Source: Utricularia gibba (taxonomy: Eukaryota > Streptophyta > Magnoliopsida > Lamiales > Lentibulariaceae). From it: DNA of 64,000 nt. Of the stretch, positions 1-64,000 are shown in pieces. A model generated the notes under the pieces. That model saw only the letters and a list, made by a program, of their open reading frames with translations. It searched no databases and had not been told where the DNA came from. The stretch is taken from positions 310,001-374,000 of the forward strand of contig NEEC01000021.1 in assembly GCA_002189035.1 (NCBI GenBank). The letters are read 5' to 3'. Position numbers and translations under genes: made by a program. Each line of letters begins with the position of its first letter. The first letter of the stretch is position 1.

Positions 1-519
1 TATTAGAGTCTATAAAATAACGAAATTACTCTTATTAAAATATCAAAATTTATCTATGGTTTGTGGATTTCCGTTATCAACAAATTGCTACATTTCTAGG
101 TTTTGGAAGAGAGTTAAGATTGGTTAATTGAATGATAGAGAAATCTGGGCAATCGAAAAGGGGTGATTCAAGACGATCATGATGAGTGGTAAAAGGGAAA
201 AATCACATACTTGCATTGAAATGTGTTCATAAGGACTAAAACTGGAGAAGGGGTTACAACTTCTGAAGAAGGAGACTGATGTGTCTAAATAAAAGTGTCA
301 AACTTACCCGATAACCTAAGTCATCCAAACTCGAACATGGTATGGTTCACTCAGTCAAAGAAATTATGGAAATCGATTACAACTTGTGAAGAAGGAAATT
401 ATCCTAACATATGGAAAGAATATGCGTACGCGCACGGAAGCTCATCCGCCCGAGAATCACTAATACATGGATGAAAAGATGCTGCTTTTTAGTACAATGG
501 TTTAGCTTAGAGGCCCTAG
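1..519. other. Unassigned AT-rich sequence left of the copia remains
   Basis: No gene could be recognised here. The short open frame at 411-593 is only meaningful at its 3' end, where it runs into copia gag-pre-integrase-like residues. The rest may be decayed retrotransposon sequence, but I see no diagnostic motif. Confidence 0.3.
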
Positions 520-955
520 GCAGCCAAGCTTTTGTGATAGTTCAATATGGAAAATTTTCTAAACTTCCATTTTCCCATTCTGATTTTAAATGAAAAACAA
601 CATTTGAAAAGGTTTATTGTGATTTATGGGACCAGCACCCATTGGTTCTCGTAATAGCTTCCAATATTATGCTTGCTTTATGGATGATTTTTCTCGATTT
701 ATATGGTTCTATCCTCGTTGAAAAAAAATGATTTTGTACAAATATTTTTTCAATTTGAAGCATATATTGCTCGCCATTTCAACTCTTAAATTAAAATTCT
801 TCAAACGTGGAGAGTTTGTTAATAACTGTTTAAAAACTCAATTCCTCAAGACAGGTATGATGCATTATTTTTCTCGCCCACATACTCATGAATAGATGGG
901 AATGGTTGAGTGATGCCATCGAATTATTCACAAACATGGAATGACCATTGTTGCA
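520..955 (+). mobile_element. Ty1/copia polyprotein remnant: gag-pre-integrase to integrase core (piece 1 of 3)
   Basis: Plus-strand translation shows the linker before the integrase (GKFSKLPFSHS, then VYCDLW) followed by the copia integrase signature DDFSRFIWFYPR near 680-720. Stops and frameshifts are frequent, so the copy is dead. Near 890-950 it still shows the conserved part after the E of the catalytic triad, then stops abruptly at the left end of an inserted LTR (956). The reading resumes at about 2172 with the next part of the same domain, so this is one element split by an insertion. Confidence 0.7.
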
Positions 956-2171
956 TGTTGTTTCTTTAATAAATTTTAACTTAGAAAAACGTAAAACATA
1001 AATAAGCATAGTACAAATGTCAATCTTAGGGAGTTAAGTTTTGCGAAAAGTATTTTACACTAAACCTTTACAAATTGTCATGAGTTTGTAAAAGAAGGTT
1101 TTTGAAATACAAAAATAAAAGATACAATAAAGTATTTGAATACCGTTTTCTCATTTCGTCAATCCTCTCCTTGGCTTTTACTGATTCCTTACGAATAACT
1201 GGTTACAGAAATGGGAATAGCCTCATGTGATTCTTCCTTGGACAATTGAGAGTACAAGAGGATTGCCGCTGATTGACCTCAAAACCGAATTCTGAGCATG
1301 TACCCAACTGTTGTCAATGACTAATGTCAAGTATGAGGTCACTACTCATCCACTGTTGCAATACCTTGATCACAAACAATTCAATATCTTCTTTGAACCA
1401 ATAGGATTGGAGATGGTGCTCTTCACCTTGCTCTACATCAAAATCCGTGAAGAGTGGCTTGTTACTCATGCATTGTGACTAAGGGATATTATAGAAAGAC
1501 TACAACATGACACATGAAGATATGCAAAATTCATAAGAAATTCAGTTAAGGACTGAGATTCATGCTCCATACGTGGAAGGAAACTTCATCTGTTTCCAAA
1601 AACTTAAAAGGTTTAGCCAAGAATATCCATGAAAACAGAAAATTAAAAGCAGAAAAGTCAAGTGTTCTTCCTCCCTTTGGTTGAGAGGAAGAACAAGTTC
1701 AAGTACAAAAATAAAGTGAAAAAAGGTTCCATTCAAATTTTTCCAAATTTCTTTTAATTCACTCCCTATGTATATTAACTTCTCTACTGCCTTTCCATCT
1801 TTTTTTGTGTCTTGCATGCGCAGCCACTTTCCTATGCATGCAAGTAAGCGCTCAATTATTGCTGTAGATTCTGACATGTCATAACTCAAGGGCCTTGACT
1901 AGTATTAGTTTTCTATCCACAATTGATCTACTTCGCATACGAGTCACAAAACATTAGTATCTAGTCTCCTGCAATACTTTACGACTGCCTCCTGCCACAT
2001 TTTGGTCAAAGTGCACGAAAAAAATAACAAAACTATGTACAAAATACAAAAATAGGATTTTTTTTAATAAAATAAAATACTTATCAATATACTCATAATT
2101 TAGATGACTTAATACCTAATTAATACGTAATAACACATAATAAATACTTAGAAAATGACACTTAATAATCA
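956..2171 (-). mobile_element. Solo LTR of family C, inserted in copia integrase
   Basis: This 1.2-kb segment is homologous along its length to 20410-21645 and in part to 9345-11065. The 20.4-kb copy is flanked by a minus-strand polypurine tract, which identifies the family as an LTR read on the minus strand. Here there is no internal region: copia integrase coding sequence lies immediately on both sides. A 9-bp direct repeat, catgttgtt, occurs at 954-962 and 2170-2178 and overlaps the boundaries, so it probably contains the target duplication. The exact end bases are uncertain because no 5-bp choice gives a clean TG...CA. Confidence 0.65.
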
Positions 2172-3420
2172 TGTTGTTCCATAATGGGCTACCCCTTTCC
2201 TTATGGGTTGAAGCCTTTGCTACTACAACCTTTCTACAAAATTGTTTGTCATCACCAAATACAAACAGGAAGTCTCCTTATTATGTTATGTTTGGTTCAC
2301 AACCTTGTTACTCAACTCTTAGAGGATTTGGTTCAAAGTGTTTTTCATATTTGTGAGATACAAAACATAATAAGTTTTCACCAAAAACTACTTTGGTGGA
2401 GACCCAAGGGACATGCTGTCTCCACAAATTCTTGAACCGTCGATTAAACCCATGCCAATGGATGTTCACCCTATCACACTTGGCGATGTTCTAATAGAAT
2501 CAGTCTTGAATGATGGTGTTACTATGGCAGTTTTGTAGAACACCTTGGCGACATCAATCGATGTCCAACTACCAGCAAGCCCTTGTGTTGACACAGTTAT
2601 AAGTGACCCTTACATCCACAACAGATACCTCTATCCATGTTTCTCGAGAAGGTATCGTGAACTTGGAACTCATCCCACCCATCATTGCTACTGCTAGAAT
2701 GGTAGCCGTCAATTCACAGCATCATACATTAGATGTGGAGGATGCTCAAGCACTACCAACTGGAGTTGTTTCCACTTCTCCACTACTTCCTCTCTCTAAT
2801 GATGACATCATGCTCATTAATACATCTTTTGAACCCTAGTTCAATTGATTGTGACTCCTCACATATCGATCCTACTCTTCCTCACTCATGTGTCTCTTGC
2901 CCTGTGCAGCATATCCATGGTACGGCCACTCGATTGAAGCATGGAATAGTGAAATCAAATCCCAAATATGCCCTTCAAGTGGCACAATATCATGCTATAC
3001 CTGTAGAACCCCGGGCTTGAAATAAGCAATGTGTGAAGAGCTGGATGCACTTAGCTACAACAACACTTGGATGCTTGTACCACGCAAGGAAACAAAGCAC
3101 ATCATTGGCTGTAAATGAGTGTTCAAAACCAAGCTTAAACTTGATGGATCCCTTGATCGACTCAAAGCCCGATTATTAGCAAAGGGGTATGATTAGGTGG
3201 ATGGAATTGATTACACATAAACCTTCTCTCCTGTAATTCATCGAGGTACTATCCGCCTTATCCTTTCCATTGCCCTTACTAACAATTGAGATATTCGACA
3301 GCTTGATATGAAAAATGTGTTCTTTCATGGTGAAATCATTGAGGATATTTACATGGAACAACCCTCAAGAATGTGAAGTGAGACACTTCCTTCACATGTG
3401 TGCAAGTTGAATCGAGCTTA
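2172..3420 (+). mobile_element. Ty1/copia polyprotein remnant: integrase C-terminus to reverse transcriptase (piece 2 of 3)
   Basis: It begins with integrase residues LSLWVEAF and continues with the region after the integrase core (FGSKCFSYL). From about 3110 the reverse transcriptase starts: KLDGSLDRLKARLLAKGYDQ with stops, then a VxGIDYxxTFSPV-like stretch, then DIRQLDMKNVFFHGEI. It ends at KLNRA (about 3416), exactly before the LYGLKQAS motif that reappears at 7715. Several stops and frameshifts make it non-functional. Confidence 0.75.
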
Positions 3421-3905
3421 GGTTGTCATGTGTCAGTGTGATGAGAATCAGTATTAATTGAACTAGGGCTAGGTGGACCATGCTTGGTCACCATAAATGA
3501 GGATGAGCCACCTTCAACGGGAAACTCAGCCAAATTGTTCCCTCGTTCACAAGAAAGTACAAGACGGTATACATCTTCAAGTGATATGTGTGAAGTGATT
3601 CTTCAAATATTTATATATGTATCCAAACCAAATAGAAATTGTTGAAGTCGATCTGAAATCCTCTCTCAATCTGAGTTGAATTCCAAGATCCCTTGTAATA
3701 GAAGGTAAAGAATGTAAGGAATCCAATTGATTCCAAATCTGTTTCAATGTGGCGTAGATGATAGTGTTCCCTCCTTGAGTCAGGGTTTGTAGCTCGCCTC
3801 TCAAATGAAAAAATGGGTTTGACATAGCCCTAAAATGTTGATCGATCTCCTCCCAGAGATTTCTCATGCTCTCATTGAAAATGAACCTTGGAAGGGTCAT
3901 TCTCC
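3421..3905 (-). mobile_element. Copia gag fragment, minus strand
   Basis: An open minus-strand stretch of 107 codons (3577-3900) reads like the copia gag domain: ELQTLTQGGNTIIYATLK followed by IWNQLDSLHSLP, corresponding to the usual 'L.QG..S...Y...LK.LWDEL' pattern. No LTR or protease is visible next to it. It is part of the block that separates the two halves of the copia reverse transcriptase. Confidence 0.55.
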
Positions 3906-4039
3906 ATTGAATTCAAGAGAAAAGCCATAACCTAATAATCCTATAATAACACACAAAATGAAAGAGGAGAAGATTTTTTGGAGGATAGAGAATCGCAAGG
4001 AGATAGAGCTGGAAGTGACAAAGAACACACACGAACAAG

Positions 4040-6189
4040 CTCCAAGAACACCGAACCAGAAAGAAGAAGGAGGAGATCTACGGGAAGAAGACTCCCATCC
4101 TCAAGAACACCATCACAACCCAATTTAGTGCTATTGTTCCGAGCTATGAACAGTAGTAAACGGGAATCAAAACTATTTCTACTTTACTTTCGTTTTCTAA
4201 ATGTTTTTAGTTTCTATAACCAATTGTCTCACAATGCTTCTGATATTTTCGCCATTTTATGTTAATGACATCATCTTTATTTTTGACATATGAGTAGTCA
4301 GACTTTAGCAATGCTTTAAGGTGTGGATAGGTGATGTGGATTAGGGTTCATAAGATAGTTGAGCATTGTATTTTAGCTTTCATTTTTATCATTCCTCGAG
4401 TAGACCTAAGAGAGGAAATAAATGGCTTCACAACTCAAATTCTTGATTTAGAGGTTGATGGTGATTCTGCAAGTGAACAGAAACCGTTGAAGTAATAAAA
4501 TAATATCGTATCCACAGAGAATTGTTATTGGAATTTTCTTTTCAAAACAAAGATTTAAAAGACTGAAAATAAAAGAAAGTTTGGGTTTTAAAAATAATAA
4601 GAAAAGTGGCCTTGGATCTAAGATCCACCTTACTTGAAACTCGCCCTTGAGTGTGTGCAAATCTTGAAGACTGACTTGCTTGCACAAGCTTTGAGGGTGT
4701 TATGCTAAAATAGTGCTACTCGGTGACCGTTATAGCACCGTCCCTTGTTTTGTGGGATTATGGAATCAACCATGCCACCAGAGACATTTCATCTCTTGTG
4801 ATAACCCATGTTTTTCCCATACCCAAATCTAACCACTACACCTCACACCTCGCAGACAGATTAGACAGAATGTGTCATACTAACGATGTCCGATTGAGCC
4901 CTTCTCCTTAGATACTTGAGGCCAACCTTTGATTCTCCCACACTCCCTTAGGGTTATATGGTACTAAAGATCACGTTGGTAAAGAAAACATTGCGAAAAA
5001 CAGAATCAAACCTCAAATTAAATGCTGAAAAACATAGTGAGACAATCACGCGCGCAGGACTTGCGCAAGTAAGGCTTCACAGTAGATCCTCAGCCGCAAG
5101 TGCTCACACGCGCATGCTTGACTCTAAGCAACAAAAGTAGATGAAAAACGAAAGGGAAGACATCCAAAACATGCTACACTTGACTCTAAACCCTAAATTG
5201 ACTCTCTGGTCGTCCTCCTTGACTCTCCCTTGATCTTCGCGTTTGGATCTTTATATAAGGGTGGGGACTTGTTGAGTTTTCTTGATGAACTCACATCAAA
5301 TCTTCTATCCGAATCTTCTAATATTTGATACAAATCTTCTAGGATAAGATCCAAATTTTCTAAGATAAGATACGAATCTTATCTTATTCGAGAATCTTTG
5401 ACTGAGTCTTCGTCTGGATAGACCGAATCTTTGCCTCCATCAAGGTCAACTCGAAAATCCTCCAAATTATTCCAAATTCGTCCTGAAAAATCACAAAACA
5501 CACTTTCCTTTGAAAAAGATCAAAGTGGTATGAAAGATATAAATTCTTTTTAAAACATAAGGAAAGTGGGATAAAAATAATACAAAACTCATCTAAGTGA
5601 GTCCTAAAAAGCACAAATATAAATGGCACAAAATCATTTATCAGAGGTAGACCAACAAAACAAGGTGGGGATCATAGGTGTTAGTCGTAGGTAAAACCAG
5701 TAGAACCGAGTAGACCTAGTTCTACATATCACATGGGTAGACTTAAGTGTGGGATGGGTGATGACATTAGTGGCTATCTTAACCAAAAAATGACAAATAA
5801 CTTAGGTAAACTTAGATTGTTTGGGGTTTTGAGTATAAAAATATTGTACAATAAATTAGGGACTTTGGTACCACATCAACTACACACCCTTGAGGTATTT
5901 TAGTATTACTTTGTACTTTGAACTAGTATTTGTTACTTTCCACATTGAGATTTGATTTTATATATTGAACTGCCAACCACCGCTAGTTACAGCTTAGACT
6001 AAGAACAATATTTATTCCAAATTTTGCATCATCTAGAATAAATTGAAGGCACCAGTTCCTTGTGATCGATACCGAATTCTTCTTTATATTTTGGGTTTAA
6101 TTTGTATCTAGTAAGGATTAGAGCTTATAAATTCATTTGATATGAAGATTTCATCTTTTGCAACGACTTAAAGAAATTTTCGTTTATCA
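4040..6189 (+). mobile_element. 5' LTR of family A (Athila-like Ty3), interrupted by a nested solo LTR
   Basis: The sequence 4040-4455 plus 5644-6189 aligns in order with 38870-39828. The right end is set by the terminal tttatca at 6183-6189, three bases before a primer binding site at 6193-6210. The left end could not be fixed: similarity between the two copies fades near 4040. Between 4456 and 5643 the alignment is broken by an insertion with its own target duplication. An Athila-like gag follows downstream, which agrees with this being the 5' LTR. Confidence 0.65.
4456..5643 (+). mobile_element. Solo LTR nested inside LTR family A, with 5-bp target duplication
   Basis: The element starts with TG (tgatggtg) and ends with CA (atttatca). 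It is flanked by the perfect 5-bp direct repeat gaggt at 4451-4455 and 5644-5648. Removing it restores the uninterrupted sequence seen in the second family A copy around 39250-39265. It carries the plant LTR signature 'gcaagtgaacag ... gtatccacag' at its 5' end, short tandem aatcttcta/gataagat units near 5295-5390, and a TATA-like ctttatataagg near 5250. No coding sequence is present, so it is a solo LTR of 1188 bp. Confidence 0.85.
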
Positions 6190-6192
6190 AAT

Positions 6193-6210
6193 TGGCACCG
6201 TTGCCGAGGA
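6193..6210 (+). other. Primer binding site of an Athila-like Ty3 element
   Basis: The 18 bases read tggcaccgttgccgagga. This matches, with a few changes, the tggcgccgttgccgggga class of sites known from Athila/Calypso elements and pairing with tRNA-Asp. It lies three bases after the LTR end, the expected place. Confidence 0.75.
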
Positions 6211-6299
6211 GCAGTGTTGAATTGTTTTGTGTTTTTAGTTTATGCATTTGCGTTCTTTTAGTGCAAGTAATCTTTTTTCTATCTAGAAATCGAGAGAGC

Positions 6300-7620
6300 T
6301 ATCAATAAGAATAGGAAGAAAGTGAGGAAAGCAAGCAAGTTGAGGAAGCTCCCAACCGAGACTAACATTGATTCCAGAATGATTGAACCTGAGTGGACCT
6401 TGAATGAATTAGATGGTGTTGATCACACTTACAAGGGTCTATGCATTAGATTCAAAAATGATGGAGCAAACGAGCTTAAATTAGCAATGATCAATTTTTT
6501 GTCTAAATTCTATGAGAAAATTGGAGAGAACCCCCATGAACATCTAGACAGTGTGATAGTGGTGTGTACATGATTCAAGTGAGTTGGAATGACCGAGAAT
6601 TTAATTTGTTTGAAAGCCTTCCAATTTACTTTGGAAGGAGGTGCTAAAACTAGGTTCAACTCTCTAAGGCCTAGAATCATAACTGATTGAGCTCTAATGA
6701 AGAAGATGTTTTTGAGCAAATATTTTCCAACTTCCTAGGGCTGAAGAGATAAGGAAAGAGATTAGTGACCAATCATTGCATGAATATTGAGAAAGATTTC
6801 ATCATCTGTTGGGTTCTTGCTCACACCATGGTTTTAGACCAATGCTTTGGTGAAATATTTCTATAATGGATAGTTGTGCATAGATTGGGTTATGGTAGAT
6901 TCGATGGCGGGAGGATTTTTAAGGAAAAAGACACCAATTGAAACTTTTTCCTATCAAACACGTCCAATTTGAAGACAAAATCAGTAGAACCAGCAATAGT
7001 TTCAAGCCCCAAATCAAGGGAACACTAAAGGGAATGCTGCGAATTCTTTGGAAGAAATGCTGAAGTCATTCATGGCACAATCAATTAAAAATCAAGCTGA
7101 AAATCAATTAGCTATTTAGAATTTTGAGGTTCAAGTGAGTCAGTTAAAAGAGCTTGGAGTACTGAAACAAAAAGAAAGCTTACCATCTCAACCCAAGCAA
7201 AACCCAAATTCCAATGGAGAGCCGAACATCAATGCCATGACTTTAAGAAGTGGAAAAGAGAAGCCTGGACAAGAACTGGTCCACACTGAGATTAAGAAGA
7301 ACGAAAAAGAGGAATACAAAGTTATTGTGCAGAGTAAAGATGAAGTTGAAGTACTTCCATAACCTGTTATAGTGAAGGTAACCCAACCTCCTTTTCTAGG
7401 AAGACTAAAGTTGAGAGAAGAGCAAAAAACCAAGAAGGAGAAAATGTTTCAATATTGGGAAACACTCAATTGAATTTAATCCTCTTAGAGTACATTGACT
7501 TGGTGTCAAAGAGTGTCAAATATTTAAAGCAATTATGTGTGTCCAAACCCAAGCTGAAAGAGAAAGGCAAGGTGAAATTGAGTGAGAACTGCTCAGTGCT
7601 TCCCACATGGAAACTACCCA
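6300..7620 (+). mobile_element. Athila-like Ty3/gypsy gag remnant
   Basis: After the primer binding site the plus strand encodes a decayed gag. Residues at 6420-6560 match the Athila capsid start (FLSKFYEKIGENPHEHL before a VVCT-like turn). An ITD.ALMKKMFLSKYFPTS-like segment follows near 6675-6735 across frameshifts. At 7135-7362 the nucleocapsid-proximal segment is open and ends with INAMTLRSGKEKPGQEL, a very typical Athila landmark before the protease. Pol is absent: the sequence turns into copia reverse transcriptase at about 7710, so this element is truncated. Confidence 0.7.
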
Positions 7621-7714
7621 AAAAAAAAATTTAGTACCAAATGGATATGACAATATATCCATTTATATATTTTTACCAAATGGATACAACAATAAGGAAG
7701 GGAATATATGCTTA

Positions 7715-8690
7715 TTAACAAAATTCTATATGGTTTAAAACAAGCTTCAAGAAAATGGAAATTTTAAATCACAAAGTTTTTCTCAAGCTGTTCTGGATCG
7801 TTATCTTTTTGTCCAATCTACCTCATCAACCTATATGGTGTTAATCATCAATATAGATGGCATTCTTATAATTGAGAATTCATTACTGTTATTTAGTTAT
7901 TTAAGGAAGACTTACATACCTAGATTATCATCAAGTACCTCAAAGAAGCAAGACTTTTCTTGGATATAGAGATCACTCACACAAATTTAGGGTTAATTTT
8001 ATCATGAAGCCGTTATATTTTAGATCTTCTCATGAATATTAATGGTTCTACACTTAAAGTTTGTCTGAATCCTATGCCAAATAATTTCAAATTCACAGAT
8101 GATATTCTAGTTCCATACATGATCAGAGCATATAGAGCTCTCATATGCAAGTTGTTATATATAGAATTCACACGCCTTGACCTATCTTTTGGGTTTAACA
8201 ACATTGAAGTTTACTCTGATGTCGATTGAGTTGCTTGTACCCTGATTAGCCAATCTATGATTGGTTAATTTACATTTCAAGGAGATTACCTAGTTTTATG
8301 GAAATTAAAGAAGCATGGAACAACTTCACATTCATCTACTAAAGCGGTGTATCGTGACATAACTACTACTACCATAGAACTTCTCTGGGTTTCATGCTTA
8401 CTCAAGGATCTGAAATTGATCTTCAGAAAACCGATTTTCCTTTATTGTGATAGCCAATTGGCTATTCACATCACTACCAATCCGGTCTTCCATGAACGGA
8501 CCAAGTATATTAATATTGAATGTCACAACATTCATAATCAATACAAGTAGGGTTTCTTGTCACCACATTTTGTTCCTTCAAATTGATATCTAGCTGATAT
8601 TTTTACAAAGGCTCTTTTGACTTTGTCATTCCGCTCTATGACTTTCAAGCTTGAGTTGCGTCCTCCAGCACTTACCTTGAAGAGGGAGTA
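7715..8690 (+). mobile_element. Ty1/copia polyprotein remnant: reverse transcriptase end and RNase H (piece 3 of 3)
   Basis: The stretch starts with ILYGLKQASRKW, the motif that should directly follow the KLNRA end at 3416. Later come the RNase H landmarks: EVYSDVDWVAC-like at 8205-8235, SSTKAVYRDI at about 8335, LYCDSQLAIHITTNPVFHER at 8440-8500, and YLADIFTKAL near 8590. Stops and small indels are scattered throughout. The motif order and continuity make it the 3' part of the plus-strand copia. Confidence 0.75.
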
Positions 8691-8870
8691 ATGAAGGAGA
8701 TAGTGAAGTTGCTATTTCAGACTGAAGTATTATGATAAAACTTGTTTTATATTTTGTTTGATTATTTTATTTGTATTTTTTGTATGTAGTACAAAAATCC
8801 AAGATACTACACTTTTTTTATAAATGAAGTTTTTCTATTCTAGTTTTTCCAAAATCAGGATATTGGTCTC
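8672..8870 (+). mobile_element. Probable copia polypurine tract and start of its 3' LTR
   Basis: Right after the RNase H end, ttgaagagggagta (8678-8691) resembles the 'ttgagggggagtgtta' tract that precedes 3' LTRs of plant copia elements. The AT-rich sequence that follows, with aaatgaagtttttc near 8822, would be the LTR. Its right end is not clear and there is no second copy in the window to confirm it. Confidence 0.45.
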
Positions 8871-8889
8871 GAACACCGAAAGCTTTAAT

Positions 8890-9250
8890 ATCAGAGAAGT
8901 TGTAGTAACATGCATTGAATTGATAAAGTCTACCGAATAATGCTTCTAGATAGTATGGCAATCAATATCGAGATGTTTTGTACATTCATGAAAAGAACTA
9001 TTCTTTATACTACAAAGAGTTTGTTATCTATTTAAAAGGAATCCGCAATAACAATAACTATTACAAATGTCACATCAAATGTCTAATCCAAAGGAGTTCA
9101 GGAGTTTTCGACCCATTACTTTGAACTCTACTTTAGTCGAGGAACGAACAATGATTACTTTTTTTTTCATCTTTCATGAAGCTAAATTTTGTCCCAAAAA
9201 GAGTCAATAACATGTAATTGATTTTCAAGCTTAAGTACAATAGCCTCAAT
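8890..9250 (-). mobile_element. Copia RNase H fragment, minus strand
   Basis: On the minus strand, about 9165-9105 reads VIIVRSSTKVEFKVM, the copia 'SRSSTEAEYRAM' block. Further down are a DNK-like motif and a decayed 'NPVxHxRTKHIEID' block near 8985-8920. It is a second, oppositely oriented copia element. Its left neighbour is the plus-strand copia LTR, its right neighbour an LTR of family C. Confidence 0.55.
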
Positions 9251-9344
9251 TTGCATCATGAATATTTTGCTACTACATACCTTTTGATTAGAAGTGGAAA
9301 CTCTATATTTTTCAGTGTGTGATGATATAGTTCTACCTTGTGCT

Positions 9345-11065
9345 TACATCCTTTTCAATTATCACGGTTATGTTTTGTTTTATGAATAAATTTTAAATTA
9401 AAGAAAATGTTGAACACAATGAACATAGTATAAATAACGATTATAAACTGACATATTTTTTGAAAAAGAGGTTGAAAAATATAAAAATAGGAAATAAAAC
9501 TTAAATAATACTAATAACACCGCTTTTATTGTGTTTTTATATATGTTTTTAAGTGTGTTTTGTAGGGTTAAATGTTGTTTAGGGTGCTAAAATATCTTCT
9601 TTTGCTTATTTAGATTGTCAAAATGTGTTTATTGTGAAAATAGGCTCAATTGTTGCCAATTGAGCTAAAAACTCTAATATTTCGTCTAGTCTGTGTTTTA
9701 AGTCTTACTAGGATAAGAGCTAGTACTATAGCAGCGCACTTTCCGTGTTGACAAGTCAGAAGGGGCAGAAAAGCTGTGCAAAAGCCACTTTCCGCCGAAA
9801 GTAGCCGCCCTTCTGAAGAGATAAGATATCGAATAGAGATCTCCCTTCTAGAAACCTAAGGAAAAGACTAAGCTACCCTTACTTTTGAACGGCAAAAGAG
9901 AAAAGGAAGAGTACATTGTGCACGCAGAGGCACAGGGAGATGAACAGTAGGAATGGGAGTGACAAGAACTTCGTTTCTCCGGCGAACGTCTACGGCGACC
10001 TCCAGATCTGCGTGTCTACACCACCTTTTCGGCCAGAACTTCAATTTCCAGTAGATCTCCAGCCCACAGAAGCATCCTGGAACTTTTATTTGCACATTTC
10101 TGCACTTCCATTTCTGCGTGAACTTGCTATTGTTATTGTTTTCGTTTTTATGCTTTCTGCTGCATTTCGGTACTTTGCTATGAACGGGAAACTCTTTGTA
10201 GACCTTGCATTGCTTATAAACATGTTTCTGTTTAAGCTTTTCACGTTTGATTTTAAGCTTAATATGCTATTTACTGTTCCTGCGCATGCTTACTTTGTTT
10301 TTGCACACTCTCACTCTGTTTTTAAGCGTTCCAAAGTTGGGTTTAAGCCTATGAGCTCTCTTAAGTGATACAAGAGCCAAACCCTGGTGTAAAACCCAGC
10401 AAATTACTTTTATTTTATTTTTTCTGCACTTTCACATTAATTTCAGTCCCTTTTCACCCCTGCAACTCGTTCCTTTTAGTCACTCAAGAAATTACAACTA
10501 TTCCCTGTGAATTCGACCCTTGCTTGCCACACTACATTAATTCATGAGATTTGTGTAGTAGAATAGCTAGGTTTATAAATTTCTTTTGATGCGTTGAATG
10601 TGCTAGACCGCGACATTTAACAAATCATTCTAAACGTTCATCAAATACCTTGATTAAGGGGAAGGAGTTCTTGAGAAGAAAATGCATTCCTTCTTTGTGT
10701 CTCATTATCTCAGCTTCCAGAGTTTCTTCGGAATAGTTACTTATAGGAATAAATAATGCATACACTTCCTTAAAGTCTCATAAAATGAGGAGCATTACTC
10801 CTTAAATGATTGGGAGAACAAGAGTATTAACATCGATTACCTTAAAAACCGAATTCTAAATATGTCTGATTGTTGTCAATGACCAATGACTTAAAATTTA
10901 TTACCCATCTATTAATGAAGTATCTCAATCACAAATAATTCATTATCTCCCTCTAACTAGAAGGGTAGAATATGGTGCTATTCATCTTGCTCTACGTTAA
11001 AATCTACGAGCAATGATCACCTATTTATGCCATAATTAAGAGACATTATAAAAAGATTTTAATAT
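9345..11065 (-). mobile_element. LTR family C, third copy, split by a solo LTR
   Basis: 9345-9511 and 10644-11065 align with the start and middle of the family C copies at 956 and 20410. Shared landmarks are the 'aaccgaattctaaatatgtc' stretch near 10845, the 'ttgtcaatgaccaatgac' stretch near 10873 and 'tggtgctattcatcttgctc' near 10974. The alignment is interrupted by family B at 9512-10643. Similarity stops near 11065. The 3' tail may be the sequence ending near 13225, whose last 20 bases closely resemble the family C end at 2171. Confidence 0.6.
9512..10643 (+). mobile_element. Solo LTR of family B, with 5-bp target duplication
   Basis: The segment aligns along nearly its whole length with 42730-43857. 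It begins taataacacc where the other copy has tgataacacc, so the initial TG has mutated to TA. It ends with gttcatca. The perfect 5-bp repeat aatac lies at 9507-9511 and 10644-10648. Removing the LTR rejoins the two halves of the family C copy. A landmark 'ccctgtgaattcgaccctt' lies near 10503. The open frame of 150 codons inside (9916-10368) is an LTR by-product and shows no known domain. Confidence 0.85.
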
Positions 11066-11084
11066 TTTGAGTCCAATGGAACAT

Positions 11085-12030
11085 TCAGGTGTGTCATGTT
11101 CTATTACATTTATTATAATATCTTCTTGAGTTCTCTTTCTCAATTAATTCATTGTTTTGTCTCTATTGAATTTTTTAGTGGAAGTTAAGATTTCCTTTGA
11201 GGGCTAGTGCTATTTCAATATTGTCAATTGTATTGGTGGTTTGCTCCTCTGCTTTGAGTAGTAATTAATACACCTTATTCAAAATAGTTGATGCTTCTAT
11301 CATAAGTATCTAACTTTTTATAACTTGATAAGTTTCATTAAAACCATAAAGGAATTGACCAAGTTGTAATTATGTCTTGCATTAGAACATTCTAGCAACA
11401 TGAATTGATCAAATATAAACTAAAAAAACAATCCCTGGTATCAAAAAAAATATTTGCTTGAGTGAAATATTCAGATAATAATTTCGCTTCCTACAAAAGG
11501 TTAAACATCTTACTTTGCAAGTCTCAAATCAACAAAAGATGAATTTGATTGTAGCATTTTTCCAAGAATTCCCAAATCATATGAGCACTAGACATGTTTT
11601 TAAAACAAATAACAAGATCATTTGAAATTGAATTATAAGATCAAAACCTCACAAGAGTGTTACCATAATACCATTTCTTAGGATCATTGATCTTTTTTGA
11701 TTGAAGGGCCAATTTCTTAGTCAAGTCTTATTATGTGTAGTAAGTGCCACCATAATATCATTCTTTCAATCAACAAAGTTTTTGATTGTAAATGATTTTG
11801 AAACCAAAGACATGGTGGAGTTGTATGAACTCAAAATCTATTGTGAATCTACATTCTATAAACTTGATACTTTTTCACTCTCAGCAATTTTGAAATCAAG
11901 ATTAACAATCTTTGGACATCTGCGTGGAGTAGAAAACAAGACATTAAAAGACCAAAAATTTTTTGAACTTGATCCAGAATTTTTATTCAAACTCTTTTCC
12001 TATGATTCATTATACTTTTTTTCCCATTGA
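11085..12030 (-). mobile_element. Copia gag copy D1, minus strand, decayed
   Basis: This region is homologous to 13240-14010 in the same orientation. The minus-strand reading is the copia gag domain with many stops. Its 3' end (near 11090) lines up with the zinc-knuckle end of the sister copy. The 109-codon plus-strand frame at 11701-12030 is antisense to gag and is not a gene. Confidence 0.5.
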
Positions 12031-13239
12031 GAACTAATTGTGGTATTTTTGAATATTTTCCTATACCATCACCTTTTAGATGTAATAAATGAGTTCTTAC
12101 TTTAGAATAAGATCATGTAAATTTTTTTTTATCATAAAAACAATATATGATCTCTTTGTTTCCATCACCCTTGTTTCCTTTTTTTTTTTTTTACTTTTAC
12201 AATATGCCAATAAAAGAAATTTTTTATTCTCTCTACTTTCTTCTTCTTTAAGTTCTGCCATGATTATGTAAAAAAAATGTAAATTTTAAGTAAAATCTAT
12301 TATTTTATTCAATAATTGCAGCATTGTTAATGTATTCAAACTCATAAATTGTAATTTATGAAACCTTTATTCTTTTGTTCAATATTCAACATACATCTTT
12401 TATTTAGTCTAAATAGATTACAATAATCATAAGTTGTACGCAATAAATGAAAAGTTTATTAACGCTTTATTTAACCTCACAAATTCTAAAAATAAATATC
12501 GACTATCAGATATATATACACATAAAATTCCTCAATTCAACATAAATTCTAAAGTTTTACATTAATTAGTAAATAAAGTAGATAACCTCATGAAAAACCC
12601 ATAAATCTCGAAAAAATTCATACATTTGTCAGAGTGAATTCATTAAAAGCAGAAAATAGAGTGAAAGATTATCTATTTTCTTGATGATGTTTCACACTCA
12701 CCTAGGTTTTTGTTTTGATCAAAATTCCTGGATTTTGGATGGCTGCATTACTAAGCCAAAGAAGATTTGGGAAAAGAAGAAGAATATGGCTCACGAAAAT
12801 AAAGCTAAGGATCTAGAAAGAAACTAGAATGATATAGGGAAAGAAATAAAATGATATAAGAAGAAAAGAATGATGAGTTTAATTTTTTATTGTTTTCAAT
12901 GTATCTCGAACCCAAACGAACCAGAATTTGATTTTAGAATTGTTCTCATGTTAAGTTGAAAATAATGAATATAGGTAACATAGATCTTAATATTCTTTTT
13001 TGTATATTTAACTATTGTCATACATCATTTATTGTTTACGTAGAATTTTCATACACAAATAAAAGAAAATATAGTTAAGAAAAAAGCCACAAATGCCAAA
13101 TAATGACGTTTTTTAATAAAAAATTTATAATAGTCAAATTAATTTTTAATTAAATGATTTAATCCTAATTTAAAACTAAAAATATACTATAAAATATATA
13201 AAAAAAATGACACTGAATAACTACAATGATCATTTATTT
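12031..13239. other. AT-rich spacer between the two gag copies
   Basis: No gene is visible. Poly-T and poly-A tracts are common. The last stretch (about 13070-13225) resembles the end of LTR family C, ending aaaatgacactgaataacta versus aaaatgacacttaataatca at 2152-2171. The two gag copies and this spacer may therefore lie inside the third family C copy. Confidence 0.35.
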
Positions 13240-14010
13240 ATTCCAATCAAACCTTCAGTTGTGTCATGTTCTATTGCACTTATCACAAAGCATCTTCTTG
13301 AGTCTTATTTATCAAATAATTTGTGGCTTATCTCAACCTAGCGGGGGGGTAAGATTTCGTTTGATGGCCAATGCTGCTTCAATGATGTCAATTCTACTCG
13401 TGGTAATCAATTCTCTTCCATTTTGAGCAGCAATTAATAGGCCTTACACAAAGTAGGTGATGGTTCTATCATAAGTATCTTAAGGGCATGAAGTGCCCAT
13501 GTTGTAATTATATCTTGCATTAGAACATTGCTTTCAACATAAATAGCCCAAGCATGGACTAAAAAGAAAATCCATGATATCAAACAAATCATTTGCTTGA
13601 GAGAAATATTCAAATAATGATTTCTCTTGTAAGAAATTAGACATTTTACTTTTCAAGTCATAAATCAACGAAAGGTTGGTTTGGTTGTAGTATTTTTCAA
13701 GAAATTCATAAATCATATGACCACTAGACACATTGTAAGATCAAAACCTAAGAAGAGCATTAGTATAGTACTATTTCTCAAGATCATCCATCTTTTTCAG
13801 TTTTATGGGCCTATTTATTTGCCCAATTTTATTCTTTGTAGTAAGTGCAACATAACATCATGCTTTCAATCAATAAAGTTTATGATTGTAAATGGTTTTC
13901 AAGCCAAAGAAATGTTGGGGCTGTCCGAACTCGAAATTTATAGTGGTTCCACATTCTATGAACTTGATACTTTTTCACTCTGCAAATTTGAGCATGACTA
14001 ACAATCTTTG
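13240..14010 (-). mobile_element. Copia gag copy D2 with zinc knuckle, minus strand
   Basis: Read from 14010 downward, the minus strand gives a capsid-like block (VALTTKNKIGQINRPIKLKK), then YEFLEKYYNQTNLSLIYDLK near 13710-13650, then FLQEKSLFEYFSQANDLFD. Near 13270 it gives a CDKCNRT.H zinc-knuckle remnant. The copy has stops and lacks protease, integrase and reverse transcriptase. It is the better preserved of the two gag copies. Confidence 0.6.
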
Positions 14011-14479
14011 GACCTTTGTGTGGATAATTAATTTCTTAGCCTTCCACTAATTTTCACAGGGTAAATGAAAGTCCTCAATTATCCTCTACATTACCATGGC
14101 TCCATGTCTCTCACTTAAACTCCCTACAAAATGAAGTGTTGCGAAATTAGCCTTTTAAAATCTTTTCCATAGTTCAAGACTCCACCCTTCATAAGGACTC
14201 ATTGCATCATGTAAAGAAAGAGAAAAGACATAAGAATTGGAAAAGTTCTCATTTTTTAGAGAAAGTGTGGGTAAAAGATGAATTGCTTATCCTATGAGGG
14301 TGTGGTTGGGTTCCCCATAAAAGAACAGGATGCCCTCGCCAGGCGCATTCACTGCTCTCTGAGTGAGCAGTCTCTCCGTTCATGTATTAGGGATGCTGAT
14401 TAGTGTTGCTTCCAGGGGGCCTCAGTACTCATAGCAGCGCTTCCAGAGCCTCATTTTCTGTCCCCATGATGGGTGTTTT

Positions 14480-14872
14480 TTATTAGAATCTGATGCGAAG
14501 ACTTTACTCTGCCTAAGTAAGCCAGCAATTGATGAGGAACTATACTTGGAAGGGAATGCAAATCAATCAACGCTGGAGATGAGAGTCTTATTCAAGAACT
14601 GATTCTGACAGGATGCAAGAAAACAACAAAAGAAGGAAAGCCCCACAAATTCTGCAAGCAAATCAGCCCCCTTCCGTGTCCTTAGTCAATGGCTGAAGCT
14701 ACCCCTCTACTCTATAAATTAGGAACAATAGAACAAACAATGTAATTCTTTTTGTGGAATAAAATAAAACCTTTCTTGTGTTCATCCGAGAAACCCCAGA
14801 AATCCTCTTCAGGCTTCGAGATCGGAGGCTACACGAATCCTTTCATTTTTAAAATGACAGCGGGTATTTTTA
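14480..14872 (+). mobile_element. Probable solo LTR or TRIM-like element
   Basis: The segment has the layout of an LTR: a U3-like part, a TATA box in ctctataaatt near 14712, a transcribed-looking part with aaaataaaacc near 14762, and a U5-like part (cttcgagatcggaggctac). It has no coding sequence. The ends are not certain: attagaatc begins it and aaatgaca ends it, but I found no perfect target duplication. The family was not seen elsewhere in the window. Confidence 0.4.
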
Positions 14873-15290
14873 AAAAAAACATTGTGATGCATGCTCTGCC
14901 CCCTTCTTTCTTTCAATCCCTGCGGTTGTAGGGTTTGGAGTTATCCTCAAAATTCATGAATTCATCACTTAGATTAGTAATAACTATTAGAATAATCAAT
15001 CTCACATTAATATTCAAATTAAAATAATCAAGTATATAATAAATTATAGTTTGTTAATAATTAATTAGGTCTAATTTTTTTTAATATGATCCATGTTTAT
15101 TATGTATTTGATCTTGTATTTTAAACATGTCATCCACATTTACGTACATATAGTGAATGCAGATGTACTGCTCGTTGCCTAAAATAATAAGATGTTTTAT
15201 TATTGTAATACTGTGATTAAAAAGACGTGGGTAACCTGCACCCTTTTCTTTCTTTTTTTTTTTTATGTGGTGAATGGAAAGGAACAAGTC
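14873..15290. other. Intergenic AT-rich DNA upstream of the wax ester synthase gene
   Basis: No coding potential beyond antisense shadows. It contains long A/T runs and would include the distal promoter of the gene at 15408. Confidence 0.4.
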
Positions 15291-15296
15291 CACGTG
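15291..15296 (+). promoter_or_regulatory. G-box (CACGTG) in the WSD1-like promoter
   Basis: The palindrome CACGTG lies 112 bases upstream of the chosen start codon. G-boxes are bound by bZIP and bHLH factors and, within ABRE contexts, mediate abscisic acid response. Relevance to wax synthesis is plausible but only inferred from position. Confidence 0.4.
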
Positions 15297-15407
15297 CACA
15301 GCGCTGGTCACCTACTGTCTGTACACAAATAAGCGCCCATGTGGATTGTCGTGGTGCTCTTGTTTCTTTCTCCTCAGTCCTCAGTCCTCAGTCCTTCCCC
15401 GTCATCA

Positions 15408-17243
15408 ATGCCGGAGACAGACGATCCCATGACGCCCGCCGGCCGCCTATTCCTCCAGGACGCGATGAACCAGGTCATAAACGCCGTCATCGTCACCGAG
15501 CACCCGCTTCCCTCTGTCGACATGATCAAGGCCGAGATAGGCAGCTCCATCATGATGAAGCATCCCCGGTTCCGGAGCCTCATGGTGAGAGATTCCGGCG
15601 GCAGGGAGCACTGGCGGAGCACCGAAGTCGACGTCGACCGCCACCTCGTTATCTTCCACAGCCGCCTCTCCGAAGGAAGCGACGAAGACGCCGTCAATGG
15701 GTATTTGGCTGACCTTTCGTATTCCTCGCCGCTGGCCATGGACAAGCCTTTGTGGGAAATCCATGTTCTCGTCGCGCATAGAGCGGTTATTTTCCGGCTG
15801 CACCATGCGCTTGGGGACGGCGTTTCTTTGATGTCCATGCTTTTATCTTGCTGCCGGAAAGTTCAGGATCCCACGCAGCCACCGTCTCTTCCCGGTGGCG
15901 GCGGCGGCACGCCACGGAAGCGGGGAGTGCGGAGATTGTTGAGTGTCGTGTTGTTTACCTTGGTTCATGTTTTTCAATTGCTTTTGACGTTTTGGCGGCG
16001 GGACAAGACCACCGTTTTTTCCGGAGGCGCCGGAGTGGAGCACTGGCCACGGTTGCTTGCCACCGCCAGGTTCCGGCTGGATGATATGAAGAGAGTCGGG
16101 AAAGCCCTCCCAGGCGCCGTACGCTATACTTTTATTTATTTAAATTTCAAAAGGGCATTTGTGTCCTTTAACTGCATTAAATAAAAATTAATATAGTATC
16201 ATTTATTTTCATTATGAGGTTCCAGACCATAAACGATGTTCTGTTCGGGGTGATATCCAGAGGCTTTTCAAGGTACTTGGACATACGATCCATGAACGGT
16301 AAGAGCCCTTACAATGTATCACCCTAAAGCCAGCTTGTCTTTGTCCTGGAAGCTTGCTGTCTCACTGCAGGCGTGGCTGACGGGACACAGATTACCGGCG
16401 TGGCGATGATGAATCTCCGGCAGCAGCCGGAGTTTAAGGAACTGGCGAGGCAGATCGAGAATGGGGAGGTGGGAGTTCAGTGGGGCAACAAATTCGGCAT
16501 GATTCTGCTCCCTGTCTTTTACGAAAAGCAGGAATGTCATCCTCTGGACTCCGTGAAGAAGGCCAAGGAGATGATCGACCGGAAGAAGCTCTCTCTGGAG
16601 GGCCTCGTCTCCCATAAGCTCCTCCACTGGATCACAGCTCTGTTCGGGCCAAAGGTCTTGCTGCTATTCCCCTTTCGTCTCTTTCCATTGTCTTATGGGC
16701 AACTAAGACACAAATGAATTGGGTTGATTGATCCGTTTCGTGTGTTCCTATTTAGGTATTAGCTGACTCACTCAATCTCGTACTTCAAAATGCAGCTCGC
16801 CAGCGTTTTGAATTATTGGCTCGTCTGCAACACGACGTTTACGATATCGAATATAGTCGGGCCTAAGGAGAAGATCTCCATTTGTGGCAACCCTCTGAAA
16901 TACATGAGGGTTACATCTAGTGCCTTGCCTCATGTTCGGTTTTAAGTTGCTTTTGTTGCTGTTACTCTTATTCAGGATCAGAGTTCAACAAGTCTTTCTT
17001 TCAGTGATCGTGGTGGCTTTTCAACCACTCAGCTTTGATGAAAGTTTCGAATGTCTTTCTGCGCAGGCGATCACAATGCATATGTTGAGCTACGCAGGCT
17101 ACGCGGACATGCAGATCCTGGTGGCGAAGGAGGTCATCCCTGACCCCAAGCTTCTGGCTCTGTGCTTCCAGAACGCGTTGCTTGAAATGAAGGAAGCTGC
17201 GGAGCCATCTGTGTTTACCTCCTTTCGGCATTGTTCTGCGTGA
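15408..17243 (+). CDS. Wax ester synthase/diacylglycerol acyltransferase, WSD1-like
   Basis: Enzymes of this family join a fatty alcohol or diacylglycerol to an acyl-CoA, making wax esters or triacylglycerol, usually at the endoplasmic reticulum. Five exons fit: 15408-16118, 16226-16298, 16371-16654, 16796-16933 and 17067-17243, all GT-AG with matching phases. They give about 460 residues, close to the family size. The start MPETDD was chosen over an upstream in-frame methionine (15339) because the conserved PxxPAxRLF-like N-terminus begins there. The acyltransferase motif HHALGDG (HHxxxDG) is intact near residue 150. A hydrophobic segment lies near residues 187-203. The C-terminal DUF1298 part shows TINDVLFG, TFTISNIVGP, YMRVTSSALPH and MHMLSYAG. 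No break is seen. Substrate choice cannot be told from sequence. Confidence 0.9.
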
Positions 17244-17385
17244 TCCAGGGGGACACAACAAGTTCTTGACATCAAGGATCTTTATGCAGGTGCCATTGAG
17301 GGCATGCTCCTTTCTCCACATAAGGCGGCTACAGAGACTTCGGATTTGGAATCAGAATCCTAGACTTTGAGATTTTCGTTCCTGC

Positions 17386-17391
17386 AATAAA
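17386..17391 (+). terminator. Poly(A) signal of the WSD1-like gene
   Basis: AATAAA lies 143 bases after the stop codon and before the TATA box of the next gene, so the first transcript probably ends here. Confidence 0.45.
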
Positions 17392-17428
17392 TTTGTGTGT
17401 AGAAAACTACAACTGGCCTTAGACTCTC

Positions 17429-17436
17429 TATAAAAG
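17429..17436 (+). promoter_or_regulatory. TATA box of the UGT gene
   Basis: TATAAAAG sits 65 bases before the UGT start codon. With transcription beginning about 30 bases further on, the leader would be about 35 bases. The whole intergenic space to the WSD1-like gene is only 250 bp, so this promoter is compact. Confidence 0.55.
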
Positions 17437-17493
17437 CAAGCGCGTCACTTGTTAGACAAAAAAAAGAAAGAAAACAGCGTAATTCTTGCAAGG

Positions 17494-18895
17494 ATGAAGA
17501 AGGTTCATGTTGTTCTTTTCCCCATGTTAGCTCATGGCCACATGATCCCCTGCGTAGACATGGCCACACTATTCACTTCCAGGGGATGCAAAGCCACCCT
17601 TGTCACTACACGAGCGTATTCCGATCCTATAAAGAAAGCCCAGGAATCGGGTCATGATATCGACCTACGAATCATCAAGTTCCCGCCAGAGGGATCGTCG
17701 TTGCCGGAGAACATCACCGGCATCGATCAAGTATCAAAGGATATGCTTATGGTGTTCATGGACGCCATGGAGTTGCTGCACCATGAGTTTGAACTTATTT
17801 TGCATGAACTGAGACCTGATTGTGTCGTTTCAGACATGTTCTTGCACTGGACAGTGGACGCAGCAGCCAAATTCGGGATCCCTAGACTAGTTTTCCATGG
17901 ATTCGGCTACATAGGACTCTGCTGTGAACATGCTATGTCTGATCACAGGCCTTTCGACAAAGTTTCCTCTGATGAAGAGCGCTTTCTATTGCCTCATCTC
18001 CCCATGACTTGTACTTCTTCAAAGGACAAGTGTCTCCGTTCAAGCTACAGGGCAACGGCCCATTATCAGAGTGGGAGAAGAAGATGGAGGAATCAGGAAA
18101 ACGAAGCTATGGGGTTTTAGTGAACACCTTCCATGAGCTGGAATCAGCGTACGCAAGGTATTACAGAGAGGTTCTAAAGAAAAAGGCATGGGATATAGGG
18201 CCTCTTCTTCTCTGCAACAAACAAGAGAAAACTGTAAGAGGAAAAGCATCTGCAATCAGCGAAGAGGAGTGCTTAAAATGGCTGGATTCCAAGCCATCAA
18301 ACTCTGTCATCTACATCTGTTTCGGTAGTGTAGCAAGCTTTTCAGTAGCCCAGCTTAGCGAAATGGCCAAGGGAATCGAAGATTCTGGCCAAAATTTCAT
18401 CTGGGTGTTGAGGAAAACAAAGGATCAGATCGACGAAAGGTGGCTACCTCAGGGTTTTGAAGAAAGAACAGCGGAAAGGGGGCTGATCATCAGAGGCTGG
18501 GCTCCGCAGGTTTTGATCCTGAACCACCCTTCGATCGGAGCTTTCATGACTCACTGCGGATGGAATTCGACGCTGGAAGGAACCTGCGCCGGAGTTCCGC
18601 TGGTGACGTGGCCTGTTTTCGCGGAGCAATTCTACAACGAGAAGCTGATTGTTGATGTCCTCAAGACTGGAGTTTCAGTGGGGAACAAAAAGTGGATCTG
18701 GGGGAGAGTGAAGGCGTGAATGCGGCCGCCGTCTCATCGGCTTTGCGGAAAGTCCTGGACGGTAGTTCTGGTGCGGCGGAGATGAGACGGCGAGCGAAAT
18801 TTTACCAGAAGGCAGCGGCGGCTGCCGTAGAAGAAGGCGGATCTTCTTACAACAAGTTGACTGAGTTCATCGCGGAAATCAGAGACTACAAGTGA
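17494..18895 (+). CDS. UDP-glycosyltransferase, UGT73-like, intronless, with two single-base frame losses
   Basis: Family 1 UGTs move a sugar from a UDP-sugar to small molecules such as flavonoids, terpenoids or hormones in the cytosol. The start MKKVHVVLFPM leads to AHGHMIP with the catalytic His near residue 14. The 44-residue PSPG box (WAPQVLILNHPSIGAF to the final Q in FAEQF) is complete at about residues 336-379, with HCGWNS. The Q end suggests UDP-glucose. The reading shifts at the CCCC run 18000-18003 and again at the AAAAA run 18687-18691. Each is explained by one missing base. With both allowed for, the length is about 467 residues, slightly short of typical (480-500). Everything else is conserved, so this may be an intact gene with sequence errors rather than a pseudogene. 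Confidence 0.85.
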
Positions 18896-18930
18896 CGCTG
18901 CGAATTCCCACACAGCTGTTATATTTCCAG

Positions 18931-18936
18931 AATAAA
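18931..18936 (+). terminator. Poly(A) signal of the UGT gene
   Basis: AATAAA occurs 35 bases after the UGT stop codon. Confidence 0.5.
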
Positions 18937-20409
18937 ATTTGAATTACACCAATTTCATAATAATTTTTTATTCACTTTTTAATAAAATAGGATACATGTA
19001 CCTTGAATCCATATGAGATTTTTATAAAATGTCAAATTATGGGTACTTGGCATCATTGATCCTCATTATTTAAAAAAATTACGAAATTACTTTCCAAAGT
19101 TTACTTTTTATTTCTACTATTTAAAACTTTTGATGTAATTAGTCTCAACTAGTTGACATTATCAAAATTAGTTTCCAAAAAATATGTATATGTAAGTTAT
19201 TTTACTTCATTCATTCAAATTTTTCTCAAGAAAATATTTATGTTATTTATATGTAGACTACATTCAATCACATTTGTCAACTTTTAGAGGCATCTATTTG
19301 ATAGCATCTAGTAACATCTAGTGACGTTGAAGATTTTGCACCACACTATGTAACTACACTCTAATATACTTTAGATCATCAACTTACACTCAGTACAATT
19401 GAAACCTTCTTGTATATGTATTGGTAGCATCTAATATACTTGAAAATGAATAATATTTGAGATTGTATTCGTAAGTGTAAAAAACTCCACAAATATAGTT
19501 TATTAATTATATGTAGATCTAAATATTAATTTATTGAAGTTGAATAACGAAAATAAAGGTGATTTCATGCATATTTAAGCATTTTTAAATAAAGATTTTA
19601 TGATCAAAGAAAAAAAGTGAATCTTGCTTTTTAAATTTCTTGAATTTATCTAGATGTTTATCTTTACTCTTTTTTGTCTCATTTTTCTATTGTCTTTACT
19701 GAACACTTTCAACTTGTGAAGATTTGTATTGTTGGGAAACATACTGTTGTGTTCAAAGAAAGTAATTAAAATAGTCTCAATTTGGATTAAAAACATATAA
19801 ATACACTATTAATCCTAAAAATACAGAAATAATTAATAAATTTCAGTTTTATAACATAATGTTGCTTATTTTGTCGTCTTAATACATTGAAAAACATGTG
19901 TTATGAAGGTGTGAAGAAAGGTGCCAGATTTTTATCACATATATCTTAAAATTGTGAAACTTCCGACTTGCCATGCTACCAATTTTATCTCATTAGTCTT
20001 CACAAAATGGAGAGACAATGGATATCAATGCCAAATGAACGGTGTGCTTTATCAACTCAAAATTTTTCAACATATTTATTCATGTCATGAAAAGGTAGTA
20101 TTCACGTAAGTTTATGAGTGGAGTTATTTGTGCAATTGATGCATTTTACTACATGAGTATATAATTGCTAATTGCATATGTCATGTTGTAGAAATTCTAT
20201 ATAAATATTCATGTAACCTCCTCGGTTTTAATCCTTAAGTCATAGACATCAATGCACGGGATGCAATGGATGCATTAGGATGACCTGTGGGCTATGATGG
20301 ATACATCAAGTGAAAACACAGTCATATCCCCTATGTGGCCTTGCTAAATGGATGCATCTTATCAACTTCTATGAATGAGAAATCATAGATAAGACCACTG
20401 TTGTGTGTC
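18937..20409. other. AT-rich intergenic DNA
   Basis: No gene, RNA or recognisable mobile element was found. Short open frames here have no domain signature. Confidence 0.4.
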
Positions 20410-21645
20410 GTTTCTTTAACAAATTTTAATTATGAAAAACATAAAACACAAAAAATGTAATATGAATATCTATCTCAAGGAGTTGAACTTTGCGAAAAGT
20501 GTTTTGTAAAAGACCTTTACAAATTATCATAGATTTATAAAAAGTGGATTTTGAATTGTAGAAATAAAAAGTATAACGCAAATAATGGATCTTGATTAAG
20601 GGTTGCAATTTCTGGAAAATAGATCTCATTTCTTCTTTCCCTAACCTTACCTCGACTTTCATTGATTCTTTCTGAATATTTCGTTATAAGAGCAAGAAAT
20701 AGTCTACTCTCTCATACACTCTGATTGACAAGGAGGTACGAGAATAGTCTCATGTGATTCTCCCTTATACGATTGAAAAGACAAGAGGATTGTCGTCGAT
20801 TGCTTTCAAAACCGAATTTTGCGTGTTTGTCCAACTATTGCCAATGACCAGTGACGAGTATGAGGTCACTACTTCTTTTGAACTGGTAGGGTTGGAGATG
20901 GTGCTCTTCATCAAAATTTGCAAGAAGTGGCCGTCTACTCATGAATTGTGATTAGGAGTCGTTATAGAAAGACTACAACAAGATGTGTGGAAGTGTGCAA
21001 AATCCAAAAAAAATTCAGTGAAGAATCATGTTTAATGCTCAAGACTAGAAAAGAAACTTAATCTAGTCCCAAAAAATAAAAGGCTTTAACGACAAAGGAC
21101 CATGAAAACAGAAAACGAAAAGTCAAGATGAAGTGTTCTTCCTCCTTTGGAGGAGATGAAGAAGTAAAAGTTCTAAGTGCAAAAGTAAGTGTCAAAAGGT
21201 TCGAAAATAAGTGTTCCAAGTCGATTTTATCTCACTCTCCATGTGCATTGACTCTTTTCGATCCTTTTTCCATTATTCTTTCTATCTTGTGTGTGCCACC
21301 TGCTTTCCCGTACGTGCAAGTAAGCGCTCAATCATTGTTGTAGACTCTGACATGTCGTAAATTAGAGTCCTTGATTAATGTCAATCTTCCACCCATAATT
21401 ATTCCAAATCATGTGCAAGGCATAAAAAATCAAAGTTTGATCTCCTACAAGCATCCTACAACACTTTACAATTAACTTCTGACATATTTCAGTCAAAGTG
21501 TATAAAAAAGAAAAAGAAAATATATAGAAAATAGAAAAATAAGATTTTTTTAAGAAAATAGAAAATATTTATCAATATAAAACTTAAATTGGGCGACTTG
21601 ACACTAGATTAATACATAATAATAACTCGAAAATAATATTTAACA
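20410..21645 (-). mobile_element. LTR of family C with adjoining polypurine tract (3' LTR of a minus-strand element)
   Basis: This copy aligns with 956-2171 and 9345-11065. Shared blocks include 'gttttgcgaaaag'-like text near 20489, 'caaaaccgaattttgcgtg' near 20807 and 'ggttggagatggtgctctt' near 20889. The right end, tttaaca at 21639-21645, reads TGTTAAA on the minus strand. It is followed at once by a purine-rich tract on that strand, so this is the 3' LTR of an element whose body lies to the right. Confidence 0.65.
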
Positions 21646-21690
21646 TATTCCCCCATACATAAATCATGTTTGTCCTCAAGTATAAAAATC
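21646..21690 (-). other. Polypurine tract and conserved pre-LTR segment
   Basis: On the minus strand the text reads acttgaggacaaacatgatt, then ttatgtatgggggaata, ending at the LTR. The 'cttgaggacaagca...gtttggggg' segment before the 3' LTR is a known landmark of Athila-type Ty3 elements. It fixes the orientation of family C. Confidence 0.65.
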
Positions 21691-22328
21691 ATAGCAATCC
21701 ACAAAGAAGGGTATAACCTAAGTCATAATGTATTACTAAGATACATTTATCCTACATTAGGTATTTACTTCAATTCTTTTTCTATTTTTCAATCAAATTA
21801 AAGCAAGCTACTCGAATTTGCATGCATGTGAAAGTTAATACATTTAGATTTTGTCACAATTAAGAGATTTAGTCTAAATTAAGATTAAATGGGTAAAAGC
21901 AGATGTTTATGTAAAATAAAAGAAGTTAATACTTTGGGATACTTAGGGGTAACATGCTAATATCTACAACTATCTCATCCAAACCTAAAATTATTCATTT
22001 AACAAGCAAAGTCTCAAGTCTATCTAAACTCTCATTTTTCCCTAATTTTTTTGTCTACCTCTAATTATGATTGTTTATGATGAAAATCACTACCTTCCCC
22101 TTCTGTATGTATTCTAGTTTGTTAAGGAAGTAGAGTAATTCAATGATAGTGTGGTTTAGTGAACAATAAACCTGCTCATACTAAGGAAAAAGAAAACGAT
22201 TTCATAACATTTCATAAATATCATCTTGGTTCTAAAGTTCAATAACACAAAATGTATAATAGAAACATAAACAATAGATAGTTCTCACAAAAAAACTAAA
22301 ACAACTTCTAGCTAAGAATAGTATCTAT
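21691..22328 (-). mobile_element. Non-coding tail of the family C element
   Basis: AT-rich sequence next to the polypurine tract with no readable coding capacity. By position it would be the 3' untranslated internal region of the minus-strand Ty3 element. No gag or pol is visible further right, so the element is truncated. Confidence 0.35.
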
Positions 22329-22852
22329 TGTGGGTAAAATCGATGTCCGATGAGGGGCCGATTTTAGGGTGATAAGTGCAATCGGGAATATCACACTTAA
22401 TTATGTTTTTCACAATTGGTTCGGTTGAAATAAGAGTAAGCGAAGATTTTTACGTGAAAACCACCGGAAGATAGAAAAACCACGGAGTTATCGGAGCTCG
22501 CCTGAAAAGATTTCCACTAGACGAAGGTGACTAGGAAGAGGATACAAGTTGAAGAGTTCTCAGAGTCCAACCTTCTCTTCGTAATGATTTTTTCTATTTA
22601 TAGGAGAGCTCGACCTGGCCGAATTTTGGCGTTTGCAAATGTCGATTGCTTTATGCTCTTGCTATGCGATCTCACTTTTCAGATATTGGTCGCCTATCAT
22701 GCCGTAATTCGGCCGCTTTTCAAACTGTGCTATGCGGCCGTATTTGTACGATTTCTGATAGATATCGGTCTGTCGACTAACATTATCCTCTCAAAGTTTC
22801 TTTTGGTAGCCTTTTAGAAGTCGATTACACCTGATCGATTTATCCCCCATCA
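22329..22852 (+). mobile_element. LTR-like element with inverted TG/CA ends
   Basis: It starts tgtgggtaaaatcgat and ends atcgatttatcccccatca; the two ends are imperfect inverted repeats as in LTRs. Inside are 'tttttacgtgaaaaccaccg' near 22447, a common plant LTR motif, and a TATA box in ctatttataggag near 22594. There is no coding sequence. The flanking 5-mers (tctat and atgtc) do not match, so the ends or the duplication have changed. Confidence 0.5.
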
Positions 22853-23776
22853 ATGTCCTTTATAAGTAGGAGAAAATTTTTAAAAGATGGTTTGGATCAT
22901 GGTGTCGTCTTCTTCATTTTCCATGGTTCTGCTACTCTTACCAAATCTTCCTCCTAAAATTATTTTTCACGTTTTTCAATGGAGAGATATTTTCTGTTTT
23001 CTCATTATTTTCAAAATCATTTTATTCTTTTCCTTGTAATTTGATTGTACTTTTTTTAGTTTTTTGTCCATATTCTCTATAATTTCATTGTGCTCTTTTC
23101 AATTTCTAGGGAATTGAATTGGTCGACAATTGTTGCATTGGTTCAACAAACAATTACAATTGAGGTTGGGACTAAATTTATATTTCGTCCCAATTAAAAA
23201 TAAAATACATGATTGCAGTACTAGTCGCAAAATATTAGACATTTTACTACTTCTAAATATTTAAAGTAAATAATTTATATATTTGCAATATATATTTAAA
23301 AGTTTCAGTTTCATATAAAATAAATTTATTTTTTCTGAATGAATAAGATAAATATTTATATTACTTATAAAATATAAATATATAATTTTTAAAATGAGAA
23401 TTAATACATGCTGTAGATAAATTAGTTAATTTATATATTTTTTGAATTGAGTTTTTTTTAATAATATAGATATGTGAGTTAGGTATATCACAAATAATTT
23501 TGTACATTTTCCCAGTGAAATGAATGTGACATTAAGTAGATTTTAGCTAATGTGACATTAATAATGTGAAAAGAAGAGTAGGGAAACATTGATTCCGACT
23601 GCGCCATAGGAAGTGAACGCCACGCGGCTTAAATGCTCCCATGTGCCAGAAAAATAAAATTAAAATTATTTTCTTGAGGAAAAGCGGGGAACAGAAGTGA
23701 GATGATGCTCTTTAATGATCAAACTCCCTGGTAGTCGGCATCGACTGCGATTGCTGTTGATTCTGTCGCATTTGGA
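22853..23776. other. AT-rich DNA and promoter region of the IRX15-like gene
   Basis: 22853-23150 is pyrimidine-rich and looks like further LTR-derived sequence. 23150-23560 is very AT-rich. The GC content rises from 23590 toward the gene. No TATA box was convincing. Confidence 0.35.
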
Positions 23777-24651
23777 ATGAAGTCCGCCGCGAAGTTCATC
23801 GTCATTCACCCGCCGGTCCAGAAATCTGGCCCCACCATTGCCGCCTACCACCGCGCGGTGCTGACGGTTATCATCTTCTTCTTCGGCCTGACTTTCTGTT
23901 TAAGTCTCTATACTTCCGGGAACAGACCTGCGACGTCCGCCGTGTGTGATGATTCGCCGCTTCCTGGATCTGTTGCCCATGCCCTTTTACACTATGCTTC
24001 GGAGAATTTTACTGCTGTCAGTAACCGTATGTCCGCTTCGGAAGTGAGGTACATTGCCGATGTGCTCCGGCGGTTCCCGTCGCCGTGCAATCTACTGGTT
24101 TTTGGGCTAACCCACGAAATGTTCCTCTGGAGTTCCCTCAACTTTGGGGGCCGTACCGTGTTCGTCGACGAGAGCGCGTATTTGGTGTCCATACTGGAAG
24201 AGAGGCACCCTTCAATCGAAGCCTACGATGTGCATTACTTCACAAAAGTGAGCCAACTCCAAGATTTGATTCAGCATTACAAGGCGGAGATCGGCGGCGA
24301 GTGTCGGCCGGTGCAGAATCTCCTCTTCTCCGACTGCCAGCTAGCGATCAACGATTTGCCCAATTACATATACGACATGGCGTGGGATGTGATTCTCGTG
24401 GATGGCCCCGTGGTTACGACGACAATTTGCCGGGTCGGATGGCGTCGCTGTTCACCGCAGGCGTACTGGCGAGGAGCAAGCCGGACGGCGCCGGCGCTAC
24501 CCATATCCTAGTTCACGAATTCAACAGAGAGGTGGAGCGCGTGTGCAGCCACGAGTTCCTCTGCCGCGAAAATCTGGTGCAGATCAACGAAACCCTGGCG
24601 CATTTCATCATCGGAGAATCATACGCCGCCGGGAAACTCGGTTTCTGTTAA
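23777..24651 (+). CDS. IRX15-like DUF579 protein (xylan biosynthesis), intronless, with one single-base frame loss
   Basis: IRX15 and IRX15-L are Golgi DUF579 proteins needed for normal xylan in secondary walls; their sister subfamily (GXM) methylates glucuronic acid on xylan. The protein starts MKSAAKFIVIHP and has one membrane anchor at about residues 28-47, as expected for a type II Golgi protein. DUF579 blocks follow: CNLLVFGL, NFGGRTVFVDE, then CRPVQNLLFSDC, LAINDLPNYIYDMAWDV and ILVDGP. After VDGP the reading shifts at the CCCC run 24406-24409. The +1 frame continues with the expected RGYDDNLPGRMASLFTAG and EFLCRENLVQ to the stop. One missing C explains it. The total is about 291 residues, near the IRX15 size (about 317). 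I favour IRX15/IRX15-L over GXM from the INDLP region, but not firmly. Confidence 0.85.
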
Positions 24652-26523
24652 CAGTGACGACTATAATTATTGCTGTTTTCTCCGGTACAGAATCCTTATA
24701 TTAATCAAATAATACACAATCAGACAATTTTTGTCTTTTTAATACTTAAATTACAAACCTGAAAATCTGCTAAACTCCGGTAGGTCAGGCGACTGTGGTG
24801 GCTGTCGGTGGTGGAACAAAGTGACTTTTTAATTTAATATCATTAAAATAACAATAAATCCCACCAAACTCTCAATCCATCAGTCGGCTTTTTTCAATTA
24901 AAAAATATATTAATTTTTAATTTTCTGTAACATTTACATAACTTATTTTTTCGACTGCGACATTCCGATGACTTGCATATAAAAAAAAAGCATTTCAATT
25001 ATAAATCGCACGCTACTGTTACGTAATTTTAAATAATAATGTTCTAATACCAAAAAGTAATAAATATTGTATTAAAGTTGTATAACACAAACTCAGCATG
25101 GTGGTGGGTTGTCGGTCAGCCAACTCATACATTAAAAAATATTCCATTAAAAAAAAAAAGAAATTTGTTGACCCTTTCGCTCATATTTACGCAACTGCCG
25201 GCTCCAGAGCTTTCCTCCGTAAAATGATAATAAGAAACCATTAGGCTACCTTTTAGTAATAATTTAATGAATTAATTCTATTTAATTTTTGAAAATATGA
25301 ACTTTTAATTATTATATAGTAAAAATTAGAATTTAGATTTTGTGATTAATTTTAAAAAATTATTTAATTTTTTGAATCTATATTTTAGTGATTAAATTAG
25401 AAATTAATTATAAAAATTATGTCATTTATTTTTTATCTACTCTAAAAATATATTAAAATTTATAATATACATTTTATTTTATTAAATTTTACAATATAAT
25501 TTTATATTATTACACAAAAACAGTTTTACAATATCAAAGTTGATTTTATTTACATATTCTTAAAACTGATTCTATTATGCATAAGTTCTATTCACCTAAA
25601 CACATTTTATCCTAAAAATCTCATAGTTATGTTCTTTACATGGATTTAGAAAACTATTATACCAAATAACATAAATGCATATCCCTACTCATTCAAATTA
25701 ATCCAAAATGGTCAATCAAACGTGGCCTTGGGTAGTTGTGGTGGGTGGCTTTGGAATTACTAATAATTTCATTTATTTGGGTGTCTCTAAACTGGAATTG
25801 TGGATTTTTTTAAGAAATATGTTTAATATTTAGATTTATTTTATTTCAAGTTTTTTTTGCATATTTAAAAAATCATAAAAATAAAATCATGTGCACGACC
25901 TACGGGTGATGAACCGTGCGATCCATTCTTTCTTAATTTTTTGAACATATTTTAACTGCAAAAATTAGACATAATTAACCGATCCGAGAAAAGAATCAGC
26001 ATTCATTCATCGTGTTATTGTTTATGTGAAGCATTTGTGGGATCTTATATTTAAATTATTATTCAAATTCCTATTTGATGTGCAGCTTATGCTTAGCAAC
26101 TTATTCAAAGGAATACCTGAAATAATCCAATATCTATTTACAAGGGAGTAATAAGACTTTGCAAATAATTACTAATTTCCTATTGATCAGCACACTAGTG
26201 CAGTACTCACAAACACTATAATACTGAAATGCATTATCCTTTTCAAAAATTGAAATTGGGAGCTCAAAGATGATTGGATGCAGTTTTCTTTTCTTTTCTT
26301 TTTTTACTGCAATAACCATATCGATATGTATCGGGAATTTAAATTCTTTGATCTGATTGGCTGGACAAGGATTTTTGTTACTTTTTCGAAGGAACATTTA
26401 AATTGAAGGTGAGTGGTGAGCATTAATTCCCACCTACTCATCCTCCTTGCATGCGATGAATTTGCACACACTGCATTCTGCTTATTCCCCATTAGGATTC
26501 TTTACCACCAACCTCAAACAACA
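24652..26523. other. AT-rich intergenic DNA
   Basis: No genes were recognised. Two short stretches near 24780-24870 and 25085-25230 have higher GC and similar vocabulary (gtcggtggtgg, gtcggtcagcc) but no open frame of note. Confidence 0.35.
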
Positions 26524-27224
26524 CGAGTTTTTTACTTTTCTACCCATTGTTTCTTATTCACATTTGTAAAATACCCATTATGTGTTGTTGTGTAAGAAAA
26601 ATACCTCCTTCCAAAAATTAATTTTTATTTTATTCAATTTGTATTAATAAATAGCGTGTATATTCATTTTATCTATATGAATGTTGATACTGATTTTAAT
26701 CTTGTTTTCTATTTATTTTATTATATAAATTTGATAAATGATGTAAAAAACATTAATTTATATTAACTATATGATAATTAAATATAAAACATATATCGTT
26801 ACTCACTAATATAACTTTTTATTAAAATAATTCTTCTTTAAAAAATCTATTAATCAAATAATCCAATTTTGGAATTGTGATTAAACTAGTTTTTTGTTTA
26901 TTATATGATTTTTTTGTATAATAAAAAACATTTATTATATTAATGAATAATGATATATGTTTTACATTTAATTATTATATATTTAGTAAAATTAATATTT
27001 TTCACAACATTTATCAAATTTACATAATAAAGTAAATAAAAACAAAATTAAAATTCATATCAGTATCCATATAGATAAATTGATTTATATGCTTTTTATT
27101 TAATACAAATAGAATAAAATAAAAATTAACTTCTGGAAGATGAATAATTTTATCATATAGCAACATACAAAGGGTAATTTACAAATGAAGGTGAAACACA
27201 ATGGATAGAAAAGTAAAAAAATTC
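26524..27224. repeat. Long foldback inverted repeat (MITE-like), about 310-bp arms
   Basis: The left arm (about 26524-26830) and right arm (about 26925-27224) are inverted copies. Reverse-complementing the right arm gives, in the same order as the left arm, ttttttacttttct, cattgt, catttgtaaa, tccaaaaatt/tccagaagtt, tttttattttatt, aatttgtatta, ttttatctatat, aaatttgataaatg and ttaaatataaaacatatatc-like text. Identity is roughly 75-80 percent by eye. The unpaired centre is about 95 bp. No transposase is present. It is most likely a foldback or MITE-type DNA transposon. Transcribed, it would form a long hairpin. Confidence 0.75.
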
Positions 27225-28400
27225 CAAACAGCACAGGATATATATATATATAATTATCGATGTTTGATGTAACTTATAAATTTGGATATTCGATAAACTT
27301 GGCATGTGGTAAAATTACCCCATGTGGGATAAATTATTAGGCAAGTCATCATTTTTGTTATGGTTTGATGTTATCTATACTACGGTTTTCTAGTTCAACT
27401 GCTGGAATCATCGAGAAATTTCTCTATACCATCCAATCTTCAGTATATTGCTCATATCCTCAATTACTAGAGCGTATATGTGACGAATGAATCTCAATGA
27501 AGCTCTGGATTTTTGTTATTTTTTTTTTTTGTAGTGAGCGTTTGTGATCAATGCAAAGAAAATCCCCATTACTCACTGGATGAGAAAATTAAGTTTTATG
27601 CTTATAATGGTCATAAGGAGTGCTTATGGCTATTGATGAAATAGCTTCATTTGGATGCGCTTCCATGGAATCTAATTTTTACTACGATACATAGTGGGCA
27701 GTCAAAAAACTGAAGGTTTGGACTTCTTTTTACAAAATATGCAAGCTTTATATCTGTGTTAGGAGTGATATGGAGTGCATGGTACGAGATGTTTTCCAAG
27801 AGGATCATGAAAATCTTTTGTAGATTTTTACTTTGTAATAACTTGACTTCCTCATATATGATATTGTCTATTTTGAATATTCAATTCTCATGGTTTTATG
27901 TTTTTTTTCAAAAAACAGTTTCATGTAAGATTAGAAAATCTTTTTTTATGTAAACTGTCTGTTTATCCCATTTGTAACCAATGTGTGATTAACCTAAGGT
28001 TCTTATATCCTTTCATAGACCAAATCCTTTTGTCTCCCTTGAAAATTCAACGTCTTCGTTGAGGTTTTCTTCTTCATCAATTATATGTCCAGATTTAATT
28101 TAATATCAAATATCACGATCCATCATCTCTTTATCCAAAGCAGATATATCATACAATAAGAGAGTGAGTTGTTATATTTTTAAAGAGACAAATCTCTAAA
28201 TGACTTCTAAACTTCATTTTCAAACATTTCTAGTTTTGCGTTTAAGTGTGAATTACGTCTTAATCAATATCGTGCATGCTAATGACTTGACACTATAATC
28301 TATGATAGAAACGACAAGACAAATTATGAATTACCCACTAATGAATATATGGTAATATTTATTTTAAATACGAGTTAAAAAAACTGGTAGGCGGATGACG
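27225..28400. other. AT-rich intergenic DNA, no gene seen
   Basis: A short (ta)n run follows the foldback repeat at 27239-27252. 27530-27960 has slightly higher complexity but no recognisable protein. Nothing else could be assigned. Confidence 0.35.
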
Positions 28401-28417
28401 CAAGGCCACATTGATGT

Positions 28418-28490
28418 TGGGCCCTTTCCTTATTTTCGGTACGGAGCCCAGTAGGACTATTGGGCCGTAAGGCTACTAAGAAAGGGCCCA
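28418..28490 (+). promoter_or_regulatory. Cluster of site II (TGGGCC/GGCCCA) elements
   Basis: Four copies lie within 75 bases: TGGGCCC at 28418, AGCCCA at 28445, TGGGCC at 28461 and GGGCCCA at 28484. Site II elements bind TCP factors and mark promoters of constitutively expressed, growth-linked genes. They lie about 0.9 kb before the PTEN2 start codon, upstream of its probable leader, so they could serve it. Confidence 0.45.
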
Positions 28491-28899
28491 GAAAACCCAC
28501 GTAATACAAAAGAAATGGTAGCATAATCCAAAAATAAGTAATATATGAAAATTAAAAATACTGACGGGGTTCAATTCATAGTGCTACTCAAGATTGGATA
28601 TCTACATCTAAAATCAAAATTATTGTTTATGTCCATAAATTATAAATGTCATTTTAATATCCGTATTCAAAACTATCGTACATTCGACAATTGAATACTA
28701 ATCAATTGGATATCTGTTTTTTAATATCAATATTATAAAAATTAACATTAGTAAATATCTTTTTATTTATTAAATTCAACCACATTTGATAATGTGGTAT
28801 TATATATTTTGAACTTCAAATCATGCAACACTATCAGATGTGGTATTTTGAAATTTCACTATTTAGTATTTTTAATAAAATAATGATCCGATTTTTGTT

Positions 28900-29402
28900 T
28901 GCAATGGAGGCTGGATGCGTTGTTGCCGTTTTGAATTATATTGATGAAGATGAACGGGATAGGAGTAGGACACTCGCTACGCCGTTGGGGTGGACTTCCA
29001 GCAACAGCTTCGCCGCTCTTCGCTGCCTTTGACCCCTGAATTTAGGTTTTTTTTTTTCTACGTTTATCAACCGAGAAAACGGTTCCATCTTTCGCTGCTC
29101 CATTTGGGAATTTTTGGTGTCTGGGAATGGGGCTGCTTCTAATTACTGTAATTTCTGAGCTTAATCGTTGTGTATTTTGGATTTATGGGTGGATCGCGAA
29201 TTTTCCTGATGTCCTTAAGAGTTGTGAAGTGATTTACGCGCTATATAGCCATGTTCAGTGGAGGATCTTCTGTTTTTTTTACCTTCACTTAATGAAAGTT
29301 TCGATGATTCATATAATTTTGCATGACAGAGTAGTTAGTCCTTCGGGAGTCTTTTCGTCTTGGGCATTTTTCTGATGTTTGATTCTTTTCGTTTCTTTAA
29401 GG
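28900..29402 (+). other. Probable 5' leader of PTEN2 with a leader intron
   Basis: GC content rises at 28905-29035. A pyrimidine-rich stretch ending in tttctttaag lies just before the start codon, which reads like a 3' splice site one base before the ATG. A non-coding first exon around 29000-29110 and an intron of about 300 bp would fit, but the donor is not fixed. Confidence 0.4.
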
Positions 29403-32364
29403 ATGTCTGGGATCCAGGAATTGAGTTTGAATCCTCCTGATTCCTTGGATTCCCGGGAAGTTAAGTCTACAGATTTGCAAATGTCAGCTGCCTCACACCC
29501 TTCTCTTGATAAAGCTCCTGATTCATTGGATACTCCAGAACTTAGTTCCGCAGATATTAAAGCGTCAGCTTCTTCTGAACCGTCCCTTAATAAACCTGAA
29601 ACAGATACAACTTCAAAATTCTCTGCTTCTAGCATCTCCAACTGGGCAAAGAATCTCAAGTTGCCTCATCCTTTTGTGGGGTCCCAGGAAGAATCACCAT
29701 CTGGGAACTCAATCAAGTCACCTCTTTCACGTTTTACTGGTGGGTTCGGGCTGCGCTTGTCTCCCAAATCTTCTTCTCAATCAGAAGAGGCTTCTTCAGG
29801 TCCATTGTCCCCCACACAACCTGGTTTATTGGGAACCATAACAAAAGGATTGGTGGACTCATCTAAGAATGCAGTAAAGGCTGTTCAAATTAAGGCTCGT
29901 CATGCTGTTTCACAAAACAAGAGGAGATATCAGGTATCTTGTTTTCTTTTTCTTCTATTTGCTTTAGGCGTGTCATTGTATCATACTATGGTCGTGAAGT
30001 ATTTCTTTGTGCTCTTCCTCTTAGTCTGAGTGCTGTTATTTGTTATAGGAAGGAGGGTTTGATTTAGATATGACTTACATCACTGAAAATATTATTGCCA
30101 TGGGCTTTCCTTCTGGTGACATGAGCTCTGGGCTGTTGGGCTATGTTGAGGTATTGTCATTAGCATTCTCAATATAAATGTCGCACATCTGAAGAAATTT
30201 TTTTATCTTAATCACGATGTTGCATCAGGGACTTTATCGGACCCACATGGAAGAAGTTATTAGATTTTTTGAAACGTATCACAAGGTAATGAAGTCTCTT
30301 TAGCTCGAAATGTTTTGCATTTCTCATTTTCCATAAGCGAACTTTTTTTTAATGCAAATCATGTAGGGGAGGTACAAAGTTTACAATCTCTGTTCTGAAC
30401 GCTTGTATGATGCATCTTTATTCGAGGGGAAGGTACTAATCTTTTTCTCTATTTTATTTGTGGGGTAAATATGCTGTGATTATCATTTGAGATTCTTCAG
30501 GCAATCCTTATGTACAGGTGGCTTGTTTCCCTTTCGATGACCACAACTGCCCTCCTATTCAGCTCATTATTTCATTCTGCAAAAGTGCATATGCATGGTT
30601 GAAGGAAGATATTGAAAATGTTGTAGTTGTACATTGTAAAGCTGGTATGGCAAGGACAGGGTTGATGATTTCCAGTCTGCTTCTGTATCTCAAGGTACAA
30701 TAATCATAGCGCTTCTGCCGTTGGTACCCCCTTTTTCTCCTATTAAAACAAGATATGTATTTTTTATGAGTTCTTCTCCCTTTTTTTATCATTATTTTTG
30801 TTCACCATTTTCTCTTTTCCTAGTTCTTCCCAACTGCAGAGGAATCAATAGATTTTTACAATCAGAGACGTTGCATTGATGGAAAGGGACTTGTTCTTCC
30901 TAGTCAGATTGTGAGTCTGATCCCTTAATGTATTTGATATCTTAAACATTTACATAATCATATGATGTTTAATCACAGAGATATGTGAAGTACTTTGAAC
31001 GCATTTTGGCATATTTTAATGGTGAAAACCAGCCTGGTCGGAGGTATTGATTATGTTAAGATTTCTGTTATTTGATGTCAACTAAGTGGAGTTAGGAAGT
31101 TGCTTTTCAAATGGTACAACTAGCCGTAGATTCTAAAACGTGAGGGTGGTATGGGAATGAATGTCTCGCTATCAGGTGCTGTTTCATGTTTAAATTTTAT
31201 AACGCAGGGTTCTCCTTAGAGGCTTTCGTCTGCATAAATGCCCATACTGGATAAGGCCCTCTATAACTGTCTCAGACCACAATGGTCTCTCCTCCCATGT
31301 GCCTCTGTGTTTAGTTCCATTTCTTTTTGCACAAAACCTCACTTTGAAAAACGTTTGTTCAGGCGTTCTCTTCTCAACTAAAAAGCATCCCAGGACTAAG
31401 GATTTGTCGGTGCGTCTTCCTCACACACACTTATTTTTCATACTGTAAATCCTAGTATGCTAGAAGGCTTTTCAGGACTAGTTGCTCGTGAGATTTCCAA
31501 TATCCATTATCTGGCTTTGATTATCAGTTCCTCTGCAGCCTGATGATTTTTGGTTTGCTGCACCAAAAAAAGGAATCATGGTACTTGCGCTTCCTGGGGA
31601 GCCCGGCCTCTCTGAGTTGGCTGGTGATTTCAAAGTCCATTTTCATGATCGCCAAGGGGACTTCTATTGGTATGGCAGTTTACATTTTTGCATGATTGTG
31701 GAGCGCAGTCGTTGTTTATGTTTTTCATATTCTTCCTAGCTGGTTAAACACAACTATGATCGAGAACCGAACAGTGTTGACCACCAACGACCTTGATGGG
31801 TTCGACAAGGTAAAAACTTTAGATCCAACGATCGGACCTTCTGTGATGGGGCTTCTCTGAATAATCACTGGTTTCTCTGCAGAGAAAATTGCCATCTCCT
31901 GGCTTCCAAGTCGAAGTTGTCCTCGTAGATTATGATCCTTCTGCTGTTGCAGCAAGACCTACGGCTGGAACTGCTACTTCGTTAGCTGATGCTAATACAA
32001 CAGTATCGCCTCCAGGTCCTAGTCCTCCTGATGAGAGCAATCCTGCTGCTACCAACGAAGGGAGTTCTGAAAAAGAAAAGGAAGCAGAGGATGCTTCGAC
32101 GAAGATCACACAAACAGGCATTTCCCCAAGGTTACTGGATCAGCGGAGGCAGAAGTTGAAGTGCCTCAAAACAAGAACACAATCACAAGTCCAGCCACTG
32201 GCCACATCTCTTCACATGCTTCAACCGTTCCAAAGGAGGCTCCAGATGGAGCTTCGGAACCCACAAAGCTCAATTCAGGTGGGGAGGCAAGCGAATTCAA
32301 AGCCGTGGCAGCAGACGCATCCATCTTCTCATTTGGAGACGATGAAGATTATGAAAGCGAATGA
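29403..32364 (+). CDS. PTEN2: PTEN2-type phosphatidylinositol/tyrosine phosphatase, 12 coding exons, one single-base frame loss near the C-terminus
   Basis: Plant PTEN2 proteins remove the 3-phosphate from phosphoinositides and bind phosphatidic acid. Coding exons: 29403-29933, 30049-30150, 30229-30285, 30367-30432, 30518-30694, 30824-30910, 30979-31043, 31208-31284, 31363-31409, 31539-31669, 31740-31809 and 31883-32364. All introns are GT-AG with consistent phases. The long N-terminal extension (residues 1-177, Ser/Pro-rich) is typical of PTEN2. The active-site loop is HCKAGMARTG with Cys at about 292, followed by a C2 domain (about 350-505). In the last exon the reading shifts at the CCCC run 32124-32127. 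The other frame then gives the conserved acidic end (FSFGDDEDYESE). With the missing base allowed for, the protein is about 630 residues, near the 611 of Arabidopsis PTEN2a. Confidence 0.92.
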
Positions 32365-32612
32365 ACCGCGAGGCTTTTCCTCAAACCATGTAAAAAATAT
32401 ATCCTTGTGCATATGTTGTTACTCTCCATCATGCGTGCAGGATGTCAGCAGGATCACTGGTTTGCATTCCTTGCTCTAGTGTTGGAGCAGACTGCAAGAT
32501 GAAGTGGTCTCAAAGGCAACTTTGTATTCATTATATATTTGGAGCTGGAACAGTTGAACTACAGTTCAGGTTCTACTTCTACTCGGGCTATTTGTGTAAC
32601 ATGTTATGTTCA

Positions 32613-33055
32613 CTATTGGATCAAGTAGTCGCGGATGTCAAAATCCGGCGGCATGAAGAGCTTCTGTCGCTCCCAGCGGCCCTTGTCGCCGCGGTACAGG
32701 GACGGATGCTTGGTGATGCTCCAGAAGCATCCTCTACACCTCGATCGAACGGTGTACGCCCAGAAGAAGCCGTAGCTGTTGGGATTAATGTAGAGGAAGC
32801 ACCACCGCATCGGAAACGCGAGCTGTGGGAAGGTAAACCGGTAGGTGGTGTTCGGCTGCAGGGCGTGGAGCGAGTCGCTCTTGTCGGTCAATTGGCACAT
32901 GAAGAGCACCGGCGCATAGCCGTCGTTGGCCAGGGTGACCTCCACCTCCGGCAGTATGGCCACCACCCGAAGATGAGGGCGATGATGGAGAGGAAAACGA
33001 CCATCACCGCCGCCGTGACGCCGAAGATTCTGAGCGTAGAAGTGCTGTTCGCCAT
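32613..33055 (-). CDS. S-protein homologue (plant self-incompatibility S1 family), one single-base frame loss
   Basis: S-protein homologues are small secreted proteins related to the poppy stigma S determinant; most have unknown roles. The start MANSTSTLRIFG is followed by a signal or anchor segment (AAVMVVFLSIIALIFG). The frame then shifts at the GGG run on the minus strand (plus CCC at 32966-32968) into PEVEVTLANDGYAPVLFMC. The rest carries family landmarks: PNTTYRFTFPQ, MRWCFLYI, and the Cys pair in RSRCRGCFWSI, then WERQKLFMP. The total is about 147 residues with the base restored. It converges with PTEN2: the stops are 248 bp apart, so the 3' ends may overlap. The family match is good, but this is a divergent member. 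Confidence 0.7.
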
Positions 33056-33259
33056 GGTGGCGGAGGTTTGACGATGGATCGGAAGGGATGGGTATGTATC
33101 TTCGTGTTGGGTGGTTGTGCGTTGCACGGAAGAGCAAATCATGGCCTTCTTCACATTTTTTAAAATAGATAAAAAAAAAAGAATTAAAACTTATTTGATT
33201 AAAAAAATCACATGAAAAAACAATTCAAATCATTTAAATTTAAATAACAGAAGATTACG
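33056..33259. other. Spacer between S-protein homologue and receptor kinase
   Basis: About 200 bases, AT-rich from 33150. It holds the promoter of the S-protein homologue and the 3' end of the receptor kinase, both on the minus strand. Confidence 0.4.
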
Positions 33260-35573
33260 TCACATTTTTTCGAACACACGGAAAGCCTCTTTCATGGTGG
33301 GCCTTTTATGAGGGGCCCAGGAGGCGCATCGGAAGCCCATCTTACACCAACTCACGATCTCCTCCTCCCGCCCGGCGGCGGCGGCATCTCCTCTCACAGC
33401 GGCGTCCGCCATATTCAGAGCCCAATCCGCTTCTCCTGCCGCCGCCGCTCTGGCCCAATCTCTGATTTCCCCTCTCGACAATACTTTCCCACTGAGCAGT
33501 TCAAGCAGCAAGATCCCGAAAGAGTAAACATCCCATTTGGGATTCGGCTTCTGGGTCTTGAATGACTCCGGTGCGTGATAGGGAGAGGGGCAATCGGCGC
33601 TCCCGTGAAGTTCGATCGACTGCGTATCGTCGCCGCCTATGGAAGTGGATGCCCTGCTCCCAGAATGGCATGTTGAGCAATGAGGTTTGCGGCGGTTTTC
33701 ACCGTACACCAGACGGTCGATTCCGAGATCACTGATCAGAGGTTCCATGTCGTGGGTCAGTAGAATGTTGCTGGGTTTTATGTTGCCGTGGACATATTTG
33801 TTACTGTGGATGAATTTCAGCCCCCGCGCTATGCCTCTAGCGATTTTTACCCTGTTCTGGAAATTCAGCTGGTGTGGTGATGAACTCGTCATGATCCCTG
33901 CAATGTGATTTGGATGGATTGTGAGTTTAGCTTCTGATTGACTTGTAGGGGAAGTAGAAAATATAAATCTTACTGTAAGAGATGTTGGCTAAGCTGCAGT
34001 TGGAGATGTAGTCATGGAGAAGTAGTTTTTCATCGTCTCCCCAGTAAAATCCGCGAACTCGAACAAGATTCTCATGGCGGAGCCTTGCGATGGACTCGAG
34101 ATGGCGTTGGAAAGTCTTCATTTCTGGGACATGAACCTCACCTATTCTTCGTACAGCAAGCGCCGTCCCATCCGCAAGAACGGCTTTGTAGACTATGGTG
34201 TCGCCGTTGGATCCGATAACATATGCTGTGGCTCTTAGTAAGGTCTCGATTTCCAGTTCTGATTCGCCGTCCACCATGATTAATGACCTCTGCATTTTGT
34301 TGGGATTCTGTCTGGGGGGTTCATTGTCGTCGGAGTAAGCGGTTTCCGAGGTGTCGTAGTCTGCTCTGGTTTTCAGACACGGCCACGGCGTGAGAGAGAT
34401 ATCCCGCGTCTGCTTCAGTGAAACTTCGTGGAGATCTTTAGCAGCTGTTGGGCTCGGAGCTGTATTCTTCATGTTCCTTTGGTGGACGTAGAGAAGCAGG
34501 ATTGCGAGCAATCCGATTCCAGCGAGTGGCGCCACTGCGATTCCTGCAACCGTGGCGGGCCTCATTCCATGATGAAGCGTTGTCGGAGCATTCACGGCTG
34601 TAGTCGTGGGATTCTCCGGCAAAGTATTGGCGCCAATTGTCCTCGGAATGGCGGCGATGGCTGGGGAGGAATAGTTTGCGGTAACATTGGGTGGCAAAGA
34701 GTGAGAGGAAGGGACTGTACACAGTTTCTTGAGAGGCGGCCCGCAAAGATCTACATTCCCAGCAAACGCCTCCGGATGTTGACCGGAGATGGAGCCCGAT
34801 TCCGGTAGCCTCCCGGAAAGGAAGTTGTAAGAGATATCAACGGCGGCGGAGCTGGGTATTCTCGCCGCGAATTCCTGAGGAACGGCGCCGGAAATCTTGT
34901 TGTGGGAAAGATTCACGTATTTCAAACTCTCCCCAGTGAATCTAGTAGGCAAAGATCCGTTCAGCGAGTTTGACGACAGGTCCAAGAACTCAATTCTCAA
35001 AAACCCGCCTGGAATCACGCCGGAGAGATGGTTGTTTCTCAAAGAAACGACGGTTAAGTTCTCCAAAGAAGCCAAACTCGCCGGAATCTTCCCTGTTAAG
35101 TCGTTATTCGACAGATTCAGAACCTTGAGGCTGGTGGGTAAAAGCTCAGGAATCTCACCATCAATGGCATTGTTCCCCATCGAAATAGCTTCAATCTCAG
35201 ATGAGTTGAGCAGAGACATGGGCAGAGGGCCATTGATCAAATTCCCAGAGAGATCAATACTTTTCAGGTGAGGAATGTACCCCATATCCTCAGGCAGAGA
35301 ACCCACAATCCCCATATTCGGAAGACTCAATCCCACAACTCTCCAGCTTCCTTGGACCTCAGCACATTTGACACCCGTCCAGAGACAGGGGCTAGCGTCA
35401 TTGTAGTTCCATGAGTCAAGAGCAGAAGAAGGGTCACTAAGAACTGAGTATTTGAGAGACAGAAGCAAAGCCCCATCTGAGTCCAAGCAAAGACAAGGAA
35501 CCAGGAGCAGCAGCAGCAAATGAAGAAGGAGAAGAACACAAGCACCACAAACATTGGTGGCCATTGCCTTCAA
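33260..35573 (-). CDS. LRR receptor-like kinase with atypical kinase motifs (LRR III-like, At4g37250 type)
   Basis: A membrane receptor-like kinase of about 745 residues in two exons, 35573-33974 and 33897-33260 (intron 33898-33973, GT-AG, phase 1). It has a signal peptide (residues 1-29), an LRRNT cap (DSWNYNDASPCLWTGVKC), about seven LRRs to residue 255, then a CGPPLKKLC pair, a Thr/Pro-rich stalk, and one membrane segment (about 341-363). The kinase domain starts near 430 (IETLLRATAYVIG). The VAxK lysine position reads AVRRI, the HRD motif is replaced by HGNIKPSNIL and DFG by DLG. These changes are normal for this subfamily and suggest weak or no catalysis. APE is present as HAPES. No breaks are seen. 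The ligand is unknown. Confidence 0.92.
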
Positions 35574-35616
35574 AGATGAGAAGAAAGCTTCTTCAAGATG
35601 CGACGATGCAGATGCG

Positions 35617-35627
35617 TGATTATATAT
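35617..35627 (-). promoter_or_regulatory. TATA box of the receptor kinase gene
   Basis: On the minus strand the sequence reads catatataatc, about 45 bases before the start codon. The position allows a very short leader. Confidence 0.4.
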
Positions 35628-35639
35628 GGAAGTTAGTCA

Positions 35640-37214
35640 TGTGAGATGAATAGAGAAGAGAAGATGAACAACTTTTTCAGTATGTTTTGTTGTGTAGCCC
35701 CAGGACAATGACAATGAGTTGGAGCTGCTAGGATTTATGTGGAGTTGATCACAGGTCTCTCAACCTTTTCCATACACATGATGTGCACCAGTTGCTCCAA
35801 GCTTTTGCCAAATTTTACCATTCCTCTCCTCTCCTACCCACCAAGCAATACTCAGCATTCCTCCCTCCATCTGCATCCTTTGGAACAAGCAAAGGAACAC
35901 TTGTCTGGGTGGGTTCAATTTTGCAGCATCTAGTCTGCAATCTCCCCAACTCTGAGGCCTCTCAAGTCCCTTTTTCTCTTCTGTGTCGGCAAGAGAATAT
36001 TTTCACAGTTGCTGACGGTGGTCACGGGTCTGAGACAAAAGTACAAGAATCATCATAGTATTATTCACCCCATAGAACGAATTATTTCCTTCCGGGTAGT
36101 CAATTATGCGAGATGAAAGGAGGGAGAACTCATCACAGTAGAGGCTGCATGTGATGGAAGATAAAAGAAGATTAGGTTTTCAATAGTTGGGGTGAGAGTC
36201 GGCCCACAAGTCTCCATGCTGGCACCAACGGCGGGGAAGAGTCTCGCCGGGATTCCCATCTGGTACCAAGAACCCTCCCGCACTGGATTTATTCTTTTTT
36301 TTTCCATGTTCTCAATTCCCTAACAATTTGAGTTTAATTTTAAAATTAAATACTAATTACAAAAAATCACATTAGTAAAACATTTAGTTGATATTTGATA
36401 ATTCATTTAATATTTTAATTATATGATTTAAAATAACATATATTTTATAATTTTTAAGTTAGAATACATTTGATAAATGAATTTAAATGTATTAATAAAA
36501 TATTTTAAAAAATGAGAAAGTGCATAAAATAGACCTAAGTAGTGTTCTAAAAAAATTTTATTTTTTAATTTTATTTTTTAAAAATAAAAATAGTTTTATT
36601 ATAGAACACTTTCAATTGTATAATTAATTTTATCAAAAATATTTTTAAAATTATATTACAAAAATTATTTTTGAAAAAATAAAAAGTTTGTTACTTTTAA
36701 TTCATTTCTACTTTTTTAAAATAATTTTGAAAATTAAAAATATGTTTCGAATTTCCATAACATTGCTTTAATCTTTCTTTGCAAAAGATTTTATTTTTTT
36801 CAGACTCATAAAACATGGTATTTAAAATCTCAAATTTTAGTGGTTTTAGTTTGAATTGCAATAACTAATTCTATATTATGATTTTTCAATCATTGAAATT
36901 TTTATTTTTATCATGTTTAAACTCTTTTTTTTTATTTTTACATATGAAACATTATTCTTTATGATTTATTATAAAAGAATCAAATAAGTAATATAATTTA
37001 TATTTTTTTGAAAATATATTAAAATTAATATTCATTTAAATCCAAACCCCAACCACACCCAAAGTAATTTTTGGGAAATAAGTTCCCTTAGTTCGGAATA
37101 CTAACTTTTTTAAAAAAAAAAAAAACAGTGTTTCTTGAGTTGTTATTATAATAAATAAAACTATTTTTTTTATTTGGTTTACAAAGTAATTACATTAAAA
37201 TATACTTACTGGAA
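35640..37214. other. Intergenic DNA: CT-rich part then very AT-rich part
   Basis: 35700-36300 is of mixed composition with short open frames that have no recognisable domain; it includes the promoter of the receptor kinase. 36310-37200 is extremely AT-rich with no feature that I can name. Confidence 0.35.
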
Positions 37215-37560
37215 AAACTAACATGGACTGGGGTTGTGAGTTGCCGACAGTCTTTCCGGTGAACTCCTGAACGTACAGGTCCGTGAAGCTGTACCTCATC
37301 TTCTTGTTCAGCTGCGCCACTAACCCCGACTGCTGCTCCGCGCAGTAGTCCTCCAGAAACCTCGCCGTGAAATCTTATCTCCCTGTCTGGGCTTCGCGAG
37401 CCATCCCTCGCCGATGCTAATTCGCCGTCAGGATCATGTCATCGGCGACGCCTTCCATCAGCCGCCGCGGCGCTTTGCCCTCGCCCATTCACTGGAAGGC
37501 GAGAGTTATTTCGTGGTGCAGGAGCGACGTCGTGAACTCCCACCGGAGATTCCCCTAGGA
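37215..37560 (-). pseudogene. Plant basic secretory protein (BSP) pseudogene fragment
   Basis: BSPs are secreted, metalloprotease-like defence proteins. On the minus strand the sequence reads LLHHEITLAFQ, stop, MGEGKAPRRLMEGVADDMIL, then a stop, and after a frame change DFTARFLEDYC, GLVAQLNKKM and TDLYVQEFTGKTVG. This is the C-terminal half of the family in correct order. The HExxH-like metal site is altered to HHEIT, and stops break the frame. No N-terminal half is found in order upstream. GC content is far above the surroundings, as expected for a former exon in AT-rich DNA. Confidence 0.7.
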
Positions 37561-38869
37561 ATGATAAAGATATCGCATTTACGCATTATTATTATTTTTG
37601 TTATTAGTATTAGTATTAATATTAGTATTATTGTTCTTATTATTGTTTTAAAAACCATGGTTGAATGGATTTAGATGATGAATCATTTATACAAAAATGA
37701 ATCATGAACCAATTATAATTCGATAGTTTATAAGATCGGTTTTATATGTTGATTGGATTTGCTTTCGGATCGATTTAACCCGTTCAATTATAATTTATTT
37801 CAAACGAAAAATATTAAAAAACAGATGACTTAATTATGATTCAAATCATGATCGAACCGTTTAAATTATGGATCATTTAAATAAACGGTTAACGGTTTTT
37901 TTTGTCACTATTTTAGACACGGTGGGTGTTGTTATTTTTATTAATTGAACATGTAAATATTCTTAAAATTTGAATACATGAGTTTTTAGATATATACATA
38001 TTTTAATTAAATAATTACAAATGCTTAATAACATTGATCGGCCCCGCATGGGTGAACGCCTTGCCGCGGTCAAACTGATGGATAAAGAGCCTGACCTCCG
38101 CACCATTCACCGGTGCCTTGTCAGGGTTGCAGTACTAATACCTTCAATTTAATTTTCAAAAAAATGTAATTTGACACTAACTTAAATTGAACCTTTGATC
38201 AAATTATTCATAGCTTACATGCATATGCTACCATGATAGACGTGATTTATGCATAATTAACATTCATATTATGTCGAAACATACGTTTGTGCAGTTTAAT
38301 TGATAGCATTATTGTATTTTTGTTGAATATGTATGTTAAGTGTTCGATCCAATTCATTAAATATTATATGTTTTTATAAAATTAAAAGTAATTAAAAAAA
38401 TTAAAATTAAAAAAATAATTAACCCCCTTGAAAGCTCAATTAATTTTAATACATAGTACAAAATGATTATATTTTATTATATTTGAGATTAGATAAATGT
38501 AATTTTTTATGTTTAAAGGGTGTTTATGTTAATCTTATGTTATTATGTTAAAAAGTGGACTAAATCCTTTGATTTAGTCCATAATTTTTATTACTAATAT
38601 TTCAGTAAGTTCAATAGGGAGATCGGCAGGAAATCAAACTTGCAAACGTGTGGGACAAGAAAAAAAAGGGCGCAAAATCCAGAGAAAGACAAAGAGCAAT
38701 GTTTTGCCGCCATATGCAGTCTGCAAGTTCCGGCCGTAAACAATGTTGGCGGTCAAGAACAGTGCAATGGAGTGAAGAAAAGGGAAAATTTATTTCGAAA
38801 AGAATGGGGGGTTCAAAAAAAGGAAGTTTTGGAAGGGAACGCAGGGGGGTCTTCTTCCCCTGTGCAAAA
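37561..38869. other. AT-rich DNA with a small GC island at 38035-38145
   Basis: 37585-37645 is an ATT-type microsatellite. 38035-38145 is a short GC-rich island open on the minus strand (NPDKAPVNGAEVRLFIHQFD). It looks like an exon remnant but I do not recognise the family. A perfect 10-bp inverted pair, ggactaaatc/gatttagtcc, lies at 38557-38580. 38600-38870 may be the left part of the following LTR. Confidence 0.4.
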
Positions 38870-39828
38870 AACATCAACCAGAAAGGGGAAGAGAGGCCTG
38901 CATCATCAAGAATAGCACCGGAGCCCAGTCTAGCGCTATTGCTCTAGGCTGTGAGCAGTAGCTAGCGGGTGGAAGAACAATTTTGATTTACTTTCTCTTT
39001 TCTAAACATTTCAAGTTTCTGCATTTGACTTGTTTACAATGTTTCTGCCATTTTGGGCAACTTATATGAATGAAGTTGTGTTTTATTTCCCAAGCATGAG
39101 CATGAGTGGTTAGAGTTTTAGGGATGCTTTAAGGTGAAGTGGGTGGTGTGTACTTAGGGTTGATAATGAAATTTATGTGTGTTCCTTAACTCATGTTTCT
39201 AACAAACCATGGGTAGACCTAAGGAGGGAAATAAGTAGTTTCACAACTTAGATGCTTGGTTTAGAGGTAGACCAACAAACTAAGACGGGTGCAGTCGATG
39301 TTAGTCTAGGGTAGAACTAGTAAAATCGAGTAGACCTAATTCTATATGTTTTGCATGCAGGTAGACCTAATTGTAAGGTTGGTGATAACATTGAGGACTA
39401 ACTTAACCGAAAATATGACAAATGACCTAGGTAAACTTGGGTTAACTGAAATTGTGAGTGTAGAAAGATGATAAATTAAGTTAGGACCCTTAGTATAACA
39501 CCACCTCCAAATCCTTAAAGCGTCTTCATATTAATTTGAATCAAAACCAGTACCTGCTACCTTAGCATCAAGATCTAATATTGCTTACCTACCTTGTTTA
39601 CTGAACTTGTTTACCACTGTTAGTCCGAGCTTAGACGAAGACCTACTGTTATCCGAAATTATGCATGTACTAAAACATTTAGCAAGCACAAGCTCTTCGT
39701 GATCAACCCCGATATCCACTATACAAGTTTTCTAAATTTGTATTTTGTGTAGATTAGGGATTATAAATTTATTCGATACAGATTTTCTATTTTTATTTGC
39801 AACAATATTAGGAAAAACCCGTTTATCA
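38870..39828 (+). mobile_element. LTR family A, second copy
   Basis: It aligns with the LTR at 4040-6189 minus its nested insertion. Shared blocks are 'agcgctattgctc'-like text near 38932, 'atgctttaaggtg' near 39125, 'agaggtagaccaacaaac' near 39264 and the end gtttatca at 39821-39828. No convincing primer binding site follows, unlike the first copy. The decayed Ty3 body downstream may not belong to it. Confidence 0.6.
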
Positions 39829-40139
39829 CATGGTTTAATTTTAGGAGATAGAAGTAATGTAGAGCAATGAGGTGAGGTCCCCTATTGAGAGTCACATGTC
39901 ACAAACGTATGAGAGCAGGAATTAGCCAAAATGCGCCGAAAACTTTGCTACTAGGGGAGATTTAGAGAAGCTAGGAGGAGGAGAGAGAGAATGCATTTCT
40001 TGTGCCTCAAAAAGGGAAGGGTGCCTACCTTTGGGTGAGGGAGCCTGAATGAAGCTGATACGTGGTTGATGAAGTTGGAGCAGAATGTGCGCACAACACA
40101 CAAAAAGGAGCAAATGAAAGGATCAATGTGGACTTCCTG

Positions 40140-42720
40140 GTAGGTGATGCAGCATGCTTGTGGAGGAGCTAGTAGGTGAGGTGTCCACGGGGGTGGATGC
40201 AGATTGGTCGGTTTTCAAGGAGCACTTCCTCGATAGGTCCTACCTAGCTATGGTGCTAACACAGAAGGTGGCGGAGTTAGTGACTATTTGGTAGAGGAAT
40301 GCAGAAACTATCTACAACTTCTATGCAGATTTCCAAGGGCTATTGAGGTTTGCCCTAGGGCTGATGGATAGTAAGCATTTGGTGATGCATAAGTTTCAAA
40401 GGCACTCTTACCTCGGCTGAGTGAGCAACTCATTTCCATAGCAATGCAGAGCATAGAGGAGTTACTCCGGGTGGCACTATTTGTAGAGTCTGAACTAGAA
40501 ACGATCGACAAGGTGCGAGGGAAGAGGGATGTGACATGCAAGCGAGAGATTGAGACTAATGCTATGGATCTGAAGTCTAGAGGAGGGGCACTCCCTCGGG
40601 GATGTGCCTTGTATAGACAGTAGCACAACAATGAGTGCCCTTATGTTGGGATTGGCTTCAGCTGTAATCAAAGGGGAGATATCGCCCAAAATTGCTCAAG
40701 AATGAAGGTGAGAGTGGCAAAGAACATAGCAGGATGAGGCGAAGGATAAGTGTATCATTTGGACCGCGTAGAGGCTAAAAAGGATGAGAACGCTATCATA
40801 CTTACGCTCCTACTCTTGGATACTCAATGTGTAGTTTGGTTTGACTACTGAGCCATGCACTCTTTTATCATGAGAGAATGTGTGCAACAGGTGGGAATCA
40901 AAAGGTTGAAAAGTGGCCCTGTTATTTGTGGCGAGAATATTGGGGGTAAGATACTCTACGGATGGTAGAAGCACATCGAGGTGCCAATGAGCCTAAGGAT
41001 AATGGAGACAAAAGGAAATTTGATTGAGTTAGATATTATAAAGATTGGCATCATACTAGGGTTGGATGGGCTCCGATGACATCGAGCATGAATTGGATGT
41101 GTTGAATAACTAATTGAGTTATAGGATAGGCAGCGGCAGAAGTGCGAGTGCAACCCAACAGAAGGGAATCATCCCAAGGGGTGGTCGGTGAAGTAAAAGG
41201 GGAATTAGATAAGGAACCGATGGATGAAATCAAGGAGTTTATCTAAGAATTCTAGAATGTATTTCCCGCTGAGTTACTGGGACAAATGCTTCATAGAGAT
41301 GCATTTCTCAAGGCCCATATCGCATGGCACCTATTGAGATGCAAGAGCTGAAGACACAATTAAAGGATTTAATGGAGAAATGATTCATTCAACTAAGCAC
41401 ATCGCCTTGGGGAGTGCTAGTGCTTTATGTGAGGAAAAAGGAAGTGTCCCTGAGGGTGTGCGTAGACTATTGAGAACTAAAAAATGTGGCGGTCAGGAAT
41501 TGATACCCCCTACCATGGATCAATGATATGTTTGATCCATTAAGAACAAGATACAGAGTTTGTTGTCCCACCGTTCAGCCTCATGAATGCACCTGTAGCA
41601 TTCATGGATTTAATGAATCGAGTATTTCAGTCTTTCCTTGATGACTTTATAGATGATATATTGATCTATTTGTCAAACTGGGAGAGCTATTAGAAACACA
41701 TGCGTACAGTTCTAACAAGGTTCATGAGGAATAGCTTGTATGCATAGGCAACTAAGTGTGAGTTCTTTTTGAAGATTATTTGTGGATAAGGAGTGATGGT
41801 AGACCCAAAGAAGGTGGATGCCGTCAAGGCATGAGCAACACCCAGGAATGTGGGTGAGGTAAGGAGGTTCCTAGGAATGGCAGGATACTATTATAGATAT
41901 ATTAAGTCATTTTTTTGAAGAAGAACCAGACATTTGAGTGGGAGGATGAATGCCATAGCAGTTTTGATCAATTAACATGTGCTTTGATGCAAGCACCGAT
42001 CTGGGCACTACCCCATGCCAAGAAGGACTAGATGCTAGTAGAAAAGAGTTAGGGGCCATGTTGATGCGTCGAGGTAGTTGAAAGATCATGAGAGGAACTA
42101 TCCGGTCCACAAGCTGGAAATGACAATAGTGATCTTCGAAAATATCGAAGTGGAGGTGGGAACAAATAGCAATGGATTTCGTGACAGACTTGCCGAAGAC
42201 AAGGTCCAGACACAATGTGGTTTGGGTAGTGTTAGACTGACGAAGAGTGTTCATTTCATCCCAATCCTCTCGAAATGGAGTATTGTTAGACTAGCCTGAG
42301 TGTATGTCCTAGAAGTAGTGAGACTACATAGAGTACCAGTGAGCATAGTGTAAGATAAAAACGTGAGATTTAAGTCTCGACTATGGCAGGCACTACAGAA
42401 GGCAATTGGGAGTAATTGACCATGAACACCGCAATGCACTCTTAGGTGGACGACCAGTTGGAATGTAGATCCAGAACTTGGAGGACCTATTACGAGTGAG
42501 CACCTTGGAGTTTCCCCGAGCAAGTTTGAGGATGTCGTCGTATAAAGCGCTATATGAACGGAAATGCATGACCCAATTGCATTTGGACAAGGTAGGTGAG
42601 CAAGCGTTGACCGGATACGGGCTAATCATGGATATGAAAAATAAGATGAAGGTTATCCGAGAGAGTTTGAAAGTGGCACAAGATCGTCAAAAGAGTGGGG
42701 CAAACCAAGGATAGAGATGC
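40140..42720 (+). mobile_element. Decayed Ty3/gypsy gag-pol
   Basis: Plus-strand translation through many stops shows the order gag, protease, reverse transcriptase, RNase H, integrase. Landmarks: gag capsid (40200-40400), a zinc-knuckle remnant FSCNQRGDIAQNC near 40660, protease region WFDY.AMHSFI near 40840 (DSGA lost), reverse transcriptase LKDLMEK then SPWGVLVLYVRKK near 41400 and [14 protein letters not shown] near 41640, RNase H FLGMAGYYYRYIKSF near 41870, integrase MDFVTDLPKTRSRHNVVWV near 42170 and VIRESLKVAQDRQKS near 42660. A deletion between RNase H and integrase is likely. Dead copy. Confidence 0.75.
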
Positions 42721-42729
42721 TTATAGTAC

Positions 42730-43857
42730 TGATAACACCATTTTTATTGTGTTTTTATATGTACTTTTAGATATGTTTTATAGGGATAAATGTTGCTTAG
42801 TGTACTAAATTGTCTTCTTTTGTTTATTTAATTTGTTAAAATGTTTTTATTGTCAAAACAGGCTCAATTGGCAACAATTGAGTTGAAAACACTAATCTTT
42901 TCCTCTAGTTTGTGTTTAAGTCTTAATAGGGCTAGCTAGTATTGTAAAAGTGCATTTTCCATGTTGACAAGTCAAAAGGGACAGAAAAGCTGTGCAAAAC
43001 TCACTTTCTACAAAAAGGGGACGTAATTATGAAAAGATAAGATTTGGAGCGGAGATCTTTCTTCTAGAATCCTGAGGAAAAGATGAAGTTACCCTTACTT
43101 TTGAGCTGAAAAAGGAAAAGGAAGAGAGAGACAAGGGAGCGAACAATGAAGGAGGGGAGAGCGCATAGTAGGAGGAGTGGGAGCAAGGAGAATTGTGTTT
43201 CTTCGGTGAACGTCTTCGGTGACCTTCAGATCTATATTTCTACACCAGCTTTCCACAGAGAAATTTGATTTCCACCAAATCTATAGCACACAGATGCAGC
43301 CTGACACTTTTATTTGCATATTTATGCACTTCCCTTCTACATGAACTTGCTATTGTTACTGTCTTCGTTTTTACGCTTTCTTTTACATTTCTGGTACTTA
43401 GTTGTGAACAAAAAACCCTCTGTAAACCTTAACTCAGCTTATGAACATGTTCCTGCTTTACCTTTTTCATATTTAATTCTAAGTTTAACATGTTTTTTAC
43501 TGTTCCTATGAACTCTTGCTCTGTTTTAGCGTGTTTTAAAGCTAGGTTTAAGTCTATGGGCTCTCTTGAGTGACACAAGAGCCAAATCTTGAAGTAAAAC
43601 CCAGGCAAATCACTTTTATTTTATGTTTTCTATACATTCAAGTTAATTTCAATCTCTTTTCATCCCTGCAACTCGCTTATTTCAACTGTTACTATTTTAT
43701 GTCTTACATGCATTAGAGCAAAACTTCCAGAAAAACTCCTCTATTTTGAGTAAATGTGATAAAATTCAGGAAATTGCAACCATTCCTTGTGGATTCGACC
43801 CTTGCTTGCCACATTACATTAATTTCTGTGATTTGTGTAGTAGAATGGCTAGGTTTA
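42730..43857 (+). mobile_element. LTR family B, second copy, inserted in Ty3 integrase
   Basis: It starts tgataacacc with TG intact and aligns with 9512-10643 up to the shared 'tagctaggtttat' near 43848, where similarity ends. It lacks the last approximately 70 bases present in the first copy. Its left neighbour is integrase coding sequence cut at RQKSGANQG, so it inserted into, or was joined to, the Ty3 body. A matching right target duplication was not found because the right end is missing. Confidence 0.7.
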
Positions 43858-46598
43858 TGCTCACTCAAATTGTTTGCTTCCGTCGTGCATAGACATCGAT
43901 ATTCCACTGGAATTCGCAAATCTTCTAGGTATTCATTCGTTCTTTTCTTTTATAGGAAATTTTTTGGGGGTTTGTGAAGTTTTCATAGATTTTGATATGA
44001 TTTCATGATTTGCATATGTTGTTAGGGTTTCTTCTCCCTTTTCGCATCTTCACAATTCCAATACCGAACGGATCAAAAGTCTAGTGAATCGGATACCTCT
44101 TTTGTCCGATCTCGATACTCGATTCATGATGAGTACATCCTTACTCAGGCCAAAATAATGCCAAGATTCCTTGGGGGGTCGGTGACAAACCTCTTCCCTC
44201 TTTATGTACTTGATGGGTATGTCGGCCGCACTTATGGTCTAGCAGGTATATAACTAATGGATGTTCCAAATTCCTACAAGTTGGTTGATTTTTAGGTTCT
44301 GTTGAAACAACTGAGGCATAACATTGTTTGACTCGGGTTCTCATAGGCATGCACTTACGCTATTGGTTGTCAGATTTCATTTCTTTCTCCTAAATCGATT
44401 TCTTCTTGCAAGAGCTGATTTGATGCTCTCTTCTCCGACCGATTTGTGTAGCCTTCCTTCTCCATGTGGCATCTACTGATTTTCAACGTATCAGAGAGAA
44501 AACTATTAAGTCTCATTGATTACAATGCATGTTTATATATGTAACTTATTAACTAAAATTATAGTAATATACTATGAAATCTATATTATGATAATGTACT
44601 ATATATATTGCATACCATATACTTGAGAAAACATTATAGTAATATATTGTTTATACTACTTATAAACATGGTAAACCATATTTATGGTAATGCATATGAT
44701 AAGAAAAATCCGATAGCGTCACCACTCTTCTACAAAGATTTTGTTCTTAATATTTTAATGTATTTTGAGTAGATGATATGTGTTCTTTGGCATTTTGGTA
44801 TTTTGTTTTATCGCACTTTATCTAATGAATGATAACATCAACAAAAGTGTAGTTTTATTAATTGTGACTGAAAATTGCAATTTAACTAAATATTGTGACT
44901 CGTATTTTCTTATTTCTAAAACAATGTAGTCAAACTATATGATTTAAGGATATTATAGTGACTTCTCATCTAGTTACTAATTCAATCATATGATCAAATT
45001 TTATAATCAGTGAAATTATTGTGACTTAATATAATTCATTTTATACATTGTGATTCATGTTTGAAAACAAGACAATATTATGTTTATTTTTTAAATTAAC
45101 TCTATAAAATATTATAATTTTTTTAATATTTGTATAATATCACAATTTAGGATTTGTCATTCATAGGATACCATAAATTAATTGGGTTTTAAGTATCAAA
45201 CCATTCTATTTATTAATTTAAAATTTATATGTTAACAAAATAAAAAAATTGTATTTCATTTTTTTAAATAACTAACAAATGCTACTTATATTAATTACAC
45301 AATATCCATCCTTTTGAATGCTGCTTACGTTAGCATAATATCTATGCCTTTGAACTGTGATTACTTAGTAAGTAGAACTCATACTTTTAAATGTTGTTTC
45401 CTTAGTTAGCATGGTTTATTATTTACAAATAAAATAATAAAATAAATGCAACAAATATTAAAACATAAATAAATAAATAAATAATTTTTTATGTTTATAA
45501 TAAACTAACTGCATCCAAATTCATAAAAAAAAATTTAATAAATGAAAATAAAATTAAATACTAAATTTGAATATTCTACAAAATAAAATGCATAACATAT
45601 GGTATTTTACTTATTTACCCCTTAATATCCCGCATTTTCTCACCGGGCGCCCGTCGAGGGAGATAAAAATATATCAAATTGTTAAATATAAAAATATTGG
45701 GGATCAATGTTATTGTATTTACATAGTAGATACCAATTTTGATACTGTTGTAAAACATTGGGGATAGCATTAAAACAATAAGATTTTTTCTGTAATTTTT
45801 TGTAAATACTGATCATAAAGAGAACAATAATTTCGATTTCAAATCATTTTGTTTCCTATTGTAGCAACATCCATTTTATGATTACCATGTGTGTCCGTAC
45901 AGGTAAGACAATTCATTAATGAATCAATTAAATCTCTAATTACTAGAATTTTTACCTGATTTGGTTAGACATTCCAATTTAATGACATTTTGTTAGCTTC
46001 TAATTTTTTCATTTTTAATATTGTGTAACTATTTTTGGGTAAATATCAGAAAGTACCAAATTTATTTCTATGAATTATTAATTTATTATGTCATATGTAT
46101 TTATGATGTTTATTCTTATATAAGTTTTTTATTCTATTTCAAATAAAAAGTATTGATAAACAAAAAATTTACAATGTCGTTAAAATTAAGAATTCTTCTA
46201 TTAAATAAATTTATAAATCTAATTTATATTCAATAAAAAATATAAATACAGTGAATTAGTATCGAACACAACAAACTATATGCTTGTTTTATAAAATTTG
46301 ATATATGTTGTTTTTGTCATAGTTGTAAATTAAGTTTAAGCTAAGATTAAAGAAGATTTATGGTAAAATATAATAGAGAAACAAAAAAATAAATTCGACG
46401 ACGAATTAGAATAAAATAATGTACTAACTTGAAGGTTCAAGAAGTGATATAATCATTGCTACACTTAACCCATTCAACTTAATAATCATTTATCCAATAA
46501 ATGAAGAATTTAAGTCTATGTAAATCTTTTTTTTTTCTTAATCTTTTGTCTACTTTTATTTATTGAATGTAGGATTTTTGTCTACATTTGGGGTCTTG
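43858..46598. other. Intergenic DNA, mostly AT-rich
   Basis: 43858-44500 has moderate complexity, with 'gttagggtttcttctccc' near 44021 that looks like a gene leader, but no protein could be assigned. 44500-46600 is AT-rich with homopolymers and no recognisable element. An isolated GC-rich patch (caccgggcgcccgtcgaggg) lies at 45641-45660. Confidence 0.35.
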
Positions 46599-46652
46599 AA
46601 CAATGCAAATTAACAATATTTACACATATAGATATTGTTAATTTGCATTGTT
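46599..46652. repeat. Perfect 21-bp inverted repeat (hairpin, 12-base loop)
   Basis: The arms are 46599-46619 (aacaatgcaaattaacaatat) and its exact reverse complement at 46632-46652. All 21 pairs match, which is unusual even in AT-rich DNA. Origin unknown; it could be the centre of a small foldback element. Confidence 0.7.
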
Positions 46653-47170
46653 GACATATGTTGCATTGCTTAAGAAAAAGATTAAAATTAAAATTGGAAT
46701 TAAATTTAGATTTAATTTCAATTACGAATACAAGACACAAATAATGCTACTAATCATAAAAGTACAGAAATATACAATAAAATTCAAATTTTGTAATAGA
46801 ATACTAATTATTTCTGTATCCTGAAGCAATCAAAATGATGTATTATCTATTATTCACATATCAATAACTAATTTATGAAAAATAGTAGTAATAATAGTGA
46901 AGACAACGTGAATGGCTAAGAGAGTGAAAAGAAATAATTAGAAATGGATTATAAAATTACTGATAAGTAAGATTAATTCAATAATATGTTTAAAAAAATT
47001 ATATTTTATTACACATATAAATCTACAACTTTTACATTCAATATTAGACATTATGAAAAACATATGATATAATTTAATAATTAAATGAATAAATATATTA
47101 CATTTTTTTTAATTGAAAGAATGAAAACCCGAATAAATTGAAGAGAATCATATTTGGGGCTGGTAATGGT

Positions 47171-47179
47171 GCCAGGGGC
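47171..47179. repeat. Left 9-bp target duplication of the MULE
   Basis: The nine bases gccaggggc are repeated exactly at 52382-52390. Nine-base duplications are the hallmark of Mutator-like elements. Confidence 0.85.
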
Positions 47180-47786
47180 GGCTGAATTTGGGTTTAGGCA
47201 CCTGACACCTCTTTCTCTTTATCACAGAGCAATACTTCGGAAAGTATTTGGTGCAGGGCACCTGTTTTCATTTATATTTTTTTAATGTGTTTTAAAACAA
47301 ATAATTATTAACATTTTACATAATCAATATAAGTCTTATTTGTAAGGATTTATTACTATAACGTTTTTTAAGTAATTTATATATAAATTTAATGTCAAAG
47401 TTTTTAAATAACAATAAAAAAATGTAATAATTGAATAGCAACTTAGTTATTAAATAATAAATAGTAAAAAATAAGACTTAGTTACAAACCGTTTGGACAA
47501 ATCAAATAAACCATTTTTTATTACAATTAATAATGAAGTTTTTATATATTTAATGATTTTAGTGAAATAAAACAAATTTGATGGCAAAAATGAAAACGAT
47601 TCCCATGTTTAACGATTTGTATACATTTTTACAAAAAATAAACATAAACTTTCAATAAAAATATTCTTTACTTTGCTTGATATCATGAAAATACATTTCT
47701 TCTTTTCAAAGTTATTCTATATTTTGTCTATAAAATCCTTGCAGCCGTTCATTGATAAATCATTCATTATTTTAGTTGCTCAATTA

Positions 47787-50700
47787 ATGGCTCAAATTAC
47801 TTTTAAGTTGTTCTTTGGAGGTTCTTTTATCAATAATCTTCATACCGGGTACATGCATTATGATCGAAATCCGGTAAGCATTATTATTGTTCAGCCTAAT
47901 CTATCATATGAAGAATTGCTCAGGAGTATTTGTAGAGAATTGAATATAAATTAGGATTTATATTCAATTCGGATCATCACCAAATTCTTCGACGTAAATA
48001 CAAGTGATATTAGTTATGTTCCACTTACAAATACGGATTTGTTGCGCTGGATATTGATGTCACGTAACAGGGATTTGAGTATTGAACTTTATATTGATAC
48101 ATAAAGTTCGGGTTTTCCTTCTTCCTCTAATTGGCATGGTAATTATTTAATTATTTCAAATTTATTTTTTTACATATAATTTGTCAACATTTACAATTTC
48201 ACAATTTCAGGTGATGAATATAATTTGAATACTCCATATTTTGAGAATCAAAACACAAATAGAGATATCAACTATAATGACAACTTTGATCCATTTGATC
48301 CTAATTTTGGTTTTTCAACGGCTTATCAACAACCAACACAAGAAAATGGTTAGATTTGCATTTTTATAAGGTTAAAATATTTTTTCAGTATTTAATAAAT
48401 ATTCCATGTTTTTTTTATCAGCTTTTGAACATTATGATGAGGTTAACACTAATGAAGATGGCTTGACATATATACCAACTGATCATGATGACTCAAATGA
48501 AATGCATGCAGATAGTACTTCTGATATGGTAACAGATGTTGAAGAAGAGATTCCTGAATATGAATCACAAGAAGATGAACCATCCTCACAATCAGAAATG
48601 TGGCAAGATGCATCTATGCAAAGTGACTATTCAATGAATTACTATAATGAAGATTCAAAAGAGCTATCAATTGGCATGCATTTTAAAGACAAGCAAGCTT
48701 TGAAGGATGCTGTAAAATTATACAATATCAATGTCAAAAGGGAGTACATATTACGAAGAGGAAATAATTCACTTTATGCTATTAAATGTTTGCAACCAAA
48801 TTGTTCTTGGTCTTTGAATGTAGGGCCACAAAAACAAACAGGCACATGGAAGATTTCTTCATACAATGGGCCTCATACATGTGAGCTAAGAAACTCTTTG
48901 GCTAAAAAGCATGTTAACTTGACATCTGACTTCATTGCTTCTGGAATTATCCATCTTATATTGGATACAAATGCGAAGATAACAGTTAGAGCAATTCAAG
49001 CTTATATCAAAAGGGAGTATAAGTTTACAATTTCTTATTGGCAAGCATGGATGACTTTGACTAAGGCATATGAGTTACAATATGGTTCATGGGATGATTC
49101 ATGTGCTGACTTACCAAATTATCTTGAAGAGGTGAAACGGCAAAATCTGGTTACTATTGTGAATTTTGAGAATAATATAAATGCTGAAGGGAGACAACTC
49201 CTAAAATATGTTTTCTGGGCTTTTGGATTTGCTATAGAAGCTTTTAAATATTGCAGACCAGTGCTTTGTGTTGATGCAATACATCTCTACGGTGGTTATA
49301 AGTATGTATTATTGGCTGCAGTAGCTATTGATGCAAATAAGCATATATTGCCTGTGGCATATGGGTTTGTGCCTTCAGAATCAGGTTCATCTTGGAAATG
49401 GTTCTTAGATAATCTTGATATTCTTGTTGTTCGTGAACATCAAGTATCTTAGATAATCGAGGCTCAGGTTTAGTAGCTGCTTATGGGAAAATTCCGAAGT
49501 TTAGTCCTCCTCTTGGGAATCATAAATGGTGTCTTTATCATTTAAGGAGTAATTGCTTGAAATACAACAAAAAGAAGTCTACATCACGGATTAAGGATCT
49601 CATATGGTCTGCTGCTGTCACACGAACAGAAAAAGAATTCTTAGAAAGAATGCAAGCGGTTTATGATTCATGTCCCGGAGCATATAAATATATGATGGAT
49701 ATACCCGTTGAATTGTGGACATTAGTTTACGATAATGGAGACAGGTATGTAATTTTAATATATTTTAAAATTCTAAATTTATTTCTTAACATATTTATGT
49801 TTGTGAATTATGACGACAAATCATGTGGAGGCATTAAATGGTGTGCTCAAAGGAACTCGACGCCTTCCTCCTACTGCTATTGCAAAGGTTTTTTTTTTTA
49901 TTTCAACCATCATTATGAAATTAAATATAAATAACTAAATGATTATACAGGTCACATTTGAGAAACAGCTTTATTATTTTGAGAAAGGCAAAGAGAGAGC
50001 TACTAAATATCGTGCACAAGGAAAATATTTTGCGAAAAAAATTGAACAAGTTTACAAGCATCACGAGGAACAAGTTCAAAACCTTCTTTGCAAAAGATAT
50101 AATGATCGAAACATGGAGTGCAATGTTATTGAGATGGGAATTCATAATTCTACTACTTTTAGAGTAAACATACGAAATGGAACATATGACTATGGATTTT
50201 GGCAAATAGAATATCTTCCATGCCTTCATGCATAAAGAGTATGTTTTATATTAATCTATATTTTATTTTTTTATATCTAACACAATATTTTATTGTAGGC
50301 TTGTCATGAATTTAATATAAATCCAAGAACAAGGGCAAGTCAGTTTTATCAGACTCGTTTTATGGAGAAAGCTTATGCATCTGAGGTTCACCCTTGTCGA
50401 GATAAGTCATATTGGCCATCTGTCGGTTTTACACTTCATGTTGATCCTGAATATGAAAGTACAAGGATTGGTCGTAAGAAGACATCACGTTATCAGGGTG
50501 CTGTTGATTTTCAATATCGTAAAGGACGTCATTCTATTGGAGTACAAAAACCACGTAAAACAACTACAGAGACTCCTGCTGAACAAGAGCCTGTTCATCA
50601 TGGTTTAGAAGAGCGTTCATCACCTCAACGTCGTGACATGATATTGATGCCATCAAATCTTGAAGAAGGAAATCCAAGTACTTATAGACAATCAAGTTTT

Positions 50701-50898
50701 GATGGAGAAAATTCAAATTACTTTGGAGGAGAGCCTAATAATTATGGAGGACGAATTCCCGCGAGACATTCTATTTCACATCCACAAGAGTTCTCTCAAA
50801 CTTCAACTAGAACAAGGTCCAGCAATAAACCTACTTCAAAAGAAGATGTTTCTATATTGGATAGACTTTTCGGTGGATTTCGTAACTTCATAAAATGA
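47787..50898 (+). pseudogene. MURA-type MULE transposase, lightly broken
   Basis: The transposase begins MAQITFKLFFGGSF, a PB1-like N-terminal domain, and is read through four or five exons. It then has the MuDR DNA-binding domain (GMHFKDKQALKDAVKLYN to HTCELRNS) and the MULE catalytic core: VLCVDAIHLYGGYKYVLL (first Asp), LDNRGSGLVAAYG (second Asp), CLYHLRSN, and TTNHVEALNGVLKGTR (Glu). The SWIM finger reads YDYGFWQIEYLPCLHA: the first CxC pair is changed to Y.Y while the second Cys and His remain. Breaks: in-frame TAG at 47952, TAA near 48102, a frame change near 49440 and a TAA at 50232. The C-terminus ends in a DRLFGGFRNFIK tail. It is probably inactive, but only recently. Confidence 0.85.
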
Positions 50899-51608
50899 AA
50901 CATTTATCATATGTATTTTCATATTGTTGTATAAATTGTAATGTTTTAAATAAATGAAACATTGAAACAATATTAATGTATTATTTGGAATAAATACCAA
51001 ATATTTCATAATAAATTGAGCCATTAACCCCTTCATTAGAATAAAAAAAGGTTGTATTAAAGTTTCGATCAATTAATAACATGGTAATTGCCCCTGCCTG
51101 TACCGGAAGTGATAATTAAAGTGGGAATGCTGTCACTTGAGCGGATCAAACAAATAGGGGTGATCTATGTATAGTCTTTCTAGATCCATACATAGTCGGG
51201 CTGTTTCAAAAAAAAAAAAAAACGATTCAGTGGGTAGGCTACAGAACCATTTCATTGCATGGCCTTTTATTTTCATGTGTTCAATAAGAATTTGCACATA
51301 AAAGCCATAGTTAAGCTCTTAAAGGGACCTTGGGATATGACAACATAAAAGTCACAAAAACAAACTATTCATAGTTTGTTTTTTTTCTTAAAAACTTTTA
51401 TAGAAAAATATAAAACAATTTGAAAAGAAGATATGTATTATTTTTTATCTATCAAGTGTTGAATGTAAATAAATTTTGTATAACATTAATCATGATTTAT
51501 ATATATATATATATATCTAAGTCACATGAATTAAGCAATGTAATCATTTAAAAATAAAATAAATAAAACATATTTAATTTGATTGTTTGAATAACTGTTA
51601 GATTAAAA

Positions 51609-51810
51609 TGAGTATTATTATTTACCCTTTATTTTTGAATAAGGGTTATTCTTTATACTTTATTATTGAGTAAGTATTATTCTTTAATGTTTATTATTTA
51701 ATTGATGTTATTCTTTACCCTTTATTATTAAATAAGTATTATTCTTTACTGTTTATTTAAGTAAACCATTATATTTAATTGAATGAGCATTATTCTTTAC
51801 CGCTTATTGA
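51609..51810 (+). repeat. Degenerate tandem repeat in the MULE 3' region
   Basis: Units of about 31 bases sharing 'gtattattctttacccttta' start near 51610, 51639, 51671, 51703, 51733 and 51784. They are imperfect copies. A (ta)n run lies just upstream at 51499-51516. Subterminal repeats in Mu-like elements can be transposase binding arrays; that is inference here. Confidence 0.6.
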
Positions 51811-52381
51811 CACCTTTAGATTTATTTTATTTTTTTTAATTTAAAATGATTAAATAAGAATTTTAAATTAAAAATATAAATTTAATTTAATTTTAAAATT
51901 CCTTTGTACTCATGTTAAATTAAAACAAATCAAACTTTTGTTAAACAATATTTTTCATCATTTTTTTATTACTTGAATTAATATTGAATAATAACAATGA
52001 TTCAAAAGAATCTTTTTTTTCTAATTTCTTTTTTCTAATAATAATGATTCAAACTTTTGTACAAATTAGATATATTGTAATTTTTTTTTGAAATTAGATC
52101 TTCAAAACAATTTCTATTAATAATTTTTCCAATTTTTGAAAACTTAGACAACAAATTTATAATAAAATTTATTAAAAATGCTCACAAATAATACCTATTT
52201 TTGTATTTTTAGTTTTATAAAATTTGAATTATTCATAATACTTATAATAAATTATTAAAACTAAATTTCAGTATTAATATAATTTTGAGAAATGAAACAG
52301 GTGCCCTGCACCAAATAATTTCTAAAACAGTGTTGTATTACAAATAAAAAATGATGTAAGTGCTCTAACACAAATTTACTG

Positions 52382-52390
52382 GCCAGGGGC
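52382..52390. repeat. Right 9-bp target duplication of the MULE
   Basis: Exact copy of gccaggggc at 47171-47179. Confidence 0.85.
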
Positions 52391-52665
52391 TGAGGCTCCC
52401 ACACGCCAAATGCAGACGAAAACCCTACATTCAGTGTACGACACTCCAGGGGACAGCTCACAGAACGCTCGAAGTGGTCCGAGACCAGTGGCGTTAACGT
52501 AGTATGCTCCTCCGAATTCGGCAGTGTCCTGCATTTCTTCAATTCAAAGCCTTTGAATAAGCAATTCAGAGAGTTGCGGGATCCCAAGTTTGATAAAACG
52601 TAGGGTTCAACCCGGAGCCATTATCGGAGACCTGGAATTAGCGAAGCGCAGGGTGTGCCGATTAC
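52391..52665 (-). pseudogene. Truncated inverted copy of the NFD6-like gene
   Basis: On the minus strand this matches the plus-strand gene at 54935-55333 across the end of exon 1 (gtaatcggcac to cgctaattccag), the whole intron (including ttgggatcccg and actctc) and much of exon 2 (tcggaggagcatac, then cgagcgttctgtgagctg). The intron is retained, so it is a DNA-level duplication. The first exon is cut off at about 52665, 50 bases before the start codon of the dehydratase gene, and the block GQLGSHLTLNV of the parent is missing from exon 2. The MULE lies directly at its downstream end. Confidence 0.75.
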
Positions 52666-52713
52666 TCCAGATAAGGTTGAATATTTTTCCAGAAGAAAAA
52701 AACCCATTTTAAA

Positions 52714-54273
52714 ATGGCGCTTTTCTCTCGACTCTGCACTCGGGTACGTGGCACCGCAACCGCTTTCTTGCATAATTTTCTTCCGTATTCATTTTTTAAG
52801 ATCTTCTGTGATCGTGTTTAGGTAGTTCCGCGGAGGATCAACTGGACACGCTATGGAAGAAGGTGATTCCTCTTAAACGTCCTCCCGCAGGCCGTAACTA
52901 CAGCACTTGTATATTTCTGATTTTTTCTGTAATTCTGTATTTTTAATGAAATACCCATAAGAACGGGATGAAAATGAGAATTCAGAATTTATTTGGGTCC
53001 GTGAAAATATGGATTTTTCAATATGTAGTATGCAGTTCAGTGGGAATGATTGTCTTCAAACGTTGTAGGGGATGTTATACATCTGGATTCAGATCATTTT
53101 TCCTCGCGGCTGATATCACTGATGCCCCCTCGCCCTGCTTAAGAAGTATCAATGGGCTTAGGATGTTTTGTGTGTCCCAAGGTTGGTGAGATGGGTATAG
53201 ACATGGTATTTAGTTTAGGTAGTAAATATGAAATTGTGGTATTGTTTATAGATCAAGCTCCTTGTCTGTGGACTTCATTAGAATTCCGTGATTTCAGTTG
53301 GGAAATTGAGTGATCTGCTTTTTCTTTATCCAGATTTATCCATGAAGAAGTGTGTAGGATGCAACTCCAAGGATATGAAGCCTATGACTGAAGATGCCGC
53401 CAGAATTCTAATTGAAAAGGCATGGATTGCGTCTCTTTTGTTAGTTTACATGTTTATCTGTATAAACAGCTACTCCCAACCCGTCAATATACATGATACA
53501 GGTCCCTGGATGGAGTTTGGTGAATGAGGAGGATATTCTGAAGCTGCAACGATCGTGGAAGGTTAAATCATTCATGAAGGGGCTTGAGTTTTTTAACTTG
53601 ATTGCTGGTGTTGCAGAAGCAGAAGGTAAATCATCAGTATCCTGACTCGATTGCATGTGTCCATTGCTGAAAATTCCAAAACCTTCTAAAACATTTTAAA
53701 TCTAATCTCTTACTTCTACTTTTGGAACAATTTTAAGTAAAACTATACTTTGAATTTTAGAACATGAACAATTAGACCTCCCACAAACACTACCTCCTCT
53801 TCCATGCATTTGCAACACACAACATCTATGATCTAACTGTGTTGGCTCTGCTGTATTTTGCTTTCATGAAATCTGTTATCTACTTAAAAAACTGGCGTAA
53901 AACAAGGCAACTGCTCTAGGAAATGAATATGTGCCGTGCCATTTATCCATGATTCAACTTCTGTATTAATCCGTAACTTGGATTAGCATCCATATAATGT
54001 AGTTTTGCTTACCCATCAGCATTCTCATTCTTTCCACAGGCCACCATCCAGATCTTCATCTTGTGGGATGGAACAACGTGAAGATTGATATATGGACTCA
54101 TGCTGTAGGTATGCACCGTCAAGTCATAATTTCACACCCTTTTTTCCCATTGCAGCTCACTTGATTCTTCACACATTTCAGTAGGACTAACGGAGAACGA
54201 TTACATACTCGCCGCCAAGATAAATGCGCTAGATCTCCACCATCTGCTTAGTACAAAGTCCGCCAGTAAGTAG
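52714..54273 (+). CDS. Pterin-4a-carbinolamine dehydratase, probably mitochondrial, seven exons
   Basis: The enzyme dehydrates 4a-hydroxytetrahydrobiopterin-type products; plant forms are linked to recycling of oxidised pterins and folate or molybdopterin metabolism in organelles. Exons: 52714-52743, 52822-52862, 53069-53181, 53334-53419, 53502-53625, 54040-54108 and 54182-54273, all in phase, giving 184 residues. Residues 1-60 are Arg/Ser-rich (MALFSRLCTRVVPRRINWTR), a mitochondrial targeting sequence. The catalytic core has GHHPDLHL with the His-His pair, then GWNNVKIDIWTHAV and LTENDYILAAKI. A CVGCNSKDMKPM segment precedes it, as in plant proteins. Intron 4 (53420-53501) uses GC instead of GT. 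No break is seen. Confidence 0.9.
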
Positions 54274-54812
54274 TGTTTTGTTGCCTGAATGTACCTGATC
54301 CAATGCACTTCTCAACCCTGGATGTTTTTGATAGTTTGGGGGTAGTCTCCTACTCACATTAAAAAAAAAAAAAAGAATGGGTATAGTAAATGACATAAAA
54401 TCATGATGTTTTGAAGCATGTCTCATACATAATAGCTCACATGAAAAATGAAGAATTGAGACTAAAGAGAGATGATATTATCCAAAATACTCAAAAAATT
54501 TAAGAAAAAATTAATGTCATTACATTTTGAGAAAAAGAATACTTTTTTATGAAATATTGAAATTTTTTTAAGGAACAAATTTGTTATTATACAGAAGGAG
54601 AATAAAAATAATAATTTGAAGAAAAACTCTTTTGAAATAATAATAATAATAATATTTTCATTTTGAATAATAGGATTAGTTAAGGCTATGATTTTGAATT
54701 CAACATGAATCAAAACTTAATGAATAAAATTGTTTCAAATACATCTTCCTACCAAATTTATTTTCATGTACTGCCAAGTTTAAGTGTTGGAGCAAGTCCA
54801 GGAGAATTAGAT
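54274..54812. other. Intergenic AT-rich DNA
   Basis: Contains an A run at 54361-54374 and an (aat)n run near 54636-54654. No gene was seen; the minus-strand open frames lack domains. Confidence 0.4.
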
Positions 54813-54831
54813 TGGGCCTAGTAAATGGGCT
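54813..54831 (+). promoter_or_regulatory. Site II (TGGGCC/TGGGCT) pair upstream of the NFD6-like gene
   Basis: TGGGCC at 54813 and TGGGCT at 54826 lie about 110 bases before the start codon. Such pairs are common in promoters of plant nuclear genes for mitochondrial proteins and bind TCP factors. Confidence 0.5.
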
Positions 54832-54934
54832 TTAGTGTTGTGGGCAGAGGCCCCTAATCTAGGGGAAACCGAGAGCATAAACCCAGAGGAAAACCCTGCG
54901 TTCTCCAAATCTAAAGAGCAAAATCTCTGCAACG

Positions 54935-55333
54935 ATGGCTTGGCGTGGTTCCTTTTCTAGATCATTCATTTCAGCTGCTAGGACCGGGGGATTCCGTTCA
55001 TCCTTTCCGCATTCGACGCCTAGTTTCCGGCGCCCGAATCCAATTCCTCGTCGTAATCGGCACAGCCTGCCCTTCGCTAATTCCAGGTTTCCGATATTGA
55101 ATCCAGCTTAAACACTACGTTATATCAAATTTGGGATCCCGTAACTCTCGGAGAATTGATTATTCTATACCTTTGAAATGATGCAACGCAGGACATTTTC
55201 GGAACTTGGAGGCGCATACTCAGTAATGCCAATGGCCGTCAGAGGGCAGTTGGGTTCTCACCTGACACTCAATGTGCGAGCGTTCTGTGAGCTGACCCAT
55301 GGTAGCTTTCGCCGTTCTTGTCAGGATCGCTAG
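54935..55333 (+). CDS. NUCLEAR FUSION DEFECTIVE 6-like small organellar protein
   Basis: Two exons, 54935-55086 and 55192-55333 (GT-AG, phase 2), give a 97-residue protein. The N-terminus MAWRGSFSRSFISAARTGGF is Arg/Ser-rich without acids, as in mitochondrial presequences. Exon 2 reads RTFSELGGAYSVMPMAVRGQ then LTLNVRAFCELTHGSFRR, which I match, from memory of the family, to the NFD6-like group (elements ELGxxxSxxPxxxxxxxxxLTxxLxxxxRAFxEL). Genes of this group often have alternative last exons, and more may exist in 55334-55990. A partial inverted copy lies at 52391-52665. The family match is moderate; the gene structure is well supported by the duplicate. Confidence 0.6.
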
Positions 55334-57081
55334 TATTTACTTTGTGAGTGACAGTTACTGCCGTTAGGATAGCACCATTTTTAGCTATATATATCTGCAA
55401 ATGAATATCGGGAATGAAATCCTACAGCCCTTGTTTCTTCCATATCTTGAGTGATTCAACTAAACTTGCTACGAAGAAATTCGCCGTAAAATGTGCAATT
55501 TCTATTGATTGATGCGCTGTAGGGTGGGAGTTATGTGGTTACATAAATCAATAGCTTTCAGATTTACACACCGTTTGGTTACATAAGAAACATTGATTCT
55601 TTTGCCGCCTGAGAGCATGATGTTTTATATGCTGAATGCGCCCTTTTACTGCACAACTTTCGCTTAGGCTTGCTATGATGATCCAATTTGGTAGCCTTTC
55701 CTTTTTGTATGTTCAATGAGATTAAGTGTGAATACTCAGTCTTTCGTATCTCAAATGTTTGCCTTGGCCTCTTGGGTTGCTTCTAGGGAATGTCTATGTT
55801 GATCTCCACAACTAGTGCACTCGCTACTTATTCCATGATGGAATGCACACATAGATATTCATATTCTGTTCATATTGTCACCCAGTATTCTCAACAGGCA
55901 TTTGATGTCACGTCGAACTTGGCATCTTGGCAGGTGCTTGAGCATATATCTTCGTTAGCTTATGTTACCGAGTCTCAGTGAAGAGGTATATGCTGTGGTC
56001 TTATTCCATTTAGGTGGACACAAGGTGAAAGGGCAAACCCAAGTGTGATCACCAGGTTGTTCCCTTACTCCCATTCCTTTAAGAAGTGAATGTTTCCTTG
56101 TTACATCTTGCAACCTGGCCATGCTCTCTTCCCATATCAAAACCACTGCTTGTTCCTTTAGTAGATTTTCAGTATACATACATGCAATTATTTGTTCTGG
56201 AAGAACAAAGAATCTCTATGCCTTCCAAATTCTTGTCAAATATTCTCCCAAGTCACAGCACCTGCATGTTTCACTAGTATCATGTCCAGAAACACAATAT
56301 ACTGAGTTCTTCATGCAGTGTGAACCTAAAAGTGCATCGTTGAACCTTACTGATGATAAGGGAGATGATAAAAGTAACAGCAGCCATGGTTGAACTCTTG
56401 GCACATCAAACAAGTGTTTGTGGGGCGGGAAGATGATAAGGCTTTGTAATCCTTTATCTTCTTTGCATAAAGCTTGATAAAAGTCGGTCCAGTCAAAAGT
56501 TGTGACTGCACCAGAGCCTCTCCCTCCAATACCCAAAAGAGCACAAAACCCATGGATGCACATGCGTCCCCTCTCCACTGCTTTTCTCCCTTCTTTCTCC
56601 TCACACACAGGCTTCTACCATAAACCAGATCAAAAGTGGAGCACATAGTTATTCTTTAGAACAGTCACCTTTATGCTTACCCATGTTTACTGTGCCCTGT
56701 GGCTCAGTTTTCATGGTTTATTCCGAAGCCGCCATTTCTAGCATTGACCGCATGTTGGGCTTGCAGTACCCATCGTTTTCATGGTTAGAAGAAGATGCTC
56801 TCAGAAAAGCAGATCTGGGAAAGCATCAGAAACATCACAAAAATGGAGGCAGTAAAGTTCCTTACATCTGATGAATGGCAAGCAGAGAGTGAAGGAAGAA
56901 AGGTACCCAGGGTGATGCAATGGAGGACCTACCATGATATGACTGACTATGATGTTCTTTAAGCCTGGAATCAGTTAAAGTTGATATCGTGGATCAGATA
57001 AGGGGAGGAGAATCTATCGTCCTGGAGAGGCAAATGAAGTAAGTAGCGAGCCTCTTTCACACTCCCAGAGAAGAGGAACAG
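55334..57081. other. Untranslated or alternative exons and spacer
   Basis: The composition stays near that of transcribed DNA. Several plausible splice acceptors (for example ttgcttctag at 55778-55787) could belong to alternative 3' exons of the NFD6-like gene. The 130-codon minus-strand frame (56216-56608) has no domain. The part from about 56650 is likely promoter and leader of the zinc-finger gene. I could not assign exons. Confidence 0.35.
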
Positions 57082-57573
57082 ATGGCTGGTGAAGAGAAGG
57101 CTGATCAGAAAACTACTCCACACAGTTCAGAAGAGTGGTTAAATCTGGGCCTGGGAAGGGAAAGGGAACCATCCCAGGAGTCATCAGGGAGACAATCAAG
57201 AATTACCTCAGCCAAGCTCTTCTCCTGCAACTTCTGCCCGAGGAAGTTCTGCAGCTCGCAAGCTCTGGGTGGACATCAAAACGCTCACAAACGAGAGAGG
57301 GGAGCTGTTAAGCAATACCAGACACAAAGGATGATGATGCACGCCTCCGGAACGAGATCACTAGGAGTGCAACCTCATTCACTTGTTCATAAGCCAGTTG
57401 TAAAGGATAGCAGGATTGCTGCAAGCCTACGAAGCACGAATATGGGAGTTGAATCCAGCAGGCTGGGAGAGGAGGCAGGTTCGATGTGGCCTGGAAGTTT
57501 CAGGATGGATACAAGAGAACAAGATGGAAACCCATGCAACTCAAATGCACTTGATCTAGACCTGAAACTATGA
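57082..57573 (+). CDS. C2H2 zinc-finger transcription factor with one QALGGH finger and EAR motif
   Basis: A 163-residue intronless protein of the C1-1i class (ZFP1/ZFP4/ZFP7 group). It has a single finger at about residues 48-70: FSCNFCPRKFCSSQALGGHQ then NAHKRER, with the two Cys, two His and the plant-specific QALGGH. The C-terminus LDLDLKL is a DLN/EAR-type repression motif, and the N-terminal LNLGLGR is a second LxLxL-like site. Members act as nuclear repressors in trichome, hormone or abscisic acid responses. The start MAGEEKADQK has no upstream in-frame methionine close by. No break is seen. Confidence 0.92.
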   Translation: MAGEEKADQKTTPHSSEEWLNLGLGREREPSQESSGRQSRITSAKLFSCNFCPRKFCSSQALGGHQNAHKRERGAVKQYQTQRMMMHASGTRSLGVQPHSLVHKPVVKDSRIAASLRSTNMGVESSRLGEEAGSMWPGSFRMDTREQDGNPCNSNALDLDLKL

Positions 57574-59889
57574 TCGGCTTATTGATGTGCTAAACTCCCA
57601 GTTAGGCATTGGAGTAGCTGCTTCTGTGCTTCCTTGAAACCTGCATTACAGCAATATTGCCATGTATCTATCATTAAATCTTCAACTCCAATGCGTCTGT
57701 AAATGCTTCTCAAATACATTCAAATAATCATCCACACCAGACAGACACTGTAGATCCAGGGCAGCCCACATGAGGCCAAGGCATGGCAAGGACCTGGATA
57801 ATGATTTCAACCTAACAGCCTAAGGGTGTTGTCAGTTTGATGAACTAGAAACCAGAAACCTAAAACAGTTGGTTACTGGGTTTTGTCGGTTGGTTCAGTT
57901 TGTAGGGGTTAACAGTAATACCCCTACTGGGGTTGCTAGCAGCCATTCAGCTCCATGCTAAATCGAGTTAATTATTGTTTTGCATGTCAGTGTTTTTTAT
58001 TGGGGAACTTTTGCTTTGCTTTGCAAATTATCCTACTTTTTTTACTTATGTTTGTAAAATGCATTATGTTTATAAATTTGTTTGCAAAATAAAGGCATTT
58101 CAATTTTAAAATCATATATAACATATTCAAAATTTTATAAAATACTTGTTATCATTTTTTAATTCATAATTTTCAAATGAACAAATGATAACCTTAATAC
58201 AAAAAAATTTAAAAATTTCCAGTTAATTTAAAATGATATTGAACATGTATGGAAAATAATTAATAAGTAAAAATTATAAAAAAAATTGAATAATTTTAAT
58301 AGTTGATATAAAATAAAAAATGTTATTAATTTCAATATGATACTTGATTTTAATTATTTTGAAAATCATTTTAAAATACAAAAAAATATTTTTATTACAA
58401 TTTTGAGTGTGACATTTATTATTAAAATAAATGAATAATAATATAAAAATTAATTATTAATTTTTTATTTCGTAAATAACATATATCATTTATCATATTA
58501 CATTTTTGTAAAATTTTTTAATTAGTTTACTTGTATAATTTTCTTTATATCATTATTAATAATAAATTTACTATTTAATATAATTTTTAAAAACATTATA
58601 CTTTAGATTCTTTTGTGTTTATGTAAATATAATTTTATTCAACATTCACATAAAAAAATAAGTATATACCAATTATGATGTTTTTTTATTTAAAAAATAA
58701 GAAGTCCGATATTTTGCAAATGAAAACTTAGATTACATGTAATTTTTCAATAAAAAAAACTTTCGGTATTTTGTAAATAAATGTAGTGTGACACACACAT
58801 TTACCAAATTTTGCCATGCGAAATCATATCTATCTATCGATCATTTTCCATTAAAAGTTAAATTACTTGGTCATGGTTACAGAAATGGCCACATCAGAAT
58901 TGTGTAGTGCTTCTTGCTTCCAATGGTAGAGTGCATCATGGGAATTGAGATTCAAGTTTACGCCACTGCTCAAATGCTTAAATACCAATGAAGTTTCTCT
59001 CCCAACTGAAAAGTAAAATGTAATCAAACGCCGTACATTAAACCAACACTCTATCGCAACCAATCATAATATACATTAGTTAATATCCAGATACGATTTC
59101 GATCAGGCTTGATAGATAGAGGTATCTCTATAACATATATTGTTCACATTGTTATTTGAAAGTCTTTCAATTATACCTGATTGAATTGTCATATTAATTG
59201 ATTTCTTTTTTTCAGATTCTTATTTATTTTTTCAATACCTTCTAAATATTTGATCTTGGAAGAAGAAGAACATAACTTAACCTATTGTTTTCCATTCCAT
59301 TTACATTTTGGTGCTTTTTGTCCTAAAGGTCGTTCTTCTTCTACTAAAATTGATGAAGTTTATGAATCCAATACGTATTCATTTGATGCACATGTAACTG
59401 TTGGATCATATGAAGTTAGCAATCCTCAATATCAATGATAAAATACATGATCTACGTTAGTTGCTACCTCAACCACCTCTTCAAAAATTATGGTATCATG
59501 AACAAATCCACTCACCCACTTACGGGTTTCTGTTATTTTTTTTCTACTGTCTTTAAGTTTTGTTCGTTTGTCTTAGTTTTTCTTATGCTTTTTGGTACAA
59601 GAATAGCTGCTAGTAATGTGTTGATATTCATCAATCAAAATTGTTTTTTTATCAAATCAATGCATCGTTCTTTTGATTTGTCTAACCCTCACTAACTATG
59701 TAACTAGTGTGAAAATTCTGATCCCATAACAACTAGTGCATACATTGGTAACCATCCTGCAATTCGATTATTTCATTAACACTCTCTTGTGATTCTTTAT
59801 CATTTATGCCATTTATCAATTTATGTGTTCATACATATTTAATATTAATAAAAACACCTAATAAAATATGATATAAATTTTTCATATCA
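57574..59889. other. Intergenic DNA, AT-rich from 58000
   Basis: 57574-58000 is the 3' flank of the zinc-finger gene. 58000-58800 is very AT-rich. 59200-59700 has weak open frames that may be decayed transposon sequence, given the Harbinger fragment next to it, but without motifs. Confidence 0.35.
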
Positions 59890-60276
59890 ACATTTACTTT
59901 GGTTCATATCGTAATATCTCCCAAGATTTGATATCAATGAAATCCCTCTACTCTCTAATTTTAAAAAACTCCATGAATTATTATTTAAAATCAAGTTTGT
60001 TATAACTACTATATCTTCTTGATATTATCTTATTCATACAATTTTTAAATTTATTAACATTGTATCTCAAACCTTTCCACTTTTTTTTTATTATATTCAT
60101 CCTATGAGGACTAGATATACTACTTCATGATAATAATCAAATATATTTTTCTTAAAACTGTTTAATTTTTGTGAAATTTCCATCTCTGAATTTTTGATAA
60201 TATTTAGCCATGTTGAAACAAGAATAATCTTATCTTTTTCGACCCATCTTTGATATGTTAATTCTCTAGTAGCCAT
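59890..60276 (-). mobile_element. PIF/Harbinger ORF1-like (Myb/trihelix) fragment, minus strand
   Basis: From 60276 downward the minus strand reads MATRELTYQRWVEKDKIILV, STWLN, then KNSFKKNIFDYYHE-like residues. This matches the Myb/trihelix DNA-binding protein encoded by PIF/Harbinger elements ('W...ED..L..AWLN.S.D...G..Q....FW..I..YF'). The distal WxxLR-like motif appears as KSWEILRYE near 59935-59905. Stops and frame changes are present in between, so it is a remnant. Confidence 0.6.
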
Positions 60277-60289
60277 TTCCTAAAAAAAT

Positions 60290-61840
60290 CTAATAAATAT
60301 TGATAATACAAGGTATGATGATCTAATATGAAACAATAATTCCAAAAACAATAATCTAATCTCAATTACTAATATTAAGCAATAAAATGATTCTTAAATA
60401 GTAAAATACTATTAAAAGATATCATCAAAAGAGATTCAATAATAAATGAAATACATTATAATAAAAAATGATGAATTTATTTGCAAGAAGGAAATCACCA
60501 AAATATTAAAACTAAAGTCCCGTGAGAAATTTTTATATTGAAATGATAGGATAAAAGAAAATGCAATGCATTATTCGATTTTAAAATGGTTTTAATTTAA
60601 CTATTCAAAATGATTCAACCAACCTAGAATTGCGGTTCTTGAAGTATGGGTTGAAATACATGTTTCCGTACAGGTGCAATTGTTTGTTTCTTCCTCCTGT
60701 TATTCCAAGTTATAAACTGTAAAGCAAATTTGGGATGATTCTCGTTTCAAGCGCGAAATAAGATAATACTTTATCTGATGAGATAATTTATTATATAATT
60801 GATTATATTATTTTAATTTTTAATGTAATTTTATTTGATTATTAAATACAATACAAATCTGAACTCCTACCCATTAAATCATAGAATGCATCTCTCTAAA
60901 AAAAAATTGAGAGATAGAAAAAATTCAGTAAAAAAAAATAGTAACTAATTAGAAACGGATGCTCTCATATATAATGTATAATATTGAACATCTATAAAGA
61001 AATTAAAAGGCATTTACCTATTATATGCATGATCTAGAAAAACTCAACGTAAATAAAGACATGAAAGACAGAATAACTTATTATTGAGTTTCCTTATAGA
61101 AACTAGGTTTCTGTAAAGCCATTTTTCAGAGTATTTTTAGTAGTTTCTAGAAATGTTGATGTGGCTTTCTAGGAATCACTATTATTTTTATGAAAATTAA
61201 TAATTTAGGAAGTCTCACTCTACAAAAACTGGAAGAAAGAAGTTCCGCTTACTTGCTGAAACGAGACTTAAAAAAGCCTGAATCTGTGCCCTAATTTTCT
61301 TCATCAAAATTCCTCAGATTCTTCCTCTACTCTTCATTTCTTTGGATCTCTTTGTTATTGTCTTAAAACTACTTTCAAGTACATTGAAATCTATTCCTTG
61401 ACCATTTTACATTCCCTTCCCCATATAATATATTTTTTGCACCTTTCCTATTCAATTCCGGTACGATAGTGACCATCTTGTTTTTTTTATGATTTTTTTC
61501 TGATTTTTGTATCTGCTGGCTTTACCATTTTTTAAAAACATGTAAGTAGTTCATGCTTTTTCCCGATTCACCAAGGAATGTTTTGGATGCTTTTTTCAGA
61601 TTACTTACTATTAAGTTAAATTGGATGTCAACATGTGTAGGTATCATTAGTTACTATACAACAAAATTCTCCCTTGATTTTCTTTTTCTTTTTTTACCAT
61701 AACGCCCATTCTAGCATGAGTTGGAAGATGAATTCATAATTCTTAGATTTATTGCTTCTTTTTTATCTAATTTAATTTGTTGTACTTCATGTTTGTTTTT
61801 CTATTGTATATATTTATAATGTTTTAGTTGAATTCTTTTG
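60290..61840. other. AT-rich DNA between two divergent Harbinger ORF1 fragments
   Basis: No gene is seen. The stretch separates the minus-strand fragment from the plus-strand one and may hold their transposon ends, but no clear terminal inverted repeat with TTA/TAA duplication could be identified by eye. Confidence 0.35.
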
Positions 61841-61847
61841 TTATATA

Positions 61848-62570
61848 ATGCCTACTAGAAAATTAAAATCTCAGAGATGATATGATGAAGATTAATTGAT
61901 CCTTATTTTAACTTGGATAAATGTTAATAAGCATCCAATACGTGGAACTTTTCAAAAACGAAATAGCTTTTGAAAGAAAGTTTTTTATTATTACCATAAA
62001 TCTCCACATGTCATTTCCCGAAGCATGGATACAATAAGACACAAGTGGTATATTCTAAGTCATAATTGTAACAAATTCGAAGGTTGTATAGATAAAGTAA
62101 TGTCGAGAAAAAAAATGGTTACCATGAATATGATTTCAAACTCCAACCTTTAGAGTTATTTAAGAGTGAAGAAAAGAAAGATTTTGTTTATATTAAGTAT
62201 TGAGAAGTTTTGCATTTTTAATCAAATTATATCAATATGTATAATTTTATTGTTTTGTTGATATTAAATTTCATTATATATAAGTATATGTCTTTTTTTT
62301 ACAAGAAAATCATATCATTAGAAAAGATTTGAAATAAAACTTGAAAATTGATATAATGAACAACTTATTGCATCTTTGTATTCTTCTTTAAGTGTTGAAA
62401 AAGAAGTAAAACCTATATAACAAAAGGTTGTTAAACATAATTTATAAGAGAAACAATTAATAGGTTCTACTAGTGTTATTAATGAGAAATTATTTGAAGA
62501 ATACAAGGATATTGTCAACAATTTATATCGCAACCTTCAGAAAAAAATAAGTCGATAGAGATCTACAATA
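61848..62570 (+). mobile_element. PIF/Harbinger ORF1-like (Myb/trihelix) fragment, plus strand
   Basis: The start MPTRKLKSQR is followed by LILILTWINVNKHPIRGTFQ, KRNSF, KKVFYYYHKSPHVISRSMDT, IRHKWYILSHNCNKFEGCID, and a YKSEEKK-like block near 62160. This is the Myb/trihelix protein of PIF/Harbinger elements (AWLNVS...GTxQ...FW..V..YFH; WxxIxxxVxKFxGCxxxI). Three or more stops show decay. It is upstream of a transposase remnant in the same orientation, the usual two-gene order. Confidence 0.65.
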
Positions 62571-63269
62571 AATTATATTTTACAGATATCTGCTTAAAGA
62601 TGTGTTAGAATGATGTAAGTAATATGAACATTGAACAAAAGTAAATGTATAAAATAACATTTCATGGTCTTGCAAAGGTTATGAATTTAATTATAACTCA
62701 TAGAATTTCTAAAGACAAAGAGTATAATGCATGCGTTAATCTCTCTAATTCAAATGATTGATTAGACTTTGAAGTATGTCGATGAGCTTTTGAACTTGGA
62801 AGGATTTTTCTTTTAATTATATTTTTTTATTTTGAAATTGTTGTATTACTCAACTTTATTAATATTTGTATTTAATTTGATCTACTTATGTTATTTTATT
62901 TTTTATAGACAATGAATTTTATTTAAATTGTACAACTACAAATAATATTATTAAGTTCAAATGAAAGTCATAAATACAAATAATATTATTAGGTGAATAT
63001 AAAAGTGATAGCTATATTATACTGTTAAATAAAATTAAAAGTAATAGGTAAAATTCAATGATGATAGATGAAAATTGAAGTAACAAATAAAATTAATAAA
63101 ATGGTAGGTGAAAATTAAAATAACAGATAAAATTAAAAAGTATTAAATGAAAGTAAAAATGGTAGGTAAAAATTTAGAAGGGTAATTGAAAATTTTATTT
63201 ATTTAAGAATCTAAATGTAATTTTAATTCTATTCATATAATAGATTTACCTTTTGGGAGTCATATAGTG
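62571..63269. other. AT-rich spacer within the Harbinger region
   Basis: 63040-63170 has loosely repeated 'ggtaggtgaaaattaaaa' units. No coding region was recognised. Confidence 0.35.
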
Positions 63270-64000
63270 AAGTTTTTCATAAAAGATGATACTGATGATG
63301 TAGCAATCGTTCAATATGAATTTCATTTCATCCACAATGAAACACATGTGGAACAACAAGAAACCTCAAGATAGTCACGTCCATGCCAACGTGTGGAGTG
63401 CAACTGTGAATTAGGACATGAAAGGTTTGTACCTGATTATTTTTACAATGATACAACTTATATAAATGAATAATTCTATAGTAGATTTGGAATGAAAAGA
63501 TCTTTATTTGAAAGAATAGTTGAGACTCTTCAAAGTCAGAATTCATTTTTTTCAAGAAAAATTAAATTGTACGAGGCCGTTTAGAACTAAACCCTTTACA
63601 AAAGTGCATGGCTACTATACATATGTTAGTTTATGGTTCTTGTACTAATAATGTACATGAATATGCTTGAATTGGAGAGGCAACAACTATTCGTAGTTGT
63701 ATTTTAGAACAATATTTGAAAACTCCTACAATTGAAGATTTTGAACAATTACTTGCTTGGGAAGAACCTTGGGGCTTTCTAGGCATGTTTGGTAGTGTAG
63801 ATTGTATGCATTGAGAATGCAAAAATTGTCCAATTGTACAACAAAGTTAATTTAAGCATAGAATTATTGACAAATGTCACTTATGTTAGAAGCAGTAGCC
63901 TCTTTAGATATGTGGATTTGACATGCTTTTTTGGAATACGAAGTGCGAACAATGGTCTTAATGTTTTGACATTCTACATTACTAAATGAATTGCATAATT
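63270..64000 (+). mobile_element. PIF/Harbinger (HARBI1-like) DDE transposase remnant, runs off the right edge
   Basis: The plus strand, through frame changes, reads FVPDYFYNDTTYINE, FYSRFGMKRSLFERIVETLQ, a KCTAAIRMLAYG-like block near 63600, ATTIRSCILEQYLKTPTIED near 63688-63740, FLGMFGSVDCMH.ECKNCP (the first catalytic Asp, near 63800), then LEAVASLDMWIWHAFF-like and NNGLNVLTF near 63880-63970. The order and spacing match the DDE_Tnp_4 family. The second and third catalytic residues would lie beyond the window or are lost. Stops mark it as a pseudogene. Confidence 0.75.

Follow-up and report, generated by a model that had tools for sequence, protein, structure and literature searches.

A decayed MULE, a filler-sealed deletion and an inverted NFD6-like gene fragment in one compact intergenic region of a plant genome

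The locus lies in a 64-kb window (C321:310001-374000, the whole stretch of DNA analysed) of an assembly comprising 100.09 Mb in 516 contigs, which was also the assembly searched. The right side of the locus is occupied by two genes. One encodes a pterin-4a-carbinolamine dehydratase in seven exons on the plus strand (52714-54273; PF01329, E 3.9e-26), is present in a single copy in the assembly and carries a GC-AG intron after its fourth exon (53419-53421). The other, also on the plus strand, is an NFD6-like gene with an intact frame of 97 aa, running from the ATG at 54935 to a stop codon ending at 55333, with an intron at 55087-55191. The protein has no match in Pfam or PDB and no solved relatives, and the name 'NFD6-like' is one that we presume from the features we associate with this family. 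A third, more distant NFD6-like gene was seen at L066 (G000:C2:276501-279000), 44-51% alike over two exons (E ~0.01-0.02). Window positions 30220-32515 and 54912-58997 are collinear with C1:2194501-2196728 and C1:2219118-2223943, forming a duplicated block in which one copy or the other has lost the intervening DNA or had it replaced; the C1 block contains an intact 97-aa paralogue of the NFD6-like gene (G000:C1:2219141-2219532), and has neither the dehydratase gene nor the gene fragment described below. The window also contains, at 26528-27220, a self-inverted (palindromic) stretch of 0.7 kb, 78% alike, and a smaller one at 23255-23440. Utricularia gibba is known for a genome of about 100 Mb shaped by several rounds of whole-genome duplication (PMC10663240, PMC8333044).

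Upstream of the dehydratase gene sits a broken copy of a MULE, 5202 bp long and in plus orientation (47180-52381), delimited by its ends, by comparison with other genomic copies and by a target-site duplication. The 64-kb window contains the 9-bp sequence GCCAGGGGC at two places only, 47171-47179 and 52382-52390, which precisely bracket the element, as had been proposed. Searching the genome with both ends of the MULE recovered four other full-length copies (L041-L044) and two partial ones. The full-length relatives sit in different flanks, every one of them bordered by a perfect 9-bp duplication that is not shared with the others (GCGACATTT; GGCAGGGCT, which can also be read slightly shifted; GTGCTCTTG; TTTTTAAAC), and they begin directly after the left duplication; since they share this left end and have duplications of their own, no part of the element lies to the left of 47171. 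The ends of the window copy, GGCTGAATTTGGG...ACAAATTTACTG, match those of the four relatives and align with each other in inverted orientation over about 90 bp, with best-matching cores at 47185-47272 (plus strand) and 52289-52376 (minus strand), so that the inverted ends are indeed readable. A left end GGCTGAATTTGG is common to all full-length copies, and the right end reads ACAAATTTAGAG in four elements, one of them a partial copy, ACAAATTTACTG in the window and CAAATTTATCGT in the copy on C409. The final bases of this right end (52379-52381 in the window) are GAG in those four elements, CTG in the window copy and TCGT in C409, beside a constant left end, as if the right tip of the element were not fixed.

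The internal sequence of the element contains a transposase DNA-binding domain (PF03108, DBD_Tnp_Mut; 48664-48849, plus strand, E 1.2e-6) and the first half of the catalytic domain (PF10551, MULE; 49261-49419, plus strand, E 1.6e-8), just 3' of which the frame is broken by a 4-bp deletion at 49444. Further along, in a zinc-finger (SWIM-like) region on the same strand (50185-50236), alignment with the four relatives shows the loss of two cysteine codons and a stop codon that ends the frame; among the copies aligned, only that of the window carries these lesions and the 4-bp deletion. A palindromic stretch is also found within the element, at 51825-51934. The original prediction considered this MULE to be nearly fresh, a description that does not fit its sequence. 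It differs by 3.3% from its nearest relative (C409) and by 5.4-5.6% from the other copies; it shows neither near identity to another copy nor, with its frameshift and stop codon, an open transposase frame, and with 90 private substitutions it has the most of the five full-length copies (36-74 in the others). Fifty of these 90 are C-to-T or G-to-A changes, the C-to-T rate reaching 10.8% at CG and 9.8% at CHG sites, about four times the 2.6% at CHH sites, a pattern that would be expected of decay in long-methylated DNA. That the 9-bp duplication is perfect says little about youth, as such duplications often outlast several per cent of divergence.

Between the MULE and the dehydratase gene lies a partial, inverted and frameshifted copy of the NFD6-like gene (52438-52665, minus strand), about 230 bp long, 2.4 kb from the intact gene and 49 bp short of the dehydratase start codon. 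It starts in the final 34 bp of exon 1 (52632-52665), continues through the intron (52529-52631) and stops within exon 2 (52438-52528). Local alignment pairs 52485-52665 with 55053-55235 in opposite orientation at 80% identity (E 2e-40), and gapped extension carries the match to about 52438 and 55312, with a score of 237 (maximum of 300 dinucleotide shuffles, 55). Both the reverse orientation and the retention of the intron (103 bp in the copy, 105 bp in the parent) agree with what had been proposed, and so does the parentage. In a search of the assembly with the fragment and with the right flank, the only other home to emerge was the neighbouring gene, to which the fragment is nearer than to any other genomic relative. 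Intron distances are 0.24 between parent and copy, 0.56 between parent and C1 paralogue and 0.63 between copy and paralogue; the first pair is the closest in 999 of 1000 bootstraps (0.999) and holds 40 exclusive matches, against 21 and 7 for the other pairs. Because parent and copy form the closest pair, the intron comparison shows the copy as derived from its neighbour after the split of the paralogues, namely after the whole-genome duplication.

The left flank of the MULE records a different kind of change. An old dispersed repeat, which matches 24 places in the genome if that of the window is counted and whose relatives are 69-84% alike, is present here in two parts, 46153-46562 and 46640-46850, separated by about 80 bp where the relatives have about 0.6 kb. 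The window copy has thus lost some 0.5 kb, the junction being sealed by a filler of about 80 bp (46563-46639). Part of this filler, 46564-46594, repeats in inverted orientation the stretch 52403-52433 (27 of 31 positions), a partner that lies beyond the MULE; beside it, 46599-46619 matches the reverse complement of 46632-46652 perfectly, forming a snap-back palindrome of 21 bp. A 27-bp core of the first motif, allowing three two-fold positions and up to three mismatches, occurs at only these two places in the 100-Mb assembly, and the 47 bp at the right flank of the MULE score 42 against the left flank, where the maximum of 200 shuffles is 29. Filler and template are now 5.8 kb apart and would have been about 0.6 kb apart before the MULE arrived, a mild hint that the element came later than the filler. 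The insert at the deletion junction has been copied from nearby DNA, probably by templated end joining of the type attributed to polymerase theta. We also considered the 31-bp pair as the ends of an older transposon that had hosted the MULE, and rejected this reading since the left member lies exactly in the deletion junction of the repeat, which resumes some 50-80 bp further on, and the genome contains the motif nowhere else.

How do these neighbouring features relate to each other? According to the original prediction, the DNA that follows the right duplication forms the 3' side of the gene copy: the whole NFD6-like gene would have been duplicated in inverted orientation, truncated on its 5' side by, or next to, the dehydratase gene, and then invaded by the MULE on its 3' side. 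The copy and its parent are real and inverted with respect to each other, and the MULE is less diverged than the copy, all of which suits such a sequence of events, yet the junction itself argues against it. When the region 52391-52665 is aligned in reverse complement with the parent gene, only the portion from about 52438 onwards matches; the first 55 bp (52391-52445) score 18 against the downstream side of the parent (shuffle mean 21), the left flank scores 43 against the parent's 3' side (shuffle mean 40), and the empty site reconstructed by joining the two flanks of the MULE scores 35 (shuffle mean 33), with no continuation of the copy past the MULE. A stretch of about 50 bp with 80% identity should not have escaped the alignment, and the 3' side of the parent is well conserved in its C1 paralogue, so that true copy DNA should be recognizable there. 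Instead, the inverted partner of the left-flank filler, 52403-52433, occupies this interval. Recognizable copy DNA ends about 48-55 bp short of the right duplication, leaving a spacer of 47 bp (52391-52437) without homology to the parent by alignment against shuffles; as far as homology shows, the MULE appears to have landed about 50 bp from the gene copy and not inside it. Within the spacer, 52408-52432 resembles the upstream region of the parent on the plus strand (20 of 25 positions) and contains AAAACCCT, which we take to be a common plant promoter motif. At the other side of the fragment a cut by the dehydratase gene is not needed either, since both ends of the copy simply stop, and copying of a fragment that was already short on either side accounts for them equally well. 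We regard the nested scenario as very improbable.

The proximity of a gene fragment to a MULE end also brings to mind capture, by this MULE or a related Pack-MULE that subsequently dropped the fragment, given that MULEs are known to take up pieces of genes (PMC3310237, PMC8277862). The fragment, however, lies outside the target-site duplication and not within the ends of an element, and it is found in no copy of the MULE; its only other genomic match is the parent, and the distance of 2.4 kb fits a local copy. Capture followed by loss is accordingly hard to credit at all. A further scenario would have the gene fragment and the 31-bp filler of the left flank arise together, in a single complex repair during which the template was switched several times. 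Both stretches come from local DNA in inverted orientation, and the 31-bp partner starts about 5 bp from the end of the fragment; but the recipient sites would have been about 0.6 kb apart before the MULE, and the stretches are too short to be dated against each other. A single event thus seems unlikely.

The explanation that we prefer is that three ordinary and separate events have met in one compact intergenic region, to which we assign a probability of about 0.8. In this account, the NFD6-like gene gave rise, after the whole-genome duplication behind the C321 and C1 blocks, to an inverted fragment of about 230 bp, which spans the exon 1 tail, the intron and part of exon 2, came to lie 2.4 kb from its parent by the dehydratase start, and then decayed as a pseudogene. 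The old dispersed repeat lost about 0.5 kb and was sealed with inverted filler from local DNA, and the MULE inserted by ordinary transposition between the repeat and the gene fragment, generating the 9-bp duplication and decaying since. The gene fragment may itself be a larger product of similar repair. The order of events had been thought readable from the arrangement of parent, copy and MULE as inverted duplication, truncation and insertion, and this stands only in part. With the MULE lying outside the copy, nesting gives no order, and truncation is not needed; truncation of a once larger gene copy is possible, the junctions of the fragment having no ancestral sequence for comparison. The placing of the copy before the MULE is favoured by relative divergence only, which declines from 0.56 for the paralogue split to 0.24 for the gene copy and 0.03-0.06 for the MULE copies, and suggests the order whole-genome duplication, gene copy, MULE. 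If the site in the window was the donor of the other copies, the MULE here could predate its divergence, and hence the precedence of the copy is not strictly proven.

No function is needed for any part of the locus. One may imagine that the fragment has become part of the promoter or 5' untranslated region of the dehydratase gene. Its transcripts would then run antisense to the NFD6-like gene, or fold into a hairpin should they extend as far as the parent, and the expression of both genes would be linked; we consider this highly improbable. The locus shows the everyday decay of plant genomes in readable form, ordinary rather than new. Its value is that of a small and well-resolved record of how spacers form in a compact plant genome, by a gene fragment, a deletion with locally templated filler and a transposon; it would gain wider importance only if the fragment drives the dehydratase gene, or if inverted local copies prove common in the genome.

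Compared with known systems, the MULE has what is typical of plant elements of the Mutator superfamily (PF10551, PF03108): a 9-bp duplication, terminal inverted repeats, DNA-binding and transposase domains, and several copies at unrelated sites. It differs in that its inverted repeats are just moderately alike over their 90 bp or so, the last three bases of the right end vary among copies and the window copy is broken. The NFD6-like copy resembles local inverted partial gene duplicates in being inverted, frameshifted, in possession of its intron and a few kb from its parent, whereas its small size, the lack of promoter and start codon and its position abutting the start of another gene set it apart. 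In Arabidopsis, polymerase-theta end joining seals deletions with inserts copied from nearby, also as reverse complement (PMC10923293, PMC5217109). The filler described here shares with such plant insertions the combination of a deletion and a short insert of nearby origin, in this case in reverse complement and accompanied by a snap-back of the break end; what distinguishes it is a 31-bp template lying about 0.6 kb away before the MULE, and an old event whose mechanism is deduced from its scar only. Finally, the assembly as a whole has the features of the Utricularia gibba genome in its size of 100.09 Mb, its plant genes and its duplicated blocks with gene loss between them.
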